Assembly (NCBI RefSeq): GCF_000934725.1
Contig: NZ_JYNS01000006.1
Location: forward strand, 124,001-188,000
Direction of reading: 5' to 3'
DNA length: 64,000 nt
Source of the DNA: Methyloterricola oryzae
GTDB taxonomy: Bacteria > Pseudomonadota > Gammaproteobacteria > Methylococcales > Methylococcaceae
Of the stretch, positions 1 through 64,000 are shown piece by piece. A model generated the notes under the pieces. That model was given only the letters and a program-made list of their open reading frames with translations. It did no database searches and was not told the origin of the DNA. Position 1 is the stretch's first letter. Each line of letters starts with the position of its first letter. Position numbers and translations under genes: made by a program.

Positions 1-737
1 TATATCTTAGCCATTAACTGTGGTTCGCCTTGGTCGTAGAGGCGACCGCCTTCGATGATGATGGCCCTGTCACAAATTTGCACCACCGTTCCAGAATCGT
101 GCGTGACAAATAGTATGGTAGTGCCGCTTTCCTTCAAGCGATTCATTCGCTCGAAGCATTTTCGCTGAAATCTTGCATCTCCGACAGAAAGAGCTTCGTC
201 AACGATTAGCACACTGGGTTGCACGGCTGTCTGAACCGCAAAAGCCAATCGCATCAACATCCCGGAACTGTAGTTTTTTACCGGCTGCTCAATAAATTCA
301 CCTATGTCAGCAAATGCTAAAATATCATCGAGTGCATTATTTATGCTTTCAGTAGATAGGCCTAATATAGTCGCATTCAGAAATACGTTTTCCCGTCCAG
401 TAAACTCTGGGTTAAACCCACTGCCCAACTCCAACAACGCAGCCACAACGCCATTGACTTGTAGGGTTCCGTATGTTGGCTCGAGTGTCCCAGCAATAAG
501 TTGTAACAGCGTACTCTTACCAGCACCATTTCTTCCGAGTACCCCCAGGCATTCACCCTTTTTCATTTCGAATGATACATCACGTAGCGCCCAGAAATCC
601 CTGCCATATAACTTCTTACCACCCCATAGTCGCTGCAAGCCCTGCTTTAGGCGGTCAGATGGAGCTTCGTATACTCGATAGCATTTACTTAACTTTTTTA
701 CAGAGATCGCAACATCGGTATTCATTTGGTTTTTCAT
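1..737 (-). CDS. Polysaccharide ABC transporter ATP-binding protein, Wzt/TagH-like (3' end outside window)
   Basis: This is the ATPase half of an ABC-2 exporter for O-antigen- or teichoic-acid-like polysaccharide. I translated the minus strand by hand. The protein begins MKNQMNTDVAISVKKLSKCY and has Walker A GRNGAGKST, signature NYSSGMLMRLAF, Walker B VLIVDEAL and the switch histidine in FVTHD. The E-L-G-S-G-F-N-P-E-F-T-G-R-E-N stretch after Walker A is typical of the Wzt/TagH subfamily. The alternative start ATG at 725 lies 13 nt from an AGGAG, while the ATG at 737 lies only 1 nt from it, so the exact start is open. The gene continues past base 1, so any C-terminal carbohydrate-binding domain cannot be seen. 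Its partner permease lies two genes upstream. Confidence 0.9.
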   Translation of the reverse strand, partial: MKNQMNTDVAISVKKLSKCYRVYEAPSDRLKQGLQRLWGGKKLYGRDFWALRDVSFEMKKGECLGVLGRNGAGKSTLLQLIAGTLEPTYGTLQVNGVVAALLELGSGFNPEFTGRENVFLNATILGLSTESINNALDDILAFADIGEFIEQPVKNYSSGMLMRLAFAVQTAVQPSVLIVDEALSVGDARFQRKCFERMNRLKESGTTILFVTHDSGTVVQICDRAIIIEGGRLYDQGEPQLMAKI

Positions 738-1077
738 TCTCCTGCGCTAAGCTCTCGCAGGCCGGTAGGCTCTGGTTATTTTTAGTGATACTCTGCCACA
801 AGAATCCGGTATGTAGCGTCTGCTATTTAAGCATGGCATACTCATCACAAGATGATCACGTCTATTCAATTCTTCTATTCGGTATTTATTCAGACAAGCC
901 TGAATCCGCTCTGAAATACAATGAGACATATAAAATCGGCAGGCGTAGTGCTGCTCGGAATACACCTAACTGATTTACAAGTGGCGCTGGACCAAAGTTT
1001 CTTGCAACAAGGCATGAGGTATATTGTAAGTGTCACTTAGCGGTGCCAAAGTTAAGCAGCATCCGAGTCACAATATC
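738..1077. other. Intergenic gap, no gene seen
   Basis: About 340 bases lie between the RgpF-like gene and the Wzt-like ATPase, both on the minus strand. The open frames here are short, have no recognisable protein features and no convincing ribosome binding sites. The stretch is AT-rich like its neighbours. I saw no clear terminator or promoter. Confidence 0.5.
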
Positions 1078-2070
1078 TTATTTAATTGCCCTGATTTGCT
1101 CGCCTTGGCTGGCAACCACATATGCTCGCGTATGTTTCAGGATTTCGTCATCAAGATCTCGTGATAGAATGAACCAATTTTCTATTTCGTTTGCGCCATA
1201 TCGGTTTCTAGTCAGAAGTTCTTTCTTGATAAATGGGAAACCGAAGTCGCGAAGCAAGATGTCCCACATCTTCAATGTAGGATTAAGCTCGACCTTAGCT
1301 AGTTGCTCATGATACTGGAATCTGTCACCAAGCTTGAGCGCGGCGGTCCTTATTTCCATATAGGGAAATATTGCTCTAATGCCACTTCCTGCCGCCTTAA
1401 AGGCTTCGCTTAAGCCTATTTCATACTTCATAACAATTTCATTTTTGGATGAGATAACCGTAACAGCGCGCCAAAACGTCTCGAAAACAGAGCTTGCCAC
1501 ATGCGACCTGTCAAAATACAGAAACCATGATTGCAAGTGGTGACGGCCAGTCTCGACGCTATCGCAAAATCCCCACAACGAGGACGGATCTGTGTCCATT
1601 TTGGCGAGGTAAGAATCGAGGCTGCAAAATGGCCCAAAGACGCTGTCATTGATTAAGGCCACCTTTTCATATCGGGACACGTCTTCGGTCAAGATCAGCC
1701 CGACCTTCCATGAAAAAAAATCGTATCCCACGTTGCGGCGGTGTATTATCCGTCGACAATAGTTCTGAAGTTCAATAATCGTAGGCTCATCGAGTCTTGC
1801 GCTGGTTGTTACTAACACTATATCGAATGAGTTAGCTTGAAGCTTTCGCAGAAAGTAGCGGACGTATTCAGGCACATCTCCGGATGGTTCGTAACTGGCG
1901 AATACGCATAATTTCGAATTCTTCTTCTCTGGGAAACTTCCTGTCCATGTACATCGAATTGTAAAACCGATTAGCCTTAGCCAATGATGGGGCAGTTTTG
2001 ACCCGATCAAAAAATATGCTTCCTGCACCCAACCAACTGCGCGTCTCAATAGGACAATTGCGTCAATCAA
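1078..2070 (-). CDS. RgpF-type rhamnan synthesis domain protein
   Basis: The protein of about 330 residues matches the rhamnan synthesis F (RgpF) family. Typical features are an N-terminal S-Y-E-P-S-G-D-V-P-E-Y segment, R-R-N-V-G-Y-D-F-F-S-W-K, L-I-N-D-S-V-F-G-P and W-G-F-C-D-S. Members act in assembly of rhamnose-containing or other cell-surface polysaccharide, often as part of glycosyltransferase systems. The gene sits between the permease and ATPase genes of a polysaccharide ABC exporter, which fits. The 5' end is odd: there is no ATG near the start of homology and an in-frame stop lies just upstream, so TTG at 2070 (or CTG at 2076) must be used or the 5' end is eroded. The region is AT-rich compared with most of the window, hinting at horizontal exchange. 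Confidence 0.78.
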   Translation of the reverse strand: MIDAIVLLRRAVGWVQEAYFLIGSKLPHHWLRLIGFTIRCTWTGSFPEKKNSKLCVFASYEPSGDVPEYVRYFLRKLQANSFDIVLVTTSARLDEPTIIELQNYCRRIIHRRNVGYDFFSWKVGLILTEDVSRYEKVALINDSVFGPFCSLDSYLAKMDTDPSSLWGFCDSVETGRHHLQSWFLYFDRSHVASSVFETFWRAVTVISSKNEIVMKYEIGLSEAFKAAGSGIRAIFPYMEIRTAALKLGDRFQYHEQLAKVELNPTLKMWDILLRDFGFPFIKKELLTRNRYGANEIENWFILSRDLDDEILKHTRAYVVASQGEQIRAIK

Positions 2071-2254
2071 TAGCAGGAATCCCTAGTTATTTTGCTATTC
2101 ATGCATCGTAGCCTGGTGCCCATAGGGGCCAATTTTTTAAGCCAGCCTCCGCGCATCCGAATTCAATCTTCGCCTAAATCCACACGTAACGACCAGTGCA
2201 GGCCGAGAGAACCGGCAAATGCGGACATTCGCGCGCTCTAGCATACGCGCCAAG

Positions 2255-3079
2255 TCACAATACATCGGCAAAGCCCTTTCGGGTTCTTTGAAACCACCAG
2301 AACCCCCCCCATGCGACCGCAAGGCTAGCCGCGCAATGAAGACCCCATCCTTCAAAATCCAAGAGTTTTCCCCATATCAAAACCTGACGCCCCTGCTCTA
2401 TGACAAAGGCGAGTGGGTTGAGCATGAGGATCCGTTGATATTTTTCAGGTAACGCAGAAAGGGGATAAAAAACCGGAGAAAGAAACATCAGCACGGTAGT
2501 AAATATGCCTGTGGTCTGCGCAATATCGCGTACGTAAACGCCCGCCGCGGATATAAACCAAGCGAGGCCTAACGTAATCATGACGAGCGGTAAAAGAACT
2601 AGTGGAAATAATAGAACGGTCCAATTGAGGGCCCTTTCGAAAATCAGCATCGCACACACAAGCACGACCAAACTGACGAGTGAATGAAAGAGGGCTGAGC
2701 CAAGAGCCGTCCACGTCAAAATTTCCAGTGGAAATACCACCTTCTTGACATAGCTGACGTTCGAAAGTACCAGACTTGGCGCACGATTGATGCATTCTGC
2801 AAAGATTCCGTAAACTATCATTCCCGAAAAAAGAACAATCGCAAAATCGGTCTGGCTTTCCGTTCCGCTCCCCCAACGGGCTTTGAATACGGTGCTGAAT
2901 ACGAAGGTATAAACCGTCAACATCAACAGCGGATTCAAGAACGACCAGAGGATTCCCATGACGGAACCGCGGTAACGGCCTATCACTTCGCGCTTGGTCA
3001 TCTGCCAAATTAAGGAACGGTGTCTGATAAAGCTTTTGACCATTTCTAAGGGCGTTGCGGGAAACCTGTTTGCTGCCAT
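2255..3079 (-). CDS. ABC-2 type polysaccharide export permease (Wzm/TagG-like)
   Basis: A 274-residue inner-membrane permease with about six hydrophobic segments. The N-terminal part, K-R-E-V-I-G-R-Y-R-G-S-V-M-G-I-L-W-S-F-L-N-P, is the hallmark of the RfbA/Wzm/TagG permeases that move undecaprenyl-linked polysaccharide across the inner membrane. The ATG at 3079 starts the match. It pairs with the Wzt-like ATPase at the left edge; having a rhamnan gene between permease and ATPase is slightly unusual, since the two are normally adjacent. The 150 bases upstream hold no gene. Confidence 0.9.
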   Translation of the reverse strand: MAANRFPATPLEMVKSFIRHRSLIWQMTKREVIGRYRGSVMGILWSFLNPLLMLTVYTFVFSTVFKARWGSGTESQTDFAIVLFSGMIVYGIFAECINRAPSLVLSNVSYVKKVVFPLEILTWTALGSALFHSLVSLVVLVCAMLIFERALNWTVLLFPLVLLPLVMITLGLAWFISAAGVYVRDIAQTTGIFTTVLMFLSPVFYPLSALPEKYQRILMLNPLAFVIEQGRQVLIWGKLLDFEGWGLHCAASLAVAWGGFWWFQRTRKGFADVL

Positions 3080-3231
3080 GAGCCTCTATAACGAAAGTTG
3101 CGAGATTGACATCGGAGGGGGCCGGACCACTGTCGACCGATCCCTCAATTTTTTGTGGTCTGCCTAAAAGTCAGCGCCATGGTGGCTAACTTGATCTTAC
3201 GTACCGCGCGATCAAGCCATTGGCATAGTCT

Positions 3232-3645
3232 TCAATGTTGGAAACCGATCAGCGGTTCCGGTGCAAGCTGCGCCACCGCCGCATAAATTTCGGCCATCCT
3301 TTCATCAGCGTATTCATGCGCGATGGGATTCCTCAATTCGCGAATCCGGATGAGCTCGGCGGCTTGACACCATCCGCGCTGTTTCGCTCGGTGAATCCGG
3401 TCCAGAAGAGAACCACGAGTGACAAGTTCCAAGTCATCCAAGAGCCTCATGATTCGCTGCGTCGCCAGGTCCGCTACTCTCGCAAACCGACTGGAAAGTG
3501 ATTCCACCCGCTCCAACTCCTCTGGCTTCCAACTTTCTTTTTCGATCAGTAGTCGACAACGCTCGAGCGAATAGCCAAGTTACTCTGCGGTGGACTGGAG
3601 ACTCACCAGTTCATCCCGCAGGAAATCCAATCTGTCCGAAGTCAC
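3232..3645 (-). pseudogene. HepT-like HEPN toxin, interrupted by an in-frame ochre stop
   Basis: The frame opens with GTG at 3645, overlapping the stop of the upstream mntA-like gene as GTGA, the usual arrangement of an antitoxin-toxin pair. It reads as a HepT-like HEPN protein of about 137 codons. Codon 22, at 3582-3580, is TAA; homologous-looking sequence runs on in the same frame on both sides, so this is a point mutation, not a frame change. The downstream part keeps the HEPN ribonuclease motif R-N-P-I-A-H-E-Y (RX4HXY). A shorter product could start at TTG 3516 but would lack about 40 N-terminal residues. HepT toxins of this family cleave RNA and are neutralised by AMPylation from MntA. 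Confidence 0.7.
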
Positions 3646-3923
3646 AAACAAACTCCGGAACTGATGGCAATTCGGGTGAAGGATCGATCGGCTTCCGGGT
3701 AAATCGTCAAGTCGATTTTCCTTTCACCTAGCTCACGATGCAATCGGGCAAGGATATCGAGCTTTCGCATTAGATCGATTCCCGAGGACAGCACCAAGAG
3801 ATCAATGCGTCCCGCCTTGGCGTTGTCATCGACCCGAGACCCATACAAGTTGATGACCGCCCTTTTGTCCGCCTCAACAATGGCGTCAGAGATTGCGTGT
3901 CTCTCGTGCAATGTTAATCGCAT
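3642..3923 (-). CDS. MntA-like minimal nucleotidyltransferase, probable antitoxin with altered active site
   Basis: A 93-residue minimal nucleotidyltransferase. The fold signature G-S-R-V-D-D is present near residue 29. The metal-binding pair that should read G-D-I-D-L (as it does in the second copy in this window) reads G-R-I-D-L, so the first catalytic aspartate is arginine. In the MntA-HepT family the MNT protein AMPylates the HEPN toxin; with this change catalysis is doubtful. The gene overlaps the downstream hepT-like pseudogene by four bases (GTGA). Together they look like a decayed module. Confidence 0.72.
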   Translation of the reverse strand: MRLTLHERHAISDAIVEADKRAVINLYGSRVDDNAKAGRIDLLVLSSGIDLMRKLDILARLHRELGERKIDLTIYPEADRSFTRIAISSGVCL

Positions 3924-4031
3924 GGCGTCCAGACTCGGTCATTCAAATGTCTAAACAGACATTGATAGTGCCGTTCAACATTCTAAGGGCCTGTTGGGAA
4001 CGGCGAACGCGCGCGCTCCAGATCGACCGGA

Positions 4032-4601
4032 ATGATCGACTCCCCTATCCGCATGACAGATTATTCTATCCGTGTGATACATCGTTCCATCTTGAACATG
4101 GATCGTTCTATGAATAAGGTGCACCGTTCCATGTTTGGGATGCAACGGTCTATAAAATTCATGCATCAGTCCATCCCCGCAGTCGATCGTCCCATCTTTT
4201 TCATGGAACGATGTATAAATTTTGTGCATCGGTCTATAAATTTCATAGAACGATCTGTCTCAGAGATAGAACGCTCTATCAAAATGATGGAACGTTCATT
4301 TTCCAAGACAAATTCGAGCATCCACTTTGCTCACAAGTGCACCCGCACAACGCAAGCTTCTATTCAAGCTATTCGTGACTCTATCCCGCGAGATATGAAG
4401 CAGATAAGAGCAATAAAGTGCACGATAAAAAAATTAAGGCCGCGTGACCAGAAAGAAGACAAGGCGTCTAGCCGCCGGCACGATCACGACTATCGAACTT
4501 TCATTCAAGTCGGGCCTCATCGATCTCAATATCTACCATCGATCTTTGATTGCGCCGACGGGGCATTAAGAGTTGGCCTGAATAATCGTTCACCGCGTTA
4601 A
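4032..4601 (+). CDS. Possible heptapeptide-repeat protein (uncertain coding)
   Basis: An open frame of 189 codons whose first two thirds are made of seven-residue repeats of the form R-S-[IM]-x-x-[MVI]-[DEHQ], for example RSILNMD, RSMNKVH, RSINFIE and RSIKMME. A 21-bp DNA repeat naturally keeps one frame open, so the ORF may be a by-product. There is no good ribosome binding site before the ATG, and the last 100 bases overlap the opposite-strand HepT-like gene. In its favour, the repeat varies most at the expected non-core positions and keeps R-S and a hydrophobic pattern that could form a helix. I recognise no family. Confidence 0.3.
   Translation: MIDSPIRMTDYSIRVIHRSILNMDRSMNKVHRSMFGMQRSIKFMHQSIPAVDRPIFFMERCINFVHRSINFIERSVSEIERSIKMMERSFSKTNSSIHFAHKCTRTTQASIQAIRDSIPRDMKQIRAIKCTIKKLRPRDQKEDKASSRRHDHDYRTFIQVGPHRSQYLPSIFDCADGALRVGLNNRSPR
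4062..4376 (+). repeat. Tandem array of about fifteen degenerate 21-bp units
   Basis: Units are contiguous with a strict 21-bp period and no spacers. The best-kept core is CGNTCYATNNNNNNNATGSA: compare CGTTCCATCTTGAACATGG, CGGTCTATAAATTTCATAG and CGCTCTATCAAAATGATGG. The middle units are most similar and both ends decay, as expected for an old array. The block is much more AT-rich than the genes around it. It lies between two damaged MNT/HEPN modules. No open-frame break occurs over the array on the plus strand. Confidence 0.85.
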
Positions 4602-4788
4602 GGGCCTCGGCAAACTCCTCGACGCGCTCAGCCATCTCATCATCCTGTTCAGCCTTGGCCACCCAATCTGCATCAATCACCCGCCAGAATAGGCGGAAAC
4701 GCGACTTGTCCAACCACTTTGCTTCTTTACGTACAATCCGCCATGTAAGCGCAAATGCCGGAAGCGCATCCTCGACGTAGTTCAGCAT
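4501..4788 (-). CDS. HepT-like HEPN partner, probably internally deleted
   Basis: This 95-residue protein starts with ATG at 4788, overlapping the stop of the upstream nucleotidyltransferase gene by seven bases (ATGCTGA). That placement marks it as the HEPN partner. The N-terminal 55 residues (Y-V-E-D-A-L-P-A-F-A-L-T-W and F-R-L-F-W-R-V-I-D-A-D-W-V) resemble a HepT-like subfamily as I remember it. HepT proteins are normally about 130-150 residues with an RX4HXY motif in the second half. Here the sequence jumps from V-E-E-F-A to E-A-L-N-A-V-N-D-Y, which looks like the C-terminal helix, and no RX4HXY motif is present. I infer an internal deletion that removed the catalytic part. Confidence 0.6.
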   Translation of the reverse strand: MLNYVEDALPAFALTWRIVRKEAKWLDKSRFRLFWRVIDADWVAKAEQDDEMAERVEEFAEALNAVNDYSGQLLMPRRRNQRSMVDIEIDEARLE

Positions 4789-5084
4789 CGTAGGAGTATC
4801 CCTTCACGGCGGGCAATCTCATGAACAAGCTGATGGTTTCGTCCATCGTCGATGATGACGTCGATCTTCTGGTCGCCCAACTGCCATTGCAAGGCAGCCG
4901 CGAACCGCGCTGCTTCCACGGGCTTGTTATCGACGGGATTGCGAACCTCAACCAACAGATCAATGTCGCCACCACGGCGCATATCATCCACTCGCGAGCC
5001 AAATAACCAGACCGATATTGCGTCTCCGAACTGACGCCGAGCGATCTCGAGAATCATGCACGTCACTTCGCGAGATAGCCTCAT
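4782..5084 (-). CDS. MntA-like minimal nucleotidyltransferase antitoxin
   Basis: A 100-residue minimal nucleotidyltransferase with an intact signature: W-L-F-G-S-R-V-D-D then G-G-D-I-D-L-L-V, and a third acidic strand at K-I-D-V-I-I-D. In MntA-HepT systems such proteins AMPylate a tyrosine of the HEPN toxin and so block its RNase activity. It is followed with overlap by the shortened HepT-like gene. Unlike the first copy, its metal-binding aspartates are all present. Confidence 0.8.
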   Translation of the reverse strand: MRLSREVTCMILEIARRQFGDAISVWLFGSRVDDMRRGGDIDLLVEVRNPVDNKPVEAARFAAALQWQLGDQKIDVIIDDGRNHQLVHEIARREGILLRC

Positions 5085-5347
5085 GCCTTTCCTGCGTGTT
5101 CGAACAAATACAGGTCGGACGATATCGCCCCTTCACCATTCGATTCCAGCCAAGCCACCTTCAGGACTCTCCGCCTGAAGCAAACCTAGAGAAATTGAAA
5201 GGACTGTGAACTCGCTCCACTTTGCACTCGCCGCGATGTGAAGCCCGTCACAATAAGAAATTCCCGCAGACACAACAATGAGTTCCAGAACCATCGGTTC
5301 CTCTGGATCAACCGTTTTGTGCGCATTAGGTTTGCGGGAAAAAGCTC

Positions 5348-7603
5348 ATGGGCGCTCAGCCTGACAAGAAATCGACCTTACAAATCTGCGGCTTGGCATG
5401 CTTGTTCATCGGCAGCTTTATCTCAATTGACGCCCATTGTACAGCTTCTGAGGCGCATACCGCACCCGCGTCACGGTCTTACTTACCGCGCATATGGCCA
5501 AACACCGACCTTCAGAATCTGCTGCGCGGCTACAACTACATTTTGAAAACAAGCGCAGCGGGCAAAGTCGAGTCGCTGATTGTTTCTGGAGAAAACGGCT
5601 CGGGTCTTGGCAACCGCATTGCTGATGCATCGCTTGTTAGCAAGACACCCGTCGCGTTGCCGTTCGGTGATGGCTCAGACCAGCCCTCCACAAAGTTCAG
5701 CGAGAGCCTTCAAGGCCAGGACGCCATAGATGCATTGGGTGCGCAATTGCCAGCCATCGCATCGGAACATGGAATGTCTACCGATCGCCTTCGTGAGATT
5801 CTTCTCAATGACACAACGGCATGGCTCGACACCAGTGGCCGTTTGTATTACGTGGAAGCACCGCCTGCAGCAGAACCAGGAGAGCAGACCGAGGGCAGCG
5901 GTAACAACGTCATCGCTCCACCTGTCGCTGCGTTAGTCGAACTCGGCAAAACCTTCCAACTCCACAGCAAGTCCGGCGCGAGCAAGATCATCTACCTGGA
6001 TTTCAACGGCCAGACTGTTACAGGCACAGGCTGGAATAACTCCTACTCACTGCCGACCATCAGCGCACCGGCATTCGACACCGGGGGAAATGCTTCGGTT
6101 TTTGACGACGCCGAACTCACGCGAATACAAAACATCTGGAGCCGGGTGGCCGAAGACTACGCGCCTTTCGACATCGACGTGACCACGGAGGAACCGTCAG
6201 CAGATGCCTTGGATCGCTCTTCTTCCTCCGATCAGGCATACGGTACCCGAGCCATCATCACAAAAAGGCTTCTTCCCTGTAGCTGTGGCGGTATCGCATA
6301 CGTCGGTATCTTTGATTACACCACCAGTTACTACAAGCCGGCCTGGATCTTCTACGACATGCTGGGCGGCGGAGACGAAAAGTTCGTGGCCGAAGCGATT
6401 TCCCATGAAGTCGGCCACAACCTGGGACTCAACCACGATGGAGGAACCGGGACCGGTTACTATCAGGGCCATGGTGCGGGTGCGACAGGATGGGCACCCA
6501 TCATGGGCGTAGGTTATTACAGAGAACTCGTGCAGTGGAGCCAGGGCGAATACCCCGGGGCCAACAACCACGAAGACGACATCAATATTCTGCAGAGCCA
6601 TGGTGCCGCCATTCGAGCCGACGATGCGGGCGACGCCCCCGGATCAGCCGTTGCGCTGGCTGGCAGCTTGAGTGGTGGAACATTGGTCGCCAGCCAGGCA
6701 GGCGTTATAGAGCGTCGTGGTGATCTCGACTATTACGTATTTACAAGCGCGGGCGGACAAGTCAATTTCGACGTGGCTCCCGCCGCACTCGGCCCCAATC
6801 TCGATGTGAGCCTTGCCTTATTCAGCGCCGAAGGTTCGCTTGTCGCAGCTGCCAATCCCACAGACACTCTCGACGCATCCCTCTCGGCCAACTTGACTCC
6901 AGGCACCTTCTACCTTCGGGTGAGCGGAGCCGGCAAAGCAGCGAACGGCACGGACTACGGCTATACGGACTACGGCAGCCTGGGGCAGTATCAAATTTCA
7001 GGTCGTCTCGCCCAAGGAGCCACACAAGCGCCTGCCGCCCTTGCGACAGCATCGGCATCTAATGGCATAGCCCCCCTGGAAGTGCAGTTTTCGGGTACTG
7101 ACTCCTCAGACGATGGCACAATCACCCGCTATTCCTGGGATTTCGGCGATGGCAGTTCTTCTACCGAGCCAAATCCGACGCATACCTTTACCTTCGCAGG
7201 AACATTTGCCGTCAAACTTACGGTGACTGACGACGCCGGGCTAACCAGCGAAGCCTCGGTGTCTGTCAGCGTCGCTGCGCAAGGCGCGCCCACCGCTTCG
7301 CGCGTTCTAGAGATGATGATTGAATTGAGCCAGAAACTGAAGAAGGCACGAGCAAAGGTTCAACTCCAAGTGACCAATGGCCTTGGTCAGCCGATTCCCG
7401 GCACCCTGGTGAAAGGCAAATGGAGAGGCTTGGTAAAAGGCAAAGTCAAGGGCATCACAGACGACTCCGGAATTGTCACCCTTTCGAGCCCGGCGACCAA
7501 AAAGAAAGGAACCTTTACTTTCTCCGTCAGTGGACTTTCGGGCCACGGATACACCTATGATCCTTCGCTCAATTCACAAACCATAATCAGTCTGACGCGC
7601 TGA
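5348..7603 (+). CDS. Secreted metzincin metalloprotease with PPC-like, PKD and Ig-like domains
   Basis: A 751-residue exported protein. An N-terminal signal-like hydrophobic segment covers about residues 12-30. The catalytic domain has the extended zinc motif H-E-V-G-H-N-L-G-L-N-H (near residue 354) and a Met-turn A-P-I-M-G-V, as in metzincins. After it come a pre-peptidase C-terminal-like beta domain (D-Y-Y-V-F and G-T-F-Y-L-R-V-S), a PKD domain (Y-S-W-D-F-G-D-G) at roughly 560-645, and a C-terminal lysine-rich Ig-like domain. A C-S-C-G motif just upstream of the catalytic helix is unusual and could form a disulfide. The substrate is unknown; secretion through Sec to the cell surface or medium is inferred. 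The gene stands alone, about 400 bases before the kdp region. Confidence 0.85.
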   Translation: MGAQPDKKSTLQICGLACLFIGSFISIDAHCTASEAHTAPASRSYLPRIWPNTDLQNLLRGYNYILKTSAAGKVESLIVSGENGSGLGNRIADASLVSKTPVALPFGDGSDQPSTKFSESLQGQDAIDALGAQLPAIASEHGMSTDRLREILLNDTTAWLDTSGRLYYVEAPPAAEPGEQTEGSGNNVIAPPVAALVELGKTFQLHSKSGASKIIYLDFNGQTVTGTGWNNSYSLPTISAPAFDTGGNASVFDDAELTRIQNIWSRVAEDYAPFDIDVTTEEPSADALDRSSSSDQAYGTRAIITKRLLPCSCGGIAYVGIFDYTTSYYKPAWIFYDMLGGGDEKFVAEAISHEVGHNLGLNHDGGTGTGYYQGHGAGATGWAPIMGVGYYRELVQWSQGEYPGANNHEDDINILQSHGAAIRADDAGDAPGSAVALAGSLSGGTLVASQAGVIERRGDLDYYVFTSAGGQVNFDVAPAALGPNLDVSLALFSAEGSLVAAANPTDTLDASLSANLTPGTFYLRVSGAGKAANGTDYGYTDYGSLGQYQISGRLAQGATQAPAALATASASNGIAPLEVQFSGTDSSDDGTITRYSWDFGDGSSSTEPNPTHTFTFAGTFAVKLTVTDDAGLTSEASVSVSVAAQGAPTASRVLEMMIELSQKLKKARAKVQLQVTNGLGQPIPGTLVKGKWRGLVKGKVKGITDDSGIVTLSSPATKKKGTFTFSVSGLSGHGYTYDPSLNSQTIISLTR

Positions 7604-7611
7604 CACATGCC

Positions 7612-7672
7612 GCGCCGGGTATCCGAGCTGCTGGCAGTTTCGGAAGCCAGCATCAGTCAAGATGCCCGGCGC
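7612..7672 (+). other. Nested hairpin downstream of protease gene
   Basis: The outer arms GCGCCGGGTAT and ATGCCCGGCGC pair over 11 positions with one G-T wobble. Inside them TGCTGGC and GCCAGCA pair over seven positions around a 10-base loop. It begins nine bases after the protease stop codon. There is no proper T-tract, so it may stabilise the 3' end of the mRNA or be a weak terminator. Confidence 0.5.
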
Positions 7673-7897
7673 AACCTGTTTTCAAGGTCCAGTTTTGACG
7701 CAGCGGGCGGCGCCACTTCTCTTTAACGAATATACCCCTCACATTATCAAGCCGCTCCCACCCCATGCCGCTGAAAAACACGGGCGATTGGAACGCGCGG
7801 CTGACAGCCAGTCGTCATCCTGACTGGAGCCATACCAACCTGGTCTGCAGAGGCTCTGCCGCCTGACCAGGCATTATCCCTCTCCCACATCTGATCC

Positions 7898-7939
7898 TTT
7901 TTTACGCAATCTTTATCCGTCAAAGCCATCTCTTTACAG
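7898..7939 (+). promoter_or_regulatory. Candidate KdpE-binding direct repeats upstream of kdp
   Basis: Three TTTAC/TTTAT blocks begin at 7901, 7912 and 7933, spaced 11 and 21 bases apart, i.e. on one face of the helix. Known KdpE operators upstream of kdpFABC are T-rich direct repeats, and kdpDE is present in the same region. This is pattern-based only; no footprint is implied. Confidence 0.35.
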
Positions 7940-8004
7940 CCATTTTTCAACGGCTGTCTTATTCTGGCCCTACCGAGTTTCAGAGAGGCCACTGGCACCC
8001 TACC

Positions 8005-8100
8005 ATGCTGGATATCGCATTCATCGGACTAACCCTTGTCCTGTTTGCCATCACGGGCGCCATCGCCGTGTTGTGCAATCTACTTTGGAGGCGGCAATGA
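8005..8100 (+). CDS. Small membrane protein encoded before kdpF
   Basis: A 31-residue [19 protein letters not shown] then a second apolar run and a basic end (W-R-R-Q). It is essentially one transmembrane helix. It starts 19 bases after a GAGAGG and its stop overlaps the kdpF start as ATGA, so it is translationally coupled to kdpF. I think similar short ORFs precede kdpF in other proteobacteria, but I cannot name a family. It may be an extra small subunit or a leader. Confidence 0.6.
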
Positions 8101-8186
8101 GCCTACTGTGCGCAATGGGCGGCAGCCTTGCCCTGCTCATCTTCCTGTATTTGTTCTTCGCGCTGTTCTTCCCGGAGCGGTTCTGA
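8097..8186 (+). CDS. kdpF: K+-transporting ATPase small subunit KdpF
   Basis: A 29-residue single-helix protein ending in A-L-F-F-P-E-R-F. The final L-x-x-P-E-x-F is the usual ending of KdpF, which binds at the KdpA-KdpB interface and stabilises the KdpFABC complex in the inner membrane. It overlaps both neighbours by a few bases (ATGA with the small ORF before it, TGATG with kdpA), so all are co-translated. Confidence 0.8.
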
Positions 8187-9991
8187 TGTCTGGCAGTAGC
8201 GTGCTGCAACTCTTGATCTACATGACAGCCCTGTTTGCCCTGGCAAAGCCGCTGGGCGTTTACATGGCGCGAGTCTTCCAAGGAGACTCCCCCCTGAATC
8301 GGGCTTTTGCACCCATAGAGCGCGGTTTGTATCGCCTGAGTGGAGTGAATTCCGAGCAAGAAATGCACTGGACCGCCTACGCCGCATCCATGCTCGTGTT
8401 CAATTTGCTTGGCGCGTTGACGGTCTACGCCCTGCAACGGATGCAGGGCTATCTGCTTCTCAACCCTCAGCATCTGCCCAATGTCAGCCCGGATTCGGCG
8501 TTCAACACGGCGATCAGCTTCGCCACGAACACCAACTGGCAAGGCTACGCGGGCGAGAGCACCATGAGCTATCTCACGCAGATGCTGGGGATGACGGTGC
8601 AGAACTTTGTTTCGGCGGCGACGGGCATGGCCGTCCTGGTGGCGCTCATCCGGGCCTTCACTCGCCGCAATGCGGACACCATCGGCAATTTCTGGGTGGA
8701 CCTGACCCGAGGCACGCTTTATATCCTGCTGCCTCTATCACTCATCCTGGCTGTGATGTTGGCAGGGCAAGGCGTGGCGCAGACACTCCAGCCCTACGCA
8801 ACGGCCGCCGTGGTTGCGCCGCTTACTTACGAGCAGACGAAGTCAAGTGCCGACGGTCAAGCCCTACTGGACGCCGCGGGTAAATCGTTGACGGAGAACG
8901 TCAAGGTCTCGGAGCAGACTATCGCATTGGGCCCGGTTGCGTCCCAAGTCGCCATCAAGCAGTTGGGTACCAACGGCGGAGGCTTTTTTAACGCCAACTC
9001 CGCGCACCCGTTGGAAAACCCGACCCCCTTCAGCAATTTTCTGGAAATGCTCGCTATCCTGCTGATTCCTGCCGCGCTATGCCACACCTTCGGCTCCATG
9101 CTGGGAGATTCCCGCCAAGGCTGGGCCATGCTGGCCGCCATGACTTTGGTGTTCATCCCCCTGGCCTTGTTAGAAATCCAATTTGAACAGGCAGGCAGTC
9201 CAATCCTCGCTTCGTTGGGATTGGAGATGAATCCAAGCCAACTGCAGAGCGGAGGCAATATGGAGGGCAAGGAAGCGCGTTTTGGCATCGTCAATTCGGC
9301 CATTTGGGCTGTGGCCACCACCGCCGCATCCAATGGGTCCGTCAACGCGATGCATGATTCCTTCACAGCCCTGGGCGGTCTGACTCCCATGTGGCTGATG
9401 CAATTGGGCGAAGTCATCTTTGGCGGTGTGGGCTCCGGTCTCTACGGCATGATCGTGTTCGCCATCGTCGCTGTTTTCGTGGCCGGTCTGATGATCGGGC
9501 GCACGCCCGAGTATCTGGGCAAGAAGATCGAGGCCTTTGAGATGAAGATGGCATCCATCGTTATCCTGGTACCGCCTTTGCTGGTACTTGGTGGCACGGC
9601 GCTCGCGGTCACCCTGGAACTGGGCAGAGCCTCGATTTTCAACCCAGGTGCTCACGGCTTCAGTGAGGTGCTCTACGCCTTTTCCTCGGCCGGCAATAAC
9701 AACGGCAGCGCTTTCGCCGGGCTGTCCGCCAATACGCCGTTCTATAACCTCGTATTAGGCATAGCCATGCTGATTTCCCGCTACTGGCTGGCCGTGCCGG
9801 TCCTGGCCATTGCGGGATCTTTGGCGGCCAAGAAGATCGTGCCCGTGGGGCCCGGTACCCTGCCCACCCATACGCCGCTATTCGTTGCCCTGCTGATTGG
9901 GACGGTGCTGATGGTAGGCGCCCTCACCTTCGTGCCGGCATTGGCGCTGGGACCCGTGGCGGAATACCTGGAAACCGCCGGTACTCCATAA
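8186..9991 (+). CDS. kdpA: K+-transporting ATPase subunit A
   Basis: The potassium-channel-like subunit of the high-affinity KdpFABC pump, about 601 residues with ten or so transmembrane segments. Four degenerate selectivity-filter regions are visible, such as [22 protein letters not shown] and [10 protein letters not shown]. The start ATG at 8186 overlaps the kdpF stop and matches the family N-terminus (S-S-V-L-Q-L-L-I-Y). An upstream extension in the same frame is kdpF sequence read out of frame and is not part of the protein. Confidence 0.97.
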
Positions 9992-10013
9992 CGCATCGCG
10001 AAACCAGACGCCC

Positions 10014-12152
10014 ATGAGCCGAAAGCACACGCAGACATCACTGGCCAATCCCGCCCTGCTGCAACAAGCCCTGATCGATGCCTTCCTCAAACTGTCGCCC
10101 CGGCAACAGTGGAAGAATCCGGTCATGTTCGTGGTGTACCTCGCCAGCCTGCTCACAACCGGCCTTTGGCTGCAGGCCCTGAGCGGATCGGGTGAGGCGC
10201 CGCCGGGATTTATCCTGGCTATCAGCTTGTGGCTGTGGTTCACGGTGCTCTTCGCCAATTTCGCCGAGGCCGTGGCCGAAGGCCGCAGCAAAGCCCAGGC
10301 TGCCTTCCTGCGCAGCGCCAAGCGAGACATCGCCGCCAAGAAATTGGACGAACCGCGTTACGGCTCCAATTACTCGAAAGTCGCCGGCTCGAGCCTGAGA
10401 CGCGGCGATGTGGTTCTGATCGAAGCGGGCGACTTCGTGCCCGGCGACGGCGAGGTGATCGAGGGCGTCGCGTCGGTGGATGAGAGCGCCATTACCGGAG
10501 AAAGCGCGCCGGTGATCCGCGAATCCGGCGGCGACTTCAGTTCCGTTACCGGAGGCACGCGCGTACTGTCCGACTGGCTGGTCGTGCGCATCACCGTCAA
10601 TCCCGGGGAAACCTTCCTGGACCGCATGATCAATATGGTCGAGGGCGCCAAACGACAGAAGACGCCCAATGAAATCGCACTGACCATCCTTCTGGTGGCC
10701 CTGACCCTGGTTTTCCTCATGGCGACGGTAACGCTCCTGCCGTTTTGCCTGTATGCGGTGGAAACCTCGGGCGCTGGAAAGCCCATCACCATCACGGCTC
10801 TGGTCGCCTTGCTGGTCTGCCTGATCCCCACCACCATCGGCGGTCTGTTATCAGCCATCGGCGTGGCCGGAATCGGCCGCATGATGCAGAAGAATGTCAT
10901 CGCCACCTCCGGCCGCGCCGTGGAGGCAGCCGGGGATGTGGACGTGCTGTTGCTGGACAAGACCGGCACCATCACCTTGGGCAACCGACAGGCTGCCGCG
11001 TTTCTGCCGTTGGCAGGCGTGGCCCAGCAGGAACTCGCGGACGCCGCGCAACTGGCCTCGCTGGCCGATGAGACTCCGGAGGGCCGCAGCATCGTGGTGC
11101 TGGCCAAGAACAAGTACGGAATGCGCGAACGGGACATCCAAACCCTCGGCGCAACTTTTGTGCACTTCAGCGCGCAGACAAGGATGAGCGGCGTGACTCT
11201 CCCTACGGTCGGAGAGATTCCGGGAAAAGCCCGAACGTCTACCCAGCCTCCCAATGGGAAGGGGGAAAATGTTCGTCAGATCCGCAAAGGCGCGGCCGAC
11301 GCCATCCGCGGCTACGTCGAGGAACAGGGCGGGCGATTTCCGGCGGAATTGCAAACGCTGGTCAATGACGTGGCGCGGCGGGGCAGCACGCCTTTGGTGG
11401 TGGCCGAGGGCCGAAACGCCCTCGGCGTGATCGAACTGAAGGACATCGTCAAAGGCGGTATCAAGGAGCGCTTTATCGACCTGCGGCAGATGGGCATCAA
11501 GACCATCATGATCACCGGCGATAATCGCCTCACCGCCGCGGCCATCGCCGCCGAGGCGGGCGTCGACGATTTCCTTGCGGAAGCAACTCCGGAAGCCAAG
11601 CTCAACCTCATACGCCAGTACCAGGCGGAAGGCAGACTGGTCGCCATGACCGGCGACGGCACCAATGACGCGCCCGCCCTGGCCCAGGCCGACGTGGCCG
11701 TGGCCATGAACAGCGGAACCCAGGCGGCCAAGGAGGCGGGCAATATGGTGGACCTGGATTCAAACCCCACAAAGCTGATAGAAATCGTGGAAACCGGCAA
11801 ACAGATGCTGATGACCCGTGGTGCGCTCACCACATTCAGCATCGCCAACGACGTCGCCAAATATTTCGCCATCATCCCCGCGGCCTTCGCGAGCACCTAT
11901 CCGGCGCTCAACCTGCTTAACGTGATGCATCTCGCCACCCCCTCCAGCGCCATTCTATCGGCTGTGATCTTCAACGCCCTGATCATCATCGCCCTGATTC
12001 CCCTGGCCCTCACGGGCATCCGCTATAAACCGGTTGGAGCCGCCGCCCTGCTGCAAAACAACCTGCTGATCTACGGTTTGGGCGGACTCGTCGTGCCCTT
12101 CATCGGCATCAAGCTCATCGACACCAGCTTGCACATGCTGGGCCTGTTCTGA
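10014..12152 (+). CDS. kdpB: K+-transporting ATPase subunit B (P-type ATPase)
   Basis: The catalytic P-type ATPase subunit that powers K+ uptake. The phosphorylation motif D-K-T-G-T-I-T is near residue 321, T-G-E-S-A-P (actuator domain) precedes it, and [12 protein letters not shown] is the hinge. The protein is 712 residues against about 680 for E. coli KdpB. Much of the difference is an in-frame insertion of about 22 residues in the nucleotide-binding domain between R-M-S-G and I-R-K-G. The inserted DNA, about 11198-11270, contains short inverted repeats. KdpA lies 22 bases upstream and kdpC follows. Confidence 0.97.
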
Positions 12153-12180
12153 ACCCGCCAGTGCCCGTCCGGGGAATGCC

Positions 12181-12756
12181 ATGCAAACGCTCATCAGACC
12201 GGCGGTAAGCCTTTTCATCCTCCTCAGCCTCATCACCGGCGTTCTCTATCCAGGAATCGTGACGCTGCTTGCTCAGGTGGCTTTTCCAATCGAGGCCAAT
12301 GGCAGTTTGATACGCGATGACCAGGGTACGGTGGTCGGCTCCGCGCTGATTGGACAGTCATTCACCGACCCGAAATATTTCTGGAGCCGGCCATCCGCCA
12401 CCGCGCCGTATGCCTACAATGGCGGCGCCTCCGGCGGATCGAACCTGGGCCCTTCAAATCCGGCGCTGAAAGCAGCCGTCATGGCGCGCATCGACGCCCT
12501 GCGCAGGTCCGATCCGGGCAACGAGGGCAGAATTCCCGTGGACTTGGTGACCGCATCCGGCAGTGGCCTGGACCCGCACATCAGTCCCGCCGCCGCGGAC
12601 TATCAGGTCGGGCGGGTGGCCCGGGCTCGCAAGCTGCCTAAGGCCAAGGTCGAAGAGTTGGTCCAGGCCCACACGGAAGCCCGAACCTTTGGCGTGCTCG
12701 GCGAGCCCAGGGTGAATGTCCTGCAGTTGAACCGGGCTTTGGATGCCTTGCGCTGA
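12181..12756 (+). CDS. kdpC: K+-transporting ATPase subunit C
   Basis: A 191-residue subunit with one N-terminal transmembrane helix and a periplasmic domain. Family motifs include G-S-x-L-I-G-Q-S-F, [18 protein letters not shown] and [12 protein letters not shown]-x-A-A. KdpC is thought to help ATP binding by KdpB and assembly of the complex. It ends the structural kdp genes; kdpD/E follow after two unrelated genes. Confidence 0.97.
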
Positions 12757-12807
12757 AGACGACGCGAGGGCAGTATCAGCGGCTATGCAACAGCCTATGT
12801 CCATGCC

Positions 12808-13962
12808 ATGAACGACGGAATGGAAGTCGGTTTCGTCTACGACGAGCGCTTTCTTCAGCACAATCCGGGGCTGGAGATGTTTCCTGGCGCAACAGGTCCA
12901 GTGCCAACGCCTTTCGTGGAACCCGTGCTGCACCCGTCCAACCATCGCCTGGTGATGCGGACCAAGCATCTCATGGATCTCTCGGGCCTCATGAAACACG
13001 TGAGACTGATCGAGCCGAACCCCGCCACGCCTGAGCAGCTCGCACGTTTCCACACGCCCGAATACATCGAACATGTCCGTCAGTTGTCACTCCAGGGCCA
13101 GGGGGACGCTGGCGAGCACGCGCCAGTGGGACCGGGCAGCTTTGATGTCGCCCTGCTCGCTGCGGGCGGGGGTATCTGCGCCGTCGATGCCATACTGCGG
13201 GGGCAGGTACGGCGGGCTTACGTGAACTGCAGGCCGCCCGGCCACCATGCCTTGCCGGACCGGGGCATGGGCTACTGTCTGTTCAACAACATCGTGATCG
13301 CCGCCCGACACGCGCAAAACGCACACCAGATCAGGCGCATTTTGGTAGTCGATTGGGACGTGCACCATGGCAATGGAACGCAGGCGGCCTTTTATCACGA
13401 TCCGTTGGTGCTTTTCGCCTCCATTCACCAGGATGGGCTCTACCCCGATGACGACGGCCTCCTCCAGCAAACGGGGGGAGCAACGGCCATCGGCACCACG
13501 GTCAATATTCCCTTGCCGGCCGGTTGCGGTGACGCGGCCTACCGGGCTGCCTTCGAACGCATCCTGCTCCCTGTCGCAAGGGAATTCCGCCCGCAGCTCA
13601 TCCTGGTTTCGGCGGGTCAGGACGCCAGCACCATGGACCCAGAGGGGCGGATGTGTCTGAGCACCGAGGCCTACCGTTGGATGACCGCGGCCCTGATGGA
13701 CTTGGCAGACGAACTGTGCGAAGGACGCCTGATTCTGCTGCAGGAAGGCGGGTACTCGGAAACCTATGCGCCGTACTGTACGCTCGCCATCGTCGAATCG
13801 CTCACAGGCATACGCACCCGAATTCCGGAGCCCCTGGATCCTGAAACGCTGCGCGCACGCCCGGACATCCTGAACATAAGCCCCGGCGCAGAAGCCGCTT
13901 TGTGCGCCGCAGAATCAGCCCATGCCGCTCACTGGCCGGTGCTTGCCCGAGGCCCCGGCTAA
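12808..13962 (+). CDS. Histone deacetylase-family amidohydrolase
   Basis: A zinc-dependent deacetylase/amidohydrolase of the bacterial class II HDAC-like type, 384 residues. The active-site signatures are R-P-P-G-H-H-A (charge relay histidines), D-W-D-V-H-H-G-N-G-T (two zinc ligands), A-G-Q-D-A-S (third zinc ligand) and E-G-G-Y-S (catalytic Tyr). Substrates of bacterial members range from acetylated polyamines to acetyl-lysine or acetoin-related compounds, so the substrate is open. It is placed between kdpC and kdpD with a GNAT acetyltransferase gene next to it; an acetylation/deacetylation pair is conceivable but unproven. Confidence 0.88.
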   Translation: MNDGMEVGFVYDERFLQHNPGLEMFPGATGPVPTPFVEPVLHPSNHRLVMRTKHLMDLSGLMKHVRLIEPNPATPEQLARFHTPEYIEHVRQLSLQGQGDAGEHAPVGPGSFDVALLAAGGGICAVDAILRGQVRRAYVNCRPPGHHALPDRGMGYCLFNNIVIAARHAQNAHQIRRILVVDWDVHHGNGTQAAFYHDPLVLFASIHQDGLYPDDDGLLQQTGGATAIGTTVNIPLPAGCGDAAYRAAFERILLPVAREFRPQLILVSAGQDASTMDPEGRMCLSTEAYRWMTAALMDLADELCEGRLILLQEGGYSETYAPYCTLAIVESLTGIRTRIPEPLDPETLRARPDILNISPGAEAALCAAESAHAAHWPVLARGPG

Positions 13963-14027
13963 GAAGCGCATCGGTGATATGATGCATAGGCCCTGTTACG
14001 GCGTCTCCGCCTGCAGCATTGCGAACC

Positions 14028-14624
14028 ATGACCGAACGCACACCCGAAACTGAAACAGACCAAGATGGCGAGCCAGAACTTCGCGTCCGCCGCATACACC
14101 GGCGCGACCTGAACCGCGCCTGGGAATTTCTCAAGCTGGTCTTCCGGGACGTCAACCGCGAAACCGTGGAATACCAGCGTCCGCGCCTCAAGCAGCACTT
14201 TTTCGATATCTACGAGAAAGATGGCATCGAGCAACTGGTGTTCGAACTGAAAGTCGGCTCCAAGCATGAACTGGTGGGTTACGTGGAGTTCGCCTACGAG
14301 ATCGTCGGCTCCGATAACTGGATGAACCACCGTTACTTCGCCAAGCGCGAAATGCGCCCGCTGTTCGTGGAAGAAATCGCGGTGCACCCGGCTTATTCCG
14401 GCATGGGCATCGGCACCTTCATTTTCGAACAGATCGAGCATGCGGCGCGACTGCGCGGCTGCACCCACATCGTGCTGGAAGTCGCGGAGAACAATGAACG
14501 GGCTCTGAAGTTCTACCGCAAACGCAGTTTCATCAAGCTGGACGCGGCCATCTTCCTGGCAAAGAAGCTCGACGTCCCGGACGAATTGCTGAAGCCACGC
14601 AAGATGCCGCTGAGAAAGTCCTAA
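14028..14624 (+). CDS. GNAT-family N-acetyltransferase
   Basis: About 198 residues. The acetyl-CoA-binding region reads V-E-E-I-A-V-H-P-A-Y-S-G-M-G-I-G-T, and a later E-V-A-E-N-N-E-R-A-L-K-F-Y-R-K-R-S-F is the usual C-terminal GNAT motif. ATG 14028 is preferred over the weak TTG just upstream. The N-terminal part (charged, about 30 residues) precedes the fold. The substrate is unknown. It lies between the HDAC-like gene and kdpD. Confidence 0.85.
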   Translation: MTERTPETETDQDGEPELRVRRIHRRDLNRAWEFLKLVFRDVNRETVEYQRPRLKQHFFDIYEKDGIEQLVFELKVGSKHELVGYVEFAYEIVGSDNWMNHRYFAKREMRPLFVEEIAVHPAYSGMGIGTFIFEQIEHAARLRGCTHIVLEVAENNERALKFYRKRSFIKLDAAIFLAKKLDVPDELLKPRKMPLRKS

Positions 14625-14724
14625 AGTCGGGCCGGCGTGTTCGTCTCCTCCAATTTGACGGCATTTTTACGCCCTCACGCATAAACTGGCCACGGAAGCG
14701 TCGAGATGAGCGAAACGTGCCCCG

Positions 14725-17454
14725 ATGAATGATGAACGCCCCGACCCCGACGCGCTGCTGGCCCGCGTCCAGCGCGATACTGCCAAGGCCTGCCGAGGCC
14801 GATTGAAAATCTTTTTCGGCGCCGCCGCCGGTGTAGGCAAGACCTACGCAATGCTGCTGGCCGCCCGGGAGCGGCGTGCCGAGAACATCGACGTGGTGGT
14901 CGGGCTGGCCGAGACCCATGGCCGCAAGGAGACCGCCGAGTTGCTGGAAGGGCTGGAGACCCTGCCCACCCGCGAGGTCGAATACCGTGAAACACGGCTC
15001 AAGGAATTCGATCTCGACGCGGCGCTCAGGCGCAGGCCCGCCATCATCCTAGTGGACGAGTTGGCGCACACGAATGCGCCGGGTTCCCGCCATCCCAAGC
15101 GCTGGCAGGACATCTACGAATTGCTGGAAGCCGGTATCGACGTCTACACCGCGCTCAATGTCCAGCATCTGGAAAGCCTCAACGACGACATTGGGCAGAT
15201 CTCCGGCATCCGCGTCTGGGAGACCGTGCCGGACACAGTGTTCGAAAACGCCGACGAGGTGGAACTGGTGGACCTGCCGCCGGACGAGTTGCTGGTCCGG
15301 CTCAAGGAAGGCAAGGTGTTTCTGCCGCAGCAGGCGCAGGACGCCATCAAGCATTTCTTCCGCAAGGGTAACCTGATCGCCCTGCGCGAACTGGCCTTGC
15401 GCCAGACCGCCAGTCAGGTGGACGCTCAGATGCTGACCTACCGCGCCGATCATGCCATACGCGATGTGTGGCAGGTCAGCGAACGGGTGCTGGTCTGCGT
15501 GGGCCCCAGCGCCTTGGGCGAACGCCTGGTGCGGGCCGGCAAGCGCCTGGCCACGGGACTGCGCGCCGATTGGATCGCCGTCTACGTGGAGACACCGCAG
15601 TTACAGCGGCTGCCGCCGGAGCGACGCGATGCGGTCCTGCGCATCCTGCGCCTGGCCGAGCAGCTGGGTGCGGAGACCGTCACCCTGAGCGCCCCGGAAA
15701 TGGGCGAGGCCATCATCCGCTTTGCCCGCGCCCGCAACATCACCAAGATCGTCATGGGCAAGCCCAGCCGGCGGGGTTGGAGGCGCTGGCTCATGGGTTC
15801 CGTGGTCGATACCCTGATCGGCCACGCCCACAACATCAACATCTATCTGTTGGGAAGCCCCCAGGGGGATCCGGCGGAAAGAGATCTCTATCTGGCCCGC
15901 AAGCGGCCCACGCCCGGACTCATGGACCGCCTGGGGCCGCGCCAGAAACGGCGCTACGTCGGCTATCTCTGGGCCATCGGGGTCACCCTGCTGTGCACCG
16001 TGCTCGCCAGGCTCATGTTCGGCCGCCTGGAACTGGCGAACCTGGTGATGATCTTCCTTCTCGGCGTGGTATTCGTCGCCACCCGCTTCGGACGTGGGCC
16101 GTCCATCCTGGCATCCATCCTCGGGGTTGCCATCGTCGACTTCCTCTTCGTCAGCCCTTATTTCACCTTTTCCGTCGAAGACACCCAGTACCTGGTGACG
16201 CTGGTCGCCATGCTGGTGGTGGCCATGCTGATCAGCAACCTCATGGCCAACGTGCGCTCCCAGGCCAAGGTGGCGGCGCACCGGGAGCGCCGCGCCATGG
16301 TCCTTTACGCCATGACCAAGGAAATGGCCACCGCCCAGACCGAGGATGAGATCGTGCGCACGGCGGTGCGCCACCTGCACACCGAGTTCGGCAGCCGCAC
16401 TGTCGTCCTCCTGCCGGACGCCACGGGCCGTATCCGATATCCCAACGATCGCCCGATGGCCGAATCCCTGCTCGGAGCCGACCTCAGCGTCGCGCAATGG
16501 GTCATGGACCACGACGAGATGGCCGGGCAAGGCACCAACACCCTGGCAGGTTCCAGCGCGGTTTACTTCCCCGTGAGCACCGGCGACACGGTGCTCGGCG
16601 TGATGGCGCTGTTGCCCGTCAACCTGCGGCGCATCTTCCTGCCGGAACAGCGAAAACTGATGGACACCTTCCTGCGCCAGATCGCCCATGCCCTCACCCG
16701 AGTAAGGCTTACCGAACAGGCAAGGTCGGTACAATTGCAGATAGAGACCGAAAAACTGCGCAACTCCCTGCTCAGTTCCATTTCCCATGACTTGCGCACC
16801 CCCCTGGCCACCATCGTCGGCTCGGCCAGCACCCTGGCGGAAGACGGCGGCACGCTGGAGGCAGACGACCGCATCGAACTGAGCCGAGGCATCTACGACG
16901 AGGCCCAGCGCATGTCCAACCTGGTGAACAACATCCTCGACATGGCGCGCCTGGAAGCCGGCGTGGTGGAACTGAACCGGCAATGGCACCCGCTGGAAGA
17001 GGTCATCGGCAGCGTTCTCACCCGGATGCAGAAGCGTCTCGCCGACCGTGAACTCAAGGTCCGACTGCCGCCTGGCATCCCCATGATCCACGCGGACGCG
17101 GTGATGATCGAGCAGGTGCTGGTGAACCTGCTGGAAAACGCCATCCGCTACACGCCCGCGGGCAGTCCGCTGGAGATCATGGCCGAATCCACGCCGTTCA
17201 CCGTAGAGATTTCGGTTGCCGACCGCGGCCCCGGCATACCCAAGGGACGGGAGGAAAAACTGTTCGAAAAGTTCTACCGGCTGCAGCCGGAGGCATCCCA
17301 GAGCGGCGTCGGACTCGGACTTCCCATCTGCCGGGCCATCATCGAAGCCCATGGCGGCAGCATCCAGGCTCGCAACCGCGCCAGCGGCGGCACAGTCTTC
17401 TCCATCATCCTACCCGCCGGCGCCAACCCGCCGAGCCTGGATCAGGAGGAATGA
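14725..17454 (+). CDS. kdpD: Osmosensitive K+ channel sensor histidine kinase KdpD
   Basis: A 909-residue inner-membrane sensor kinase controlling kdp expression with KdpE. Domains in order: N-terminal KdpD domain with Walker A G-A-A-A-G-V-G-K-T (about residue 33) and L-V-D-E-L-A-H-T-N-A-P-G-S-R-H; a universal-stress-like domain (about 250-370); four transmembrane helices (about 400-510); a GAF domain (about 525-650); HisKA with S-H-D-L-R-T-P-L (His near 687); and an ATPase domain with N-L-L-E-N-A-I-R-Y. Full length for the family. The kdpE start lies four bases after its stop. Confidence 0.97.
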   Translation: MNDERPDPDALLARVQRDTAKACRGRLKIFFGAAAGVGKTYAMLLAARERRAENIDVVVGLAETHGRKETAELLEGLETLPTREVEYRETRLKEFDLDAALRRRPAIILVDELAHTNAPGSRHPKRWQDIYELLEAGIDVYTALNVQHLESLNDDIGQISGIRVWETVPDTVFENADEVELVDLPPDELLVRLKEGKVFLPQQAQDAIKHFFRKGNLIALRELALRQTASQVDAQMLTYRADHAIRDVWQVSERVLVCVGPSALGERLVRAGKRLATGLRADWIAVYVETPQLQRLPPERRDAVLRILRLAEQLGAETVTLSAPEMGEAIIRFARARNITKIVMGKPSRRGWRRWLMGSVVDTLIGHAHNINIYLLGSPQGDPAERDLYLARKRPTPGLMDRLGPRQKRRYVGYLWAIGVTLLCTVLARLMFGRLELANLVMIFLLGVVFVATRFGRGPSILASILGVAIVDFLFVSPYFTFSVEDTQYLVTLVAMLVVAMLISNLMANVRSQAKVAAHRERRAMVLYAMTKEMATAQTEDEIVRTAVRHLHTEFGSRTVVLLPDATGRIRYPNDRPMAESLLGADLSVAQWVMDHDEMAGQGTNTLAGSSAVYFPVSTGDTVLGVMALLPVNLRRIFLPEQRKLMDTFLRQIAHALTRVRLTEQARSVQLQIETEKLRNSLLSSISHDLRTPLATIVGSASTLAEDGGTLEADDRIELSRGIYDEAQRMSNLVNNILDMARLEAGVVELNRQWHPLEEVIGSVLTRMQKRLADRELKVRLPPGIPMIHADAVMIEQVLVNLLENAIRYTPAGSPLEIMAESTPFTVEISVADRGPGIPKGREEKLFEKFYRLQPEASQSGVGLGLPICRAIIEAHGGSIQARNRASGGTVFSIILPAGANPPSLDQEE

Positions 17455-17457
17455 ATC

Positions 17458-18153
17458 GTGTCAGGCCTGAGCCCGGTCGTCGTCGTCATCGAGGATGACC
17501 CGCCCATCCGCCGCTTCCTGCGCACGGGACTGCGCAGCCACGGCTTCGAGGTGTTCGAGGCGGGCACCGGACGGCAGGGTCTGGTGGAAGCGGAAGTGCG
17601 CAAGCCCGACCTGGCCATCGTGGACCTTGGGCTGCCGGACATGGACGGCGTGGATGTGGTGAAGGGCATACGCGTCTGGTCGGACCTGCCCATCATCGTC
17701 CTGTCCGCCCGCAGCGCCGAGCAACACAAGATCGAGGCGCTGGACTCAGGCGCCGACGACTACCTGACGAAACCCTTCGGGCTGGGCGAACTGCTGGCGC
17801 GGATGCGCGTCGCCCTGCGCCACGCAGCCCGGGCGCCCGATTTGCGTCAGAACGAGGTATTCAGCACCGGCAGCCTCTCAGTGGACCTCCTCAACCGCTG
17901 GGTCCGCCTGGACGGCGCAGAGATACATCTGACACCTATCCAGTTCCGCCTGTTGTCAGTGCTGGTGAAGAACGCCGGCAAGGTGCTCACGCACCGGCAA
18001 ATACTCAAGGAGGTATGGGGGCCGTCCTACACCGACAACGCCCATTACCTGCGCATCTACATGAGCCAGTTGCGCCAAAAGCTAGAGGCGGACCCCACCC
18101 GGCCGCAGTTTTTGCTCACCGAAACCGGGGTCGGTTACCGCCTCCGGGTGTGA
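17458..18153 (+). CDS. kdpE: Response regulator KdpE
   Basis: An OmpR-type response regulator, 231 residues. The receiver domain has the acidic pair E-D-D, the phospho-acceptor in I-V-D-L-G-L-P-D and the conserved lysine in Y-L-T-K-P-F. The C-terminal winged helix follows (L-T-P-I-Q-F-R-L-L and V-W-G-P-S-Y). It starts with GTG at 17458, well placed after AGGAGG, and is co-transcribed with kdpD. It should activate kdpFABC at low K+. Confidence 0.97.
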   Translation: MSGLSPVVVVIEDDPPIRRFLRTGLRSHGFEVFEAGTGRQGLVEAEVRKPDLAIVDLGLPDMDGVDVVKGIRVWSDLPIIVLSARSAEQHKIEALDSGADDYLTKPFGLGELLARMRVALRHAARAPDLRQNEVFSTGSLSVDLLNRWVRLDGAEIHLTPIQFRLLSVLVKNAGKVLTHRQILKEVWGPSYTDNAHYLRIYMSQLRQKLEADPTRPQFLLTETGVGYRLRV

Positions 18154-18170
18154 AGTATCCGCCGCGCTTC

Positions 18171-18758
18171 TCAGTTGGCGGAACGGCGGCTGGCTCCGCG
18201 CGTGCCGCCGAACAGCAGGCGGGCGGTGTATTCCTCCTCCCGCTGCACGATGGTTTCGTTGTTCAAGCTCTTCAAGCTCTTGACCAGCACGCTGCCTTCG
18301 CCGGGGAAGAAGTAGATCTTGCGCGGATAGACATCCAGGATGTTCTTGGCAATGATCGGTATCTTGGCCCTGGCCAGATAGTCCTGCACGAATTTCGCGC
18401 TGCTGAGCCCGGCATTCTTACTGCCGATCAGGTTGAGGACATTGCCGCCGCCAAAAACCTTCGCCTGGAGACGCTGCATGTCGGCACCGAGATCCAGCAA
18501 CTGGGAAATCAGCGCGTCCATGGCCGCCACGCCGTAATCAGACACCGATTCGGCCATGTCGCCCTCCTTGCCAAAATTGGGCACCATGAACTGGCTCATG
18601 CCGCCCACCCGCGCCTCGGGATCCCAGATACAGACAGCGACACAGGAACCGACAACGGTTACCAGCAGTTTTTCTTCAGAGCAGGCGATGTACTCACCTG
18701 GCCTTATCTTGACGGCTTCCAGGGCAAAACGGGGGTCGAAATACCAATCGGGCTTCAT
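18171..18758 (-). CDS. cheD: CheD-family chemoreceptor glutamine deamidase, altered catalytic His
   Basis: CheD deamidates glutamines of chemoreceptors and can bind CheC. The nucleophile region V-G-S-C-V-A-V-C-I-W is present. The catalytic histidine normally found in G-G-M-x-H-F-M-L-P is replaced: the sequence reads G-G-M-S-Q-F-M-V-P, with a clear CAG codon. This may make the enzyme inactive or give it another role. Start ATG 18758 is chosen over a TTG at 18812 because it begins the family match. No other chemotaxis gene is nearby; the gene is convergent with kdpE. Confidence 0.82.
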   Translation of the reverse strand: MKPDWYFDPRFALEAVKIRPGEYIACSEEKLLVTVVGSCVAVCIWDPEARVGGMSQFMVPNFGKEGDMAESVSDYGVAAMDALISQLLDLGADMQRLQAKVFGGGNVLNLIGSKNAGLSSAKFVQDYLARAKIPIIAKNILDVYPRKIYFFPGEGSVLVKSLKSLNNETIVQREEEYTARLLFGGTRGASRRSAN

Positions 18759-18825
18759 GGGCGTATACCGTGCGTTATAGGTCTGATCCTTACTATGCAG
18801 TAACCAAGCCAAAAATGCATCCCCT

Positions 18826-18905
18826 TGGAGAATCCGGGATCGAACTCGGGCCTACGCACTGATTGTAAATTACGCTGACAGCACCCCACTAAGTATGACT
18901 ACCGG
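18826..18905 (-). other. Degenerate tRNA-like sequence
   Basis: Read on the minus strand, this stretch has a T-arm-like GAGTTCGATCC, a D-arm-like TTAG..GGTG..AGC, a possible anticodon loop TTTACAA (would be Val UAC) and an end ATTCTCCA. However, the T-stem and anticodon stem do not pair and no matching 5' acceptor strand is found, so a working tRNA is unlikely. It could be a tRNA relic or the 3' half left as an attachment site. Confidence 0.25.
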
Positions 18906-19033
18906 TACGCAAGGGCTCAAAGCCGCCTCATCCGGCCGGGATAGGGCTGTTACGCCCCAATTGTGTGCAGTTGGGCACCACTGAAGGCGGCGGCTCGGAC
19001 CGCCATAGGGACATGGCCCGGATTGAATTCAGA

Positions 19034-19198
19034 TCATTCCCGCATATCCGGCGACAGGATCACCTCATCCGGTATCCCATCGCCATTGGGCTGCAGATCA
19101 ACGCCCCCGATCAGGGCATAGCCATTATCCCCCTCGTACAGCACGACCGCCTCGGCGGGCATTTGCGACAGGGCCTGCATCAGCTGCCCTACGGTCAT
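19034..19198 (-). CDS. Small hypothetical protein, end of bfd operon
   Basis: About 54 residues starting M-T-V-G-Q-L-M-Q-A-L-S-Q-M-P. The composition is acidic with a central V-V-L-Y-E-G-D-N-G-Y strand-like run. The start at 19198 is preferred to one seven codons upstream because it begins the globular part. It follows the 158-residue unknown gene by 27 bases in the same direction and so should be part of the sigma-54 promoted bfd transcript. I do not recognise a family. Confidence 0.55.
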   Translation of the reverse strand: MTVGQLMQALSQMPAEAVVLYEGDNGYALIGGVDLQPNGDGIPDEVILSPDMRE

Positions 19199-19225
19199 GG
19201 CAGGGCCATGGTCCGGCAACCGACC

Positions 19226-19702
19226 TCACAAATCATCCGAGATGACCTCCATGGCTATCAGCTGCTCGCGCAGCGCCATGTGTGCATGAAAGCCGTCATA
19301 CACATCGTAGATGGGATCGCTATAAAGGGCGTTGGAGGCAGACTGATCCGACAGATACACCCGACACGCCTTTAAGCCATCCGCCACCGCGGCCACACAG
19401 GCTTCGAACTCGGTCACCGGCTCGGCCACATAGGCGCCTGGCTCGAACAAATAATCGGCCCGAAACAAGGGAGTATCCCACCCAAAGGTTTCCGCAGCGG
19501 CGAAAATGCCCGGCAGGGCTGCCCGCGCCTCGGCGGAGTCCGGCGTCAAACCTTCCGCCGCCAGCAAAGCCTTGGCACTGCCCTCCGCATACAGGACGTC
19601 ATCCCAAGTGCGGGCGCGCACTTTGCGCACGAAGTCATCCTGATCGAAGGCAAACCAGGCGCGGGGACGGGTCTCTTGCGGTATTTCCACCACGTAGATC
19701 AT
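19226..19702 (-). CDS. Hypothetical protein in the NifA-type bfd operon
   Basis: A 158-residue soluble, acidic protein starting M-I-Y-V-V-E-I-P-Q-E. It has no signal peptide and no membrane segment, three scattered cysteines near the middle and C-terminal parts at most, and no motif I recognise. It sits 10 bases downstream of the bfd-like gene on the minus strand. The sigma-54 promoter and NifA-type site upstream suggest expression under nitrogen-fixing conditions. Confidence 0.65.
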   Translation of the reverse strand: MIYVVEIPQETRPRAWFAFDQDDFVRKVRARTWDDVLYAEGSAKALLAAEGLTPDSAEARAALPGIFAAAETFGWDTPLFRADYLFEPGAYVAEPVTEFEACVAAVADGLKACRVYLSDQSASNALYSDPIYDVYDGFHAHMALREQLIAMEVISDDL

Positions 19703-19712
19703 GGGCCCTCCC

Positions 19713-20045
19713 TCAGGAACCAACGGTACTGGAGGCCGGCTCTCGCGCGGTCTTTTCGCCTAGGCCGGCGGCGGGGTGGAGGATGCGCCGAACGCGGCCT
19801 CCTGCAGCCACGTGGCGCCTCGTTTCTGGATGCTTCCGCTCGCGCAGGTCCGCACGGACTGCAACGCCCTCGGATGCGGCGAGCGTCCCGGTCCTCTGCA
19901 GGAGATCACGGATGTCTGGGCCGCACTTACCACAGCCGGTGCCAGCCTTCAAACAGCTGGCAATTTCCTTGCGCGTGCAGAGCCCCCGCTCGATAGCCTC
20001 GCAGATCTGGGATTCCGTGACGCCCTTGCAGATGCATACGTACAT
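19713..20045 (-). CDS. Bfd-like [2Fe-2S] protein with C-terminal extension
   Basis: The N-terminal 50 residues match bacterioferritin-associated ferredoxin: M-Y-V-C-I-C-K-G-V-T, then G-T-G-C-G-K-C, giving the CxC...CxxC cluster ligands. Bfd proteins reduce iron in bacterioferritin to release it. Family members are about 65-75 residues; here the frame runs on to 110 with an Arg/Ala-rich tail of no known fold. ATG at 20045 is chosen since upstream sequence in frame is not Bfd-like and includes the promoter. A perfect sigma-54 promoter lies 43 bases upstream, so the gene probably supplies iron for nitrogenase cofactor building. Confidence 0.82.
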   Translation of the reverse strand: MYVCICKGVTESQICEAIERGLCTRKEIASCLKAGTGCGKCGPDIRDLLQRTGTLAASEGVAVRADLRERKHPETRRHVAAGGRVRRILHPAAGLGEKTAREPASSTVGS

Positions 20046-20087
20046 AAATGACCCCGGTGGGTTCGAAGAATGATTCTCAACGAGTGA

Positions 20088-20103
20088 AGCATGCCCCGTG
20101 CCA
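20088..20103 (-). promoter_or_regulatory. Sigma-54 promoter of the bfd operon
   Basis: On the minus strand the sequence is TGGCACGGGGCATGCT. GG and GC are spaced exactly as in the -24/-12 consensus TGGCAC-N5-TTGCW. The bfd start codon is 43 bases downstream. A TGT-N10-ACA site lies about 90 bases upstream. Confidence 0.85.
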
Positions 20104-20192
20104 GAGCCGGCCGGCCACCGCGGCATTCGGCAAAGCCCTTGAACGGCGGGGTGCACAACGATAGCGACAGGGATCAGAAGACAATCAGGATT

Positions 20193-20208
20193 TGTAGGAA
20201 ACCTGACA
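20193..20208. promoter_or_regulatory. NifA upstream activator site (TGT-N10-ACA)
   Basis: The sequence is TGTAGGAAACCTGACA, exactly TGT, ten bases, ACA, with extra internal symmetry. It is about 90 bases from the leftward bfd -24 element and about 220 from the rightward isc one, so it most likely serves bfd and may help the other. Confidence 0.8.
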
Positions 20209-20344
20209 ATGCCCGGCGACATGTCGCGATGTCCACGGCCAAGCAGCCGGTCCGCGCCCGCTTGCCCCCGTCTATAACAAGCCCAGCAATAACCCTTTAA
20301 TCAATGTGGCGAAATGGTGCGAAACCGTCCCGACCACTGCATTT

Positions 20345-20360
20345 TGTTGAAAACAAGACA
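20345..20360. promoter_or_regulatory. NifA upstream activator site (TGT-N10-ACA)
   Basis: The sequence is TGTTGAAAACAAGACA, again with exact TGT-N10-ACA spacing. It is 67 bases upstream of the -24 element that precedes iscS, a typical position for a NifA site. Confidence 0.82.
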
Positions 20361-20426
20361 AACAGGACAATCCAGAAACAAGGAAAACCTCACGCTATTT
20401 CAGTACCTTAACGACTTGGCGCACCA

Positions 20427-20442
20427 TGGCCCGAGACTTGCT
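20427..20442 (+). promoter_or_regulatory. Sigma-54 promoter of the isc-nif operon
   Basis: TGGCCCGAGACTTGCT has GG and GC at the correct -24/-12 spacing. The expected transcription start is near 20454, giving a leader of about 67 bases before the iscS ATG. With the NifA site 67 bases upstream it marks a nitrogen-fixation-controlled isc operon. Confidence 0.85.
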
Positions 20443-20520
20443 TCGTTAGGATCAACACGCCCAGGACCCCGTTGTACGGCCTGCGGCAACGACCGAATGC
20501 AAAACTCGGAGAGCATGCTC

Positions 20521-21735
20521 ATGAAGTTACCGGTTTACCTCGATTATTCCGCCACCACCCCCGTGGACCCGCGCGTCGCCGAAAAGATGATCCCGTTTCT
20601 CACCGAGAACTTCGGCAACCCGGCCAGCCGCTCCCACGCATTCGGGTGGACCGCCGAGGAAGCCGTGGAGAAGGCGCGCGAGGACGTGGCGAAGCTGGTC
20701 AACGCCGACCCTAAAGAGATCGTCTGGACCTCCGGGGCCACCGAATCCGACAACCTGGCCATCAAGGGCGCCGCCGAGTTCTATGCGACCAAGGGCAAGC
20801 ACCTGATCACCCTCAAGACCGAGCACAAGGCCGTACTGGACCCCATGCGCGAACTGGAGGCCCAGGGCTTCGAGGTCACCTACCTGGACCCGCTCCCCAA
20901 TGGCCTGCTGGACATGGCGGCGCTGGAAGCGGCGATCCGCCCGGACACCTCGCTGATCTCCATCATGCACGTCAACAACGAGATCGGCGTGGTGCAGGAC
21001 ATCATGGCCATCGGGCAGCTTTGCCGCTCCAAGGGCATCATTTTCCATGTGGACGCCGCCCAGTCCACCGGCAAGGTGGAGATCGACCTGCAGAAACTGC
21101 CGGTGGATCTCATGTCCTTCTCCGCCCACAAGACCTATGGCCCGAAGGGCATCGGCGCGCTTTATATCCGCCGCAAGCCGCGTGTCCGCATCAAGGCGCA
21201 GATGCACGGCGGTGGCCACGAGCGCGGTATGCGCTCGGGCACCCTGGCCACCCATCAGATCGTCGGTATGGGCGAAGCCTTCCGCATCGCCCGCGAGGAG
21301 ATGGCCGAGGAGTCCGCGCGCATCCGCAAGCTGCGCGACAAGCTGCTGGCCGGCGTCCAGAACATGGAGGAGATCTATGTCAATGGCGACCTGGAACAGC
21401 GCGTGCCGCACAACCTGAATGTCAGCTTCAACTACGTGGAAGGCGAGTCCCTGATGATGGCCATCAAGGATCTGGCGGTATCCAGCGGTTCTGCCTGCAC
21501 GTCCTCCAGCCTGGAACCTTCCTACGTGCTGCGCGCCTTGGGCCGCAGCGACGAACTGGCGCACAGCTCCATCCGATTCAGCATTGGCCGCTTCACCACC
21601 GAGGAAGATGTCGACTTCGCCGTCTCCCTGATCAAGACCGCGGTGGAGCGCCTGCGTGACATTTCCCCCTTGTGGGAAATGTTCAAGGACGGCATCGACA
21701 TCAATTCGGTCCAGTGGGCCGAGGCCGCGCACTGA
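20521..21735 (+). CDS. iscS: Cysteine desulfurase IscS (NifA-controlled copy)
   Basis: A pyridoxal-phosphate cysteine desulfurase that supplies sulfur to IscU. The 404-residue product is full length. It has L-D-Y-S-A-T-T-P near the N-terminus, the cofactor lysine in [12 protein letters not shown] and the active cysteine loop [12 protein letters not shown] 20521 is chosen: GGAGAG ends seven bases before it and the family begins M-K-L-P-x-Y-L-D. Open sequence further upstream contains the promoter and is not coding. By sequence it is IscS-like rather than NifS-like, although the promoter is of nif type. Confidence 0.96.
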
Positions 21736-21774
21736 GCACTTCGACCATTCCGCCACCACCCCAGGAGAACACCC

Positions 21775-22194
21775 ATGGCATATAACGAGAAGGTCATTGA
21801 CCACTACGAGAACCCCCGCAATGTCGGCTCCTTCGACAAGGAAGAGGATGGCGTGGGCACCGGCATCGTCGGCGCGCCGGCCTGCGGCGACGTGATGAAG
21901 CTGCAGATCAAGATCAACGACGAGGGCGTCATCGAGGACGCCAAGTTCAAGACCTACGGCTGCGGCTCCGCCATCGCCTCCAGCTCCCTGGTCACCGAGT
22001 GGGTGAAGGGCAAGACGGTGGAAGAGGCACTCGCCATCAAGAACACCGAGATTGCCGAAGCCCTGGCCCTGCCGCCGGTGAAGATCCACTGCTCGGTGCT
22101 CGCGGAAGACGCCATCAAGGCGGCGGTTTCCGATTACAAGGCCAAATCCAACGTCGCCGAGGAAGGCTACGACATCTGCAAGAGCGCGGCATAA
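21775..22194 (+). CDS. iscU: Fe-S cluster scaffold IscU
   Basis: The scaffold on which [2Fe-2S] and [4Fe-4S] clusters are built. 139 residues. Three ligand cysteines are in A-P-A-C-G-D, Y-G-C-G-S and K-I-H-C-S. The L-P-P-V-K motif recognised by the chaperone HscA is intact. It follows iscS by 39 bases. It lacks the extra middle and C-terminal domains of NifU, so it is the house-keeping type, used here in a nif-controlled operon. Confidence 0.96.
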
Positions 22195-22208
22195 CCCGAG
22201 GAATCATC

Positions 22209-22625
22209 ATGACCACCACCGCCCAAGACATCACCCCCGTCCAGGATCTCACGCCGCCGGGCCCGGCCGTGTTCTTCACCAGCAACGCGGCGCACAAGGT
22301 GAGCGAGCTCATCGCCGAGGAAGGCAATCCGGAGCTCAAGCTCCGGGTCTATGTCTCCGGCGGCGGCTGCTCGGGTTTCCAGTACGGCTTCTCCTTCGAG
22401 GAGGTGGCCGGTGAAGACGACACCAGCGTGATCACCGACGGCGTGACCCTGCTGGTCGATCCCACCAGCCTGCAATACCTGGGTGGCGCGGAGATCGACT
22501 ACCAGGAAGGGCTGGAAGGCTCGCGTTTCGTCATCAAGAACCCCAACGCCAGCTCCACCTGCAGCTGCGGCAGCTCCTTCTCCATGGAAGGCAGCGGCTC
22601 GTCCTGTTCCACCGCCAGCAACTGA
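22209..22625 (+). CDS. erpA: A-type Fe-S carrier, ErpA-like
   Basis: A 138-residue A-type carrier. The three conserved cysteines are in [12 protein letters not shown] and S-T-C-S-C-G-S-S-F. The F-Q-Y-G-F-x-F form is typical of ErpA rather than IscA. It has about 25 extra N-terminal residues (Thr/Pro-rich) and a Ser-rich tail with an extra cysteine. It sits where standard isc operons have only iscA, and a true iscA follows, so this operon encodes two carriers. Confidence 0.88.
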
Positions 22626-22635
22626 GGAGGTCACG

Positions 22636-22959
22636 ATGGCAGTTACCCTGACCGAAAAAGCCGCCACACAAGTACAGAAGCACCTGAGCGCCCGCGGCGC
22701 CGGTTACGGGCTGCGCTTGGCGGTCAAGACCTCGGGCTGCTCGGGTCTTGCCTACACCCTGGAGTTCGTGGACGAGCCGGCGCCGGAGGACCAGACCTTC
22801 GAAAGCTTCGGCGTCACGGTGCTGGTGGACCCCAAGAGCCTAGCCTACCTGGAAGGCACCGAACTGGACTTCGTGCGGGAAGGCCTCAACGAGGGCTTCA
22901 AGTTCAACAATCCCAACGTCAAGAATGAGTGCGGGTGCGGCGAGAGCTTCAACGTCTAG
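22636..22959 (+). CDS. iscA: Fe-S cluster assembly carrier IscA
   Basis: A 107-residue A-type carrier that receives clusters from IscU and passes them to targets. Ligand cysteines are in T-S-G-C-S-G-L-A-Y and [10 protein letters not shown] clean AGGAGG lies six bases before ATG 22636. It is followed by hscB after an 11-base gap. Confidence 0.94.
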
Positions 22960-22970
22960 GATCGGTACCC

Positions 22971-23503
22971 ATGACCTCGGCTGCCAGCGCCAACTTCTTC
23001 GAGCTGTTCCAGATGCCCGCGACCTTCCGGCTGGACCTGGGCCAGCTGGACCGTCACTACCTGGAACTACAGAGCCGGGTGCATCCGGACAAGGCGGCGC
23101 ACCTGAGCGACACCGAAAAGCGGCTGTCGCTGCAATGGGCAACCCTGGCCAATGAGGCCTACCAGACCCTGAAAAAGCCCCTGGAGCGGGCCCGCTACCT
23201 GCTCAAGATCAACGGGGTGGATACCCGCGAAGAGGACAACACTGCCATGCCTACGGAATTCCTGCTGGAACAGATCGAATGGCGCGAGGAAATCCAGGAG
23301 GCCGTGACCCTGCGCAATACCCACGCCATGGACAGACTGGCGGCGCGCCTGAAATCGGAGACGAACCAGTTGTTCGACTCCCTGGGCACGCTGCTTGACG
23401 ACGAACGGCAACATCCGGCTGCGGCGGTCATCGTCCGCCAGTTGGCTTTTCTGGAAAAACTCGGCCGCGATCTCAATGATGCGATGGCCGCACTGGAGGA
23501 CTG

Positions 23504-23504
<1 letters not shown>
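22971..23504 (+). CDS. hscB: Co-chaperone HscB
   Basis: The J-domain partner of HscA that brings IscU to the chaperone. About 177 residues: J domain with the H-P-D triad in R-V-H-P-D-K at the N-terminal third and a helical C-terminal domain that binds IscU. ATG 22971 is chosen because it begins the family match (F-F-E-L-F-Q-M-P); the longer frame overlaps the end of iscA. The stop overlaps the hscA start (ATGA). Confidence 0.94.
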
Positions 23505-25369
<1,865 letters not shown>

Positions 25370-25395
25370 CGACCGCAAACCCAAACGACTGAACC

Positions 25396-25746
25396 ATGCC
25401 GAAAATTACCGTTCTTCCCAACGCCGAACTCTGCCCCGAAGGCGCGGTCATCGACGCCAAGTACGGCCAGAGCATCTGCGACGCCCTGCTGCATGCCGGC
25501 ATCGAAATCGAACACGCCTGCGAGCACTCCTGCGCCTGCTCCACCTGCCATGTGGTCGTGCGCGAAGGCTATGAATCCCTCAACGATCCCGACGAGGACG
25601 AGGAAGACATGTTGGACCGCGCCTGGGGCTTGCAGGCCACTTCGCGCCTGTCCTGCCAGGCCGTGCTCAGCAAGGCCGACGTCACCGTCGAGATTCCGCG
25701 CTACAGCCTCAACCTGGCGAAGGAAGGGGCGACCAAGAAGGCCTGA
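25396..25746 (+). CDS. fdx: Isc-type [2Fe-2S] ferredoxin
   Basis: An adrenodoxin-type ferredoxin of 116 residues that provides electrons for Fe-S assembly. Ligands are in C-E-H-S-C-A-C-S-T-C (CX5CX2C) and R-L-S-C-Q-A. The C-terminus is slightly longer and lysine-rich compared with E. coli Fdx. It is followed by nifV three bases after its stop, which ties the isc genes directly to nitrogen fixation. No iscX gene follows. Confidence 0.95.
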   Translation: MPKITVLPNAELCPEGAVIDAKYGQSICDALLHAGIEIEHACEHSCACSTCHVVVREGYESLNDPDEDEEDMLDRAWGLQATSRLSCQAVLSKADVTVEIPRYSLNLAKEGATKKA

Positions 25747-25749
25747 GCC

Positions 25750-26895
25750 ATGCATAGCACCATCACCATCAACGACACCACCCTGCGCGACGGCGAACAG
25801 ACCGCCGGGGTCGCCTTCACCGCCGAGGAAAAGCTGGCCATCGCCCGCGCCCTCTCGGACGCCGGCGTGCCGGAGATGGAGGTAGGCATACCGGTGATGG
25901 GCGCGGAGGAACAGGAGGTGATCGCCGCCATCGCAGCACTCAAACTTCCGTCCCGGCTCATGGTCTGGGGCCGCATGTGCGAGGCCGACCTGAGGGCGGC
26001 AACGGGATGCGGGGCGGACCTGGTCAACCTGTCGGTGCCGGTGTCCGATATCCATCTTCAGCACAAGGTGGGCCGGCCGCGCGCCTGGGTGCTGGAGACC
26101 GTCACTCGCTTCGTCCAGGCGGCTCTGGAAACCGGCATGGATGTCTGCGTCGGCACCGAGGACGCTTCCCGCGCCGACATGGATTTCCTGCTGCAGGTGG
26201 CGGAAACCGCTCAGCGGGCGGGCGCGCGGCGCCTGCGCTTCGCCGACACCCTGGGCATCCTCGACCCCGTGGCTACCTTCGAGCGCATCCAGAAGCTGGC
26301 GCAGGCGGTGGACATCGAAATCGAAATGCACGCCCACAACGATTTCGGACTGGCCACGGCCAACACCCTGATGGCGGTGCGGGCCGGTGCGACCCATGTG
26401 AACACCACGGTCAACGGGCTCGGCGAGCGCGCCGGCAATGCCGCCATCGAGGAAACGGTGATGGCCCTGCATCAGCTTTACGGCCGCGAGACCGGCATCG
26501 CCCCCAGCCGCTTCCCCGCCATCTCGGAACTGGTGGCCCGGGCCTCGGGCCGTCCCATCGCGCCCAACAAGAGCATCGTCGGCGATGCGGTGTTCACCCA
26601 CGAGGCCGGCATCCACGTGGACGGCCTGCTCAAGAACGTCCTCAACTACCAGGGCGTGGACCCGCAACAACTGGGCCGCGAGCACCGGCTGGTGCTGGGC
26701 AAGCACTCCGGTTCCCACGCGGTGGTGCGCAGCTTCAAGGCCTTGGGCATCGAAATCAGCGAAGCGGACGCCGCCCGCGTGCTGACACGCATCCGGCGCC
26801 ACGCCAGCCAGAACAAGCGCCCGCCCAGCGACCAGGAGCTGCGGCTGTTTTACAGCGATGCGGCCACCCAGGACCGACCCGGCCTGTTCGGCTGA
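25750..26895 (+). CDS. nifV: Homocitrate synthase NifV
   Basis: Condenses acetyl-CoA with 2-oxoglutarate to homocitrate, the organic ligand of the nitrogenase FeMo-cofactor. 381 residues. The start [16 protein letters not shown] is characteristic of NifV, and H-A-H-N-D-F-G-L-A holds the metal-binding histidines. [10 protein letters not shown] is also conserved. This gene is the clearest evidence that the surrounding operon works for nitrogenase. Confidence 0.95.
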
Positions 26896-26928
26896 ATCCC
26901 CCCCTTTCCCCACGCATAGGCACGCGCT

Positions 26929-27267
26929 ATGAATCCAATCCTGCAACGCATTCAGAGCTTCTCCGCCGCCGAGGAATTCCTCGACTTCTTCAAGATCGAG
27001 TACGAGCCCAGCGTCGTCCACGTGAATCGCCTGCATATCCTCAAGCGCTTCAACCAGTATTTGTCGCGCAATCCGATCCCGGAGGACGCCGATGAAACCA
27101 GCGCCTTCGAGACCTGCCGTCAGTATCTGACCCAGGCCCATGACGACTTCGTCAAGTCCACCGCCGCCGACGAGAAAGTCTTCAAGGTCTTCCAGGATCA
27201 AAGCAGCAAGAGCATTTCACTGGACAGCATGAAGATCAGCCTCTCCACCCGGGGACAGAAGGCCTGA
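26929..27267 (+). CDS. nifW: Nitrogenase stabilising/protective protein NifW
   Basis: A 112-residue NifW-family protein. Typical features are F[10 protein letters not shown] near the start, Y-E-P[14 protein letters not shown] and the F-K-V-F-Q-D-Q segment. NifW is thought to protect or help mature the MoFe protein in the presence of oxygen. It follows nifV by 33 bases and is cotranscribed. Confidence 0.92.
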
Positions 27268-27335
27268 AGCCAGGAACCGAAGCGGCGGGAGCCGATAAGC
27301 AAACCAAATTCAACCGATAGACCCAGGAGTTATCG

Positions 27336-27662
27336 ATGCCAAAACCCAGCAAGCACGTGTTCGTCTGCACCCAAAGCCGCCCGCCGGGCCATCCCCGCGG
27401 TTCCTGCGGCCAGCAGGGCAGCACGGCGGTGTTCCAGACCTTCATGCAGCAGTTCGACCAGGGACAGCTTTACGGCCAGTTTGCCCTGACGGGGAGCGGG
27501 TGCCTGGGCACCTGCGATTTCGGGCCCACGGTGCTGGTCTACCCCGAAGGCGTGATGTACACCAAGGTGAAGCCGGAGGACGTGCCGGTGATCATCGAGC
27601 AGCACCTCAAGGGCGGTGAGCCGGTGGAAAGCCTGCTGGCGCCGGCCGCGGTGTGGAGCTAA
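27336..27662 (+). CDS. Thioredoxin-like [2Fe-2S] ferredoxin
   Basis: A 108-residue member of the thioredoxin-fold [2Fe-2S] family (like the A. vinelandii/C. pasteurianum type). Four cysteines are spaced as expected: H-V-F-V-C-T, then G-S-C-G-Q-Q-G-S, and G-C-L-G-T-C-D-F-G-P. The V-Y-P-E-G-V-M-Y segment is also typical. Such ferredoxins are often found in nif operons, and a role in nitrogenase maturation or electron supply is likely. An AGGAG precedes ATG 27336. Confidence 0.9.
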   Translation: MPKPSKHVFVCTQSRPPGHPRGSCGQQGSTAVFQTFMQQFDQGQLYGQFALTGSGCLGTCDFGPTVLVYPEGVMYTKVKPEDVPVIIEQHLKGGEPVESLLAPAAVWS

Positions 27663-27673
27663 GCAGGTCCGCC

Positions 27674-28144
27674 ATGGAATCCACCCGCGCCTTCTACGCC
27701 GGCGAGTTGCCGCCCAAGACCAGCGCCTTGCTGGATGAGGCCATGAGCCTATACGGCGACACGGAGCGGGCCGAGTCCCTGCTGATGCAGGCGCACCGGG
27801 AGGACCCGGACGCCCTGCCGGTGTATTTCTCCATGTACAAGTTCTATTTCTACAAGGGACGCCTGCAGGACGCGGAGCGGGCGGTACGCCAGGCCCTGGA
27901 AACCGCCGCCCGGCTCGGCGGCTTTTCGCCGGATTTCCGCGACCTGCGCCCGGAAACCACCAACTGGACCCATCACGACGGGCCGGCGCATTTCTACCTG
28001 TTCTCCCTCAAGGCCTTATCCTTCATCAGGCTGCGCCAGGGCGACAAGGCTGAATGCGAGGAACTGTTGGGCAAATTGAACGAACTGGACAAATCCGACA
28101 GCGTCGGCGGCTCCGTCATCGGAGCGTTCGCTGCCGGGGTATGA
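27674..28144 (+). CDS. Nif-operon TPR-like helical protein
   Basis: A 156-residue, mostly helical, soluble protein. Residues about 15-80 read as tandem helix pairs, with A-L-P-V-Y-F-S-M-Y-K-F-Y-F-Y-K-G-R-L-Q-D-A-E-R-A-style spacing of one TPR unit. A W-T-H-H-D-G-P-A-H-F segment in the middle is distinctive. ATG 27674 is preferred to an upstream GTG because it is preceded by GCAGG and avoids overlap with the ferredoxin. TPR proteins mediate protein-protein contacts; a partner within the nif set is likely but unknown. Confidence 0.75.
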   Translation: MESTRAFYAGELPPKTSALLDEAMSLYGDTERAESLLMQAHREDPDALPVYFSMYKFYFYKGRLQDAERAVRQALETAARLGGFSPDFRDLRPETTNWTHHDGPAHFYLFSLKALSFIRLRQGDKAECEELLGKLNELDKSDSVGGSVIGAFAAGV

Positions 28145-28241
28145 GTTCTTTATAGAACACGGGGCATCGTACCGGAACCGGCCGTCAAGCCGGCCACGAG
28201 CCCCGAACTTAAACCTAGAAACCACCAGGAGTAAGCTAACT

Positions 28242-28535
28242 ATGTCGACCTTAACCATCCTCCCATCCGGCAAGTCCATCAACGCGGAAGTGGGAAAAAG
28301 CCTGCTGGAACTCATCCAGGCGGCTGGAGTAGAAATCGAGAACAATGGAAAAGGCAGCGACCACATTTTCGTACAGACCGGGCGCAAGAGTGTTTCCAAG
28401 ATCGCGGCTGAAGAGAACGCCAAACTGGACACCATGGTGGGCGTAGGCTCCAAGTCCCGCTTGGCCAGCCACGCCACTGTGACCGGTGAAGAGGATATTA
28501 CGGTCGAAGTGCTGGGCTTTTCCTCCGGCCTGTGA
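28242..28535 (+). CDS. Ferredoxin-fold protein without cluster cysteines
   Basis: A 97-residue homologue of the nif-associated plant-type [2Fe-2S] ferredoxins. The frame is well conserved (T-I-L-P-S-G-K-S-I, H-I-F-V-Q-T-G-R-K, E-N-A-K-L-D-T-M-V-G-V-G-S-K-S-R-L-A and E-V-L-G-F-S-S-G-L). The protein has no cysteine at all. Where the family has CX4CX2CH it reads N-N-G-K-G-S-D-H, several residues shorter, and the final R-L-A-C-Q-A is R-L-A-S-H-A. I checked this codon by codon. The rest of the fold is intact and the ORF has an AGGAG start, so it looks functional rather than decaying. It cannot hold a normal [2Fe-2S] cluster. Confidence 0.88.
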   Translation: MSTLTILPSGKSINAEVGKSLLELIQAAGVEIENNGKGSDHIFVQTGRKSVSKIAAEENAKLDTMVGVGSKSRLASHATVTGEEDITVEVLGFSSGL

Positions 28536-28574
28536 GTCCAAGACCGGTACAGCATTTCAATTTTTCGAAATTGC

Positions 28575-28601
28575 GGGGCCGGACAACTCCGGCCCCGTTT
28601 T
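28575..28601 (+). terminator. Rho-independent terminator ending the isc-nif operon
   Basis: A perfect nine-pair stem, GGGGCCGGA with TCCGGCCCC, a CAAC loop and then GTTTT. It lies between the cysteine-less ferredoxin gene and grxD. The T-run is short, so readthrough into grxD-bolA is possible. Confidence 0.8.
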
Positions 28602-28618
28602 AGCAGGGGAGTCCCACC

Positions 28619-28957
28619 ATGAGCAGCATCGAAGACACCATTCGCGACCAGATCGCCAACCATCCCGTACTGCTGTACATGAAAGGCGTGCCCGACATGC
28701 CGCAATGCGGCTTTTCCGCGAAGGCCGTGGCCTGCCTGCAGTCCACCGGCGTACCCTTCGCCTATGTGAACATCCTGGCCGCGCCCCAGATCCGCGAAAA
28801 GCTCCCGAGCGTTTCGCAGTGGCCGACGTTCCCGCAGCTCTTCGTGGGGGGCGAACTGGTGGGCGGCAGCGACATCGTCGACGAAATCCACCGCAAGGGT
28901 GAATTGAAGCCCATGCTGGACACCGCGGTGGCGGCAGCCACCCCGGCGGCAGAGTAA
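28619..28957 (+). CDS. grxD: Monothiol glutaredoxin GrxD
   Basis: A 112-residue CGFS-type glutaredoxin. The active-site motif is M-P-Q-C-G-F-S, followed by the G-x-x-F-x-x-x-N-I segment and W-P-T-F-P-Q-L-F-V-G-G-E-L-V-G-G-S-D. CGFS glutaredoxins bind a shared [2Fe-2S] cluster with a BolA partner and pass Fe-S clusters on. A BolA gene follows directly. The pair lies just after the terminator of the isc-nif operon. Confidence 0.95.
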   Translation: MSSIEDTIRDQIANHPVLLYMKGVPDMPQCGFSAKAVACLQSTGVPFAYVNILAAPQIREKLPSVSQWPTFPQLFVGGELVGGSDIVDEIHRKGELKPMLDTAVAAATPAAE

Positions 28958-28961
28958 ACCC

Positions 28962-29216
28962 ATGGAAATCGCCGAAGTCCGCCAAATGATCGAGGCCGGC
29001 CTGCCCGGCTGCGACCTGACCGTCGAAGGCGAGGGCTGCAGCTTTTCCATCGTGGTGGTCAGTGATGCCTTCGATGGCCTCTCCCCCGTCAAGCGCCAGC
29101 AGAAAGTCCTGTCCACGGTCAGCGAGCCCCTTTCCACGGGCGCCCTGCACGCCATCAGCATGAAGGTCTACACGCCCGCCGAGTGGGCCCGGGAACGGCC
29201 GGCGACCGTCGGCTGA
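28962..29216 (+). CDS. BolA/IbaG-family protein
   Basis: An 84-residue BolA-family protein. The R-Q-M-I-E-A-G-L-P-G-C start, F-S-I-V-V-V-S-D-A-F and P-L-S-T-G-A-L-H-A-I-S-M-K-V-Y-T-P-A-E-W segments are standard. BolA proteins pair with CGFS glutaredoxins, with a conserved histidine (here in A-L-H-A-I) contributing to the shared cluster. It starts four bases after grxD. Confidence 0.92.
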   Translation: MEIAEVRQMIEAGLPGCDLTVEGEGCSFSIVVVSDAFDGLSPVKRQQKVLSTVSEPLSTGALHAISMKVYTPAEWARERPATVG

Positions 29217-29351
29217 GACCCACAACGCCATCCACACTCGCAAAAGCATCTTAGGCGGCGCCCGCTACTGGCGCCGTGCCCCGTCCAAAGGACCTGCTAC
29301 GCAGCTTCCGACTAGAGATCCTTCACCAATCTGGGGCAGTCTGCCCAAGCA

Positions 29352-29367
29352 TGTAAGAAATGCGACA
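29352..29367. promoter_or_regulatory. NifA upstream activator site (TGT-N10-ACA)
   Basis: TGTAAGAAATGCGACA has exact TGT-N10-ACA spacing. It is 130 bases upstream of the -24 element of the AAA+ operon. Confidence 0.8.
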
Positions 29368-29445
29368 AGTCAGCGGTTTTCGTGCACGCCTAGGAATCAT
29401 CAATTCCTCGAAGACCAGGCTTAAGAAACGAAAATAGACTTTAAA

Positions 29446-29458
29446 GATCAATATGTTG
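29446..29458. promoter_or_regulatory. IHF-like site between UAS and promoter
   Basis: GATCAATATGTTG matches the IHF consensus WATCAANNNNTTR at all but the first base. It lies between the NifA site and the sigma-54 promoter, where IHF normally bends the DNA. It also overlaps a palindrome, GATCAATATGTTGATC. Confidence 0.5.
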
Positions 29459-29496
29459 ATCGCAACCATGCGCCGACACAAGGACCAGAGAGCGAG

Positions 29497-29512
29497 TGGC
29501 ACGGTAGCTGCT
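29497..29512 (+). promoter_or_regulatory. Sigma-54 promoter of the AAA+ operon
   Basis: TGGCACGGTAGCTGCT matches the -24/-12 consensus with correct spacing. The first ORF starts 92 bases downstream. Together with the NifA and IHF sites it makes a complete nif-type promoter. Confidence 0.85.
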
Positions 29513-29604
29513 TTTTGATCTTCGAGGGCACGCGCGGGCATCCGGAGAACCGGATGCTCCTCCCGCCAGGGCCAGGCTTGTCAAACCTTCACGGGGACAC
29601 CACG

Positions 29605-29808
29605 ATGAAACTGACCACGACCATCAGCCGCCTTTTGAAAGCCATGCGCCGTCTTGCCCTGGGGCCGCATCCGGCCAACCAGGACCGCAGTGTGAGCTAC
29701 CGGTTCCACTGGGACGAGTCGCCCAGCCCGGGTAGCTACCGCCGAAGGGATGGACTGAGGCCTCTGGAACTCAGGATCCAGGAGCGTACCCGGCGCCATC
29801 GAGACTAA
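29605..29808 (+). CDS. Small basic protein, first gene of NifA-type operon
   Basis: A 67-residue protein starting M-K-L-T-T-T-I-S-R-L-L-K-A-M-R. It is arginine-rich with a C-terminal R-I-Q-E-R-T-R-R-H-R-D. There is no membrane segment. GGGGAC lies seven bases before the ATG. It is the first frame after the sigma-54 promoter, which is the main reason to believe it is real. I recognise no family. Confidence 0.55.
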   Translation: MKLTTTISRLLKAMRRLALGPHPANQDRSVSYRFHWDESPSPGSYRRRDGLRPLELRIQERTRRHRD

Positions 29809-29873
29809 AAGGCGCGCCACTCAGGCAGGTCAGCCCCCCTCAGGCACAGACCAACCGCAAACAAGGTATAGCG

Positions 29874-30107
29874 ATGCCACTTTACGATTTTCACTGCAAA
29901 GACTGCGACAAGACCTTCGAACTGCTGATCAAGATTTCCGACACCCCCGTGTGCTCCGAATGCGGCGGGACGAATCTGGAAAAGCTGGTATCGAAACCGG
30001 CACCACCGGCGCAAACCCCCGGCATCGTGGCAAAAGCCAGGGCGCAGGCGGCGAAGGAAGGCCATTTCAGCAATTACAAACCGTCCGAACGACCCCGCAC
30101 CCGCTGA
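29874..30107 (+). CDS. FmdB-family zinc ribbon protein
   Basis: A 77-residue protein with an N-terminal zinc ribbon: M-P-L-Y-D-F-H-C-K-D-C, then V-C-S-E-C-G-G. This is the putative regulatory protein FmdB family (CxxC-type). The C-terminal half is a flexible, basic tail (K-P-A-P-P, A-K-E-G-H-F-S-N-Y-K-P-S-E). The role is unknown; here it follows a nif-type promoter. Confidence 0.88.
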   Translation: MPLYDFHCKDCDKTFELLIKISDTPVCSECGGTNLEKLVSKPAPPAQTPGIVAKARAQAAKEGHFSNYKPSERPRTR

Positions 30108-30173
30108 ACGCCCGGGACGCACTTTTGGCCAGGCAAGCGGTGGGTACGGATAGCAACTTCGCGACCCGGGGCG

Positions 30174-30431
30174 ATGCTTGATTCGCGCACCTTCAGCGCC
30201 AAGGAGGCCTTGAGCCTGCTGGGCAAGAAAGTCCGCGCCAGCCTCAGGCGCAGCGAAGTGCCCGCGGGCGCCGCGGGACGCGTGATCCGCGTAAGGCGAG
30301 GTGGACGCTGCGCCAGTGGCTTCAGCGTCGGCATTCAGTGGCAGGGTCAGGAGGGAACCGAGGAACTTACCAAGGCGGAATTCGAATGCTACGTGGCCCT
30401 CGAACCCGCCAACGATTCAACCGAAACATGA
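30174..30431 (+). CDS. Hypothetical protein in NifA-type operon
   Basis: An 85-residue basic protein whose middle (G-A-A-G-R-V-I-R-V and G-F-S-V-G-I-Q-W, then E-E-L-T-K-A-E-F-E-C-Y) suggests a small beta barrel. I do not recognise a family. It precedes the AAA+ ATPase gene by 13 bases, so translational coupling is likely. Confidence 0.65.
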   Translation: MLDSRTFSAKEALSLLGKKVRASLRRSEVPAGAAGRVIRVRRGGRCASGFSVGIQWQGQEGTEELTKAEFECYVALEPANDSTET

Positions 30432-30444
30432 AAGCGAGCAGGCG

Positions 30445-32148
30445 ATGAAGCTCCAGATCGAACGGCAGTACGTGGAAGCGATGGTGGAAGAGTTCCCCGG
30501 ACTCGCCCCGCTCAAGGACCAATTGCGCTTCGGCAACAAGGCCGAAGTGGCTTTCACCCAACTGGCCAATGCCGAGGTCGTCTTCCTGCGCAATCTCTAC
30601 GAGGAAGGGGGCCCGGAGATGCGCGCCCGCGCCGCCCACCTGGCAACCCTGCAGCAGGCCCTGAACGACGACGGCACCCGTTTTCAGGCGGACGAACTGG
30701 AAATGCTGGTGCCCGCCATCGCCCGCTACCTGGCCAAGGATGCCTTGCGTGGCTGGCTGTTCAGCGCCCAGGTCACTGGCCGCCCTCTCCCCTACGTACT
30801 CACGCGGCTGGACTACACCCCGGCGTCCAACGACGAGACCGGCAAGGTCTTCCTGGAACTCAAGGCCAACGCCAAGGCCACCATCGCCACCTTGACCCTG
30901 CGCATCAGTTCCAGCGACATCGTCGATAAAACCGTCGGCGAGATTTTCGCCGCCAAGGGCTTCCTGAAGGAAACCCCGCAACTGATCGCCGCCTACGACG
31001 CGACGGTGGAGAAATATTTCGATTGGCGCGCCCGCTACGGCGGACAATTCTCGGGCCAGGGCATCGGCTTCTACGCGGAGGATCCCGCATCGACCCACCG
31101 CAATACGGACTGGGCGCGCAAGGATGTGGTCGTTCTCTCCTCCAGCGGCGGCAGCGCCCGCCTGGTAAATGACGAGAGCATACTCACCAGCCGCGCCCTG
31201 ACCCTGGATGCGCCCGGCGATATCCTGGGGCCTTATCTGCGCAAGGCGGCCAAGAGCAATCACTACGAAGCCGAGGACGAGGTGCTGGAGACCCAGGAAG
31301 CCCTGGCCAAGGACCTGTTCACGCAACTGCCGGTGCATGCTTTCATCCTGATGTTCCACCTGGACCTGCACCATTACATCTGGGTGCATGTGGAGGATAT
31401 CGAGCCCTATGAATACAAGCCGGCGCTGAAGCAGAAACTGGTGCTGCCGGAGGAACAGACCGACCTCATCGACATCCTCACCGCCGAGATGGACGTACTC
31501 ATGGACGACATCGTGGCCGGTAAGTCAGGCGGCACCACGGTGCTGTGCGCGGGTCCGCCCGGCGTGGGCAAGACCCTGACCGCCGAGGTTTATTCGGAGA
31601 TCATCCAGCGCCCCTTGTACCGGGTGCATTCCGGCCAGCTCGGCCTGAACGTGGCAGCCATGGAATCCGCTCTCAAGGACGTGTTGACCCGGGCGCAGCG
31701 CTGGGGCGCGGTGATGCTCATCGACGAGGCCGACGTCTACATCAAGCGCCGCGACGACAACATGACCGCCAACGCCGTGGTGGGCGTCTTCCTGCGGGTG
31801 CTGGAATACTTCAATGGCCTGCTGTTCCTAACAACCAACCGGGTGGACGATATCGACGAGGCCATCGTCTCGCGCTGTATCGCCCTGATCAAGTTCAACC
31901 CGCCGGACGCCGAGGCGCGGCACAAGATCTGGTCGGTGATGACCGAGCAGTTCGATCTTTCGGTCAGTTCCGGCCTCATCGACCAACTGGTGGAACTGTT
32001 TCCGGACGCCACGGGCCGCGACATCAAAGGCCTGGCCAAGCTGGTGGCCAAGTACTGCTCCCACAAGCAGACCTCGCCCACGGTGGATGTATTCAAGCGC
32101 TGCTCCATGTTCCGCGGCATGGACATCGGCGGGCCGGGCCTTCACTGA
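30445..32148 (+). CDS. AAA+ ATPase in a NifA-type operon
   Basis: A 567-residue protein. The C-terminal third is an AAA+ module: Walker A G-P-P-G-V-G-K-T (about residue 370), Walker B V-M-L-I-D-E-A-D-V, and a sensor segment T-T-N-R-V-D-D-I-D-E-A-I-V-S-R-C. The N-terminal 350 residues have no domain I recognise and no membrane segment. ATG 30445 is chosen because it has a GCAGG and starts after the previous gene's stop. The classic CbbQ/NorQ-type activators and ClpX do not resemble the N-terminal part. A remodelling or protection role for nitrogenase or its maturation proteins is an inference from the promoter. Confidence 0.85.
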   Translation: MKLQIERQYVEAMVEEFPGLAPLKDQLRFGNKAEVAFTQLANAEVVFLRNLYEEGGPEMRARAAHLATLQQALNDDGTRFQADELEMLVPAIARYLAKDALRGWLFSAQVTGRPLPYVLTRLDYTPASNDETGKVFLELKANAKATIATLTLRISSSDIVDKTVGEIFAAKGFLKETPQLIAAYDATVEKYFDWRARYGGQFSGQGIGFYAEDPASTHRNTDWARKDVVVLSSSGGSARLVNDESILTSRALTLDAPGDILGPYLRKAAKSNHYEAEDEVLETQEALAKDLFTQLPVHAFILMFHLDLHHYIWVHVEDIEPYEYKPALKQKLVLPEEQTDLIDILTAEMDVLMDDIVAGKSGGTTVLCAGPPGVGKTLTAEVYSEIIQRPLYRVHSGQLGLNVAAMESALKDVLTRAQRWGAVMLIDEADVYIKRRDDNMTANAVVGVFLRVLEYFNGLLFLTTNRVDDIDEAIVSRCIALIKFNPPDAEARHKIWSVMTEQFDLSVSSGLIDQLVELFPDATGRDIKGLAKLVAKYCSHKQTSPTVDVFKRCSMFRGMDIGGPGLH

Positions 32149-32160
32149 GGAGAGCACAGG

Positions 32161-32412
32161 GTGTCGCAGAGTTTCGTGGTGGCGGAGATGAACACCCACC
32201 ATTTCATGTTCCGGGGAGCCGGACGCAGCCGCGAGCAGGCGCGTGCCGCCCTCCTGGGCGCCTGGACCCGTCACCGGGACGATTTGCTGGCCCGCTTTCC
32301 CGAAAGATCCGGGTCGATTCCAGCAGCCGAGCGCATGGAAGAGCATTTCAATATCCACTACCTGGAATTCGATCCGGACGCGGGCTACCGCGACGGCGAA
32401 CGCCTGGTGTGA
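32161..32412 (+). CDS. Hypothetical protein in NifA-type operon
   Basis: An 83-residue protein with a GTG start preceded by GAGGAGAG. Composition is mixed, with H-H-F-M-F-R-G-A-G-R-S near the start and E-E-H-F-N-I-H-Y-L-E-F in the second half. No family recognised. It starts 12 bases after the AAA+ gene, so it is likely to be coexpressed and may work with it. Confidence 0.65.
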   Translation: MSQSFVVAEMNTHHFMFRGAGRSREQARAALLGAWTRHRDDLLARFPERSGSIPAAERMEEHFNIHYLEFDPDAGYRDGERLV

Positions 32413-32433
32413 GCACCCAGACCATCACGACCC

Positions 32434-33126
32434 ATGACCCCGAACCCCATGAATTTCGCTTTTGCACCTGCTCCCATCGTCAGCCTGGAAGCCATGTCCA
32501 GCCGGCCGTTTCCGGTGCGCCGCATCTTCTGCATCGGCCGCAACTACCCGGGGCCTGACGGCGCGGCCGAGAAAGGCACCGAACCGGTGTTCTTCATGAA
32601 ACCGCCCGGCGCCATCGTGCAAAACAACTCCACTCTGCCCTATCCGCCCGGCACCGAGGCGCTGGTCCCGGAAGTGGAAATGGTGGTGGCCCTGCACAAG
32701 GGCGGCCGCAACATCCCCGCCGACCGGGTGGACTACGACTACGTCTTCGGCTACGCCGTCGGCCTGGACATGACCCTGCGCGATGCCCTGGATGCGGCCC
32801 TGGAAAAGGGCCTGCCATGGGAAAAGGCCAAGGCTTTCGACCATTCCGCCGCCTGCACCGCCATCACCCCGGAGTTCTACGCCGGCAACATCGCTTCCGG
32901 GCTGATCGAACTGAAGGTGAACGGCGAAGTGCGGCAGAGCGGCAATGTGTCCGACATGCTGTGGAAGATACCCGAGACGGTGCATTACCTGTCCACGCGC
33001 ATGGAGCTGTTTCCGGGCGACCTCATCTACACCGGCACACCAGGCAACGCCGGACCGGTGAAATCCGGCGATGTGCTGGAGGCCTCGGTGGCCGGCCTGG
33101 AACCCCTGATCATCACCATCGCTTGA
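32434..33126 (+). CDS. Fumarylacetoacetase-family hydrolase
   Basis: A 230-residue protein of the FAH family (including YcgM-like acylpyruvases and decarboxylases). Typical segments are I-F-C-I-G-R-N-Y, E-P-V-F-F-M-K-P-P-G-A, the metal-binding E-V-E-M-V-V-A-L, G-Y-A-V-G-L-D-M-T-L-R-D and D-L-I-Y-T-G-T-P-G-N-A-G-P-V. Most members act on oxaloacetate- or acylpyruvate-type compounds. Why it lies in a nif-type operon is unclear; a role in removing oxaloacetate tied to homocitrate or 2-oxoglutarate pools is speculative. Confidence 0.88.
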   Translation: MTPNPMNFAFAPAPIVSLEAMSSRPFPVRRIFCIGRNYPGPDGAAEKGTEPVFFMKPPGAIVQNNSTLPYPPGTEALVPEVEMVVALHKGGRNIPADRVDYDYVFGYAVGLDMTLRDALDAALEKGLPWEKAKAFDHSAACTAITPEFYAGNIASGLIELKVNGEVRQSGNVSDMLWKIPETVHYLSTRMELFPGDLIYTGTPGNAGPVKSGDVLEASVAGLEPLIITIA

Positions 33127-33148
33127 GCAATCCATCCGGGAGGAAGTC

Positions 33149-33388
33149 ATGCACATCACCACCATCCTGGTGAACGACATCCCCAAGGTCGCCGTGCGAC
33201 CCAACGACCGCAAGGCATTGAGCCGCTTCCTTCGCAACGGCGGCAAATATCTCAGCGGGGGCGTGCCGGACGCCACCATCACCCACCGCGACGCCGACGA
33301 GACCGAGGCCGCGCGCTGGCAGTCGGCCCTGGCCCTGCACCTGGCCTGGGGCGGCAACGAGGAAGATTTCTTCGGGGTGCCGCTTTAG
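33149..33388 (+). CDS. Hypothetical protein in NifA-type operon
   Basis: A 79-residue protein starting M-H-I-T-T-I-L-V-N-D-I-P-K-V-A-V. It ends A-W-G-G-N-E-E-D-F-F-G-V-P-L. GGGAGGAAG precedes the ATG, an excellent ribosome binding site. No family recognised, no cysteines. Confidence 0.65.
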   Translation: MHITTILVNDIPKVAVRPNDRKALSRFLRNGGKYLSGGVPDATITHRDADETEAARWQSALALHLAWGGNEEDFFGVPL

Positions 33389-33425
33389 GCCCCGCCACGA
33401 GTCATACGAACCCTAAGGAGACAGC

Positions 33426-33740
33426 ATGTCAGCCGTTATGAGCAAACCCGAGACTCCCGCCGTCGTTTACAGCTTCGAGGGCGCGCACGCCCATCTCGCC
33501 ACGGAAAAGGACATCGCCTTCGCCATCACCCAGGCCAAGGAGGTGTTCGAGCGCAACGAGGTGGACCCGCTGGCCTGCGCCGCCGCCATCGCCAAGATGG
33601 AAGGCGACGAACTCCTGACCCGCGAAGAAGCACTGCTCTGCGTCATCTGGGACGAGGCCGAGGAAGCGGCCTTCAAGGCCCTGACCATCGGCTGGCTGAG
33701 CCGGGACGTGGACATCATCCTCAAGGTGACCCCGGCCTGA
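33426..33740 (+). CDS. Hypothetical helical protein in NifA-type operon
   Basis: A 104-residue acidic helical protein. It has the run F-A-I-T-Q-A-K-E-V-F-E-R-N-E-V-D-P-L and later T-R-E-E-A-L-L-C-V-I-W-D-E-A-E-E-A-A-F. AAGGAGA precedes the ATG. No family recognised. It is followed four bases later by the GST-like gene, so the two are probably coupled. Confidence 0.65.
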   Translation: MSAVMSKPETPAVVYSFEGAHAHLATEKDIAFAITQAKEVFERNEVDPLACAAAIAKMEGDELLTREEALLCVIWDEAEEAAFKALTIGWLSRDVDIILKVTPA

Positions 33741-33744
33741 TCCG

Positions 33745-34377
33745 ATGGCCATGAAGTTCTACATGGCGCCGGGGTCCTGCACCACCGGCATCCATATCCT
33801 GCTGGAAGAATTGGATCTGGCTTTCGAGGTCTACATCGTCAACCTGCCGGCCGGGGACCATCTCAAGCCGGACTATCTGGCGATCAACCCGAAATCCACC
33901 ATACCGACCCTGGTGCTGGACGATGGCAGACCCTTGACGGAATTCCAGGCCATCGCCTGGTGGCTGGCGCGCAGCTACCCCAAGGCCAGGCTACTGCCTG
34001 AAGATGCCGTGGGGGAGACTTTGGTGCTGGAAACCATGGATTACGTGGTGCAGACCCTACATGGACAAGGCTTCGCCCGCATCTTCGCGACGGACAAATT
34101 CGCGCTCCGGCCTGAGGATCACGAAGCCATCAAGGAACAGGGCCGGCAAATCGTGGCGAAGGGCTTCGCCATCCTCGATTCCGTGCTGGCGGGAGGCTCC
34201 TACCTGACGGGCGCATTCTCCATCGCCGACGCCGCCCTGTTCTACGTGGAGTTCTGGGCGGACAAGCTCGGGATCGAGCTGCCGCCCAACTGCCAGTCCC
34301 ACTTCCGCCTCATGCTATCCCGGCCCGCCGTGCGACGGGTGCTGCGGGAAGAGGGCTATCACAGCCTGGTGGCCTGA
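33745..34377 (+). CDS. Glutathione S-transferase-like protein
   Basis: A 210-residue cytosolic GST. The N-terminal thioredoxin-like domain starts M-K-F-Y-M-A-P-G-S-C-T-T-G-I-H (active-site Cys/Ser region), with N-P-K-S-T-I-P-T-L and L-T-E-F-Q-A-I; the C-terminal helical domain has G-G-S-Y-L-T-G-A-F-S-I-A-D-A. GSTs of this kind occur in nif regions of Azotobacter-like species, where they are sometimes called nitrogenase-associated. The exact job is unknown. It ends the operon; a convergent fasciclin gene begins 20 bases on. Confidence 0.88.
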   Translation: MAMKFYMAPGSCTTGIHILLEELDLAFEVYIVNLPAGDHLKPDYLAINPKSTIPTLVLDDGRPLTEFQAIAWWLARSYPKARLLPEDAVGETLVLETMDYVVQTLHGQGFARIFATDKFALRPEDHEAIKEQGRQIVAKGFAILDSVLAGGSYLTGAFSIADAALFYVEFWADKLGIELPPNCQSHFRLMLSRPAVRRVLREEGYHSLVA

Positions 34378-34397
34378 ACCGAAGGAAACACCCTCCC

Positions 34398-34955
34398 TCA
34401 CTTGAACTGCGGCAGCAGAACGCTGTCGATGATCCAGACGATGCCATTGCTGGTGCGTACCCCCTCGCAAGCCGCCGTGGATTGATTGACCTGCGGCCCC
34501 TTGTCGTACTCCAGGAAAACCGACTGCCCCTGCAGCGTGGTCACTTCCCTGGGACTGAGCGGGCGGCGCGGATCGGCGTTGCGGGAAGCGACGACATGAT
34601 AGGTCAGCACCTCCGTCAGCACGGCCGTGTCGCTACCCAGGGCCGACAGCACCGGCGCTGGTATCTTGGCGAAGGCGTCATTGGTTGGCGCGTACACGGT
34701 GAAGGGGCCCGGACCGTTCAAGGCATCCACCAGGTTGGCGGCGATCACCAGGTCCTTGAGAGTGCTCAAGGCGGGCGTGGCAATGGCGGCTTCCACGATG
34801 GTGCCATCGAAGTTCGTCAGCTTGGTCCTTCGGCAGGCATTGTAGGCGGAACCCCCAGCCGAGGTTTCATGGGCTTCGGCCGGAACGGCCAGCGTCGCTG
34901 CGACGGCTGCCAAAATGCAGGCGTGTAGACTGCGGGAAATCTTTGTAGCGTTCAT
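34398..34955 (-). CDS. Secreted fasciclin-domain protein
   Basis: A 185-residue exported protein. Residues 1-30 form a Sec signal ending in A-E-A. One fasciclin (FAS1) domain follows: G-P-F-T-V-Y-A-P-T-N-D-A-F-A-K and L-T-Y-H-V-V are hallmark segments. ATG 34955 has AGGAGA upstream. FAS1 proteins take part in adhesion or surface interactions. The C-terminus contains a N-G-I-V-W-I-I-D-S-V-L-L-P element. Confidence 0.92.
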   Translation of the reverse strand: MNATKISRSLHACILAAVAATLAVPAEAHETSAGGSAYNACRRTKLTNFDGTIVEAAIATPALSTLKDLVIAANLVDALNGPGPFTVYAPTNDAFAKIPAPVLSALGSDTAVLTEVLTYHVVASRNADPRRPLSPREVTTLQGQSVFLEYDKGPQVNQSTAACEGVRTSNGIVWIIDSVLLPQFK

Positions 34956-35193
34956 GATGATCTCTCCTCTCAAGTTGCAAGCATCAGTCAGTTCTGGTTT
35001 CATCATTCGGTCGGATCGCGCCAGGACGTTCCAAGTTCTGCCTCGCCGCGTCGGCCGCCTGGCTTGTGCTCAGGTGGGTTGAAGATTAAGAGAACGCCGG
35101 TGAATGCCGCGTAAACCCGATGTGAAGAAAGCGTGAAAGCGTAAGCTCCGGTGTTCGGATCTCCGTCAGGCCCACCCCATTGACCCTGCCGCC

Positions 35194-35916
35194 ATGTCGC
35201 AAGTCCCCTCGCCCCACTCCCTGCTGCTGGTGGAAGACCACCGGGACATCGCGGCCCTGATCTTCGAGTACTTCGAAAAACGCGGCTACACACTGGACCA
35301 CGCCGCCGATGCCATCACTGGCCTGCACCTGGCGGTGAGCAACACCTATGACGTGATCATTCTCGACCTGCGCCTGCCCGGCATGGATGGCTTGAGCGTG
35401 TGCGAGAAACTGCGGCGGGAAGCCAGGCTGACGACGCCAATACTCATGCTGACCGCCCGCGATACCCTGCAGGACAAGGTGGCCGGACTCGAAGCCGGCG
35501 CCGACGATTATTTGGTGAAGCCCTTCGACCTGCTGGAACTGGAGGCCCGGGTGCGCTCGCTGATCCGGCGGCATCGGGCAGAGTTGACACCGGAGGTGCT
35601 GCGGGTGGGCGATCTCAGCCTGGATCTGGGAACCCAGGAGGTGCACCGGGCAGGGGAAAGGCTGGAGATTTCACCCACGGGCAAGAAGATTCTGAAACTG
35701 CTCATGCGGGCGTCGCCCAACCTGGTCACCCGGCGGGAGATCGAGCGGGAAATCTGGGGCGATGAGCTGCCTGACAGCGACACTTTGCGCAGCCACCTCT
35801 ACAACCTGCGCAAGGCGGTGGACAAACCCTTCCGCGAGCCCATGATCTGCACCGTGCAAAGCCTGGGCTACCGCCTCATCAAGCCCCATGCCGAACAAAC
35901 AGAGAATCAGCCGTAA
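35194..35916 (+). CDS. OmpR-family response regulator
   Basis: 240 residues. Receiver domain with E-D-H-R, phospho-acceptor in I-I-L-D-L-R-L-P-G-M-D-G and lysine in Y-L-V-K-P-F. The winged-helix DNA-binding domain follows (S-P-T-G-K-K-I-L-K-L-L and Y-N-L-R-K-A-V-D-K-P). It overlaps the histidine kinase gene by 29 bases. Target genes are unknown; divergent genes are the fasciclin protein and, further on, the RND operon. Confidence 0.93.
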   Translation: MSQVPSPHSLLLVEDHRDIAALIFEYFEKRGYTLDHAADAITGLHLAVSNTYDVIILDLRLPGMDGLSVCEKLRREARLTTPILMLTARDTLQDKVAGLEAGADDYLVKPFDLLELEARVRSLIRRHRAELTPEVLRVGDLSLDLGTQEVHRAGERLEISPTGKKILKLLMRASPNLVTRREIEREIWGDELPDSDTLRSHLYNLRKAVDKPFREPMICTVQSLGYRLIKPHAEQTENQP

Positions 35917-37189
35917 GCTGGAACGGGTCTTCCTGCTGCAGATCCTGTTCATCAGCATCGCGGTGCTGCTGAGCATCGCCACCGCCCGCTTTGTCCTGGG
36001 CGGCATCCTCATCCAGCGCGCCCTGCAGGATGAATCGGACTACTTCTGGCAACGCTACCGTCTGGACCCGGATTGCTCGCTGCCCGACACCAACAACCTG
36101 AAGGCCTATCTGAGTCCGCGCCAATCGTCCGCACAGATTCCGCCGGAAATCGCGGGGCTCGCGGATGGATTTCATCACCTGCCGCGTGAACACGGCTTCG
36201 CCGTCGCGCAGCTGACCCGCCAGGGCGAGGCCCGGCTGTACCTGGTCTTCGACGGCAAGCGGGTGGAGGAACTGGCCCTGTTCTTCGGCATGATACCCAT
36301 GGCCGCCGGCCTGACAGGACTCTATGTGGCGGCCCTGCTGGGCTACCGCCTTTCGCGCAAGGCGGTGTCGCCGATCCTGGCCCTGGCACGCCAGGTGGAT
36401 CATATTCAGCGCGAATCCCCGGACCGAAGCCTGCAAGCGCTGGAACAGATTCCCGCCGGCGACGACGAGGAGGTGCGCGCCCTGTCGCAAGCCCTTTCGC
36501 GCCTGTCCGCGCGCATCCTGCAGTTCATCGAGCGCGAGCGGACTTTCACGCGGGATGTGAGCCATGAATTGCGCAGCCCCATCACCGTCATCCGCATGGC
36601 GGCCGACGTCTTGATGCAGGACGGCGCGTTCGGGGAAAGCCAGCGGGCACACCTGGCGCGCATCAAGCGCGCGGCCATAGACATGGAGGAGCTCACCAGC
36701 GCCTTCCTGCTCTTATCCCGGGAGGAAGCCCAGGGGCCGCAGGACGAGGCGGTCTGCGTCAACGCGGTGGTGCGGGAGGAAATGGAGCGCGCAGCCTCGC
36801 TGCTGCAAGGCAAGTCCGTGAAGGCGGTGCTGCACCAAGACGCCACGCTACACCTGAACGTGTCCCACAAGGTCCTTTCCATCGTCATCGGCAACCTCAT
36901 TCGCAACGCCTACGCCTACACCGGCAAAGGCGAGGTCCGCATCGGCATCGAGCAGAACGCCCTGTGTATCGAGGACACGGGTTCCGGAATCGCCGAAGAT
37001 CAGATGGACAAGGTCTTTCAGGCCTACTACCGGGGCACGGAGGACGGCGAGGGTCACGGGGTCGGGCTGGCCATCGTCAGCCGCCTATGCAGCCGGTTCG
37101 GCTGGCACCTGCAGTTGTCCAGCAGCCTGGGGCGGGGCACGCGGGCGCGTCTGGAGTTCCCAGGCGCCATGCTGCAGGCCCGCGATTAG
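35888..37189 (+). CDS. Sensor histidine kinase
   Basis: 433 residues. Two transmembrane helices near residues 13-35 and 138-158 flank a periplasmic sensor of about 100 residues. A HAMP-like segment, HisKA with S-H-E-L-R-S-P-I-T-V-I-R and an ATPase domain (G-N-L-I-R-N-A-Y-A-Y, G-S-G-I) follow. It partners the upstream response regulator. Its stop codon overlaps the stop codon of the convergent Mut7-C gene. Confidence 0.92.
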   Translation: MPNKQRISRKLERVFLLQILFISIAVLLSIATARFVLGGILIQRALQDESDYFWQRYRLDPDCSLPDTNNLKAYLSPRQSSAQIPPEIAGLADGFHHLPREHGFAVAQLTRQGEARLYLVFDGKRVEELALFFGMIPMAAGLTGLYVAALLGYRLSRKAVSPILALARQVDHIQRESPDRSLQALEQIPAGDDEEVRALSQALSRLSARILQFIERERTFTRDVSHELRSPITVIRMAADVLMQDGAFGESQRAHLARIKRAAIDMEELTSAFLLLSREEAQGPQDEAVCVNAVVREEMERAASLLQGKSVKAVLHQDATLHLNVSHKVLSIVIGNLIRNAYAYTGKGEVRIGIEQNALCIEDTGSGIAEDQMDKVFQAYYRGTEDGEGHGVGLAIVSRLCSRFGWHLQLSSSLGRGTRARLEFPGAMLQARD

Positions 37190-37968
37190 CCTCGCGGCCT
37201 GAGATACCGCTGCCGCATGTCGTCCACATGGGTACCGGCCCAGTAGACCCGCCCGCAGCCCGCGCATCGGTAGAATCTGTCGTAGTAAAGCCGCGTCTTG
37301 GGCTCCAGCCGGTCCCACACCGCCGCCTTGTCCACCGGCTCGACTACGCCGTTGCAGGCCATGCAGCGGGCGAAGGGGCGAATGCTGCCGTGCAGATCGA
37401 AACGCTCCAGCACTTCCGCCACCTGCCGATCGGGATCCACAGCCCTCACCCAATAGCCGTGGGTGATGCGTCTGGCGAACAGCAGCCGGCGGTCCCGGGT
37501 CAGCACGATGCGATGCTCGCGCGCGGCGATATCGGCCACCTGGCTGTCGTGATAGGCATTGTCGTAAAGCGCGTCGAAACCGAGCATGCGCAAGCGCCGC
37601 GCCAGCTTTCCCAGGTTCACGTCCAGCACGAAGGCGCTGCGGCGCAGGGGCGCGTCCCGCAAGCGCAGCAATGGGCTGACATCGAAGCTTTCGAACATGG
37701 GGTAGACCGCGACCCGGTCACCGGGTTGGAGCCGGTAGTCGAACCCCACCGACTCGCCGTTGACGACGATGAGTTCCACCTCGGTGTGCGGGACGCCGAA
37801 CGCTTCGATGGGATCCTTGATGCCGGGATGGCCGCTGAAACAGTAACGCAAGGCCCGCTTACGCTGGAGCGGTTTGAGGAAGTCGTTGAGTTCCTCGTAA
37901 AACCGGAACTCCGCCGCGTATGGCCCCGCGCCCAGCGCGCCAGCATCCTCGAACACCGTCGCTATCAC
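37186..37968 (-). CDS. Mut7-C RNase-domain protein with ubiquitin-like N-terminus
   Basis: 260 residues. The C-terminal Mut7-C domain (PIN-like, predicted RNase) has D-V-N-L-G-K-L-A-R-R-L-R-M-L-G-F-D and T-R-D-R-R-L-L, then a zinc-ribbon-like part with A-R-C-M-A-C-N and R-C-A-G-C-G-R-V-Y-W. The N-terminal 80 residues form the ubiquitin-like domain often fused to Mut7-C. The activity is predicted, not shown. It lies 50 bases downstream of the RND operon and may be cotranscribed. Confidence 0.88.
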   Translation of the reverse strand: MIATVFEDAGALGAGPYAAEFRFYEELNDFLKPLQRKRALRYCFSGHPGIKDPIEAFGVPHTEVELIVVNGESVGFDYRLQPGDRVAVYPMFESFDVSPLLRLRDAPLRRSAFVLDVNLGKLARRLRMLGFDALYDNAYHDSQVADIAAREHRIVLTRDRRLLFARRITHGYWVRAVDPDRQVAEVLERFDLHGSIRPFARCMACNGVVEPVDKAAVWDRLEPKTRLYYDRFYRCAGCGRVYWAGTHVDDMRQRYLRPRG

Positions 37969-38017
37969 CGCCTTGCGCCTCCGGACCTTGACGTGATCGG
38001 GGGGTAACCGCGACCCT

Positions 38018-39448
38018 TCAAAGGCCCTGGGGTATGGCGCGGTTCTCCCAGCCTCCGCCCAGGGCCTTGTACAAGGCCACCAGGGCCGTCGCCGTCTGGG
38101 TCTGGCTCAGGGCCAACCGCTCCTGGTCCTGCAGCAGGCGCAGTTCCGCGTCGAGGACGGTCAGGAAATCGCTGGCGCCGTCGCGAAAGCGCAGATGCGC
38201 CAGCTCGCTCGCCCGCTGGCTGGCCTCCGCGGCCTGGGCGAGCAGGTCGCGCTCCGCTCTTTGCTCGTTGTAACCGACCAGGGCATTCTCGGTTTCCTCC
38301 AGGGCGTTCAGCACCGTCTGCTGATAACGGGCCAGGCTGGCTTCCGCGCTGGCATCGGCGGCCTTGATGCGCGCATAGACCCGCCCCAGGTCGAACGCGG
38401 CCCAGGTGATCCTGGGACCCGCGGAATAGGCGTCGGAGCCGCCCCCGCCCACCGCCGACAAGGTCCGGCCCTCCAGAGCGATGGTCCCCACGAAGGTGAC
38501 GCGCGGGAACAGGTCGGCGGTGGCCACGCCGATCTGGGCCGTGGCGCTGGCCAGTTCCCGTTCCGCCACGCGGATGTCGGGACGGCGGCGCAGGAGTTCG
38601 GCGGGGCTGCCGATGCACACCACGGCCGGCACGTCCGCCAGGGGCGCCGACGTCAGGAGTTCGGCCAGATAGGTGCCGGGCGGTTTGCCGGTGAGCACAC
38701 CCAAACGGTGTATGGCCTGATGGATGGCGACCCTAAGCCGGGGCAACAACGCCTTCGTGCTATCCATCTGCGCCTTGGCCCTTGACGTGTCCAGTTCGGT
38801 GCCGCGGCCCGCCTGCAGCCTGATTTCCGTGATCTTGAGGGTCTCCGCCTGGTTTTCGGCGTTTTTCTGCGATACCGCCAACTGGTTCTGAAGGCCCCGC
38901 AAGGCGAAGTAGTTACGCGCCACCTCGGCGATCAGGCTGACCATCAGGTCGCGGTAGCCGGCAACCTGAACTTCCACCTCGGCTTCGCTCGATTCGACAT
39001 TGCGGCGCACCCGCCCGAAGAAATCGATCTCCCAGAAGGCATCGAAGCCGGTGCTGTAGAGCTTGAGTTCGCGGGGAACGAAGCTTCGATTATTGAGCGC
39101 CGCCACGCTGCGCTTCTGCTCGTTGTAGCTGGCGCGCCCGACCACGGTGGGGAGGAGATCGAGCCCGGATTGAAGGTACAGCGCGCGCGCCTCGCGCAGG
39201 TTCGCTTCGGCCCCTTTCAGATCCCAATTGGCCCGCAGGGTTTCATCGATGAGGCGGTCCAGCGTGGGGTCGCGAAACTGCCGCCACCAGAGCAGGTCCA
39301 CCTCTTTATTCACAAACTCCGGATGCCCGGCGTTGGCGAACTGTTCGCCGCCGGTCTGCACCTGAGGTGTCTGATAATCCGGCCCGACGGCACAGGCGGA
39401 CAGCAGGCACGCGGCCACACCCACTAGAACGATGCGACCTACGCTCAT
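38018..39448 (-). CDS. Outer membrane efflux lipoprotein (NodT/OMF family)
   Basis: The outer-membrane channel of the tripartite pump, 476 residues. A lipoprotein signal ends in L-L-S-A-C. The repeated beta/alpha architecture is visible (A-E-A-N-L-R-E-A-R-A-L-Y, N-Q-L-A-V-S-Q-K-N-A, R-P-D-I-R-V-A-E-R-E-L). It overlaps the end of the RND gene by four bases, so the three genes form one operon. Confidence 0.93.
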   Translation of the reverse strand: MSVGRIVLVGVAACLLSACAVGPDYQTPQVQTGGEQFANAGHPEFVNKEVDLLWWRQFRDPTLDRLIDETLRANWDLKGAEANLREARALYLQSGLDLLPTVVGRASYNEQKRSVAALNNRSFVPRELKLYSTGFDAFWEIDFFGRVRRNVESSEAEVEVQVAGYRDLMVSLIAEVARNYFALRGLQNQLAVSQKNAENQAETLKITEIRLQAGRGTELDTSRAKAQMDSTKALLPRLRVAIHQAIHRLGVLTGKPPGTYLAELLTSAPLADVPAVVCIGSPAELLRRRPDIRVAERELASATAQIGVATADLFPRVTFVGTIALEGRTLSAVGGGGSDAYSAGPRITWAAFDLGRVYARIKAADASAEASLARYQQTVLNALEETENALVGYNEQRAERDLLAQAAEASQRASELAHLRFRDGASDFLTVLDAELRLLQDQERLALSQTQTATALVALYKALGGGWENRAIPQGL

Positions 39449-42400
39449 GCCGTGCCTCCCGGCCCGGCCGCACTAGACGGCGAATGGCTGGCGCGACGCG
39501 CCTCACGACGATCCACCCAGGCCTGGATCACCACATAGAACACCGGCGTCAACAGCAACCCAAACAAGGTGACGCCGAGCATGCCGCTGAACACGGCGGT
39601 GCCGAGAATCTGCCGCGACTCCGCCCCGGCGCCCTGGGCGATCACTAGCGGAAACACGCCCATGATGAAGGCGAACGAGGTCATCAGGATCGGGCGCAGG
39701 CGCACGCGGGCCGCTTCCGCCGCCGCCGCGAAGCGATCCAGGCCCTCCTCCCGCCGGCGCTTGGCGAACTCCACGATCAGGATCGCGTTCTTCGACGCCA
39801 GCCCCACCAGGACGATGAAGCCCACCTGGGTGAAGATGTTGTTGTCCATCCCGCGCAGCCAGATACCGGTCATGGAGGCGAGAAGACACATGGGCACGAT
39901 CAGGATCACCGCGAAGGGCAAGGACCAGCTCTCGTACTGCGCCGCCAGGGCGAGGAACACGAACAGCACGCTCAGGGGGAACACCAGGAATGCCACATTC
40001 CCCGCCAAAACCTGCTGCAGACTGATCTCGGTCCATTCGAACCCGAACCCGGGCGGCAATTCCTCCCTGGCCAGCCGGTCCATGATGGCGATCGCCTGGC
40101 CCGAGCTGACGCCTGGCAGCGGCGCGCCATTGATCTCCGCCGCCGGGTACATGTTGTAGCGGGTCATCTTGTCCGGCCCCGTGATCTCGCGCACATCCAT
40201 GAGCGAACCCAGGGGCACCATCTCCCCCGCCTGGTTGCGCGTCTTCAGCTTCGCAATGTCCTCGGGATGCATACGGAATTTCGCATCGGCCTGCGCCTGC
40301 ACCTGATAGGTGCGGCCAAACCGGTTGAAATCATTGATGTAAAGCGAGCCCAGATACACCTGCAAGGTGTCGAATACCTCGCTCAGGGGCACGTCCATGG
40401 CCTTGGCGCGCGTGCGGTCCACATCCAGGAAGATCTGCGGGACGCCTGACCTGAATGTCGTAAACAGTCCGCTCAGCCCGGCGGCCTGGTTGCCCTTGGC
40501 GATGAGGTCCGCCGCCGCCTGCTGCAGCGCGTCCACGCCGGCATTGCTGCGATCCTGAACCTGCAGCTTGAACCCGCCCACCGCGCTCATGCCGCGCACC
40601 GGTGGCGGTGCGAACACCGAGATGCGGGCATCCTCCACCTGGGACAGCCGCTTCTGCAGGTTGGCGATGATGGCATCGGCATACAGTTCCGGGCGGCCTG
40701 CGCGGTCCTCGAAGGGGGCCAGGCGTGCGAACATGGTGGCGACATTGGACTGGCTGGCGCCGGTCAGGATGGAATAGCCGGCGTAGGCGTTGACGTGCCT
40801 GACACCCGGCGTGTCCAGGATGATCTTGGTGGCCTGGTCCACCACGGCGCTGGTGCGGTCCACCGAGGCGGCATCCGGTAGCTGCCCGTACAGGATCAGA
40901 TAGCCCTGGTCCTGCTGCGGAATGAAGCCCGTGGGCACTTTCTCGAAGGCCAGGAAATTCAATCCGTTCAGCCCCGCGTAGAGCACCAGCACCAGCACCG
41001 CCATGCGCGTGACGCGCCCCACCATCCGCGCGTAGCCCTCGCCGAAGGCGGCAAAGGCCCGGTTGAAGGCGCCGAAAAACCAGCCAAGACTCCGGTTCAG
41101 CACCCTCGTCAACCAGTCCGGATTGTGATGGGCCCGCTCCAGCAGCAGAGCGCACAAAGCGGGACTGAGGGTCAGGGAGTTGAAGCTGGAAATTACCGTG
41201 GAAACGGCGATGGTGAGGGCGAACTGCTTGTAGAAGGCGCCGGAGACGCCGGTGATGAAGGCCGTGGGCACGAACACCGCCACCAGCACCAGGGTGGTGG
41301 CGATCACCGGCCCCACCACTTCGTCCATCGCGCGGCGGGTGGCGAGGCGCACCTCCTCGCCCATGGCGATGTGGCGTTCGACGTTTTCCACCACCACGAT
41401 GGCGTCGTCCACCACGATGCCGATGGCCAGCACCAGGCCAAACAGGGACAAGGTATTGAGGGACATACCCAGGGACGCCATCACGGCGAAGGTGCCGATC
41501 AGTGAAACCGGCACCGCCACCAATGGAATGATGCTGGCGCGCCAGTTCTGCAGGAACACCACGACCACCAGCACCACCAGCAGCAGGGCCTCGAACAGGG
41601 TTTTCACCACCGCCTCGATGGACTGCTTGATGAACACCACGGTGTCGTAGACGATGTCGTACTCCAGTCCCTCCGGGAAGCGGGTCTTCAGGTTTTTCAT
41701 GGCCTTTACCACCCCTTCCTTGGTGTCCAGCGCATTGGAGCCGGGCAACTGGAAAATCGCAAGGCCCACCGTGGGCTGGCCATCGAGACGCAGGGAACTG
41801 GCATAGTCTTTGGCGCCCAGTTCGATGCGCGCCACGTCCTTCAGTCGCGTGACGGCGCCATCGGTTCCGGTCTTGATGACGATGTCCCCGAACTGCTCCG
41901 CCTCCATCAAGCGGCCCTGGGTCGTGACCGTATACTGAAACTCCACGCCTCCGGGCGTTGGCGGCTGCCCCACCACGCCAGCCGCCACCTGCACGTTCTG
42001 CTCCCTGAGGGCGCGCACCACGTCGGACGCGGTCATGTTGCGGGCGGCCACCTGCTCCGGGTCCAGCCAGACGCGCATGCTGTAGTCGCGCGCGCCGAAC
42101 ACGATGATATCCCCCACGCCTGGCAGTCGCGCCAGGGTGTCCTTGATCTGCAGCAGGGCGTAATTGCTCAGATAGGTGCTGTCATAGCGGCGATCCGGGG
42201 ATATCAGATTAACCACCAGGCTGAGGTCCGGGCTGCGCTTCTTGACATTGATACCAAGGCGCCGGACTTCCTCGGGCAATTTGGGTTCGGCCAGCGCCAC
42301 CCGGTTCTGCACCAATACCTGGGCCTTGTCGATGTTGGTACCCGGCTTGAAGGTGACGGTCAGCACCATCGAACCCTCGTTGGTGGACTGGGAGGACAGG

Positions 42401-42639
42401 TAGAGCATGTCCTCGACCCCGTTCACCTCCTGCTCGATGGGAGTGGCGACGGTATCCATGACCACCTTGGCGTTGGCGCCTGGGTAGGTGGCGCTGACCA
42501 CCACATTGGGCGGAGCGATCTCGGGATACTGGGCGATGGGCAGGGCGATCAGGGCCAGTCCCCCCACCACCAGGATGAGGATGGACAGTACCGAGGCGAA
42601 GATCGGACGGTCGATGAAGAAATGCGTGAATCGGCCCAT
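39445..42639 (-). CDS. RND multidrug efflux transporter (HAE1/AcrB type)
   Basis: 1064 residues, a proton-driven trimeric inner-membrane pump. It begins M-G-R-F-T-H-F-F-I-D-R-P-I-F-A-S-V and has twelve transmembrane segments in two halves with large periplasmic loops. The proton-relay aspartates are in I-G-I-V-V-D-D-A-I-V-V-V-E-N. Drug range unknown. It lies between the membrane fusion and outer membrane genes. Confidence 0.95.
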   Translation of the reverse strand: MGRFTHFFIDRPIFASVLSILILVVGGLALIALPIAQYPEIAPPNVVVSATYPGANAKVVMDTVATPIEQEVNGVEDMLYLSSQSTNEGSMVLTVTFKPGTNIDKAQVLVQNRVALAEPKLPEEVRRLGINVKKRSPDLSLVVNLISPDRRYDSTYLSNYALLQIKDTLARLPGVGDIIVFGARDYSMRVWLDPEQVAARNMTASDVVRALREQNVQVAAGVVGQPPTPGGVEFQYTVTTQGRLMEAEQFGDIVIKTGTDGAVTRLKDVARIELGAKDYASSLRLDGQPTVGLAIFQLPGSNALDTKEGVVKAMKNLKTRFPEGLEYDIVYDTVVFIKQSIEAVVKTLFEALLLVVLVVVVFLQNWRASIIPLVAVPVSLIGTFAVMASLGMSLNTLSLFGLVLAIGIVVDDAIVVVENVERHIAMGEEVRLATRRAMDEVVGPVIATTLVLVAVFVPTAFITGVSGAFYKQFALTIAVSTVISSFNSLTLSPALCALLLERAHHNPDWLTRVLNRSLGWFFGAFNRAFAAFGEGYARMVGRVTRMAVLVLVLYAGLNGLNFLAFEKVPTGFIPQQDQGYLILYGQLPDAASVDRTSAVVDQATKIILDTPGVRHVNAYAGYSILTGASQSNVATMFARLAPFEDRAGRPELYADAIIANLQKRLSQVEDARISVFAPPPVRGMSAVGGFKLQVQDRSNAGVDALQQAAADLIAKGNQAAGLSGLFTTFRSGVPQIFLDVDRTRAKAMDVPLSEVFDTLQVYLGSLYINDFNRFGRTYQVQAQADAKFRMHPEDIAKLKTRNQAGEMVPLGSLMDVREITGPDKMTRYNMYPAAEINGAPLPGVSSGQAIAIMDRLAREELPPGFGFEWTEISLQQVLAGNVAFLVFPLSVLFVFLALAAQYESWSLPFAVILIVPMCLLASMTGIWLRGMDNNIFTQVGFIVLVGLASKNAILIVEFAKRRREEGLDRFAAAAEAARVRLRPILMTSFAFIMGVFPLVIAQGAGAESRQILGTAVFSGMLGVTLFGLLLTPVFYVVIQAWVDRREARRASHSPSSAAGPGGTA

Positions 42640-42640
42640 G

Positions 42641-43861
42641 CTACTTGGCCTGTCCGGAGCCGGCTTGAGGCAGGGTGGTCTTTTCCGGCTTGACCGCGGC
42701 GCCGGGCTTGAGTTTCTGGATGCCTTCCACCACCACCCATTCGCCCGGCTTCAAGCCTTCGGCAATCACACGATACCCGTCCACCAGCGCACCCAACGTC
42801 ACTTTGCGCCGCTCGACCTTGCCATCGGTCCCCATCACCCAGACGAACTTCTGCGCCAGGTCGGTAGCAACCGCGCGGTCGGGCAGCAGCACGGCCTGGA
42901 ACAGCGCGCTGCCGGGGACCCGCAAGTGGGCAAAGAAGCCGGGACTCAGCAATCCGTCGGGATTGGAAAACACCGCGCGCAGGGTCAAGGTGCCGGTCGA
43001 GGCGTTCAAGCGCGGCGACTCGTATTCGATGCGGCCGTGATGGGGATAACCGCTCTCGTCTGCCAGGGCCATGTCGGCCAGCATGCATGCACCCACTCCC
43101 TTTTCCGCCTGAGCTTGGCACTCGGTCCCCGCCAGCCGGCGGTATTTCAGCGCGGAGCGCTCGTCCACGTCCACGTAGACATACACCGGGTCGGTGGACA
43201 CGATGAAGGTCAGCAGGGTGGCGTCGGCGCCACCCCCTTTGACCAGATTGCCGGCGGTGATCAGCTCGCGCCCGATCCGACCGGAGATGGGGGCGCGCAC
43301 CTCGGTGAACTCGAGATTCAGGCGCGCCGAATACACGGCCGCCTCGGCCGACTGCTCCGCCGCCACGGCCTCCGCTAGGCCTTTGCTGCGGGCGTCGAAT
43401 TCTTCCTCGGAAATCGCCTTGGACTTGAACATCAGTTCGGCGCGGGCGAGATTGTTACGGGCCAGCGCCAGGCGGGCCCTGGCCTGCTCCAGCTCCGCCT
43501 GGGCGCGGCTGAGCAGGGCCTTGAAGGGCCGCGGGTCAATGAGAAACAACAGATCACCCTTCTCCACTTGCTCGCCAGCGCGGAAGTTTACCTTCTCCAG
43601 ATAACCATCCACCCGGGCCCGAACATCCACCGACTGCACGGCCTCGATCCGACCGGGGTAGTCATCCCAGGTCCGGACTTCCTGGTACAGCGGCTGGGCG
43701 ACTTTCACCAACGGTGGCGGCGGGGCGCCTGCTGGCGAATCGGAGGACGCGCCGCAGCCTCCGAGCAGGGACACCAACGCGATCCAGAACGCGAGGAGGA
43801 AAAGATGCAGACACTCGAATGGCCGCCCTGGATTGGCGCTGGCACGCATGAGTGTGGCCAT
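42641..43861 (-). CDS. RND periplasmic adaptor (membrane fusion lipoprotein)
   Basis: 406 residues. An N-terminal lipoprotein signal ends in L-L-G-G-C. Lipoyl-like and helical-hairpin parts follow (V-R-A-R-V-D-G-Y-L-E-K-V-N-F, R-A-P-I-S-G-R-I-G). ATG 43861 is chosen because CAGGAGA lies nine bases before it; an upstream in-frame start is not preceded by a binding site. It is divergent from the TetR gene. Confidence 0.93.
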   Translation of the reverse strand: MATLMRASANPGRPFECLHLFLLAFWIALVSLLGGCGASSDSPAGAPPPPLVKVAQPLYQEVRTWDDYPGRIEAVQSVDVRARVDGYLEKVNFRAGEQVEKGDLLFLIDPRPFKALLSRAQAELEQARARLALARNNLARAELMFKSKAISEEEFDARSKGLAEAVAAEQSAEAAVYSARLNLEFTEVRAPISGRIGRELITAGNLVKGGGADATLLTFIVSTDPVYVYVDVDERSALKYRRLAGTECQAQAEKGVGACMLADMALADESGYPHHGRIEYESPRLNASTGTLTLRAVFSNPDGLLSPGFFAHLRVPGSALFQAVLLPDRAVATDLAQKFVWVMGTDGKVERRKVTLGALVDGYRVIAEGLKPGEWVVVEGIQKLKPGAAVKPEKTTLPQAGSGQAK

Positions 43862-43907
43862 GTTTCTCGTCTCCTGCGGGTGATGATGACCTGGATAATG
43901 CCAAAAT

Positions 43908-43918
43908 GGTAACATACC
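43908..43918. promoter_or_regulatory. Candidate TetR operator
   Basis: The palindrome GGTAACATACC sits in the 91-base gap between the divergent RND operon and TetR gene, where an autoregulated operator is expected. A nearby TTGTTA forms a looser partner of TAACA. Pattern-based only. Confidence 0.35.
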
Positions 43919-43952
43919 CTTTCATTTTTTGTTAAGCGGCTGCACCAGGCGC

Positions 43953-44603
43953 ATGAGCACCCCGACACAACGATCCGGACGCCCCCGCAAGGGCGAGGAA
44001 ACGGTACGACGCGATCAACTGCTGGACCAGGCCATGCAGTTGTTTGCGGAACATGGCTACGGCAACCTGAGCCTGGAAACCATCGCCCGCACGGCCCAAG
44101 TGTCCCTGCGCACCATCTACAACCAATTCGGGGGCAAGTCGGAGTTGTTCGGGGCGGTGGTCCGCAGGGTCAGCGACGAATTTGTCGCCAGCCTGCCGCT
44201 TGAGACCGGCTTAGACCGGCCGATTGAGGCGGTGCTGGTGGAATTTGGCTGCTTCTATCTCGGGCGGATCACACGCCCGGCCTGCACCGCCCTCCGCGCG
44301 CAGATCATGGCGGAGGCCGCGCGCTTTCCGGAGTTCGCCGCGGAGTTCTACCGCAACGGACCGGAACGCACCCTGGTGCGCCTCGCCGAATTCTTCACGC
44401 TGCAGCAAGGGCTTGGCTTCGTGGCGGAGATGGACAGCCATTTCCTCGCCGGGCAGTTTCTCAATGCCGTGCGTGGCGAGCGCTTCCACCGCCAGCAACT
44501 GGGTCTGGAAACCCCGCCCACGGAAGCGGAAACAGAGGCCTGGGTGCGACAGGTCGTGCGCCATTTTCTGAACGGCTGCATGCTGCAACCTGCGGCGAAC
44601 TAG
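43953..44603 (+). CDS. TetR/AcrR-family regulator of the RND operon
   Basis: A 216-residue regulator with an N-terminal helix-turn-helix (Y-G-N-L-S-L-E-T-I-A-R-T-A-Q-V-S-L-R-T-I-Y-style spacing, then F-G-G-K-S-E-L). The C-terminal ligand domain resembles the AcrR C-terminal family. ATG 43953 begins the match. It is divergent to the pump operon, as is usual for its local repressor. Confidence 0.9.
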   Translation: MSTPTQRSGRPRKGEETVRRDQLLDQAMQLFAEHGYGNLSLETIARTAQVSLRTIYNQFGGKSELFGAVVRRVSDEFVASLPLETGLDRPIEAVLVEFGCFYLGRITRPACTALRAQIMAEAARFPEFAAEFYRNGPERTLVRLAEFFTLQQGLGFVAEMDSHFLAGQFLNAVRGERFHRQQLGLETPPTEAETEAWVRQVVRHFLNGCMLQPAAN

Positions 44604-44608
44604 GGAGG

Positions 44609-45337
44609 CTAATCGCCGTCCCGGTAAATCCAGGTCTGGTGCCAAGTATGCCGGCTCAGTTGCCTGGCCGACGCAAAACCGGATTCCCTGGCCATGCGCT
44701 CATAGGTCTCTGCGGTTTCCGGATAATCGAAATTTCCCACATGCTCGCGTAGCAGCGTGAATTCCGCCGGGACCAGCGACTGCCAATGCTGCTCCGCATA
44801 GCCCAGGTAGGCGCTGAGATAGTCCTCGCGGCTCTGGCCGGGCTCGCGCATGACATCCGTAAGCAGCAACACGCCGCCGGGTTTCAGGGCATTTCGGGTC
44901 AATGCAAAAAAGCGGGCCTTGTCCTCCAAGGCAAGGTGATGCAGGGCAAACCCTGAAAATATCACGTCGACCGGCGTGTCAACGAGCGAAAGACCTTCCA
45001 GCATGTCCGCAAGTTCCAGACGCACGGGACACGGAAGACTGGCGAGGTTCCGGGCCGCCAGTTCCAGGGCCGGCTGCGATAGGTCCAGGCCCAGGTAGCT
45101 CGCAAGTCTGCAGCGCTTGAATGCCTTCATCGACTGACTGGCGTCGCCGCATCCCAGTTCCACTACCGCGAGTGGCGCTGCTTCTTGCAAGCCTTCCAGA
45201 TAGCGGCCGAGATCACCGTAGATCGAAGTGTGAAACATGTAGTCGTGCTCCACGATCTTCCGGTACATATTCCAGGCATTCTGAAAAATCTCGACCGGAT
45301 TGCCCTTGGCTTCTTCTTGGCTCGTGTTCGGATTCAT
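44609..45337 (-). CDS. SAM-dependent class I methyltransferase
   Basis: 242 residues. The SAM motif reads V-V-E-L-G-C-G-D-A-S-Q-S, with later D-V-I-F-S-G-F-A-L-H-H-L and L-K-P-G-G-V-L-L-L-T-D. Substrate unknown. It is convergent with the TetR gene with a five-base gap. Confidence 0.85.
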   Translation of the reverse strand: MNPNTSQEEAKGNPVEIFQNAWNMYRKIVEHDYMFHTSIYGDLGRYLEGLQEAAPLAVVELGCGDASQSMKAFKRCRLASYLGLDLSQPALELAARNLASLPCPVRLELADMLEGLSLVDTPVDVIFSGFALHHLALEDKARFFALTRNALKPGGVLLLTDVMREPGQSREDYLSAYLGYAEQHWQSLVPAEFTLLREHVGNFDYPETAETYERMARESGFASARQLSRHTWHQTWIYRDGD

Positions 45338-45745
45338 GCTGTCGTCCCAGCCTTTAACTCTGCTTCAATTGATCCGAGAAGACTCGCCCGTCTTCAGAAC
45401 GGCCATCGCGAAGAGCGGGACAGCCCCGGATGGGCACGCCGAAAGTGTGATGGCATTCACATTGTCGACCCCTCTTCACACCTAATCTTAAGACCGTCTC
45501 CAGCGTGAACCCCCCCCATTCACACAAAGGAGACACCATTACTGCTTGGTCAGTCGAAGGCTAGTAGGGATAGAATCCCGGATGACGGGCTACTCCCTGG
45601 CACGAAATTTCGGATCGAGGGTAGGTGTCAAGGCGCAAAGCCAAAGCTCCTGCACCAAACGATCTGCGTGACCTTCACATGTTGGCGTCCGACTGAGGAC
45701 ACCTTCGACAGACCAGGCGGTTCTTTTTTGCCTCAACCGAGCCGC
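45338..45745. other. Intergenic gap, no gene seen
   Basis: About 400 bases lie between the aldo/keto reductase and methyltransferase genes (both leftward). It holds scattered short frames without family features, a run of seven Cs near 45510 and no clear hairpin or promoter that I can support. Confidence 0.5.
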
Positions 45746-46591
45746 TTACAAAAGCGCCGTCACTGCGACAAGCTCATCCCCCTTCAATTCAAATTCGAAG
45801 ATAGCCAGATCCTCGCGCATATGCGATTCGCGCGTCGTGCCGCTCAAGGGAACGATACCTATCTGTGTCAGGCAGCGAAACAGAATCTGTGCCGGGGTCC
45901 GCCCATAACGAGCCGCCAAGCCAGTCACTGTCGAGTCTGCCAGGAGCTTCGGATTCGCAGTCAGCGTCCAGAAACTCTGATAGATGACGCCGTTTTCAAC
46001 ACAGTACGCGCGTAACGCGCGGTCGTAACCGGTATCCGCATAAAAGCGGTTCTGCAATACCGCAGGCTTCACCTTCACTGCCTCCCATAGCCCCTTGAAA
46101 CGGGCCAGATCGTAGCAATTGCTCAGGCCAAGCTGCCGCACAGTCCCAGAATGGAACAAGTCTTCCATGGCTCTCCAAGCCTCCAGGGTCGCCTCCGGCT
46201 GCTGCAAAGGCGAGTGCATAAGCAATCCGTCCAGGTACTCGGCACCCAAATTGCGAAGCGAGACCTCGCAGGATTGAGCCACCTGCTGCGCCAGCGATGC
46301 ATCGGGATCGTAAGGAACCCGGGCAGGATCCTGCCCGGCCAGCGGCGTGAACTTGGTCTGCAGGTAGAGCGAATCCCGGGACACCCCGCGCTTCAGGCAT
46401 CGCGCCAGGCCTTCCCCGACGCCCGGCTCATCGTAATGCTTAGGCTGGCAGGCTGTATCGATGCCGCGGAAACCCATGGAAATCGCGAGTTCCACCAATT
46501 CGGCGGTGCGGTTTTCCTTCCACGCAGTACCATAGATGATGCGCGGCATGCGCACCCCGAAGACTGAGCATGTCCATGCTGCGTCATTCAA
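45746..46591 (-). CDS. Aldo/keto reductase family protein
   Basis: 281 residues. The catalytic tetrad residues are in G-I-D-T-A (Asp), K-H-Y-D-E-P (Tyr), L-Q-T-K-F (Lys) and L-L-M-H-S-P (His). Members reduce carbonyls with NADPH. The exact substrate is unknown. The gene stands alone. Confidence 0.88.
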   Translation of the reverse strand: MNDAAWTCSVFGVRMPRIIYGTAWKENRTAELVELAISMGFRGIDTACQPKHYDEPGVGEGLARCLKRGVSRDSLYLQTKFTPLAGQDPARVPYDPDASLAQQVAQSCEVSLRNLGAEYLDGLLMHSPLQQPEATLEAWRAMEDLFHSGTVRQLGLSNCYDLARFKGLWEAVKVKPAVLQNRFYADTGYDRALRAYCVENGVIYQSFWTLTANPKLLADSTVTGLAARYGRTPAQILFRCLTQIGIVPLSGTTRESHMREDLAIFEFELKGDELVAVTALL

Positions 46592-46642
46592 TTCCTAGAA
46601 CTCCGTCGGCCCAGACCGATTGGAGCGCCGCCGCGCCGGACA

Positions 46643-47005
46643 TCACTCGGCGTTTGCGCCCAATTGCCGGGCGATCTCCACGGGTTCGATTTCCAGACCC
46701 TCCAGATCGGCATTCCAGTTCGGTCCCACCAGGGTACCGTCCTCGTCCATGCCAGGCAGCCAGTCCGACACGAAGTCCTCGATGTCGATGGCGACCGGGG
46801 AAAATTCGGCCCATTCGTCGACGCAATGCGCCTTGGCATGCCCTTCTTCCGACCAGAACGGCATGACCTCGCTGTCCTCGAATTCGGCGGAATCCACCAC
46901 CACCCAGCCGCTGGCCGATTGCAAGCCCCACACTTGGCCCGACTCCTGGATGTGCTCGATAAAGCGCTGATAATTGGCGTTGAGGTCTGTAGTCAATGGA
47001 ATCAT
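46643..47005 (-). CDS. DUF2750-like protein
   Basis: 120 residues. W-G-L-Q-S-A-S-G-W-V-V-V-D-S and the L-P-F-W-S-type segment (here M-P-F-W-S-E-E-G-H-A-K) are characteristic of the DUF2750 family. ATG 47005 is chosen because it begins the family match (I-P-L-T-T-D-L-N). Acidic, soluble, function unknown. Confidence 0.8.
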   Translation of the reverse strand: MIPLTTDLNANYQRFIEHIQESGQVWGLQSASGWVVVDSAEFEDSEVMPFWSEEGHAKAHCVDEWAEFSPVAIDIEDFVSDWLPGMDEDGTLVGPNWNADLEGLEIEPVEIARQLGANAE

Positions 47006-47111
47006 GGTCGTTTCGGGCTGAATAAGGAATGGAATCTCATACTGAGAACGATGATGCCTCAATATGGGCGGCGGCGTGAAGTGATCCTTTTCGGTGGAGC
47101 AAATGCATCAT

Positions 47112-47870
47112 TCAACTGAACAGGCTGCGACCGCCGTCCACGGACAGTATCTGGCCGGTGACATAAGGCGCTTCAAATGCCAGGAAAAGTGCCGCCCGCG
47201 CCACATCCTCCGGCTCTCCGGTGCGCTGCAAGGGAATCCGCGACAGGATCTCGGCCTGCTTGGCTACGTCCATGTCATGTTCCGGCCACAGCACCGCGCC
47301 CGGCGCAACGCCATTGACCCGTATGTCCGGCGCCAGTTCCTTGGCGAGGGAACGGGTCATGGCCGCGAGCCCTGCCTTGGCAATGCTGTACACGGGATAA
47401 CCTTTGAGCCCCCGCTCGGCGTGAATGTCGATAAGATTGACCACCGAACCACGCCGCGCACGAAGAAAAGGCGCAGCCGCCTGGCACAGAAAGAAAGGCG
47501 CTTTGAGGTTGCTGCCCATAAGCTCCTCCCACTGCCCCTCGGTCACATTTTCAAGGGGCGTGGGATAAAAACTGGAGGCATTGTTCACCAATACATCCAA
47601 CCGGCCCCAGGCGCCGGCTGCTTCATTCGCTACATTTCCGAGAGCGGAAAGGTCCAGGAGATCGGCCTGACAGACCAGCGCCGAGGAGGCTCTCAGCCCA
47701 TTCAGCTCGGCAGCCATCGCGGCAGCCTCCGGTCCGGAATTTCGAACGTGGAGCACGACATTGCAACCGGCGCCATGGAAGCGGCGCGCCATGCAGGCGC
47801 CCAGGCGCCGCCCGGCCCCGGTGATCAGCGCGACCGGCGCCTCGCCCCCGGCCGGTCCCGGCTCAATCAC
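47112..47870 (-). CDS. Pteridine reductase (short-chain dehydrogenase)
   Basis: About 252 residues. An SDR with the cofactor motif T-G-A-G-R-R-L-G, N-N-A-S-S-F-Y-P-T-P and the catalytic Y-S-I-A-K. T-G-A-x-R-R-L-G plus V-H-x-R-N-S identifies the pteridine reductase (FolM/PTR1) group that reduces dihydro- or biopterins. GTG 47870 is the likely start, overlapping the yajQ stop by eight bases; the earlier start would read into yajQ. Confidence 0.88.
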   Translation of the reverse strand: MIEPGPAGGEAPVALITGAGRRLGACMARRFHGAGCNVVLHVRNSGPEAAAMAAELNGLRASSALVCQADLLDLSALGNVANEAAGAWGRLDVLVNNASSFYPTPLENVTEGQWEELMGSNLKAPFFLCQAAAPFLRARRGSVVNLIDIHAERGLKGYPVYSIAKAGLAAMTRSLAKELAPDIRVNGVAPGAVLWPEHDMDVAKQAEILSRIPLQRTGEPEDVARAALFLAFEAPYVTGQILSVDGGRSLFS

Positions 47871-48345
47871 GGAAGTTGTCGAACTGCAGGGGCTGTTCCA
47901 GCTTCTCGGCACGCAGGGCCGCAATGCATTCCTGCAGATCGTCGCGCTTCTTGCCGGTCACGCGTACCTTGTCCCCCTGGATCGCCGCCTGCACCTTGAG
48001 CTTGCGGTCCTTGACCAGCTTGACGATCTTCTTCGCCAGCAGCGTGTCGATGCCCTGGACCAGGCTGATGGCCTGCCGCGCTTCCTTGCCCGCCTGAGTC
48101 GGCGGCTCGGTCTTCAGGCTGGCGATGTCTACGCCCCGCTTGGCCAGCTTGTTGTGCAGAATGTCGCGCATCTGCTGCAACTGGAATTCGCTCTCGGCGC
48201 TCAGGCTGATGGTCGCATCGTTTAGAACGAATTTGGCGTTACTGCCCTTGAAGTCGAAGCGGGTCTCCACCTCGCGATTGGCCTGGTCCACCGCGTTGCT
48301 GACCTCGTGCAGGTTGACCTCGGATATCACGTCGAATGAGGGCAT
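47863..48345 (-). CDS. yajQ: YajQ-family nucleotide-binding protein
   Basis: A 160-residue member of the YajQ family, full length. M-P-S-F-D-V-I-S-E-V-N and E-V-E-T-R-F-D-F-K-G-S are conserved start and middle motifs. Some members bind c-di-GMP, others bind ATP/GTP. It is coupled to the pteridine reductase gene. Confidence 0.94.
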   Translation of the reverse strand: MPSFDVISEVNLHEVSNAVDQANREVETRFDFKGSNAKFVLNDATISLSAESEFQLQQMRDILHNKLAKRGVDIASLKTEPPTQAGKEARQAISLVQGIDTLLAKKIVKLVKDRKLKVQAAIQGDKVRVTGKKRDDLQECIAALRAEKLEQPLQFDNFRD

Positions 48346-48364
48346 GGCTGTCTCCTTGAATTCA

Positions 48365-49201
48365 CTAAATTTTCAGTTTTCGGTGCTTGCAGATAATCTC
48401 GTAGGCTTGGCGGATCTGCCGCGTCTTCTCGTTGGCCAGCTTCACCATTTCCTCGGGAAGGCCGCTGGCCACCAGCTTGTCCGGGTGGTGCTGGCTGATC
48501 ATGCGGCGGTAGGCGCGCTTGATCTCGGCAGCCGAAGACGAGGGCTTGATTCCAAGCGCCGCGTAGGCGTCGGCCAGGCTCGGTTCCTGGCGCAGCACCC
48601 GCTGCTGGCGATAGCCCGAACCACCGGACTGCCGCCAAGCGCCAGCCACCCGCAATTGAGCCTCCAGCGCTGCGCGAATGGCATGAAACTCGAAGCGGGA
48701 AAACCGGAGACGATCGCAGATCTCAAGCAGCAAGCGCTCCTCCTCGGCCCGCAAGGCGCCATCGGCCAGGGCGGCCTCCAGTTGGATCTCGATAAATACA
48801 CGAATCAGGGTGTAGCGCCGGTGGCACTCCTTGTGAAACTGCTCGAGCACCTCGCCCAACGGAAAATCGGCCCGCTTGCCATCGGTGAACAGGCTTACCG
48901 CCTGTTTGCGCATCTCATCGGACAGGTCCATGCGGCTCATGATGGTGCGTGCCGCGGCGATTTCTGCTTCGCTGACACGTCCATCGGCTTTGGCCACATG
49001 CCCCATCACCGCGAAGGTGGCGGAGTAAAAGGCGGTTTGCACCCTCTGCTGGTCACCCGGTCCAAAATGCAGGCCGAGCACACCCTCCGTCAGGTGGCGC
49101 CGGTCGAACTGGTGCCCCACGGCAGCCCCCAGGATGGCGCCGGCAGGCCCTCCCACCAGCAGCCCCAGCGCCCCACCGATGACCTTACCGAACCAGTTCA
49201 T
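48365..49201 (-). CDS. djlA: DjlA-like co-chaperone
   Basis: 278 residues. An N-terminal glycine-rich membrane segment (G-G-A-L-G-L-L-V-G-G-P-A-G-A-I-L-G), a TerB-like helical domain and a C-terminal J domain with H-P-D in Q-H-H-P-D-K-L. This is the DjlA layout: a membrane-anchored J protein working with DnaK. It is divergent to purC. Confidence 0.93.
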   Translation of the reverse strand: MNWFGKVIGGALGLLVGGPAGAILGAAVGHQFDRRHLTEGVLGLHFGPGDQQRVQTAFYSATFAVMGHVAKADGRVSEAEIAAARTIMSRMDLSDEMRKQAVSLFTDGKRADFPLGEVLEQFHKECHRRYTLIRVFIEIQLEAALADGALRAEEERLLLEICDRLRFSRFEFHAIRAALEAQLRVAGAWRQSGGSGYRQQRVLRQEPSLADAYAALGIKPSSSAAEIKRAYRRMISQHHPDKLVASGLPEEMVKLANEKTRQIRQAYEIICKHRKLKI

Positions 49202-49297
49202 GGGCTGTGCCGTTGATTTATTTTATGCTTGCGATCAAAGTGGCAGAAAGTACATGATTGCCCGCTTTTCATAAAGCCCGCCACGCCGAGAGGAAGC

Positions 49298-50203
49298 ATG
49301 AACCCGCCCGAAGTCCTTTACGAGACCGATCTAAAGAGCCTCGCCTTCAAAGCCCGCGGAAAAGTACGCGACATCTACGACGTGGATGAGCGCCACATGG
49401 TCATCGTCACCACCGACCGGTTGTCCGCTTTCGACGTTGTATTGCCGGACCCTATTCCCGGCAAAGGCCGCGTGCTCACCTCCGTCTCGAACTTCTGGTT
49501 TCAACGGTTGGCGCACGTCATTCCCAACCATTTGTCCAAGCTGAAGCTGGAGCAGGTCATCAGGGACCCGGCGGAATGCGCCCTTCTGCAAGGCCGCGCC
49601 ATCGTGGTCCGCAAGTTGCGGCCGCTACCGGTGGAAGCGGTGGTACGCGGCTATCTCATCGGTTCCGGTTGGAAGGACTACCAGCGCGACGGCGCCGTCT
49701 GCGGAGTATCCCTGCCTCAGGGACTGCGCCAGGCCGAACAACTGCCCCAGGCCATCTTCACCCCTTCGACCAAAGCCGAACTGGGCTCCCACGACGAGAA
49801 CATCGATTTCGCGCGCACCGTTGAACTGCTGGGAGCAAGCCTGGCACAGCAGGTGCGCGATACCAGTCTCACCCTCTACACGGAAGCGGCTGCCTACGCC
49901 CGGGAGCGCGGCATCATCATCGCCGACACCAAATTCGAATTCGGCTTGGACGAGGCAGGGCACCTTTTGCTCATCGACGAGGCGTTGACCCCCGACTCCT
50001 CCCGCTTCTGGCCGCTGGACCAGTATCAGGTCGGCATCAGCCCCCCCAGTTTTGACAAACAGTTCGTGCGCGATTACCTGGAAACCCTGGATTGGGACAA
50101 GACCCCCCCCGGCCCCAGACTGCCGGCGGACATACTGGAGCGTACCGCGCAGAAGTACCGCGAAGCGGAAACGCGGCTGACGGGCGCCGTTGGGCCCGCC
50201 TGA
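49298..50203 (+). CDS. purC: SAICAR synthase PurC
   Basis: Converts CAIR and aspartate to SAICAR in purine synthesis. About 301 residues. Motifs: [30 protein letters not shown] and [12 protein letters not shown]. The longer (about 300 residue) form is seen, compared with about 240 in E. coli. ATG 49298 follows GAGGAAG. Confidence 0.95.
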
Positions 50204-50217
50204 ACCCACGGGGCCGC

Positions 50218-50373
50218 ATGCGCGCCAAGACCCAGTTGTTGATCTGGCTCAGCCTTATCGCCGTGTTGGACACACTGCCCATCCCGATCTTGGCCCTGAT
50301 CCTGTTTTACATCGTCCTGACCCGCCCGCCTGCCTTCAAATCCCTGGTCGACCGCCTCTACCAAGGCAACTGA
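50218..50373 (+). CDS. Small membrane protein
   Basis: 51 residues with one or two hydrophobic runs (L-L-I-W-L-S-L-I-A-V-L and I-L-A-L-I-L-F-Y-I-V-L) and a basic C-terminus. It starts 15 bases after purC and could be cotranscribed. No family recognised. Confidence 0.5.
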   Translation: MRAKTQLLIWLSLIAVLDTLPIPILALILFYIVLTRPPAFKSLVDRLYQGN

Positions 50374-50462
50374 AAACCGGCGCGGCGGGCGGGAAAATTG
50401 ACTTTGCCAGCCTGAGGCTTTCCGTTTAGACTTCACGCCCCGCTGCTGGACACACCCTCCCG

Positions 50463-51446
50463 ATGCACATAGGACCGTATCGACTCGATAGCCGCTTGAT
50501 CCTGGCGCCCATGGCCGGGGTCACCGACCGACCCTTTCGCGCCATCTGCCGGAGTTACGGCGCGGGTCTCGCGGTGTCCGAAATGGTGAGCTCCAATCCT
50601 GCCCTGCAGGATGACCGCAAGACGCGCCTGCGTTGCGATCATCTCGGCGAACCTGAACCCCGCGCGATCCAGATTCTCGGCGCCGACCCGCTGCACATGG
50701 CCCAGGCGGCGCGCCTCAATGTGGAGCGCGGCGCACAGATCATCGACATCAACATGGGCTGCCCGGCCAAGAAAGTGTGCAACGTGGCGGCCGGCTCGGC
50801 GTTGCTCAGGGACGAAACACAGGTAGCACGCATCCTGGAGTCCGTGGTCAAGGCCGTCGAAGTGCCGGTGACACTCAAGATCCGCACCGGCTGGGACCTC
50901 CAAAACCGCAACGCCGTGCGCATCGCCAGACTCGCCGAGGACTCAGGGATCCAGGCCCTTGCGGTGCACGGCCGCACCCGCGCCTGCGGCTTTTCCGGAA
51001 TGGCCGAATACTCTACAATCGCAGAGGTCAAAAGCGCCGTCGGCATCCCGGTGATCGCCAACGGTGATATCGATTCCCCGGACAAAGCCAGGTTCGTCCT
51101 CGACACCACAGGAGCCGACGCTCTCATGGTGGGACGTGCGGCCTTAGGCCGTCCCTGGCAATTCAGAACGATCAACGCCTTTCTCACGGAAGGGCTAAGG
51201 CTCCAAGACCCCGAGCCCACCGAACGCCACCGCGTCCTGATCCAGCATGTGCAGGAACTGCATGCGTTTTACGGCCCCATGGCCGGCGTACGCATCGCCC
51301 GCAAGCACATCGGCTGGTACGCCAAGCACTGGCCAGGTTTCGCCCTTGATCGCCTGAAGCCCTTATTTTCCGAGGAAAAACCGGATCGACAGATCCAGCT
51401 TACACGAGAACTCTTCGAAACCGCATTCCGGAAACTGGCCGCATGA
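50463..51446 (+). CDS. dusB: tRNA-dihydrouridine synthase DusB
   Basis: A flavin enzyme that reduces uridines in tRNA D-loops, 327 residues. L-A-P-M-A-G-V-T-D-R-P-F-R and N-M-G-C-P-A-K-K-V-C (catalytic Cys) are clear, as is V-H-G-R-T-R. The fis gene overlaps its stop by four bases, the classic dusB-fis operon of gammaproteobacteria. Confidence 0.96.
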   Translation: MHIGPYRLDSRLILAPMAGVTDRPFRAICRSYGAGLAVSEMVSSNPALQDDRKTRLRCDHLGEPEPRAIQILGADPLHMAQAARLNVERGAQIIDINMGCPAKKVCNVAAGSALLRDETQVARILESVVKAVEVPVTLKIRTGWDLQNRNAVRIARLAEDSGIQALAVHGRTRACGFSGMAEYSTIAEVKSAVGIPVIANGDIDSPDKARFVLDTTGADALMVGRAALGRPWQFRTINAFLTEGLRLQDPEPTERHRVLIQHVQELHAFYGPMAGVRIARKHIGWYAKHWPGFALDRLKPLFSEEKPDRQIQLTRELFETAFRKLAA

Positions 51447-51727
51447 AAGTGGACGCAAGCGAGACTGGTATTGACACAGTCCAGGGAACCCCAACCAACT
51501 CCCTGGTGCTCAGCGAGCATGTGCGCATGGCGATCAAGGATTATTTCTCCCAGCTGGGTGGCTGCGACGTCACTGAACTGCACGCCCTGGTCCTGAGCGA
51601 GGTGGAACGACCGCTCATTCAGACGGTGCTCGAACACTGCGGCTACAATCAAACACGCTCGGCGCAGATGCTAGGCATGAGCCGCAGCACCTTGCGCAAG
51701 AAGATCGCCCAGTACGGACTGGAATAA
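51443..51727 (+). CDS. fis: DNA-binding protein Fis
   Basis: A nucleoid protein of 94 residues with the C-terminal helix-turn-helix N-Q-T-R-S-A-Q-M-L-G-M-S-R-S-T-L-R-K-K. The N-terminal region is shorter and more variable than in E. coli. ATGA overlap with dusB marks a coupled operon. Confidence 0.96.
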   Translation: MKVDASETGIDTVQGTPTNSLVLSEHVRMAIKDYFSQLGGCDVTELHALVLSEVERPLIQTVLEHCGYNQTRSAQMLGMSRSTLRKKIAQYGLE

Positions 51728-51757
51728 TCGCCCCTTTCACTTCACGGCGAAAACAGC

Positions 51758-53323
51758 ATGAACCACACAATCTCCCGTGCGCTACTGAGCGTTTCGGACA
51801 AGAGCGGCATTGTCGAACTGGCCCGCAATCTCGCCGCACTCGGCATCGAGATCCTCTCGTCGGGGGGTACGGCGCGACTGCTGGCAGACAGCGGCATCGC
51901 CACCACCGAAGTGTCGCAGCACACCGGCTTCCCGGAGATGATGGACGGGCGCGTCAAGACCCTGCACCCCAAAATTCATGGCGGTATTCTGGGCCGGCGC
52001 GGCATCGATGAGGCGATCATGGCCGAGCATGGCATCGCCCCGATCGACCTGGTGGTAGTCAACCTGTATCCCTTTACCCAGACCGTGGCGCGATCCGATT
52101 GCAGCCTGGACGAGGCCATCGAGAACATCGATATCGGCGGTCCGGCCCTCATCCGGGCCGCCGCCAAGAATCACGCATCCGTCGGCGTGGTGGTGGATCC
52201 AGCCGACTATTCGGCCCTGCTCGAGGAACTGCAGGGTAACGCCGGCTCCCTCTCGGCTGCGACGCGGTTCCGCCTCGCCGCCAAGAGCTTTGCCCATACC
52301 GCACGCTACGATGGCGCCATCGCGCACTATCTGGCACAGCGAATGGAGAACGCGCCGCCTTTTCCGGAACATCTGAGCCTGAGCTTTGAACGCGCACAGA
52401 GCATGCGCTACGGCGAGAATCCGCACCAGCGTGCGGCTTTCTACGTGGAAGCCGGCGCACCCGCGGGCAGCATCGCCAGCGCGCGGCAACTGCAGGGCAA
52501 GGAGTTGTCCTATAACAACATCGCCGACGCCGACGCCGCCCTGGAATGCGTGAAAAGCTTCGCCGAGCTACCCACCTGCGTCATCGTCAAGCACGCCAAC
52601 CCCTGCGGAATCGCGCAAGCGGAAAGCTTGCTGACAGCCTACGAGCGGGCGTATGCCACCGATCCCACTTCGGCGTTTGGCGGCATCATTGCGTTCAACC
52701 GTCCGCTGGACGCCGCGACCGCCAAGGCCATCATCGACCGCCAGTTCGTGGAAGTAATCATTGCGCCGGGCATCGACGCCGATGCGTTGCCGCTACTCGC
52801 AACCAAGCAGAACGTACGGGTGCTGGATTGCGGTCAGTGGCCTAAAGTCAGTCAGCCGGCGCTGGACTTCAAGCGCGTCACCAGCGGCCTGCTGGTGCAG
52901 GACCGCGACGACGGCGTGATTGGCCGCGAACACTTGAAGATCGTCACCCGGCGGGCTCCGAGCGAGCAGGAGATCGTTGATCTGCTGTTCGCCTGGAAAA
53001 CGGTGAAGTTCGTGAAATCCAACGCCATCGTCTACTGCAAGAATCGTCAGACCATTGGCATCGGTGCCGGCCAGATGAGCCGGGTCTATTCGGCCCGTAT
53101 CGCCGCCATCAAGGCGGCCGATGAGGGCCTGGAGGTGAAGGGTTCGGTGGTGGCCTCAGATGCCTTTTTCCCGTTCCGCGACGGCGTGGACTCCGCCGCA
53201 CAGGCCGGCATCACCGCGGTCATACAGCCCGGCGGCTCGATGCGGGACAGCGAAGTGATCGCCGCCGCCGACGAGCACGGCATGGCCATGGTATTTACCG
53301 GCATGCGGCACTTCCGGCACTGA
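51758..53323 (+). CDS. purH: Bifunctional PurH (AICAR transformylase/IMP cyclohydrolase)
   Basis: The last two steps of IMP synthesis, 521 residues. IMP cyclohydrolase part: [11 protein letters not shown] and [18 protein letters not shown] transformylase part: the cofactor histidine segment in K-H-A-N-P-C-G and [11 protein letters not shown]. Full length, follows fis by 30 bases. Confidence 0.97.
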
Positions 53324-53353
53324 ACGCCAGAAAGCGTCGCTACTCGGCATGCT

Positions 53354-53380
53354 CGGCCCGTGCCAAGGAGCGACGGGCCG
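53354..53380. other. Hairpin between convergent purH and RRM genes
   Basis: CGGCCCGT and ACGGGCCG pair over eight bases with an 11-base loop. It could end transcription of both neighbours, but neither side has a T-run, so I do not call it a terminator. Confidence 0.4.
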
Positions 53381-53399
53381 CCTGACTCAGACGAAAATC

Positions 53400-53663
53400 T
53401 CAGCGTCGGCCACGCCCATTGCGCGGGCCTTTATCCAAGGCCACATAGATGGTGTTGCCGTTGAAATCCGACCCGTCCAGTCCGGCGATAGCCTGGCGCG
53501 CCTCATGACCTTCCATGTTGACCGAGGCCGTGCCGCGGGCTTTGCCCGTGAAAAGATCACGGCTGACCTTTAGATCAAACACCTTGCCGTAATGGCTGAA
53601 CAACTCGGTCAGGTTGGTTTCAGTGGTGGTGGGGGGAAGGTTACGAACAAAAAGGGTCAACAT
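53400..53663 (-). CDS. RRM RNA-binding protein
   Basis: 87 residues, one RNA recognition motif. RNP2 is L-F-V-R-N-L and RNP1 is K-A-R-G-T-A-S-V. The C-terminus is basic (G-P-R-N-G-R-G-R-R). Small RRM proteins in bacteria are often cold-induced; a cold-shock gene lies just upstream on the same strand. Confidence 0.88.
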
Positions 53664-53713
53664 GCGCTGCCTCTCCTTAAGTCAAGAACGTGACATGCGA
53701 GCCTTAGAGGGCC

Positions 53714-53752
53714 CGCAAAAGAAAAAGGGTGGGCTGCCATTGCAGCCCACCC
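53714..53752 (-). terminator. Rho-independent terminator after the cold-shock gene
   Basis: GGGTGGGCTGC and GCAGCCCACCC form a perfect 11-base stem with a four-base loop. On the minus strand it is followed by TTTTTCTTTT. It ends the cold-shock transcript before the RRM gene. Confidence 0.92.
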
Positions 53753-53776
53753 TTGCGGACGAGCAGGTTACAACTG

Positions 53777-53986
53777 TTAGAGAACGATCACGTTCTCGGC
53801 CTGCGGGCCCTTCTGGCCGCTGACCTCCGTAAAGCTCACGCGCTGACCTTCCTTCAGAGTCTTAAAACCCTGCCCCTGAATCGAGCGGAAGTGCACGAAC
53901 AGGTCGCTGCCGTTTTCGCGCTGGATGAAGCCAAATCCCTTGCTTTCGTTGAACCACTTAACAGTTCCGTTCTGAGTCTGTGACAT
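53777..53986 (-). CDS. Cold-shock protein (CspA family)
   Basis: 69 residues, a single cold-shock domain. RNP1 K-G-F-G-F-I and RNP2 L-F-V-H-F are clear, and it starts G-T-V-K-W-F-N. ATG 53986 begins the match. CspA-type proteins bind single-stranded RNA/DNA. Confidence 0.95.
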
Positions 53987-54244
53987 GCTGAAATCTCTCA
54001 ATAAAACGCTTGCGCTGAAAACCCCGACAGCCATTTAAGCGCTGGCCAGGGCCGGTGTGGAGTATTACGGAAGGCGGGCAGTTGGAGCAGAAAAATTCCA
54101 GATGGAACCAATACTACGGTGCGCTGGCGCGGACCCCAATACAACAGTGGCAACAATAGAAGAAAACCGCCGGCATTACAAGCAAAATCTGAATATCCAG
54201 GGCCTTTCGGTCCAAGCAAGCCGCCGGACCGAGTCCCAACGCCA

Positions 54245-55768
54245 TCACATCCCACCCCCGGCAAACAGTCGGTAAGCCGGATTCTCGGTTTCCTCGCGAT
54301 AGACATACCCCAAGGCGTCGAGAAACTCCCTGAATGCCTTGCGGTCTGCCTTCGGCACCTGGATGCCCATGAGCACGCGACCAAAAGCGGCCCCGTGATT
54401 GCGGTAATGAAACAAGCTGATGTTCCAGCGCCCGCCCATCAAGGACAGGAACTTCAACAGGGCGCCGGGACGCTCCGGAAACTCGAAGCTGTAGACGATC
54501 TCGTCCAGCAGCCGCGGCGGGTGCCCGCCCACCATGTAGCGGATGTGCTCCACCGCCAGTTCGTTTCCGGTCATGTCGGTGACATCGAAACCCTGACTGG
54601 CCAGGTCCTTGATCAGGACCTCGCGATCCTTGCGGCCATCGCTGATCTGCACGCCGACGAACACATGCGCCGCCTGTTCATTGAAGAAGCGGTAATTGAA
54701 CTCGGTGATCCCGCGCCGCCCCAGGGAACGGCAAAAATTCAAGAAACTGCCGGGCCGCTCGGGAATCGTGACCGCCAACAGGCTTTCCCGCTGCTCACCC
54801 ACCTGGGCGCGTTCCGCCACATGCCTGAGGCGGTCGAAATTGATGTTGGCGCCGCTTTCGATGGCGATCAGCGACTCCCCGGACAGTGCCCTGTCCTCTG
54901 CGTAGCGCTTCAGTCCGGCGATTGCCAGGGCCCCAGCCGGTTCGGCGATGGACCGGGTGTCGTCGAAGATGTCCTTGATGGCGGCGCAGATTTCGTCCGT
55001 GGTCACCGTGACCACCTCATCCACATACTGGTGACAAATATGGAAGGGTTCCTTGCCGATCTGCTTCACCGCGACGCCGTCGGCGAACAGGCCCACCTGT
55101 TTCAACACCACGCGCCGCTTGGCCTTGAGCGCCCGGTTGAGGCAGTCCGCATCGTCCGGCTCGACGCCGATGATCCTGACCTCGGGCCGCACGAATTTCA
55201 CGTAGGCGGCAACGCCGGCAATCAGACCTCCGCCGCCCACCGGCACGAAGATGGCGTGAACCTCGCCGGTATGCTGGCGCAGGATCTCCATGCCGACGGT
55301 GCCCTGCCCAGCGATCACATCCGGGTCATCGTAGGGGTGCACGAAGGTGAGGCGCTGCTCCTGCGCCAGGGTCAGCGCATGCTCGTAGGCCTCGTCGTAG
55401 GAATCGCCGTGCAACACCGTTTCTCCACCCAGATTGCGCACCGCTTCCACCTTGATGGCCGGCGTGGTGCAGGGCATGACGATGAGGGCACGGATGCCGA
55501 GCTGCTGGGCCGCCAGTGCAACACCCTGGGCATGGTTGCCGGCGGAGGCGGCAATGACGCCGGCGGCGCGGGACTCTTCGTCCAAGGCGGCGATCTTGTT
55601 GTAGGCTCCGCGCAGCTTGAAGGAGAATACCGGCTGCAGGTCTTCCCGCTTGATGTACACCGAGTTTTGCAGCCGCCGGGACAGGTTCGGGGCAAAATCC
55701 AGCGGCGTCTCCACCGCCACGTCGTAGACACGGGCGCGCAGAATCTTCTCTATGTACTTGTAAATCAT
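54245..55768 (-). CDS. ilvA: Threonine ammonia-lyase, biosynthetic (IlvA)
   Basis: Deaminates threonine to 2-oxobutyrate, the first step of isoleucine synthesis. About 507 residues. The PLP lysine is in S-F-K-L-R-G-A-Y-N-K. The C-terminal half holds two ACT-like regulatory domains (F-P-E-R-P-G-A-L and I-P-E-R-P-G-S-F), which bind isoleucine and valine. ATG 55768 is preferred over a GTG nine codons upstream. Divergent from rpiA. Confidence 0.96.
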   Translation of the reverse strand: MIYKYIEKILRARVYDVAVETPLDFAPNLSRRLQNSVYIKREDLQPVFSFKLRGAYNKIAALDEESRAAGVIAASAGNHAQGVALAAQQLGIRALIVMPCTTPAIKVEAVRNLGGETVLHGDSYDEAYEHALTLAQEQRLTFVHPYDDPDVIAGQGTVGMEILRQHTGEVHAIFVPVGGGGLIAGVAAYVKFVRPEVRIIGVEPDDADCLNRALKAKRRVVLKQVGLFADGVAVKQIGKEPFHICHQYVDEVVTVTTDEICAAIKDIFDDTRSIAEPAGALAIAGLKRYAEDRALSGESLIAIESGANINFDRLRHVAERAQVGEQRESLLAVTIPERPGSFLNFCRSLGRRGITEFNYRFFNEQAAHVFVGVQISDGRKDREVLIKDLASQGFDVTDMTGNELAVEHIRYMVGGHPPRLLDEIVYSFEFPERPGALLKFLSLMGGRWNISLFHYRNHGAAFGRVLMGIQVPKADRKAFREFLDALGYVYREETENPAYRLFAGGGM

Positions 55769-55886
55769 CGGTGCAGTCTCGGAGATAGCGGCCACGCCGG
55801 TCGGGGCGCGGGCGAGCCGGGCATGACAGGGCCGGCCGACGCGAGGTATTATCGCACGGATGTCGAACCCATGACGGAGCTAAGCT

Positions 55887-56543
55887 ATGACACAAGATGA
55901 GCTGAAGAAGAAGGCTGCCGAAGCAGCCCTGGAATACGTGAAAGGCGTTACGCTGCTGGGCATCGGCACCGGCTCCACGGTCAACCATTTCATCGAACTC
56001 CTGGCGGACCTGAAGGGCGACATCGAAGGCACGGTCTCCAGTTCCGAAGGCAGCACCAAGCGCCTGAAGGAGCTTGGCATTCCCGTGCTGGACCTGAATG
56101 CGGCTGGGGAATTGGAAATCTACGTGGACGGCGCCGACGAGGTGAATCCCCATTTCCAGATGGTGAAGGGCGGCGGCGGCGCACTGACCCGCGAGAAGAT
56201 CATCGCTGGGGCCAGCCGCAAGTTCCTCTGCATCGCCGACGAAAGCAAATACGTGCCCGTGCTGGGCAAGTTCCCGCTGCCGGTGGAGGTCATCCCCATG
56301 GCGCGCAGCTATGTGGCGCGCGAGATGGTCAAGCTGGGCGGCCAGCCGCAGTGGCGCGAGAACTATGTCACCGACAACGGCAACCACATCCTCGACGTGC
56401 ACAATCTGGAAATCCTCGACCCGCCGGCGCTGGAGCGCACCATCAACAACATCCCGGGCGTGGTCACCGTGGGCATCTTCGCCCTAAGGCCCGCGGACAT
56501 CGTTCTGTTGGGCTCGCCGGACGGCATCCGCGCGCTGAAGTGA
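55887..56543 (+). CDS. rpiA: Ribose-5-phosphate isomerase A
   Basis: 218 residues. [17 protein letters not shown] and [12 protein letters not shown] are the catalytic motifs. Interconverts ribose-5-phosphate and ribulose-5-phosphate. Divergent from ilvA, as in E. coli. Confidence 0.97.
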
Positions 56544-56723
56544 GATCACGACCCGCCATTGCAGGGATGCAGTGGCAGCCGCCTTCGCTTCCCGGCCAAG
56601 GCGTGGCCTGCACGTAAAAATTTCGCAATAATCCCGACCGGTGGATAGAATTCGAATGGCCGCCGCCTCGACTCCGATACCGTCCCGCATGCCGCTTATT
56701 AGAAAACAACTGGGTAGAGAATT

Positions 56724-57278
56724 ATGAGCACATCACCCGATCAGCCGCGCAACGAGCGATTCTACCGCCGCCAAGACAGCGATCCGGGACCGCCGCCGCA
56801 AGTCTCGCCGATCCGTGGCCTGATCTGGCTCACCCTGTTCATCGCCGCTATCGTGCTCGGGGTGATGTATTGGGAAATCCTGTGGAACCTGGTCAGCGAA
56901 TTCGTGCCGCTGACCCTGGAGTTTGTCGAGGAAAGCCTCGACACCTTGTTTGAACTGGTGGGGCTCAGCCCGCCCATCGCACAGATGGCCACCGCCTATA
57001 CCGGCGTGGTCATCGCCTTGGCGCTGTTTTACATCCTGCTGCGCAAGTCCATCACCATCAGCAAGAAGACGCGTCAGACGGTGACCGCCTACAAGACCGT
57101 CTACAAGGATCTGAGCAACCAGTGGTATGCCAGGAAGCGGGCCCAGGCGCTGGAGTGGTGGGATACCCTGGACTGGATGCAGCGAGTCGCCGCCATAGGC
57201 GCATTGGTGCTCATCGGCATCCCGCTGGCATTGCTGCTGTCCTTCATCCTCGGAAGCCTGGTCACCATGCTGATCTGA
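56724..57278 (+). CDS. Hypothetical inner-membrane protein
   Basis: 184 residues with three hydrophobic segments (about 32-50, 90-105 and 160-180) and basic cytoplasmic loops. The N-terminal 25 residues are polar and arginine-rich. No family recognised. The gene stands alone between rpiA and the c-di-GMP enzyme. Confidence 0.75.
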   Translation: MSTSPDQPRNERFYRRQDSDPGPPPQVSPIRGLIWLTLFIAAIVLGVMYWEILWNLVSEFVPLTLEFVEESLDTLFELVGLSPPIAQMATAYTGVVIALALFYILLRKSITISKKTRQTVTAYKTVYKDLSNQWYARKRAQALEWWDTLDWMQRVAAIGALVLIGIPLALLLSFILGSLVTMLI

Positions 57279-57591
57279 CCGGCCATCATTACCGATGCCA
57301 CAGCCGATGCGGTCAGAGCCTTGATTCTGGAACCTTTCGGGCGGGGAGGAGTCTCAAATGGCGTTCCTCCTCTTGCTCCGAGAGGTTTGGTAGACCATCT
57401 ACTAAACCCGCCTTCCGGCGGGTTCTTTTTTGCCCCAGCAAGGCGGAAGCGGCGTCGCCAGATCGACATCCAACGGCCGTTTCCGCGCCATTTGCCGCGA
57501 TGCCCCCACCGCAATACGCGTCGCCTTCCCGCCTGCTATGTTTTCTCAGGCAGGTTGGGGAAATCGCATCCCCGGGAGAACTAAGCGGACT
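57279..57591. other. Intergenic gap before the c-di-GMP enzyme
   Basis: About 310 bases. The first half ends in the terminator at 57405-57431; the second half would be the promoter and leader of the c-di-GMP gene. GGGAGA lies 12 bases before its ATG. I looked for a c-di-GMP riboswitch and found none. Confidence 0.55.
57405..57431 (+). terminator. Rho-independent terminator
   Basis: AACCCGCC and GGCGGGTT form an eight-pair stem with a TTCC loop, followed by CTTTTTT. It ends the transcript of the upstream membrane-protein gene, or of an unannotated small RNA in the 125 bases between. Confidence 0.88.
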
Positions 57592-60500
57592 ATGTCTTCC
57601 ATTGAAGCCTTGAAACTGGGCGACATCATGAGTCCCAGGGTGCGGACCGTGGACCCGCGCTGCCCGATTGGCGAGGCCGCCCGGCTCATGGGCGAGGCGC
57701 GCATCTCATGCCTGGTGGTGGCGGATGGTCACCAGCCCGTCGGCATCATCACCGAAAAAGACCTTCTGACCCTGCTGAACCGCCAGGATGGCGGTCAGGC
57801 TGCGGTCAACGAGCGCATGAGTTCATCGCTCATCACCGCCACCGTCGATACAGACTTCCATTCAGCGTACTCAATTCTGCGCCGGCACCGCATCCGCCAC
57901 CTGGTGGTAACGGACACTGCAGGCACACTGGTCGGAATCGCAACCGCCACCGATTTCCGCAATCATCTGAACCAGGAAGTTTTCAGCAAGATTGATCGCC
58001 TCGACGCGGTGCTGGATCCCGTGGTGTCGCAACTGCCACCGGACATGCCGCTGGGCCAGGCCATCCAACACATGGTGACTTCGGGCTGGGACTATGTGCT
58101 GGTGGTGGAAAGCCAGCGGCCCTTGGGCATCTTCACCGAGCGCGATATTCCGCGGCTGTGGAACGCCGGCGTGGATCTGGAGGCCGTGCCCATTTGCCAG
58201 GTCATGACCGCGCCACTGCACTGCATCCCCGTTTCGACCCAGGTAGCCGAGGCGTCCGCCACCATGGCGCGCTGGAAGCTCCGGCACCTGCCCGTCGTTG
58301 ATGGGGAAGGACACTTGCTCGGGGTGGTCAGCCAGAACCGCATGCTGGAAAAGCTCGGGTTGGCGCTGTTCGACGAAGTCTGGCACGAACGTGCCAGCTT
58401 GCAGGAGCAGAACTCCGATCTCGCCGCGCGACTGGGCTTGATCCTGGAAGGCAGCGGCGTGGGCGTCTGGGAATTTGACCATGAGACCGACGGGGTCGTC
58501 TGGAGCCCCAAGTTGGCCCTGCTGTGCGGAAAGCCGGAAGGCTGGGCGCCCACCGGACTGCGCGGCTGGCTGGACCTGATTCACCCGCAGGACCGGCCGC
58601 ACACCTTCGAGCACCTGCGCGCGCCCCAGAGTGCCGCCGGCGAACTGTTCGAAACGGAGTTCCGCCTGCGCGGCGCGGACGGACGCTGGCTGTGGCTGGA
58701 GGCCAGGGGACGGGTACTGCACCGGGACGAGCAGGGCCGCCCGCTGCGGACGGCGGGCAGTCTGCTGGATATTTCCGAGCGCAAGCACGCCGCCTTGCTC
58801 ATGGATGCCCAGCATCGATTCATGCAAGCCCTGATGGCCCGCCCAGGACGGGATGCCCTGCTGCGCGCCGCCCTGGACTTTGCCCTGTCCTTGACCGATC
58901 TGGACGGCGGCCTGGTGTTTCAAAGCTTGCCCGACCAGTCCATTACGGTATTGAACCGCCAAGGCGTTTCCGAGCACTTCGAACAGGACTGGCCGCAGCT
59001 TGTGGCCAAACTTCGACCGGAGCCGCTGAGGCCGGGCAAGCTCTATTGCAGTTGCCCGGCACGCGACGACCTGTGCCCCGTAGCCAGCGCCCCTCACAAC
59101 CTGTGTGGACAAGCGAACTCCTCCTGGGATGAAATCCGCGCGCAAGACGGCGCCAGCGCCGCCGTCTTGCTTCCCCTCGGCGTCGCTGGAGACCCGCTCT
59201 GGGAAGGCGGTCTGTTGCTGGTCTGCCGACATGTCCCGCGCATCACCAGTCATACCGCGACTGCCCTGCAAACCTTGGCCAACCTGTTCGATCAAGCCCT
59301 GCTCAGCCTTCGGGCACAGAACGAGGCAGAACGGCAGCATGCCCTGGTTCATGAAGAAAAGCTCTTTTCGGAAGACCTGATCAACGCCCTGCCGGGCAGT
59401 TTCTACATGACCGACGGCACGGACCGGATCCTGCGCTGGAACCAGCATCTGAAGCAACTGACCGGTCTTTCTGACATCGATCTGCCCCGCCTGCGCAGCG
59501 CCGACCTGTTCCAAGCCGCAGACCGCCCGCACATCGCCAAGGCCCTGGCCGACGCGTTCGCCCAGGGCGGAGCCACGGTGGAAGCCGGCATGCACACGGC
59601 CAGCGGCGCGACCATTCCGGTGCTTCTGACCTGCAAGCGGACGCACATCGGCGATCAGACCTACCTGCTGGCCCTGGGCGTCGACATCTCGGAATCCAAA
59701 CAGGTGCGCCGCAGCCTCGATGAGGAACGCCTGCGCTTGCGATCCCTGCTCAACACCATCCCCGACATGGTCTGGCTCAAGGATCCCGATGGCGTCTACC
59801 TGTTCTGCAACCCCAGTTGCGAGAGGCTGATGGGGCATCCGGAGGCGACGATCATCGGCAATACCGATTACGCGTTCTTCCCCAGAGAGACAGCCGATTT
59901 CCTCCGCTCCCGTGACCTTGCCGCCGTCGCGGCGGGAGTATCGGTCGTCAACGAGGAATGGCTTACTTCGGCAACGGACGGCCACCGCGGCATCTATGAG
60001 ACGGTCAAGACACCGCTCCTGAACCAGCAAGGGGCATTGGCAGGCGTTTTGGGCATAGCCCGCGACATCACCGACCGGCGCGATGCCGAGGAGGCCATGC
60101 GCCGTGCCTCCAGCGTGTTTCACAACACCCAGGAAGGCATCATCATCACCGACGCCGAGAACAACATCATCGACGTCAATCCCGCCTTTACCCAGATTAC
60201 CGGCTACACGCGGGATGAAGTGCTGGGGCAAAACCCGAAACTGCTCGGGTCCGGTGTCCAGGGCTCAGGCTTTTACGAGGAGATGTGGCGATCGGTGCTG
60301 CAGACCGGGCAATGGCGCGGGGAAATCTGCAACCGGCGGCGCGACGGGAGCCTCTACACGGAGATGCTGTCCATCGCCGCGGTGCGCGACTCGCACGGAC
60401 AGGTTCAGGAATACGTGGGGGTGTTTTCCGACATCAGTCGCCTCAAGGAGCACGCCGCGGAGTTGAACCGCATCGCCCATTTCGACCCTCTGACCGGCCT

Positions 60501-62145
60501 GCCCAACCGCCGCCTGCTGGCCGACCGCCTCAATCATGCCATCGCCCACGCCCGCCGCAGCGGCAAGCTGCTTGCCGTGTGCTACCTGGACCTGGATGGC
60601 TTCAAGCCGGTCAATGACCGCCTCGGCCACGACGCCGGCGATCAGCTTCTGGTCATGCTGACGCGCAATCTGCAGGAAGTGCTGCGTGCCGAGGATACCC
60701 TGGCGCGGCTGGGTGGCGACGAATTCGTGCTGCTGCTCAACGACCTGTCCCGGGAAGAGGAAAGCAGCCATTTGCTGGAACGGGTGCTCGCCACGGTTTC
60801 CCACCCCCTGCATCTGGACGAACAGGTCATCACGCTGTCCGCGAGCATCGGCGTCACGCTGTTCCCCCACGACAATGCCGATGGCGACACGCTTCTGCGT
60901 CACGCCGACCAGGCCATGTACCGGGCCAAGGAGAACGGGCGCAATCGCTTCCATCTGTTCGATCCCGAATTTGACCGCCAGGCGCGGGAACAGCGTGACT
61001 TCCTGCAGCGCGTATCACACGGGATCAGGCATGACGAATTCATCCTCTATTTCCAGCCCAAGGTCAATCTGGTCACGGGCCAGGTGATCGGCGTCGAGGC
61101 CCTCATTCGCTGGCGCCATCCTGACGAGGGTCTCTTGACGCCAGCTGCCTTCCTGCCGTTTCTGGCAGGCACGGAACTGGATGGCCAACTGGGCGAGTGG
61201 GTCATCGACGCCGTACTGGAGCAGATGGAGGCCTGGAAAAAGCTCGGGCTGGAACTGGCCGTGAGTGCCAATGTCAGCGCTGAGCACCTGTTAAGTCCGG
61301 ACTTCATCCATCGGCTGGAACTGGCACTGCAACGCCATCCGGCGATCGGACCCCGCCGCTTGGAATTGGAGATACTGGAAACCGTCGCCATCAGCGACCT
61401 GGAAAAAGCCTCGGCTGCGCTGCAGGCAGGACTCGATCTGGGCGTGGGCTTTGCTCTCGACGACTTCGGCACCGGCTACTCCTCTCTGACCTATTTCCGG
61501 CGACTCCCGGTGGAATCGCTGAAGGTGGACGGCAGCTTTGTGCGCGACATGCTGGACGACCCCGACGACCTGGGCATCGTGGAAAGCGTGATTCATCTGG
61601 CCGAGGCCTTCAACCGGTACGTCATCGCCGAAGGGGTGGAAACCTTGCAGCATGCCATGCTGCTGGTCAAATTGGGCTGCAAGCTGGGCCAGGGCTACGG
61701 CATCGCGCGGCCCATGCCGGCAGAGGACATTCCGGCGTGGATGGAACGCTGGATGGCGGAGCGCCCATGGCAAGATCTTGGGACCAGTTGCCTACCCGCG
61801 GAGGACACTGCTCTGCTGCTGGCCATGGTCAGCCACCGTCAATGGTGTGAACGGGTGGCCGCCTATGTCCGGGCGCCGAAAGGCCCTCCGCCCGCCCTAG
61901 GCAGCCGGGCCTGCCGCCTGGGACAATGGTATTATCGGGGAGGCATGCGCCGCTATGGCCAGGTTGCGGAATTTCAGGCCCTGGAAGCAATCCACGAGGA
62001 GTTTCATGCGCTCGCCAATCAATTGCTCAAGCTGGCGGAAAACGGAGACCCGCATGCCCAAGTGCGTCTGCCGGATTTGTTCCGCCAGCGGGATGCGGTG
62101 CTGCAGCTGCTGGAGCGCTTCATCGAACGTTTGCAGGCCAGTTGA
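57592..62145 (+). CDS. CBS-PAS-GAF-GGDEF-EAL-CZB cyclic-di-GMP enzyme
   Basis: A 1517-residue soluble sensor enzyme for c-di-GMP. In order: four CBS motifs (about 1-260), a PAS domain (about 280-400), a GAF-like domain (about 405-560) with a cysteine cluster (C-S-C-P-A-R-D-D-L-C), three PAS domains (about 590-955), GGDEF with an intact G-G-D-E-F near 1041 and an I-site R-A-E-D upstream, EAL with E-A-L-I-R-W near 1169, and a C-terminal CZB zinc-binding domain (H-R-Q-W, C-R-L-G-Q-W-Y, H-E-E-F-H). Both catalytic domains look complete. ATG 57592 starts the CBS homology. The combination of four CBS motifs with CZB is unusual and suggests input from adenylates and zinc. Confidence 0.9.
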   Translation: MSSIEALKLGDIMSPRVRTVDPRCPIGEAARLMGEARISCLVVADGHQPVGIITEKDLLTLLNRQDGGQAAVNERMSSSLITATVDTDFHSAYSILRRHRIRHLVVTDTAGTLVGIATATDFRNHLNQEVFSKIDRLDAVLDPVVSQLPPDMPLGQAIQHMVTSGWDYVLVVESQRPLGIFTERDIPRLWNAGVDLEAVPICQVMTAPLHCIPVSTQVAEASATMARWKLRHLPVVDGEGHLLGVVSQNRMLEKLGLALFDEVWHERASLQEQNSDLAARLGLILEGSGVGVWEFDHETDGVVWSPKLALLCGKPEGWAPTGLRGWLDLIHPQDRPHTFEHLRAPQSAAGELFETEFRLRGADGRWLWLEARGRVLHRDEQGRPLRTAGSLLDISERKHAALLMDAQHRFMQALMARPGRDALLRAALDFALSLTDLDGGLVFQSLPDQSITVLNRQGVSEHFEQDWPQLVAKLRPEPLRPGKLYCSCPARDDLCPVASAPHNLCGQANSSWDEIRAQDGASAAVLLPLGVAGDPLWEGGLLLVCRHVPRITSHTATALQTLANLFDQALLSLRAQNEAERQHALVHEEKLFSEDLINALPGSFYMTDGTDRILRWNQHLKQLTGLSDIDLPRLRSADLFQAADRPHIAKALADAFAQGGATVEAGMHTASGATIPVLLTCKRTHIGDQTYLLALGVDISESKQVRRSLDEERLRLRSLLNTIPDMVWLKDPDGVYLFCNPSCERLMGHPEATIIGNTDYAFFPRETADFLRSRDLAAVAAGVSVVNEEWLTSATDGHRGIYETVKTPLLNQQGALAGVLGIARDITDRRDAEEAMRRASSVFHNTQEGIIITDAENNIIDVNPAFTQITGYTRDEVLGQNPKLLGSGVQGSGFYEEMWRSVLQTGQWRGEICNRRRDGSLYTEMLSIAAVRDSHGQVQEYVGVFSDISRLKEHAAELNRIAHFDPLTGLPNRRLLADRLNHAIAHARRSGKLLAVCYLDLDGFKPVNDRLGHDAGDQLLVMLTRNLQEVLRAEDTLARLGGDEFVLLLNDLSREEESSHLLERVLATVSHPLHLDEQVITLSASIGVTLFPHDNADGDTLLRHADQAMYRAKENGRNRFHLFDPEFDRQAREQRDFLQRVSHGIRHDEFILYFQPKVNLVTGQVIGVEALIRWRHPDEGLLTPAAFLPFLAGTELDGQLGEWVIDAVLEQMEAWKKLGLELAVSANVSAEHLLSPDFIHRLELALQRHPAIGPRRLELEILETVAISDLEKASAALQAGLDLGVGFALDDFGTGYSSLTYFRRLPVESLKVDGSFVRDMLDDPDDLGIVESVIHLAEAFNRYVIAEGVETLQHAMLLVKLGCKLGQGYGIARPMPAEDIPAWMERWMAERPWQDLGTSCLPAEDTALLLAMVSHRQWCERVAAYVRAPKGPPPALGSRACRLGQWYYRGGMRRYGQVAEFQALEAIHEEFHALANQLLKLAENGDPHAQVRLPDLFRQRDAVLQLLERFIERLQAS

Positions 62146-62246
62146 GCCAAATTAAGCCCCTCTCCGCAAACACCCGCTTCCGCTGCGTGGGTTGCTTGCT
62201 TACACTGTGTCCCAAGGTTTCCACACCACGTACCGGAGTCAGGCAC

Positions 62247-62801
62247 ATGAGCATCCCGTTGAAGCTTTTTAGCGTACTGCTGATCCTTTTCAGCCTCGGC
62301 GGCTGCCAGAGCACCGGCGGCGGCGCCCTGCAAGCCGAGGACATCGACGCCAACGTGGACGCCGCCCTCAAGCGGCTCTACGCCAGCACACCATCGGCGC
62401 GCTCGCTTTCCAGGCAAGCCAAGGGAATCTTGGTCTTCCCCGGTGTCGTCAAGGCCGGCTTCATTGGCGGAGTGCAATATGGCAAGGGCGCCTTGCGCGA
62501 GCGCGGGCGAACCGTAGGCTATTACAATATGGTGGCAGGCTCCTACGGTCTGCAGGCGGGGGCGCAGACCTTCGACTACGCCATGTTCTTCATGACCCGT
62601 GACGCGCTGGATTACCTGAAGCGCAGCGAGGGCTGGGAGATCGGGGTGGGTCCCAGCATCGTGATCGTGGATGAAGGCGTGGCCAAGTCGCTGACCACCA
62701 CCACGGCCAAAGACGACGTTTATGCCTTCATCTTTGGACAGCGTGGCCTCATGGCCGGGCTGGGACTGCAAGGTTCCAAGATCACCCGCATCCATCCTTG
62801 A
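62247..62801 (+). CDS. SYLF/Ysc84-like lipoprotein
   Basis: 184 residues. A lipoprotein signal ends in F-S-L-G-G-C. The SYLF-type part has A-K-G-I-L-V-F-P-G-V-V-K-A-G-F-I-G-G and G-S-Y-G-L-Q-A-G-A-Q. Bacterial SYLF proteins are lipid-binding candidates found near the cell envelope. ATG 62247 gives the lipoprotein signal. Confidence 0.88.
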   Translation: MSIPLKLFSVLLILFSLGGCQSTGGGALQAEDIDANVDAALKRLYASTPSARSLSRQAKGILVFPGVVKAGFIGGVQYGKGALRERGRTVGYYNMVAGSYGLQAGAQTFDYAMFFMTRDALDYLKRSEGWEIGVGPSIVIVDEGVAKSLTTTTAKDDVYAFIFGQRGLMAGLGLQGSKITRIHP

Positions 62802-62855
62802 AATCGGCGCAGCGGCCCGGCGCTTATCTGTCCGGTGCGGGCGGGGGAAGCCCCG

Positions 62856-64000
62856 TCAGCGTTTCTTCACATGCTTTATCAGGCGCCGGCGCTTTTGCAC
62901 CTGGCGCTGGGTAAGCACGTTCTTCTTGTCCTTGTAAGGGTTGGCGCTGCCCTTGAATTCCAGCTTGATGGGCGTGCCCTCCAGCCGCAGGGCGGCGCGG
63001 AACACGTTGACCAGATAGCGCTTGTAGGCGCCGGGCAGCTCGTCGGTCTGATTGCCATGAATGACGATGACCGGCGGGTTGTGGCCGCCCTGGTGGGCGT
63101 ACTTGAGCTTGATGCGCCGGCCGCGCACCAAGGGTGGCTGATGGGTAGCCTGGGCCTGCTGCAGAATCTCGGTGAGACGGGAGGCGGACAGGTTCTGTCC
63201 CGCACTTTGATGGATGCGATCCACTTGTTCCAGCAGCTTGCCGACGCCGGTGCCGTGCAGCGCCGACACAAAATGCTTCTCGGCAAAATCCAGGAAGGTC
63301 AGCTTGAGATCGATCTGGCGCTTCACCTGCTCGCGCTGGTCGTGGCTGAGACCGTCCCATTTGTTCAGCCCGATGATGAGGCCGCGCCCGGCTTCCAGCA
63401 CCAGCCCCAAGAGATTGGCGTCCTGATCGGTGACACCCTCGCTGGCGTCGATCAGATAGATCACGACATGGGCCTTGTCGATGGCCTGCAGCGACTTGAT
63501 CACGCTGAACTTCTCGATGCCTTCGCCCACCCGCGAACGGCGGCGGATTCCCGCCGTGTCGATCAGGGTATAACTCCGTCCATTGCGCTCGAAGGGGATG
63601 AAAATGCTGTCGCGGGTGGTGCCAGGCTGGTCGTACACCACCACACGCTCCTCACCCAGGAGGCGATTAACCAGGGTGGACTTGCCGACGTTGGGACGTC
63701 CAACCACGGCGATGCGCGCACCGCCCGCAGCGGATTCCGCTGGTTCCTCCGCTTCGACCTGAGGCAGCAACGCATCCACCCGTACCAGCAGTTCCGGAAT
63801 ACCGGTGCCATGGGCGGCGGCGATGGCACAAGGCTCGCCCTTGAGGCCGACGCCGTGGAATTCCGCCACCGCGAGTGGGATGTCCAGGCCCTCGGTCTTA
63901 TTGGCCACCAGCAGGATGGGTTTGGTGAACTTGCGCAGGGTCTGCGCGATGGCTTCGTCGGCCGGCGAGAGACCGCTGCGGGCATCCACCAGGAACAGCA
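62856..64000 (-). CDS. der: Ribosome-associated GTPase Der (5' end outside window)
   Basis: A double GTPase needed for 50S ribosomal subunit maturation. The window holds the C-terminal part of about 380 residues: the end of the first GTPase domain (V-A-N-K-T-E), the second with [14 protein letters not shown] and L-N-K-W-D, and the KH-like C-terminal domain. The start lies beyond base 64000. Confidence 0.95.

Follow-up and report, generated by a model that had tools for sequence, protein, structure and literature searches.

Among the nif genes of diazotrophs are [2Fe-2S] ferredoxins of unclear job, and the locus described here raises the question of what such a protein does when every cysteine that would hold its cluster is gone. 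The gene lies at 28242–28535 (+) of a 64,000-nt stretch of the Methyloterricola oryzae contig NZ_JYNS01000006.1 (hereafter the window). An initial annotation, made from the sequence alone, described it as a nif-operon ferredoxin homologue stripped of its cluster cysteines, undamaged in every other respect and kept for a selected, cluster-free role. The reading frame is indeed intact from ATG to TGA and none of its 97 codons encodes cysteine, in agreement with that annotation on both the loss and the lack of other damage. The designation of the 97-aa product as a cluster-free, nif-linked ferredoxin homologue is based on the open reading frame, its orthologues and a phylogenetic tree.

The cluster-binding loop is reduced to NNGKGSD (residues 34–40; 28341–28361, +). 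This is the remnant that had been reported, and it is five residues shorter than the loop of the nearest orthologues, which are 102 aa long. The motif against which the shortening had been read, CX4CX2C, was incorrect, since the orthologue family carries CX5CX2C. In the alignment, Ser76-His77 (28467–28472, +) replaces the fourth ligand cysteine (C4) and a conserved Gln, as had been noted for the serine. Asp40 takes the position of C3, while of C1 and C2 one falls within the deletion and the other, according to which alignment is used, has become Gly36 or Lys37. By smallest codon distance, three Cys codons require five or more base changes (with the C1 and C3 codons taken from L066 and any Cys codon allowed for C4). 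These are combined with an in-frame deletion in a frame that stays open, and a sequencing slip is therefore not the explanation. An AGGAG resembling a ribosome-binding site stands 10 nt 5' of the ATG (28227–28231, +), in line with the annotation, which gave the gene such a site of its own. The terminator it also assigned is only partly borne out. An 11-bp GC-rich hairpin (28573–28598) with a T run (28598–28601) is present (together 28573–28601, +), and only 3 of 200 shuffles fold equally well (z −2.98), but the run has just four T, and the structure is absent from the output of a terminator scan whose threshold is five T within eight bases; the hairpin, lying between the ferredoxin homologue and the Grx4 gene, is possibly a terminator or a processing site. 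A Pfam search at E up to 1 returned no family for the protein, hence no Fer2 (PF00111) match, and NCBIfam TIGR02007 (ISC ferredoxin) gave 41.2 bits, below its cut-off of 132.1. The gene is the only close copy in the M. oryzae genome, in which two other ferredoxins are 31–33% identical.

The nif setting proposed for the gene is a fair description. Upstream lie genes named by eye as IscS, IscU, IscA and HscB (20314–23504), followed on the forward strand by the chaperone HscA (23504–25369; NCBIfam TIGR01991, 899 bits), an ISC-type [2Fe-2S] ferredoxin with its cysteines present (25396–25746; TIGR02007, 175 bits), the homocitrate synthase NifV (25750–26895; TIGR02660, 544 bits), NifW (26929–27267; PF03206), a thioredoxin-like [2Fe-2S] protein labelled FeSI (27336–27662; PF01257) and a TPR protein (27653–28144; PF14559). 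FeSI scores 131 bits against the Azotobacter ferredoxin model NF041613, below the cut-off of 195. Downstream, also on the forward strand, are a Grx4-type monothiol glutaredoxin (28619–28957; TIGR00365, 135 bits) and a BolA-like protein (28962–29216; PF01722). The order HscA-Fdx-NifV-NifW-FeSI-TPR-target-Grx-BolA is common to all seven loci examined, which come from the same taxonomic family (taken as Methylococcaceae, since the genome G010 within it codes for a protein identical to the Methylococcus capsulatus Texas one), and the block TPR-target-Grx-BolA likewise matches in each (L191, L192, L193, L194, L195, L004 and L005). The nifH gene of M. oryzae is located on a different contig (464 bits); in one of the seven loci (L191, contig 2 of G004), the orthologous gene set and nifH share a contig, and in Methylococcus sp. 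EFPC2 the set resides on an 89.6-kb plasmid (NZ_CP070492.1). Two further genes recur in this environment. A 79-aa protein encoded at 33149–33388 of the window, for which a Pfam search gave no match, has homologues no more than 5.5 kb away from the ferredoxin in 20 of 67 loci (some from the same genome) and represents a nif-linked family of small proteins. A DegT/DnrJ-type aminotransferase (L208:6547-7737, −) is immediately upstream of the ferredoxin in L208, and its homologues are found at this same range in 54 of the 67 loci (again, some from the same genome).

To place the protein in a family, it was aligned in a profile of 20 rows (A1), itself among them, to which it scores 142 bits. It is 49–75% identical to the other 19 rows, whose sources include Methylococcus, Methylocystis, Methylocapsa, Nitrospirillum, Novosphingobium and Burkholderiales. 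The M. oryzae protein is a syntenic orthologue within a nif-linked CX5CX2C [2Fe-2S] ferredoxin family. No relatives of the gene appeared in viral contigs at a tblastn E of 1e-3, whereas 14 plasmid records hold some: the best is the four-Cys orthologue of Methylococcus sp. EFPC2 (71.7%), two from Paraburkholderia follow at 54–56%, and the other 11 stand at 31–33%, as ISC ferredoxins do. None of the 38 family genomes searched was a second genome of the M. oryzae genus. The M. oryzae genome also encodes a paralogous four-Cys ferredoxin (L002, G000:C6:39905-40189) that reaches 76 bits against the family profile, and its counterparts in other family genomes score 78–104 bits among the matches listed.

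When matches above 110 bits were counted as family members, CX5CX2C plus the fourth Cys was found in 117 of 132 distinct members (one of them, L268, partial) and 15 departed from it, the M. oryzae protein with none of the four cysteines. Because the 1990 genomes covered were for the most part drawn samples, with some counted again from one search to the next, 15 of 132 cannot be taken as a natural rate. Five departing members lack all loop cysteines, namely the M. oryzae protein and four Methylocystis-type proteins (L009, L172, L207 and L208), in which the loop reads LLPDFDAxxxDLSxW and the single Cys is the fourth. Another seven (L010, L014, L020 and L181–L184), from Methylocapsa and relatives, have lost C2 and gained an extra CxC, that is, a Cys two residues before another, e.g. 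ECTCETAKKYDPC, a pattern that may reflect rewiring of the cluster site; in three of the seven (L181, L183 and L184) the gene is a second copy in its genome. L155 keeps three Cys, has a loop reading HKCGDACH and is gapped at the alignment columns where the M. oryzae protein is gapped too; its genome (G630) is listed as 100% complete and contains nifH. The last two, L259 and L262, have CX5CX3C spacing. The lower-scoring matches, comprising the paralogue and ISC ferredoxins, many from Pseudomonas, were excluded from the family and served as a control. The fetched loci contain 44 distinct ferredoxin-like ORFs of lower score, and every one has CX5CX2C and the fourth Cys, judged by a motif pattern slightly looser than that of the family count. 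In this sample, the nif-linked family tolerates changes at the cluster site, unlike the control ferredoxins.

A tree was calculated from 94 rows and 86 columns, the loop and fourth-ligand columns having been dropped; its columns are few and many of its forks open. The rows hold the five cysteine-poor and eight altered members, with L259 and L262 outside them. The M. oryzae protein is placed beside two four-Cys proteins (100/84), inside larger four-Cys groups (98/97), and the four Methylocystis-type proteins group together (99/96) among other four-Cys proteins. Parsimony on this tree gives two cysteine-loss changes. A single shared loss was rejected, since a tree constrained to unite the five cysteine-poor proteins is worse by 48 log-likelihood units (AU p = 0.0007). 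The loop cysteines have therefore been lost twice independently, in the M. oryzae lineage and in the Methylocystis-type clade. In the latter, two of the four genomes (G910 and G913) also hold a four-Cys copy, and since that copy is present the cysteine-poor one may be a spare there. In G910 the cysteine-poor copy is about 2.5 kb from nifB and 5.1 kb from nifA. A nifH search gave no match in the other three genomes of the clade, whose contigs are short, perhaps owing to incomplete assembly.

Selection was estimated by means of an own script that applies the GY94 codon model to the topology of the loop-free tree, using 17 and 14 of 90 family rows. Among the 17 relatives, the M. oryzae branch has an omega of 0.042 outside the loop, with omega = 1 rejected (p = 2e-5) and no difference from the background of 0.065 (p = 0.40); for all codons the value is 0.062, again significantly different from 1 (p = 1e-5). 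With a single genome showing the form, the estimate averages over the periods preceding and following the loss, and synonymous changes approach saturation relative to the nearest relative (NG86 dS ~1.5). The Methylocystis-type crown is the cleaner test, because its branches postdate the loss if the cysteines were lost once on the stem. There omega is 0.116 outside the loop, with omega = 1 rejected (p = 3e-8), and exceeds the background of 0.040 (p = 0.02); for all codons it is 0.167 against 0.043 (p = 0.0009). Constraint thus persists in this clade but has loosened, and some function has consequently been lost. The initial annotation had proposed searching for a cysteine-free clade under purifying selection. 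The four-genome clade provides the selection, whereas its members retain the fourth Cys. Random decay in homologues, the outcome that annotation had named as contrary, was not seen, the relaxation of this clade against background notwithstanding.

The residues that were kept and lost are informative about what the two lineages discarded. With the loop and C4 set aside, the alignment of 77 canonical members has 28 columns with conservation of 90% or more, and any one of these members retains between 24 and 28 of them (median 28). The M. oryzae protein and the four Methylocystis-type proteins each keep 27 of the 28, and the position missing in all five is the Gln beside C4. The same Gln is absent in five of the eight altered members (L155 and L181–L184) and kept in L010, L014 and L020. 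Read from the "C-Q" that follows the fourth ligand, it would be the counterpart of Gln82 in the ferredoxin FdC of R. capsulatus, which follows the ligand Cys81 and, together with just one other side chain, is reported to lie within hydrogen-bonding distance of the cluster or its thiolates (PMC12223475). With the loop cysteines and the Gln beside C4 lost and 27 of the 28 positions retained, both lineages have dropped the residues that serve the cluster while sparing nearly all other conserved ones.

These data bear on whether the protein is simply disappearing. Decay as a pseudogene or by chance is unsupported by the codon models, the conserved positions and the tree lengths (in the loop-free tree, an end branch of 0.11 for the M. 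oryzae protein vs 0.067 and 0.29 for its two sisters), though the M. oryzae branch alone cannot date the loss. A recent loss of function, in which a dispensable ferredoxin on its way out is still intact since little time has passed, survives best among the alternatives and is nonetheless unlikely. The roughly threefold relaxation of the Methylocystis-type crown against background, the four-Cys copy in two of its four genomes, the other ferredoxins of M. oryzae and the restriction of the M. oryzae form to one genome all fit it. Yet the ligand sites have changed many times while all but one strongly conserved position elsewhere were kept, no frame is damaged, omega is far below 1 in both lineages, and the Methylocystis-type form has persisted through the divergence of four genomes. 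Purifying selection, the second independent loss, the 27 of 28 conserved positions and synteny together uphold the selected, cluster-free role first suggested for the gene, and it is well supported that the gene is kept by selection and its product is cluster-free. The particular roles offered in that annotation (docking decoy, scaffold or regulator in nitrogenase electron transfer or assembly) are candidates only.

Predicted structures agree with the earlier remark that the fold is kept. The AlphaFold models of the M. oryzae protein (pLDDT 78, pTM 0.69) and of a Methylocystis-type protein (pLDDT 79, pTM 0.71) both retain the ferredoxin elements, and a beta-grasp ferredoxin fold is accordingly predicted for the M. 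oryzae protein. FdC (9i2a) ranks first among the structural matches of both. The M. oryzae model aligns with it at Z 13.7 (rmsd 1.9, 89 aligned) and, in a tie, with E. coli Fdx (1i7h) at Z 12.9 (rmsd 2.7, 93 aligned); the corresponding values for the Methylocystis-type model are Z 13.9 (rmsd 1.9, 92 aligned) and Z 12.8 (rmsd 2.2, 94 aligned). One set of 18 sequences underlies both models, and the comparison ranks many ferredoxins only slightly lower, so the models support the fold and not a function.

The reading that we favour, with a probability of roughly 55%, is that a ferredoxin-fold protein which has lost [2Fe-2S] binding is retained as a protein-binding module, for docking or as an adaptor, in nif Fe-S assembly or in the handling of nitrogenase. 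Judged from its ligand positions, the M. oryzae protein would bind no [2Fe-2S] cluster. Electron transfer by way of a [2Fe-2S] cluster held by cysteines is closed to the cluster-free forms, and the M. oryzae protein probably does its job through its surface and not by carrying electrons. The conserved residues kept in the cluster-free forms lie near the partner-docking side in other ferredoxins. We infer that the surface under constraint (around EN..LD..VGVGSKSRLA and GRK..SK) serves to dock on a partner which the cluster-bearing orthologues would also bind; the likeliest candidates are the Fe-S assembly proteins of the neighbouring genes (cysteine desulfurase/IscU/HscBA or Grx4-BolA) or components of nitrogenase. 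The cluster-free form could then occupy or clamp that partner without passing electrons, as suggested by analogy with plant complex I. If so, docking would be the function that cluster-bearing lineages cannot lose, and with fold and surface kept while the cluster was lost twice independently, nature would have separated docking from electron transfer. A bolder extension, which we advance tentatively and consider to have the odds against it, holds that the indispensable role of the whole family is not electron transfer, that the cluster is optional and has been lost or rewired several times among diazotrophs, and that the cluster-free forms are constitutive clamps on a partner in nif Fe-S assembly or nitrogenase; natural "redox-dead" versions would in that case reveal the real job of the nif-linked [2Fe-2S] ferredoxins. 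Should a cluster-free form complement, the family would be no electron carrier in the usual sense. Such an outcome would bear on the transfer of nitrogenase to other organisms, where the role of each accessory protein must be known.

A less supported and decidedly improbable alternative is a nitrogenase protector akin to FeSII of Azotobacter, whose hallmark is a complex with nitrogenase during oxygen stress, but one that has discarded its redox switch and binds nitrogenase without cluster oxidation. For other nif ferredoxins a part similar to that of FeSII has been suggested (PMC11301756), and the M. oryzae gene stands three genes after NifW. FeSII chains also match the M. oryzae model (Z 10.5, rmsd 2.2, 89 aligned) and the Methylocystis-type model (Z 10.9, rmsd 1.9, 88 aligned), a fold match that is unspecific, such Z values being common among other ferredoxins. 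Against a protector of this type, the family profile matches FeSII weakly, at E 0.0015 to 0.0046 compared with 7e-16 for ISC ferredoxin.

It is still less probable that the protein remains a metalloprotein with something else at the old site, e.g. a mononuclear metal held by Asp40/His41 or other residues. His41 is invariant in A1, and in plant complex I a single metal ion is reported to replace the cluster of mFDX-like (PMC10069907). His41 is no new ligand, however, because it is equally invariant in the four-Cys members, and the M. oryzae protein has no Cys left. In the Methylocystis-type loop, Phe, Leu and Trp occupy the positions of C1, C2 and C3, an arrangement more suggestive of a filled pocket than of a bound metal. 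An assembly or sequencing artefact, conceivable for a gene from a single draft genome, is scarcely credible given a coherent in-frame change in an otherwise conserved gene and a parallel loss in four other assemblies.

Compared with known systems, the closest relatives of the M. oryzae protein are the A1 family members, orthologous and, within the taxonomic family, syntenic; it differs from them in having none of the four cluster cysteines and a loop five residues shorter. R. capsulatus FdC (FdxC, ferredoxin IV; 9I2A) is likewise linked to nitrogen fixation, single-domain and of like size. Unlike the M. oryzae protein with its zero cysteines, FdC holds a [2Fe-2S] cluster through C38, C43, C46 and C81 in a CX4CX2C arrangement (PMC12223475). 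It has a fifth Cys two residues after C4, and the spacing differs from the CX5CX2C of the A1 family. The profile match to FdC (E 6e-8) is weaker than that to ISC ferredoxin (E 7e-16). FdC is a relative by fold and not a proven orthologue. The authors call the function of FdC undetermined, and its deletion strain shows a nitrogen fixation deficit (PMC10936413). The low-potential ferredoxin FdN is reported to be able to replace FdC in R. capsulatus, from which reduction potential rather than architecture was concluded to be the main factor (PMC12223475). This replacement counts against a docking role.

The ISC-type ferredoxins (E. coli Fdx, 1I7H; P. putida FdxB, 3AH7) share the fold and give the best sequence match among solved structures. 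The M. oryzae protein is set apart from them by its score below the TIGR02007 cut-off and its lack of cysteines, and the true ISC ferredoxin is a separate gene in the same row. Azotobacter FeSII (Shethna protein II) is an adrenodoxin-type ferredoxin tied to nitrogenase (PMC11301756) which, unlike the M. oryzae protein, holds a cluster, is dimeric and has a larger loop.

Among the matches listed in open PMC text there was no Cys-free nif ferredoxin, and the nearest parallel in kind comes from plants. There mFDX-like (C1-FDX), a ferredoxin fold with ligand loss, is reported to have lost one Cys, to hold no [2Fe-2S] cluster and to be needed for the assembly of complex I and for supercomplexes (PMC10069907). 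The Methylocystis-type model matches the plant complex I chain 7aqq_O at Z 10.6 (rmsd 2.9, 99 aligned). The plant protein is mitochondrial and lost a single cysteine, whereas the M. oryzae protein lost four, and the likeness is one of logic. Since cluster-free ferredoxins exist elsewhere, in plant complex I, the kind is already known, and it is by analogy with mFDX-like that the M. oryzae protein is proposed to serve for docking or as an adaptor, either at nitrogenase or in the assembly of nif Fe-S clusters.
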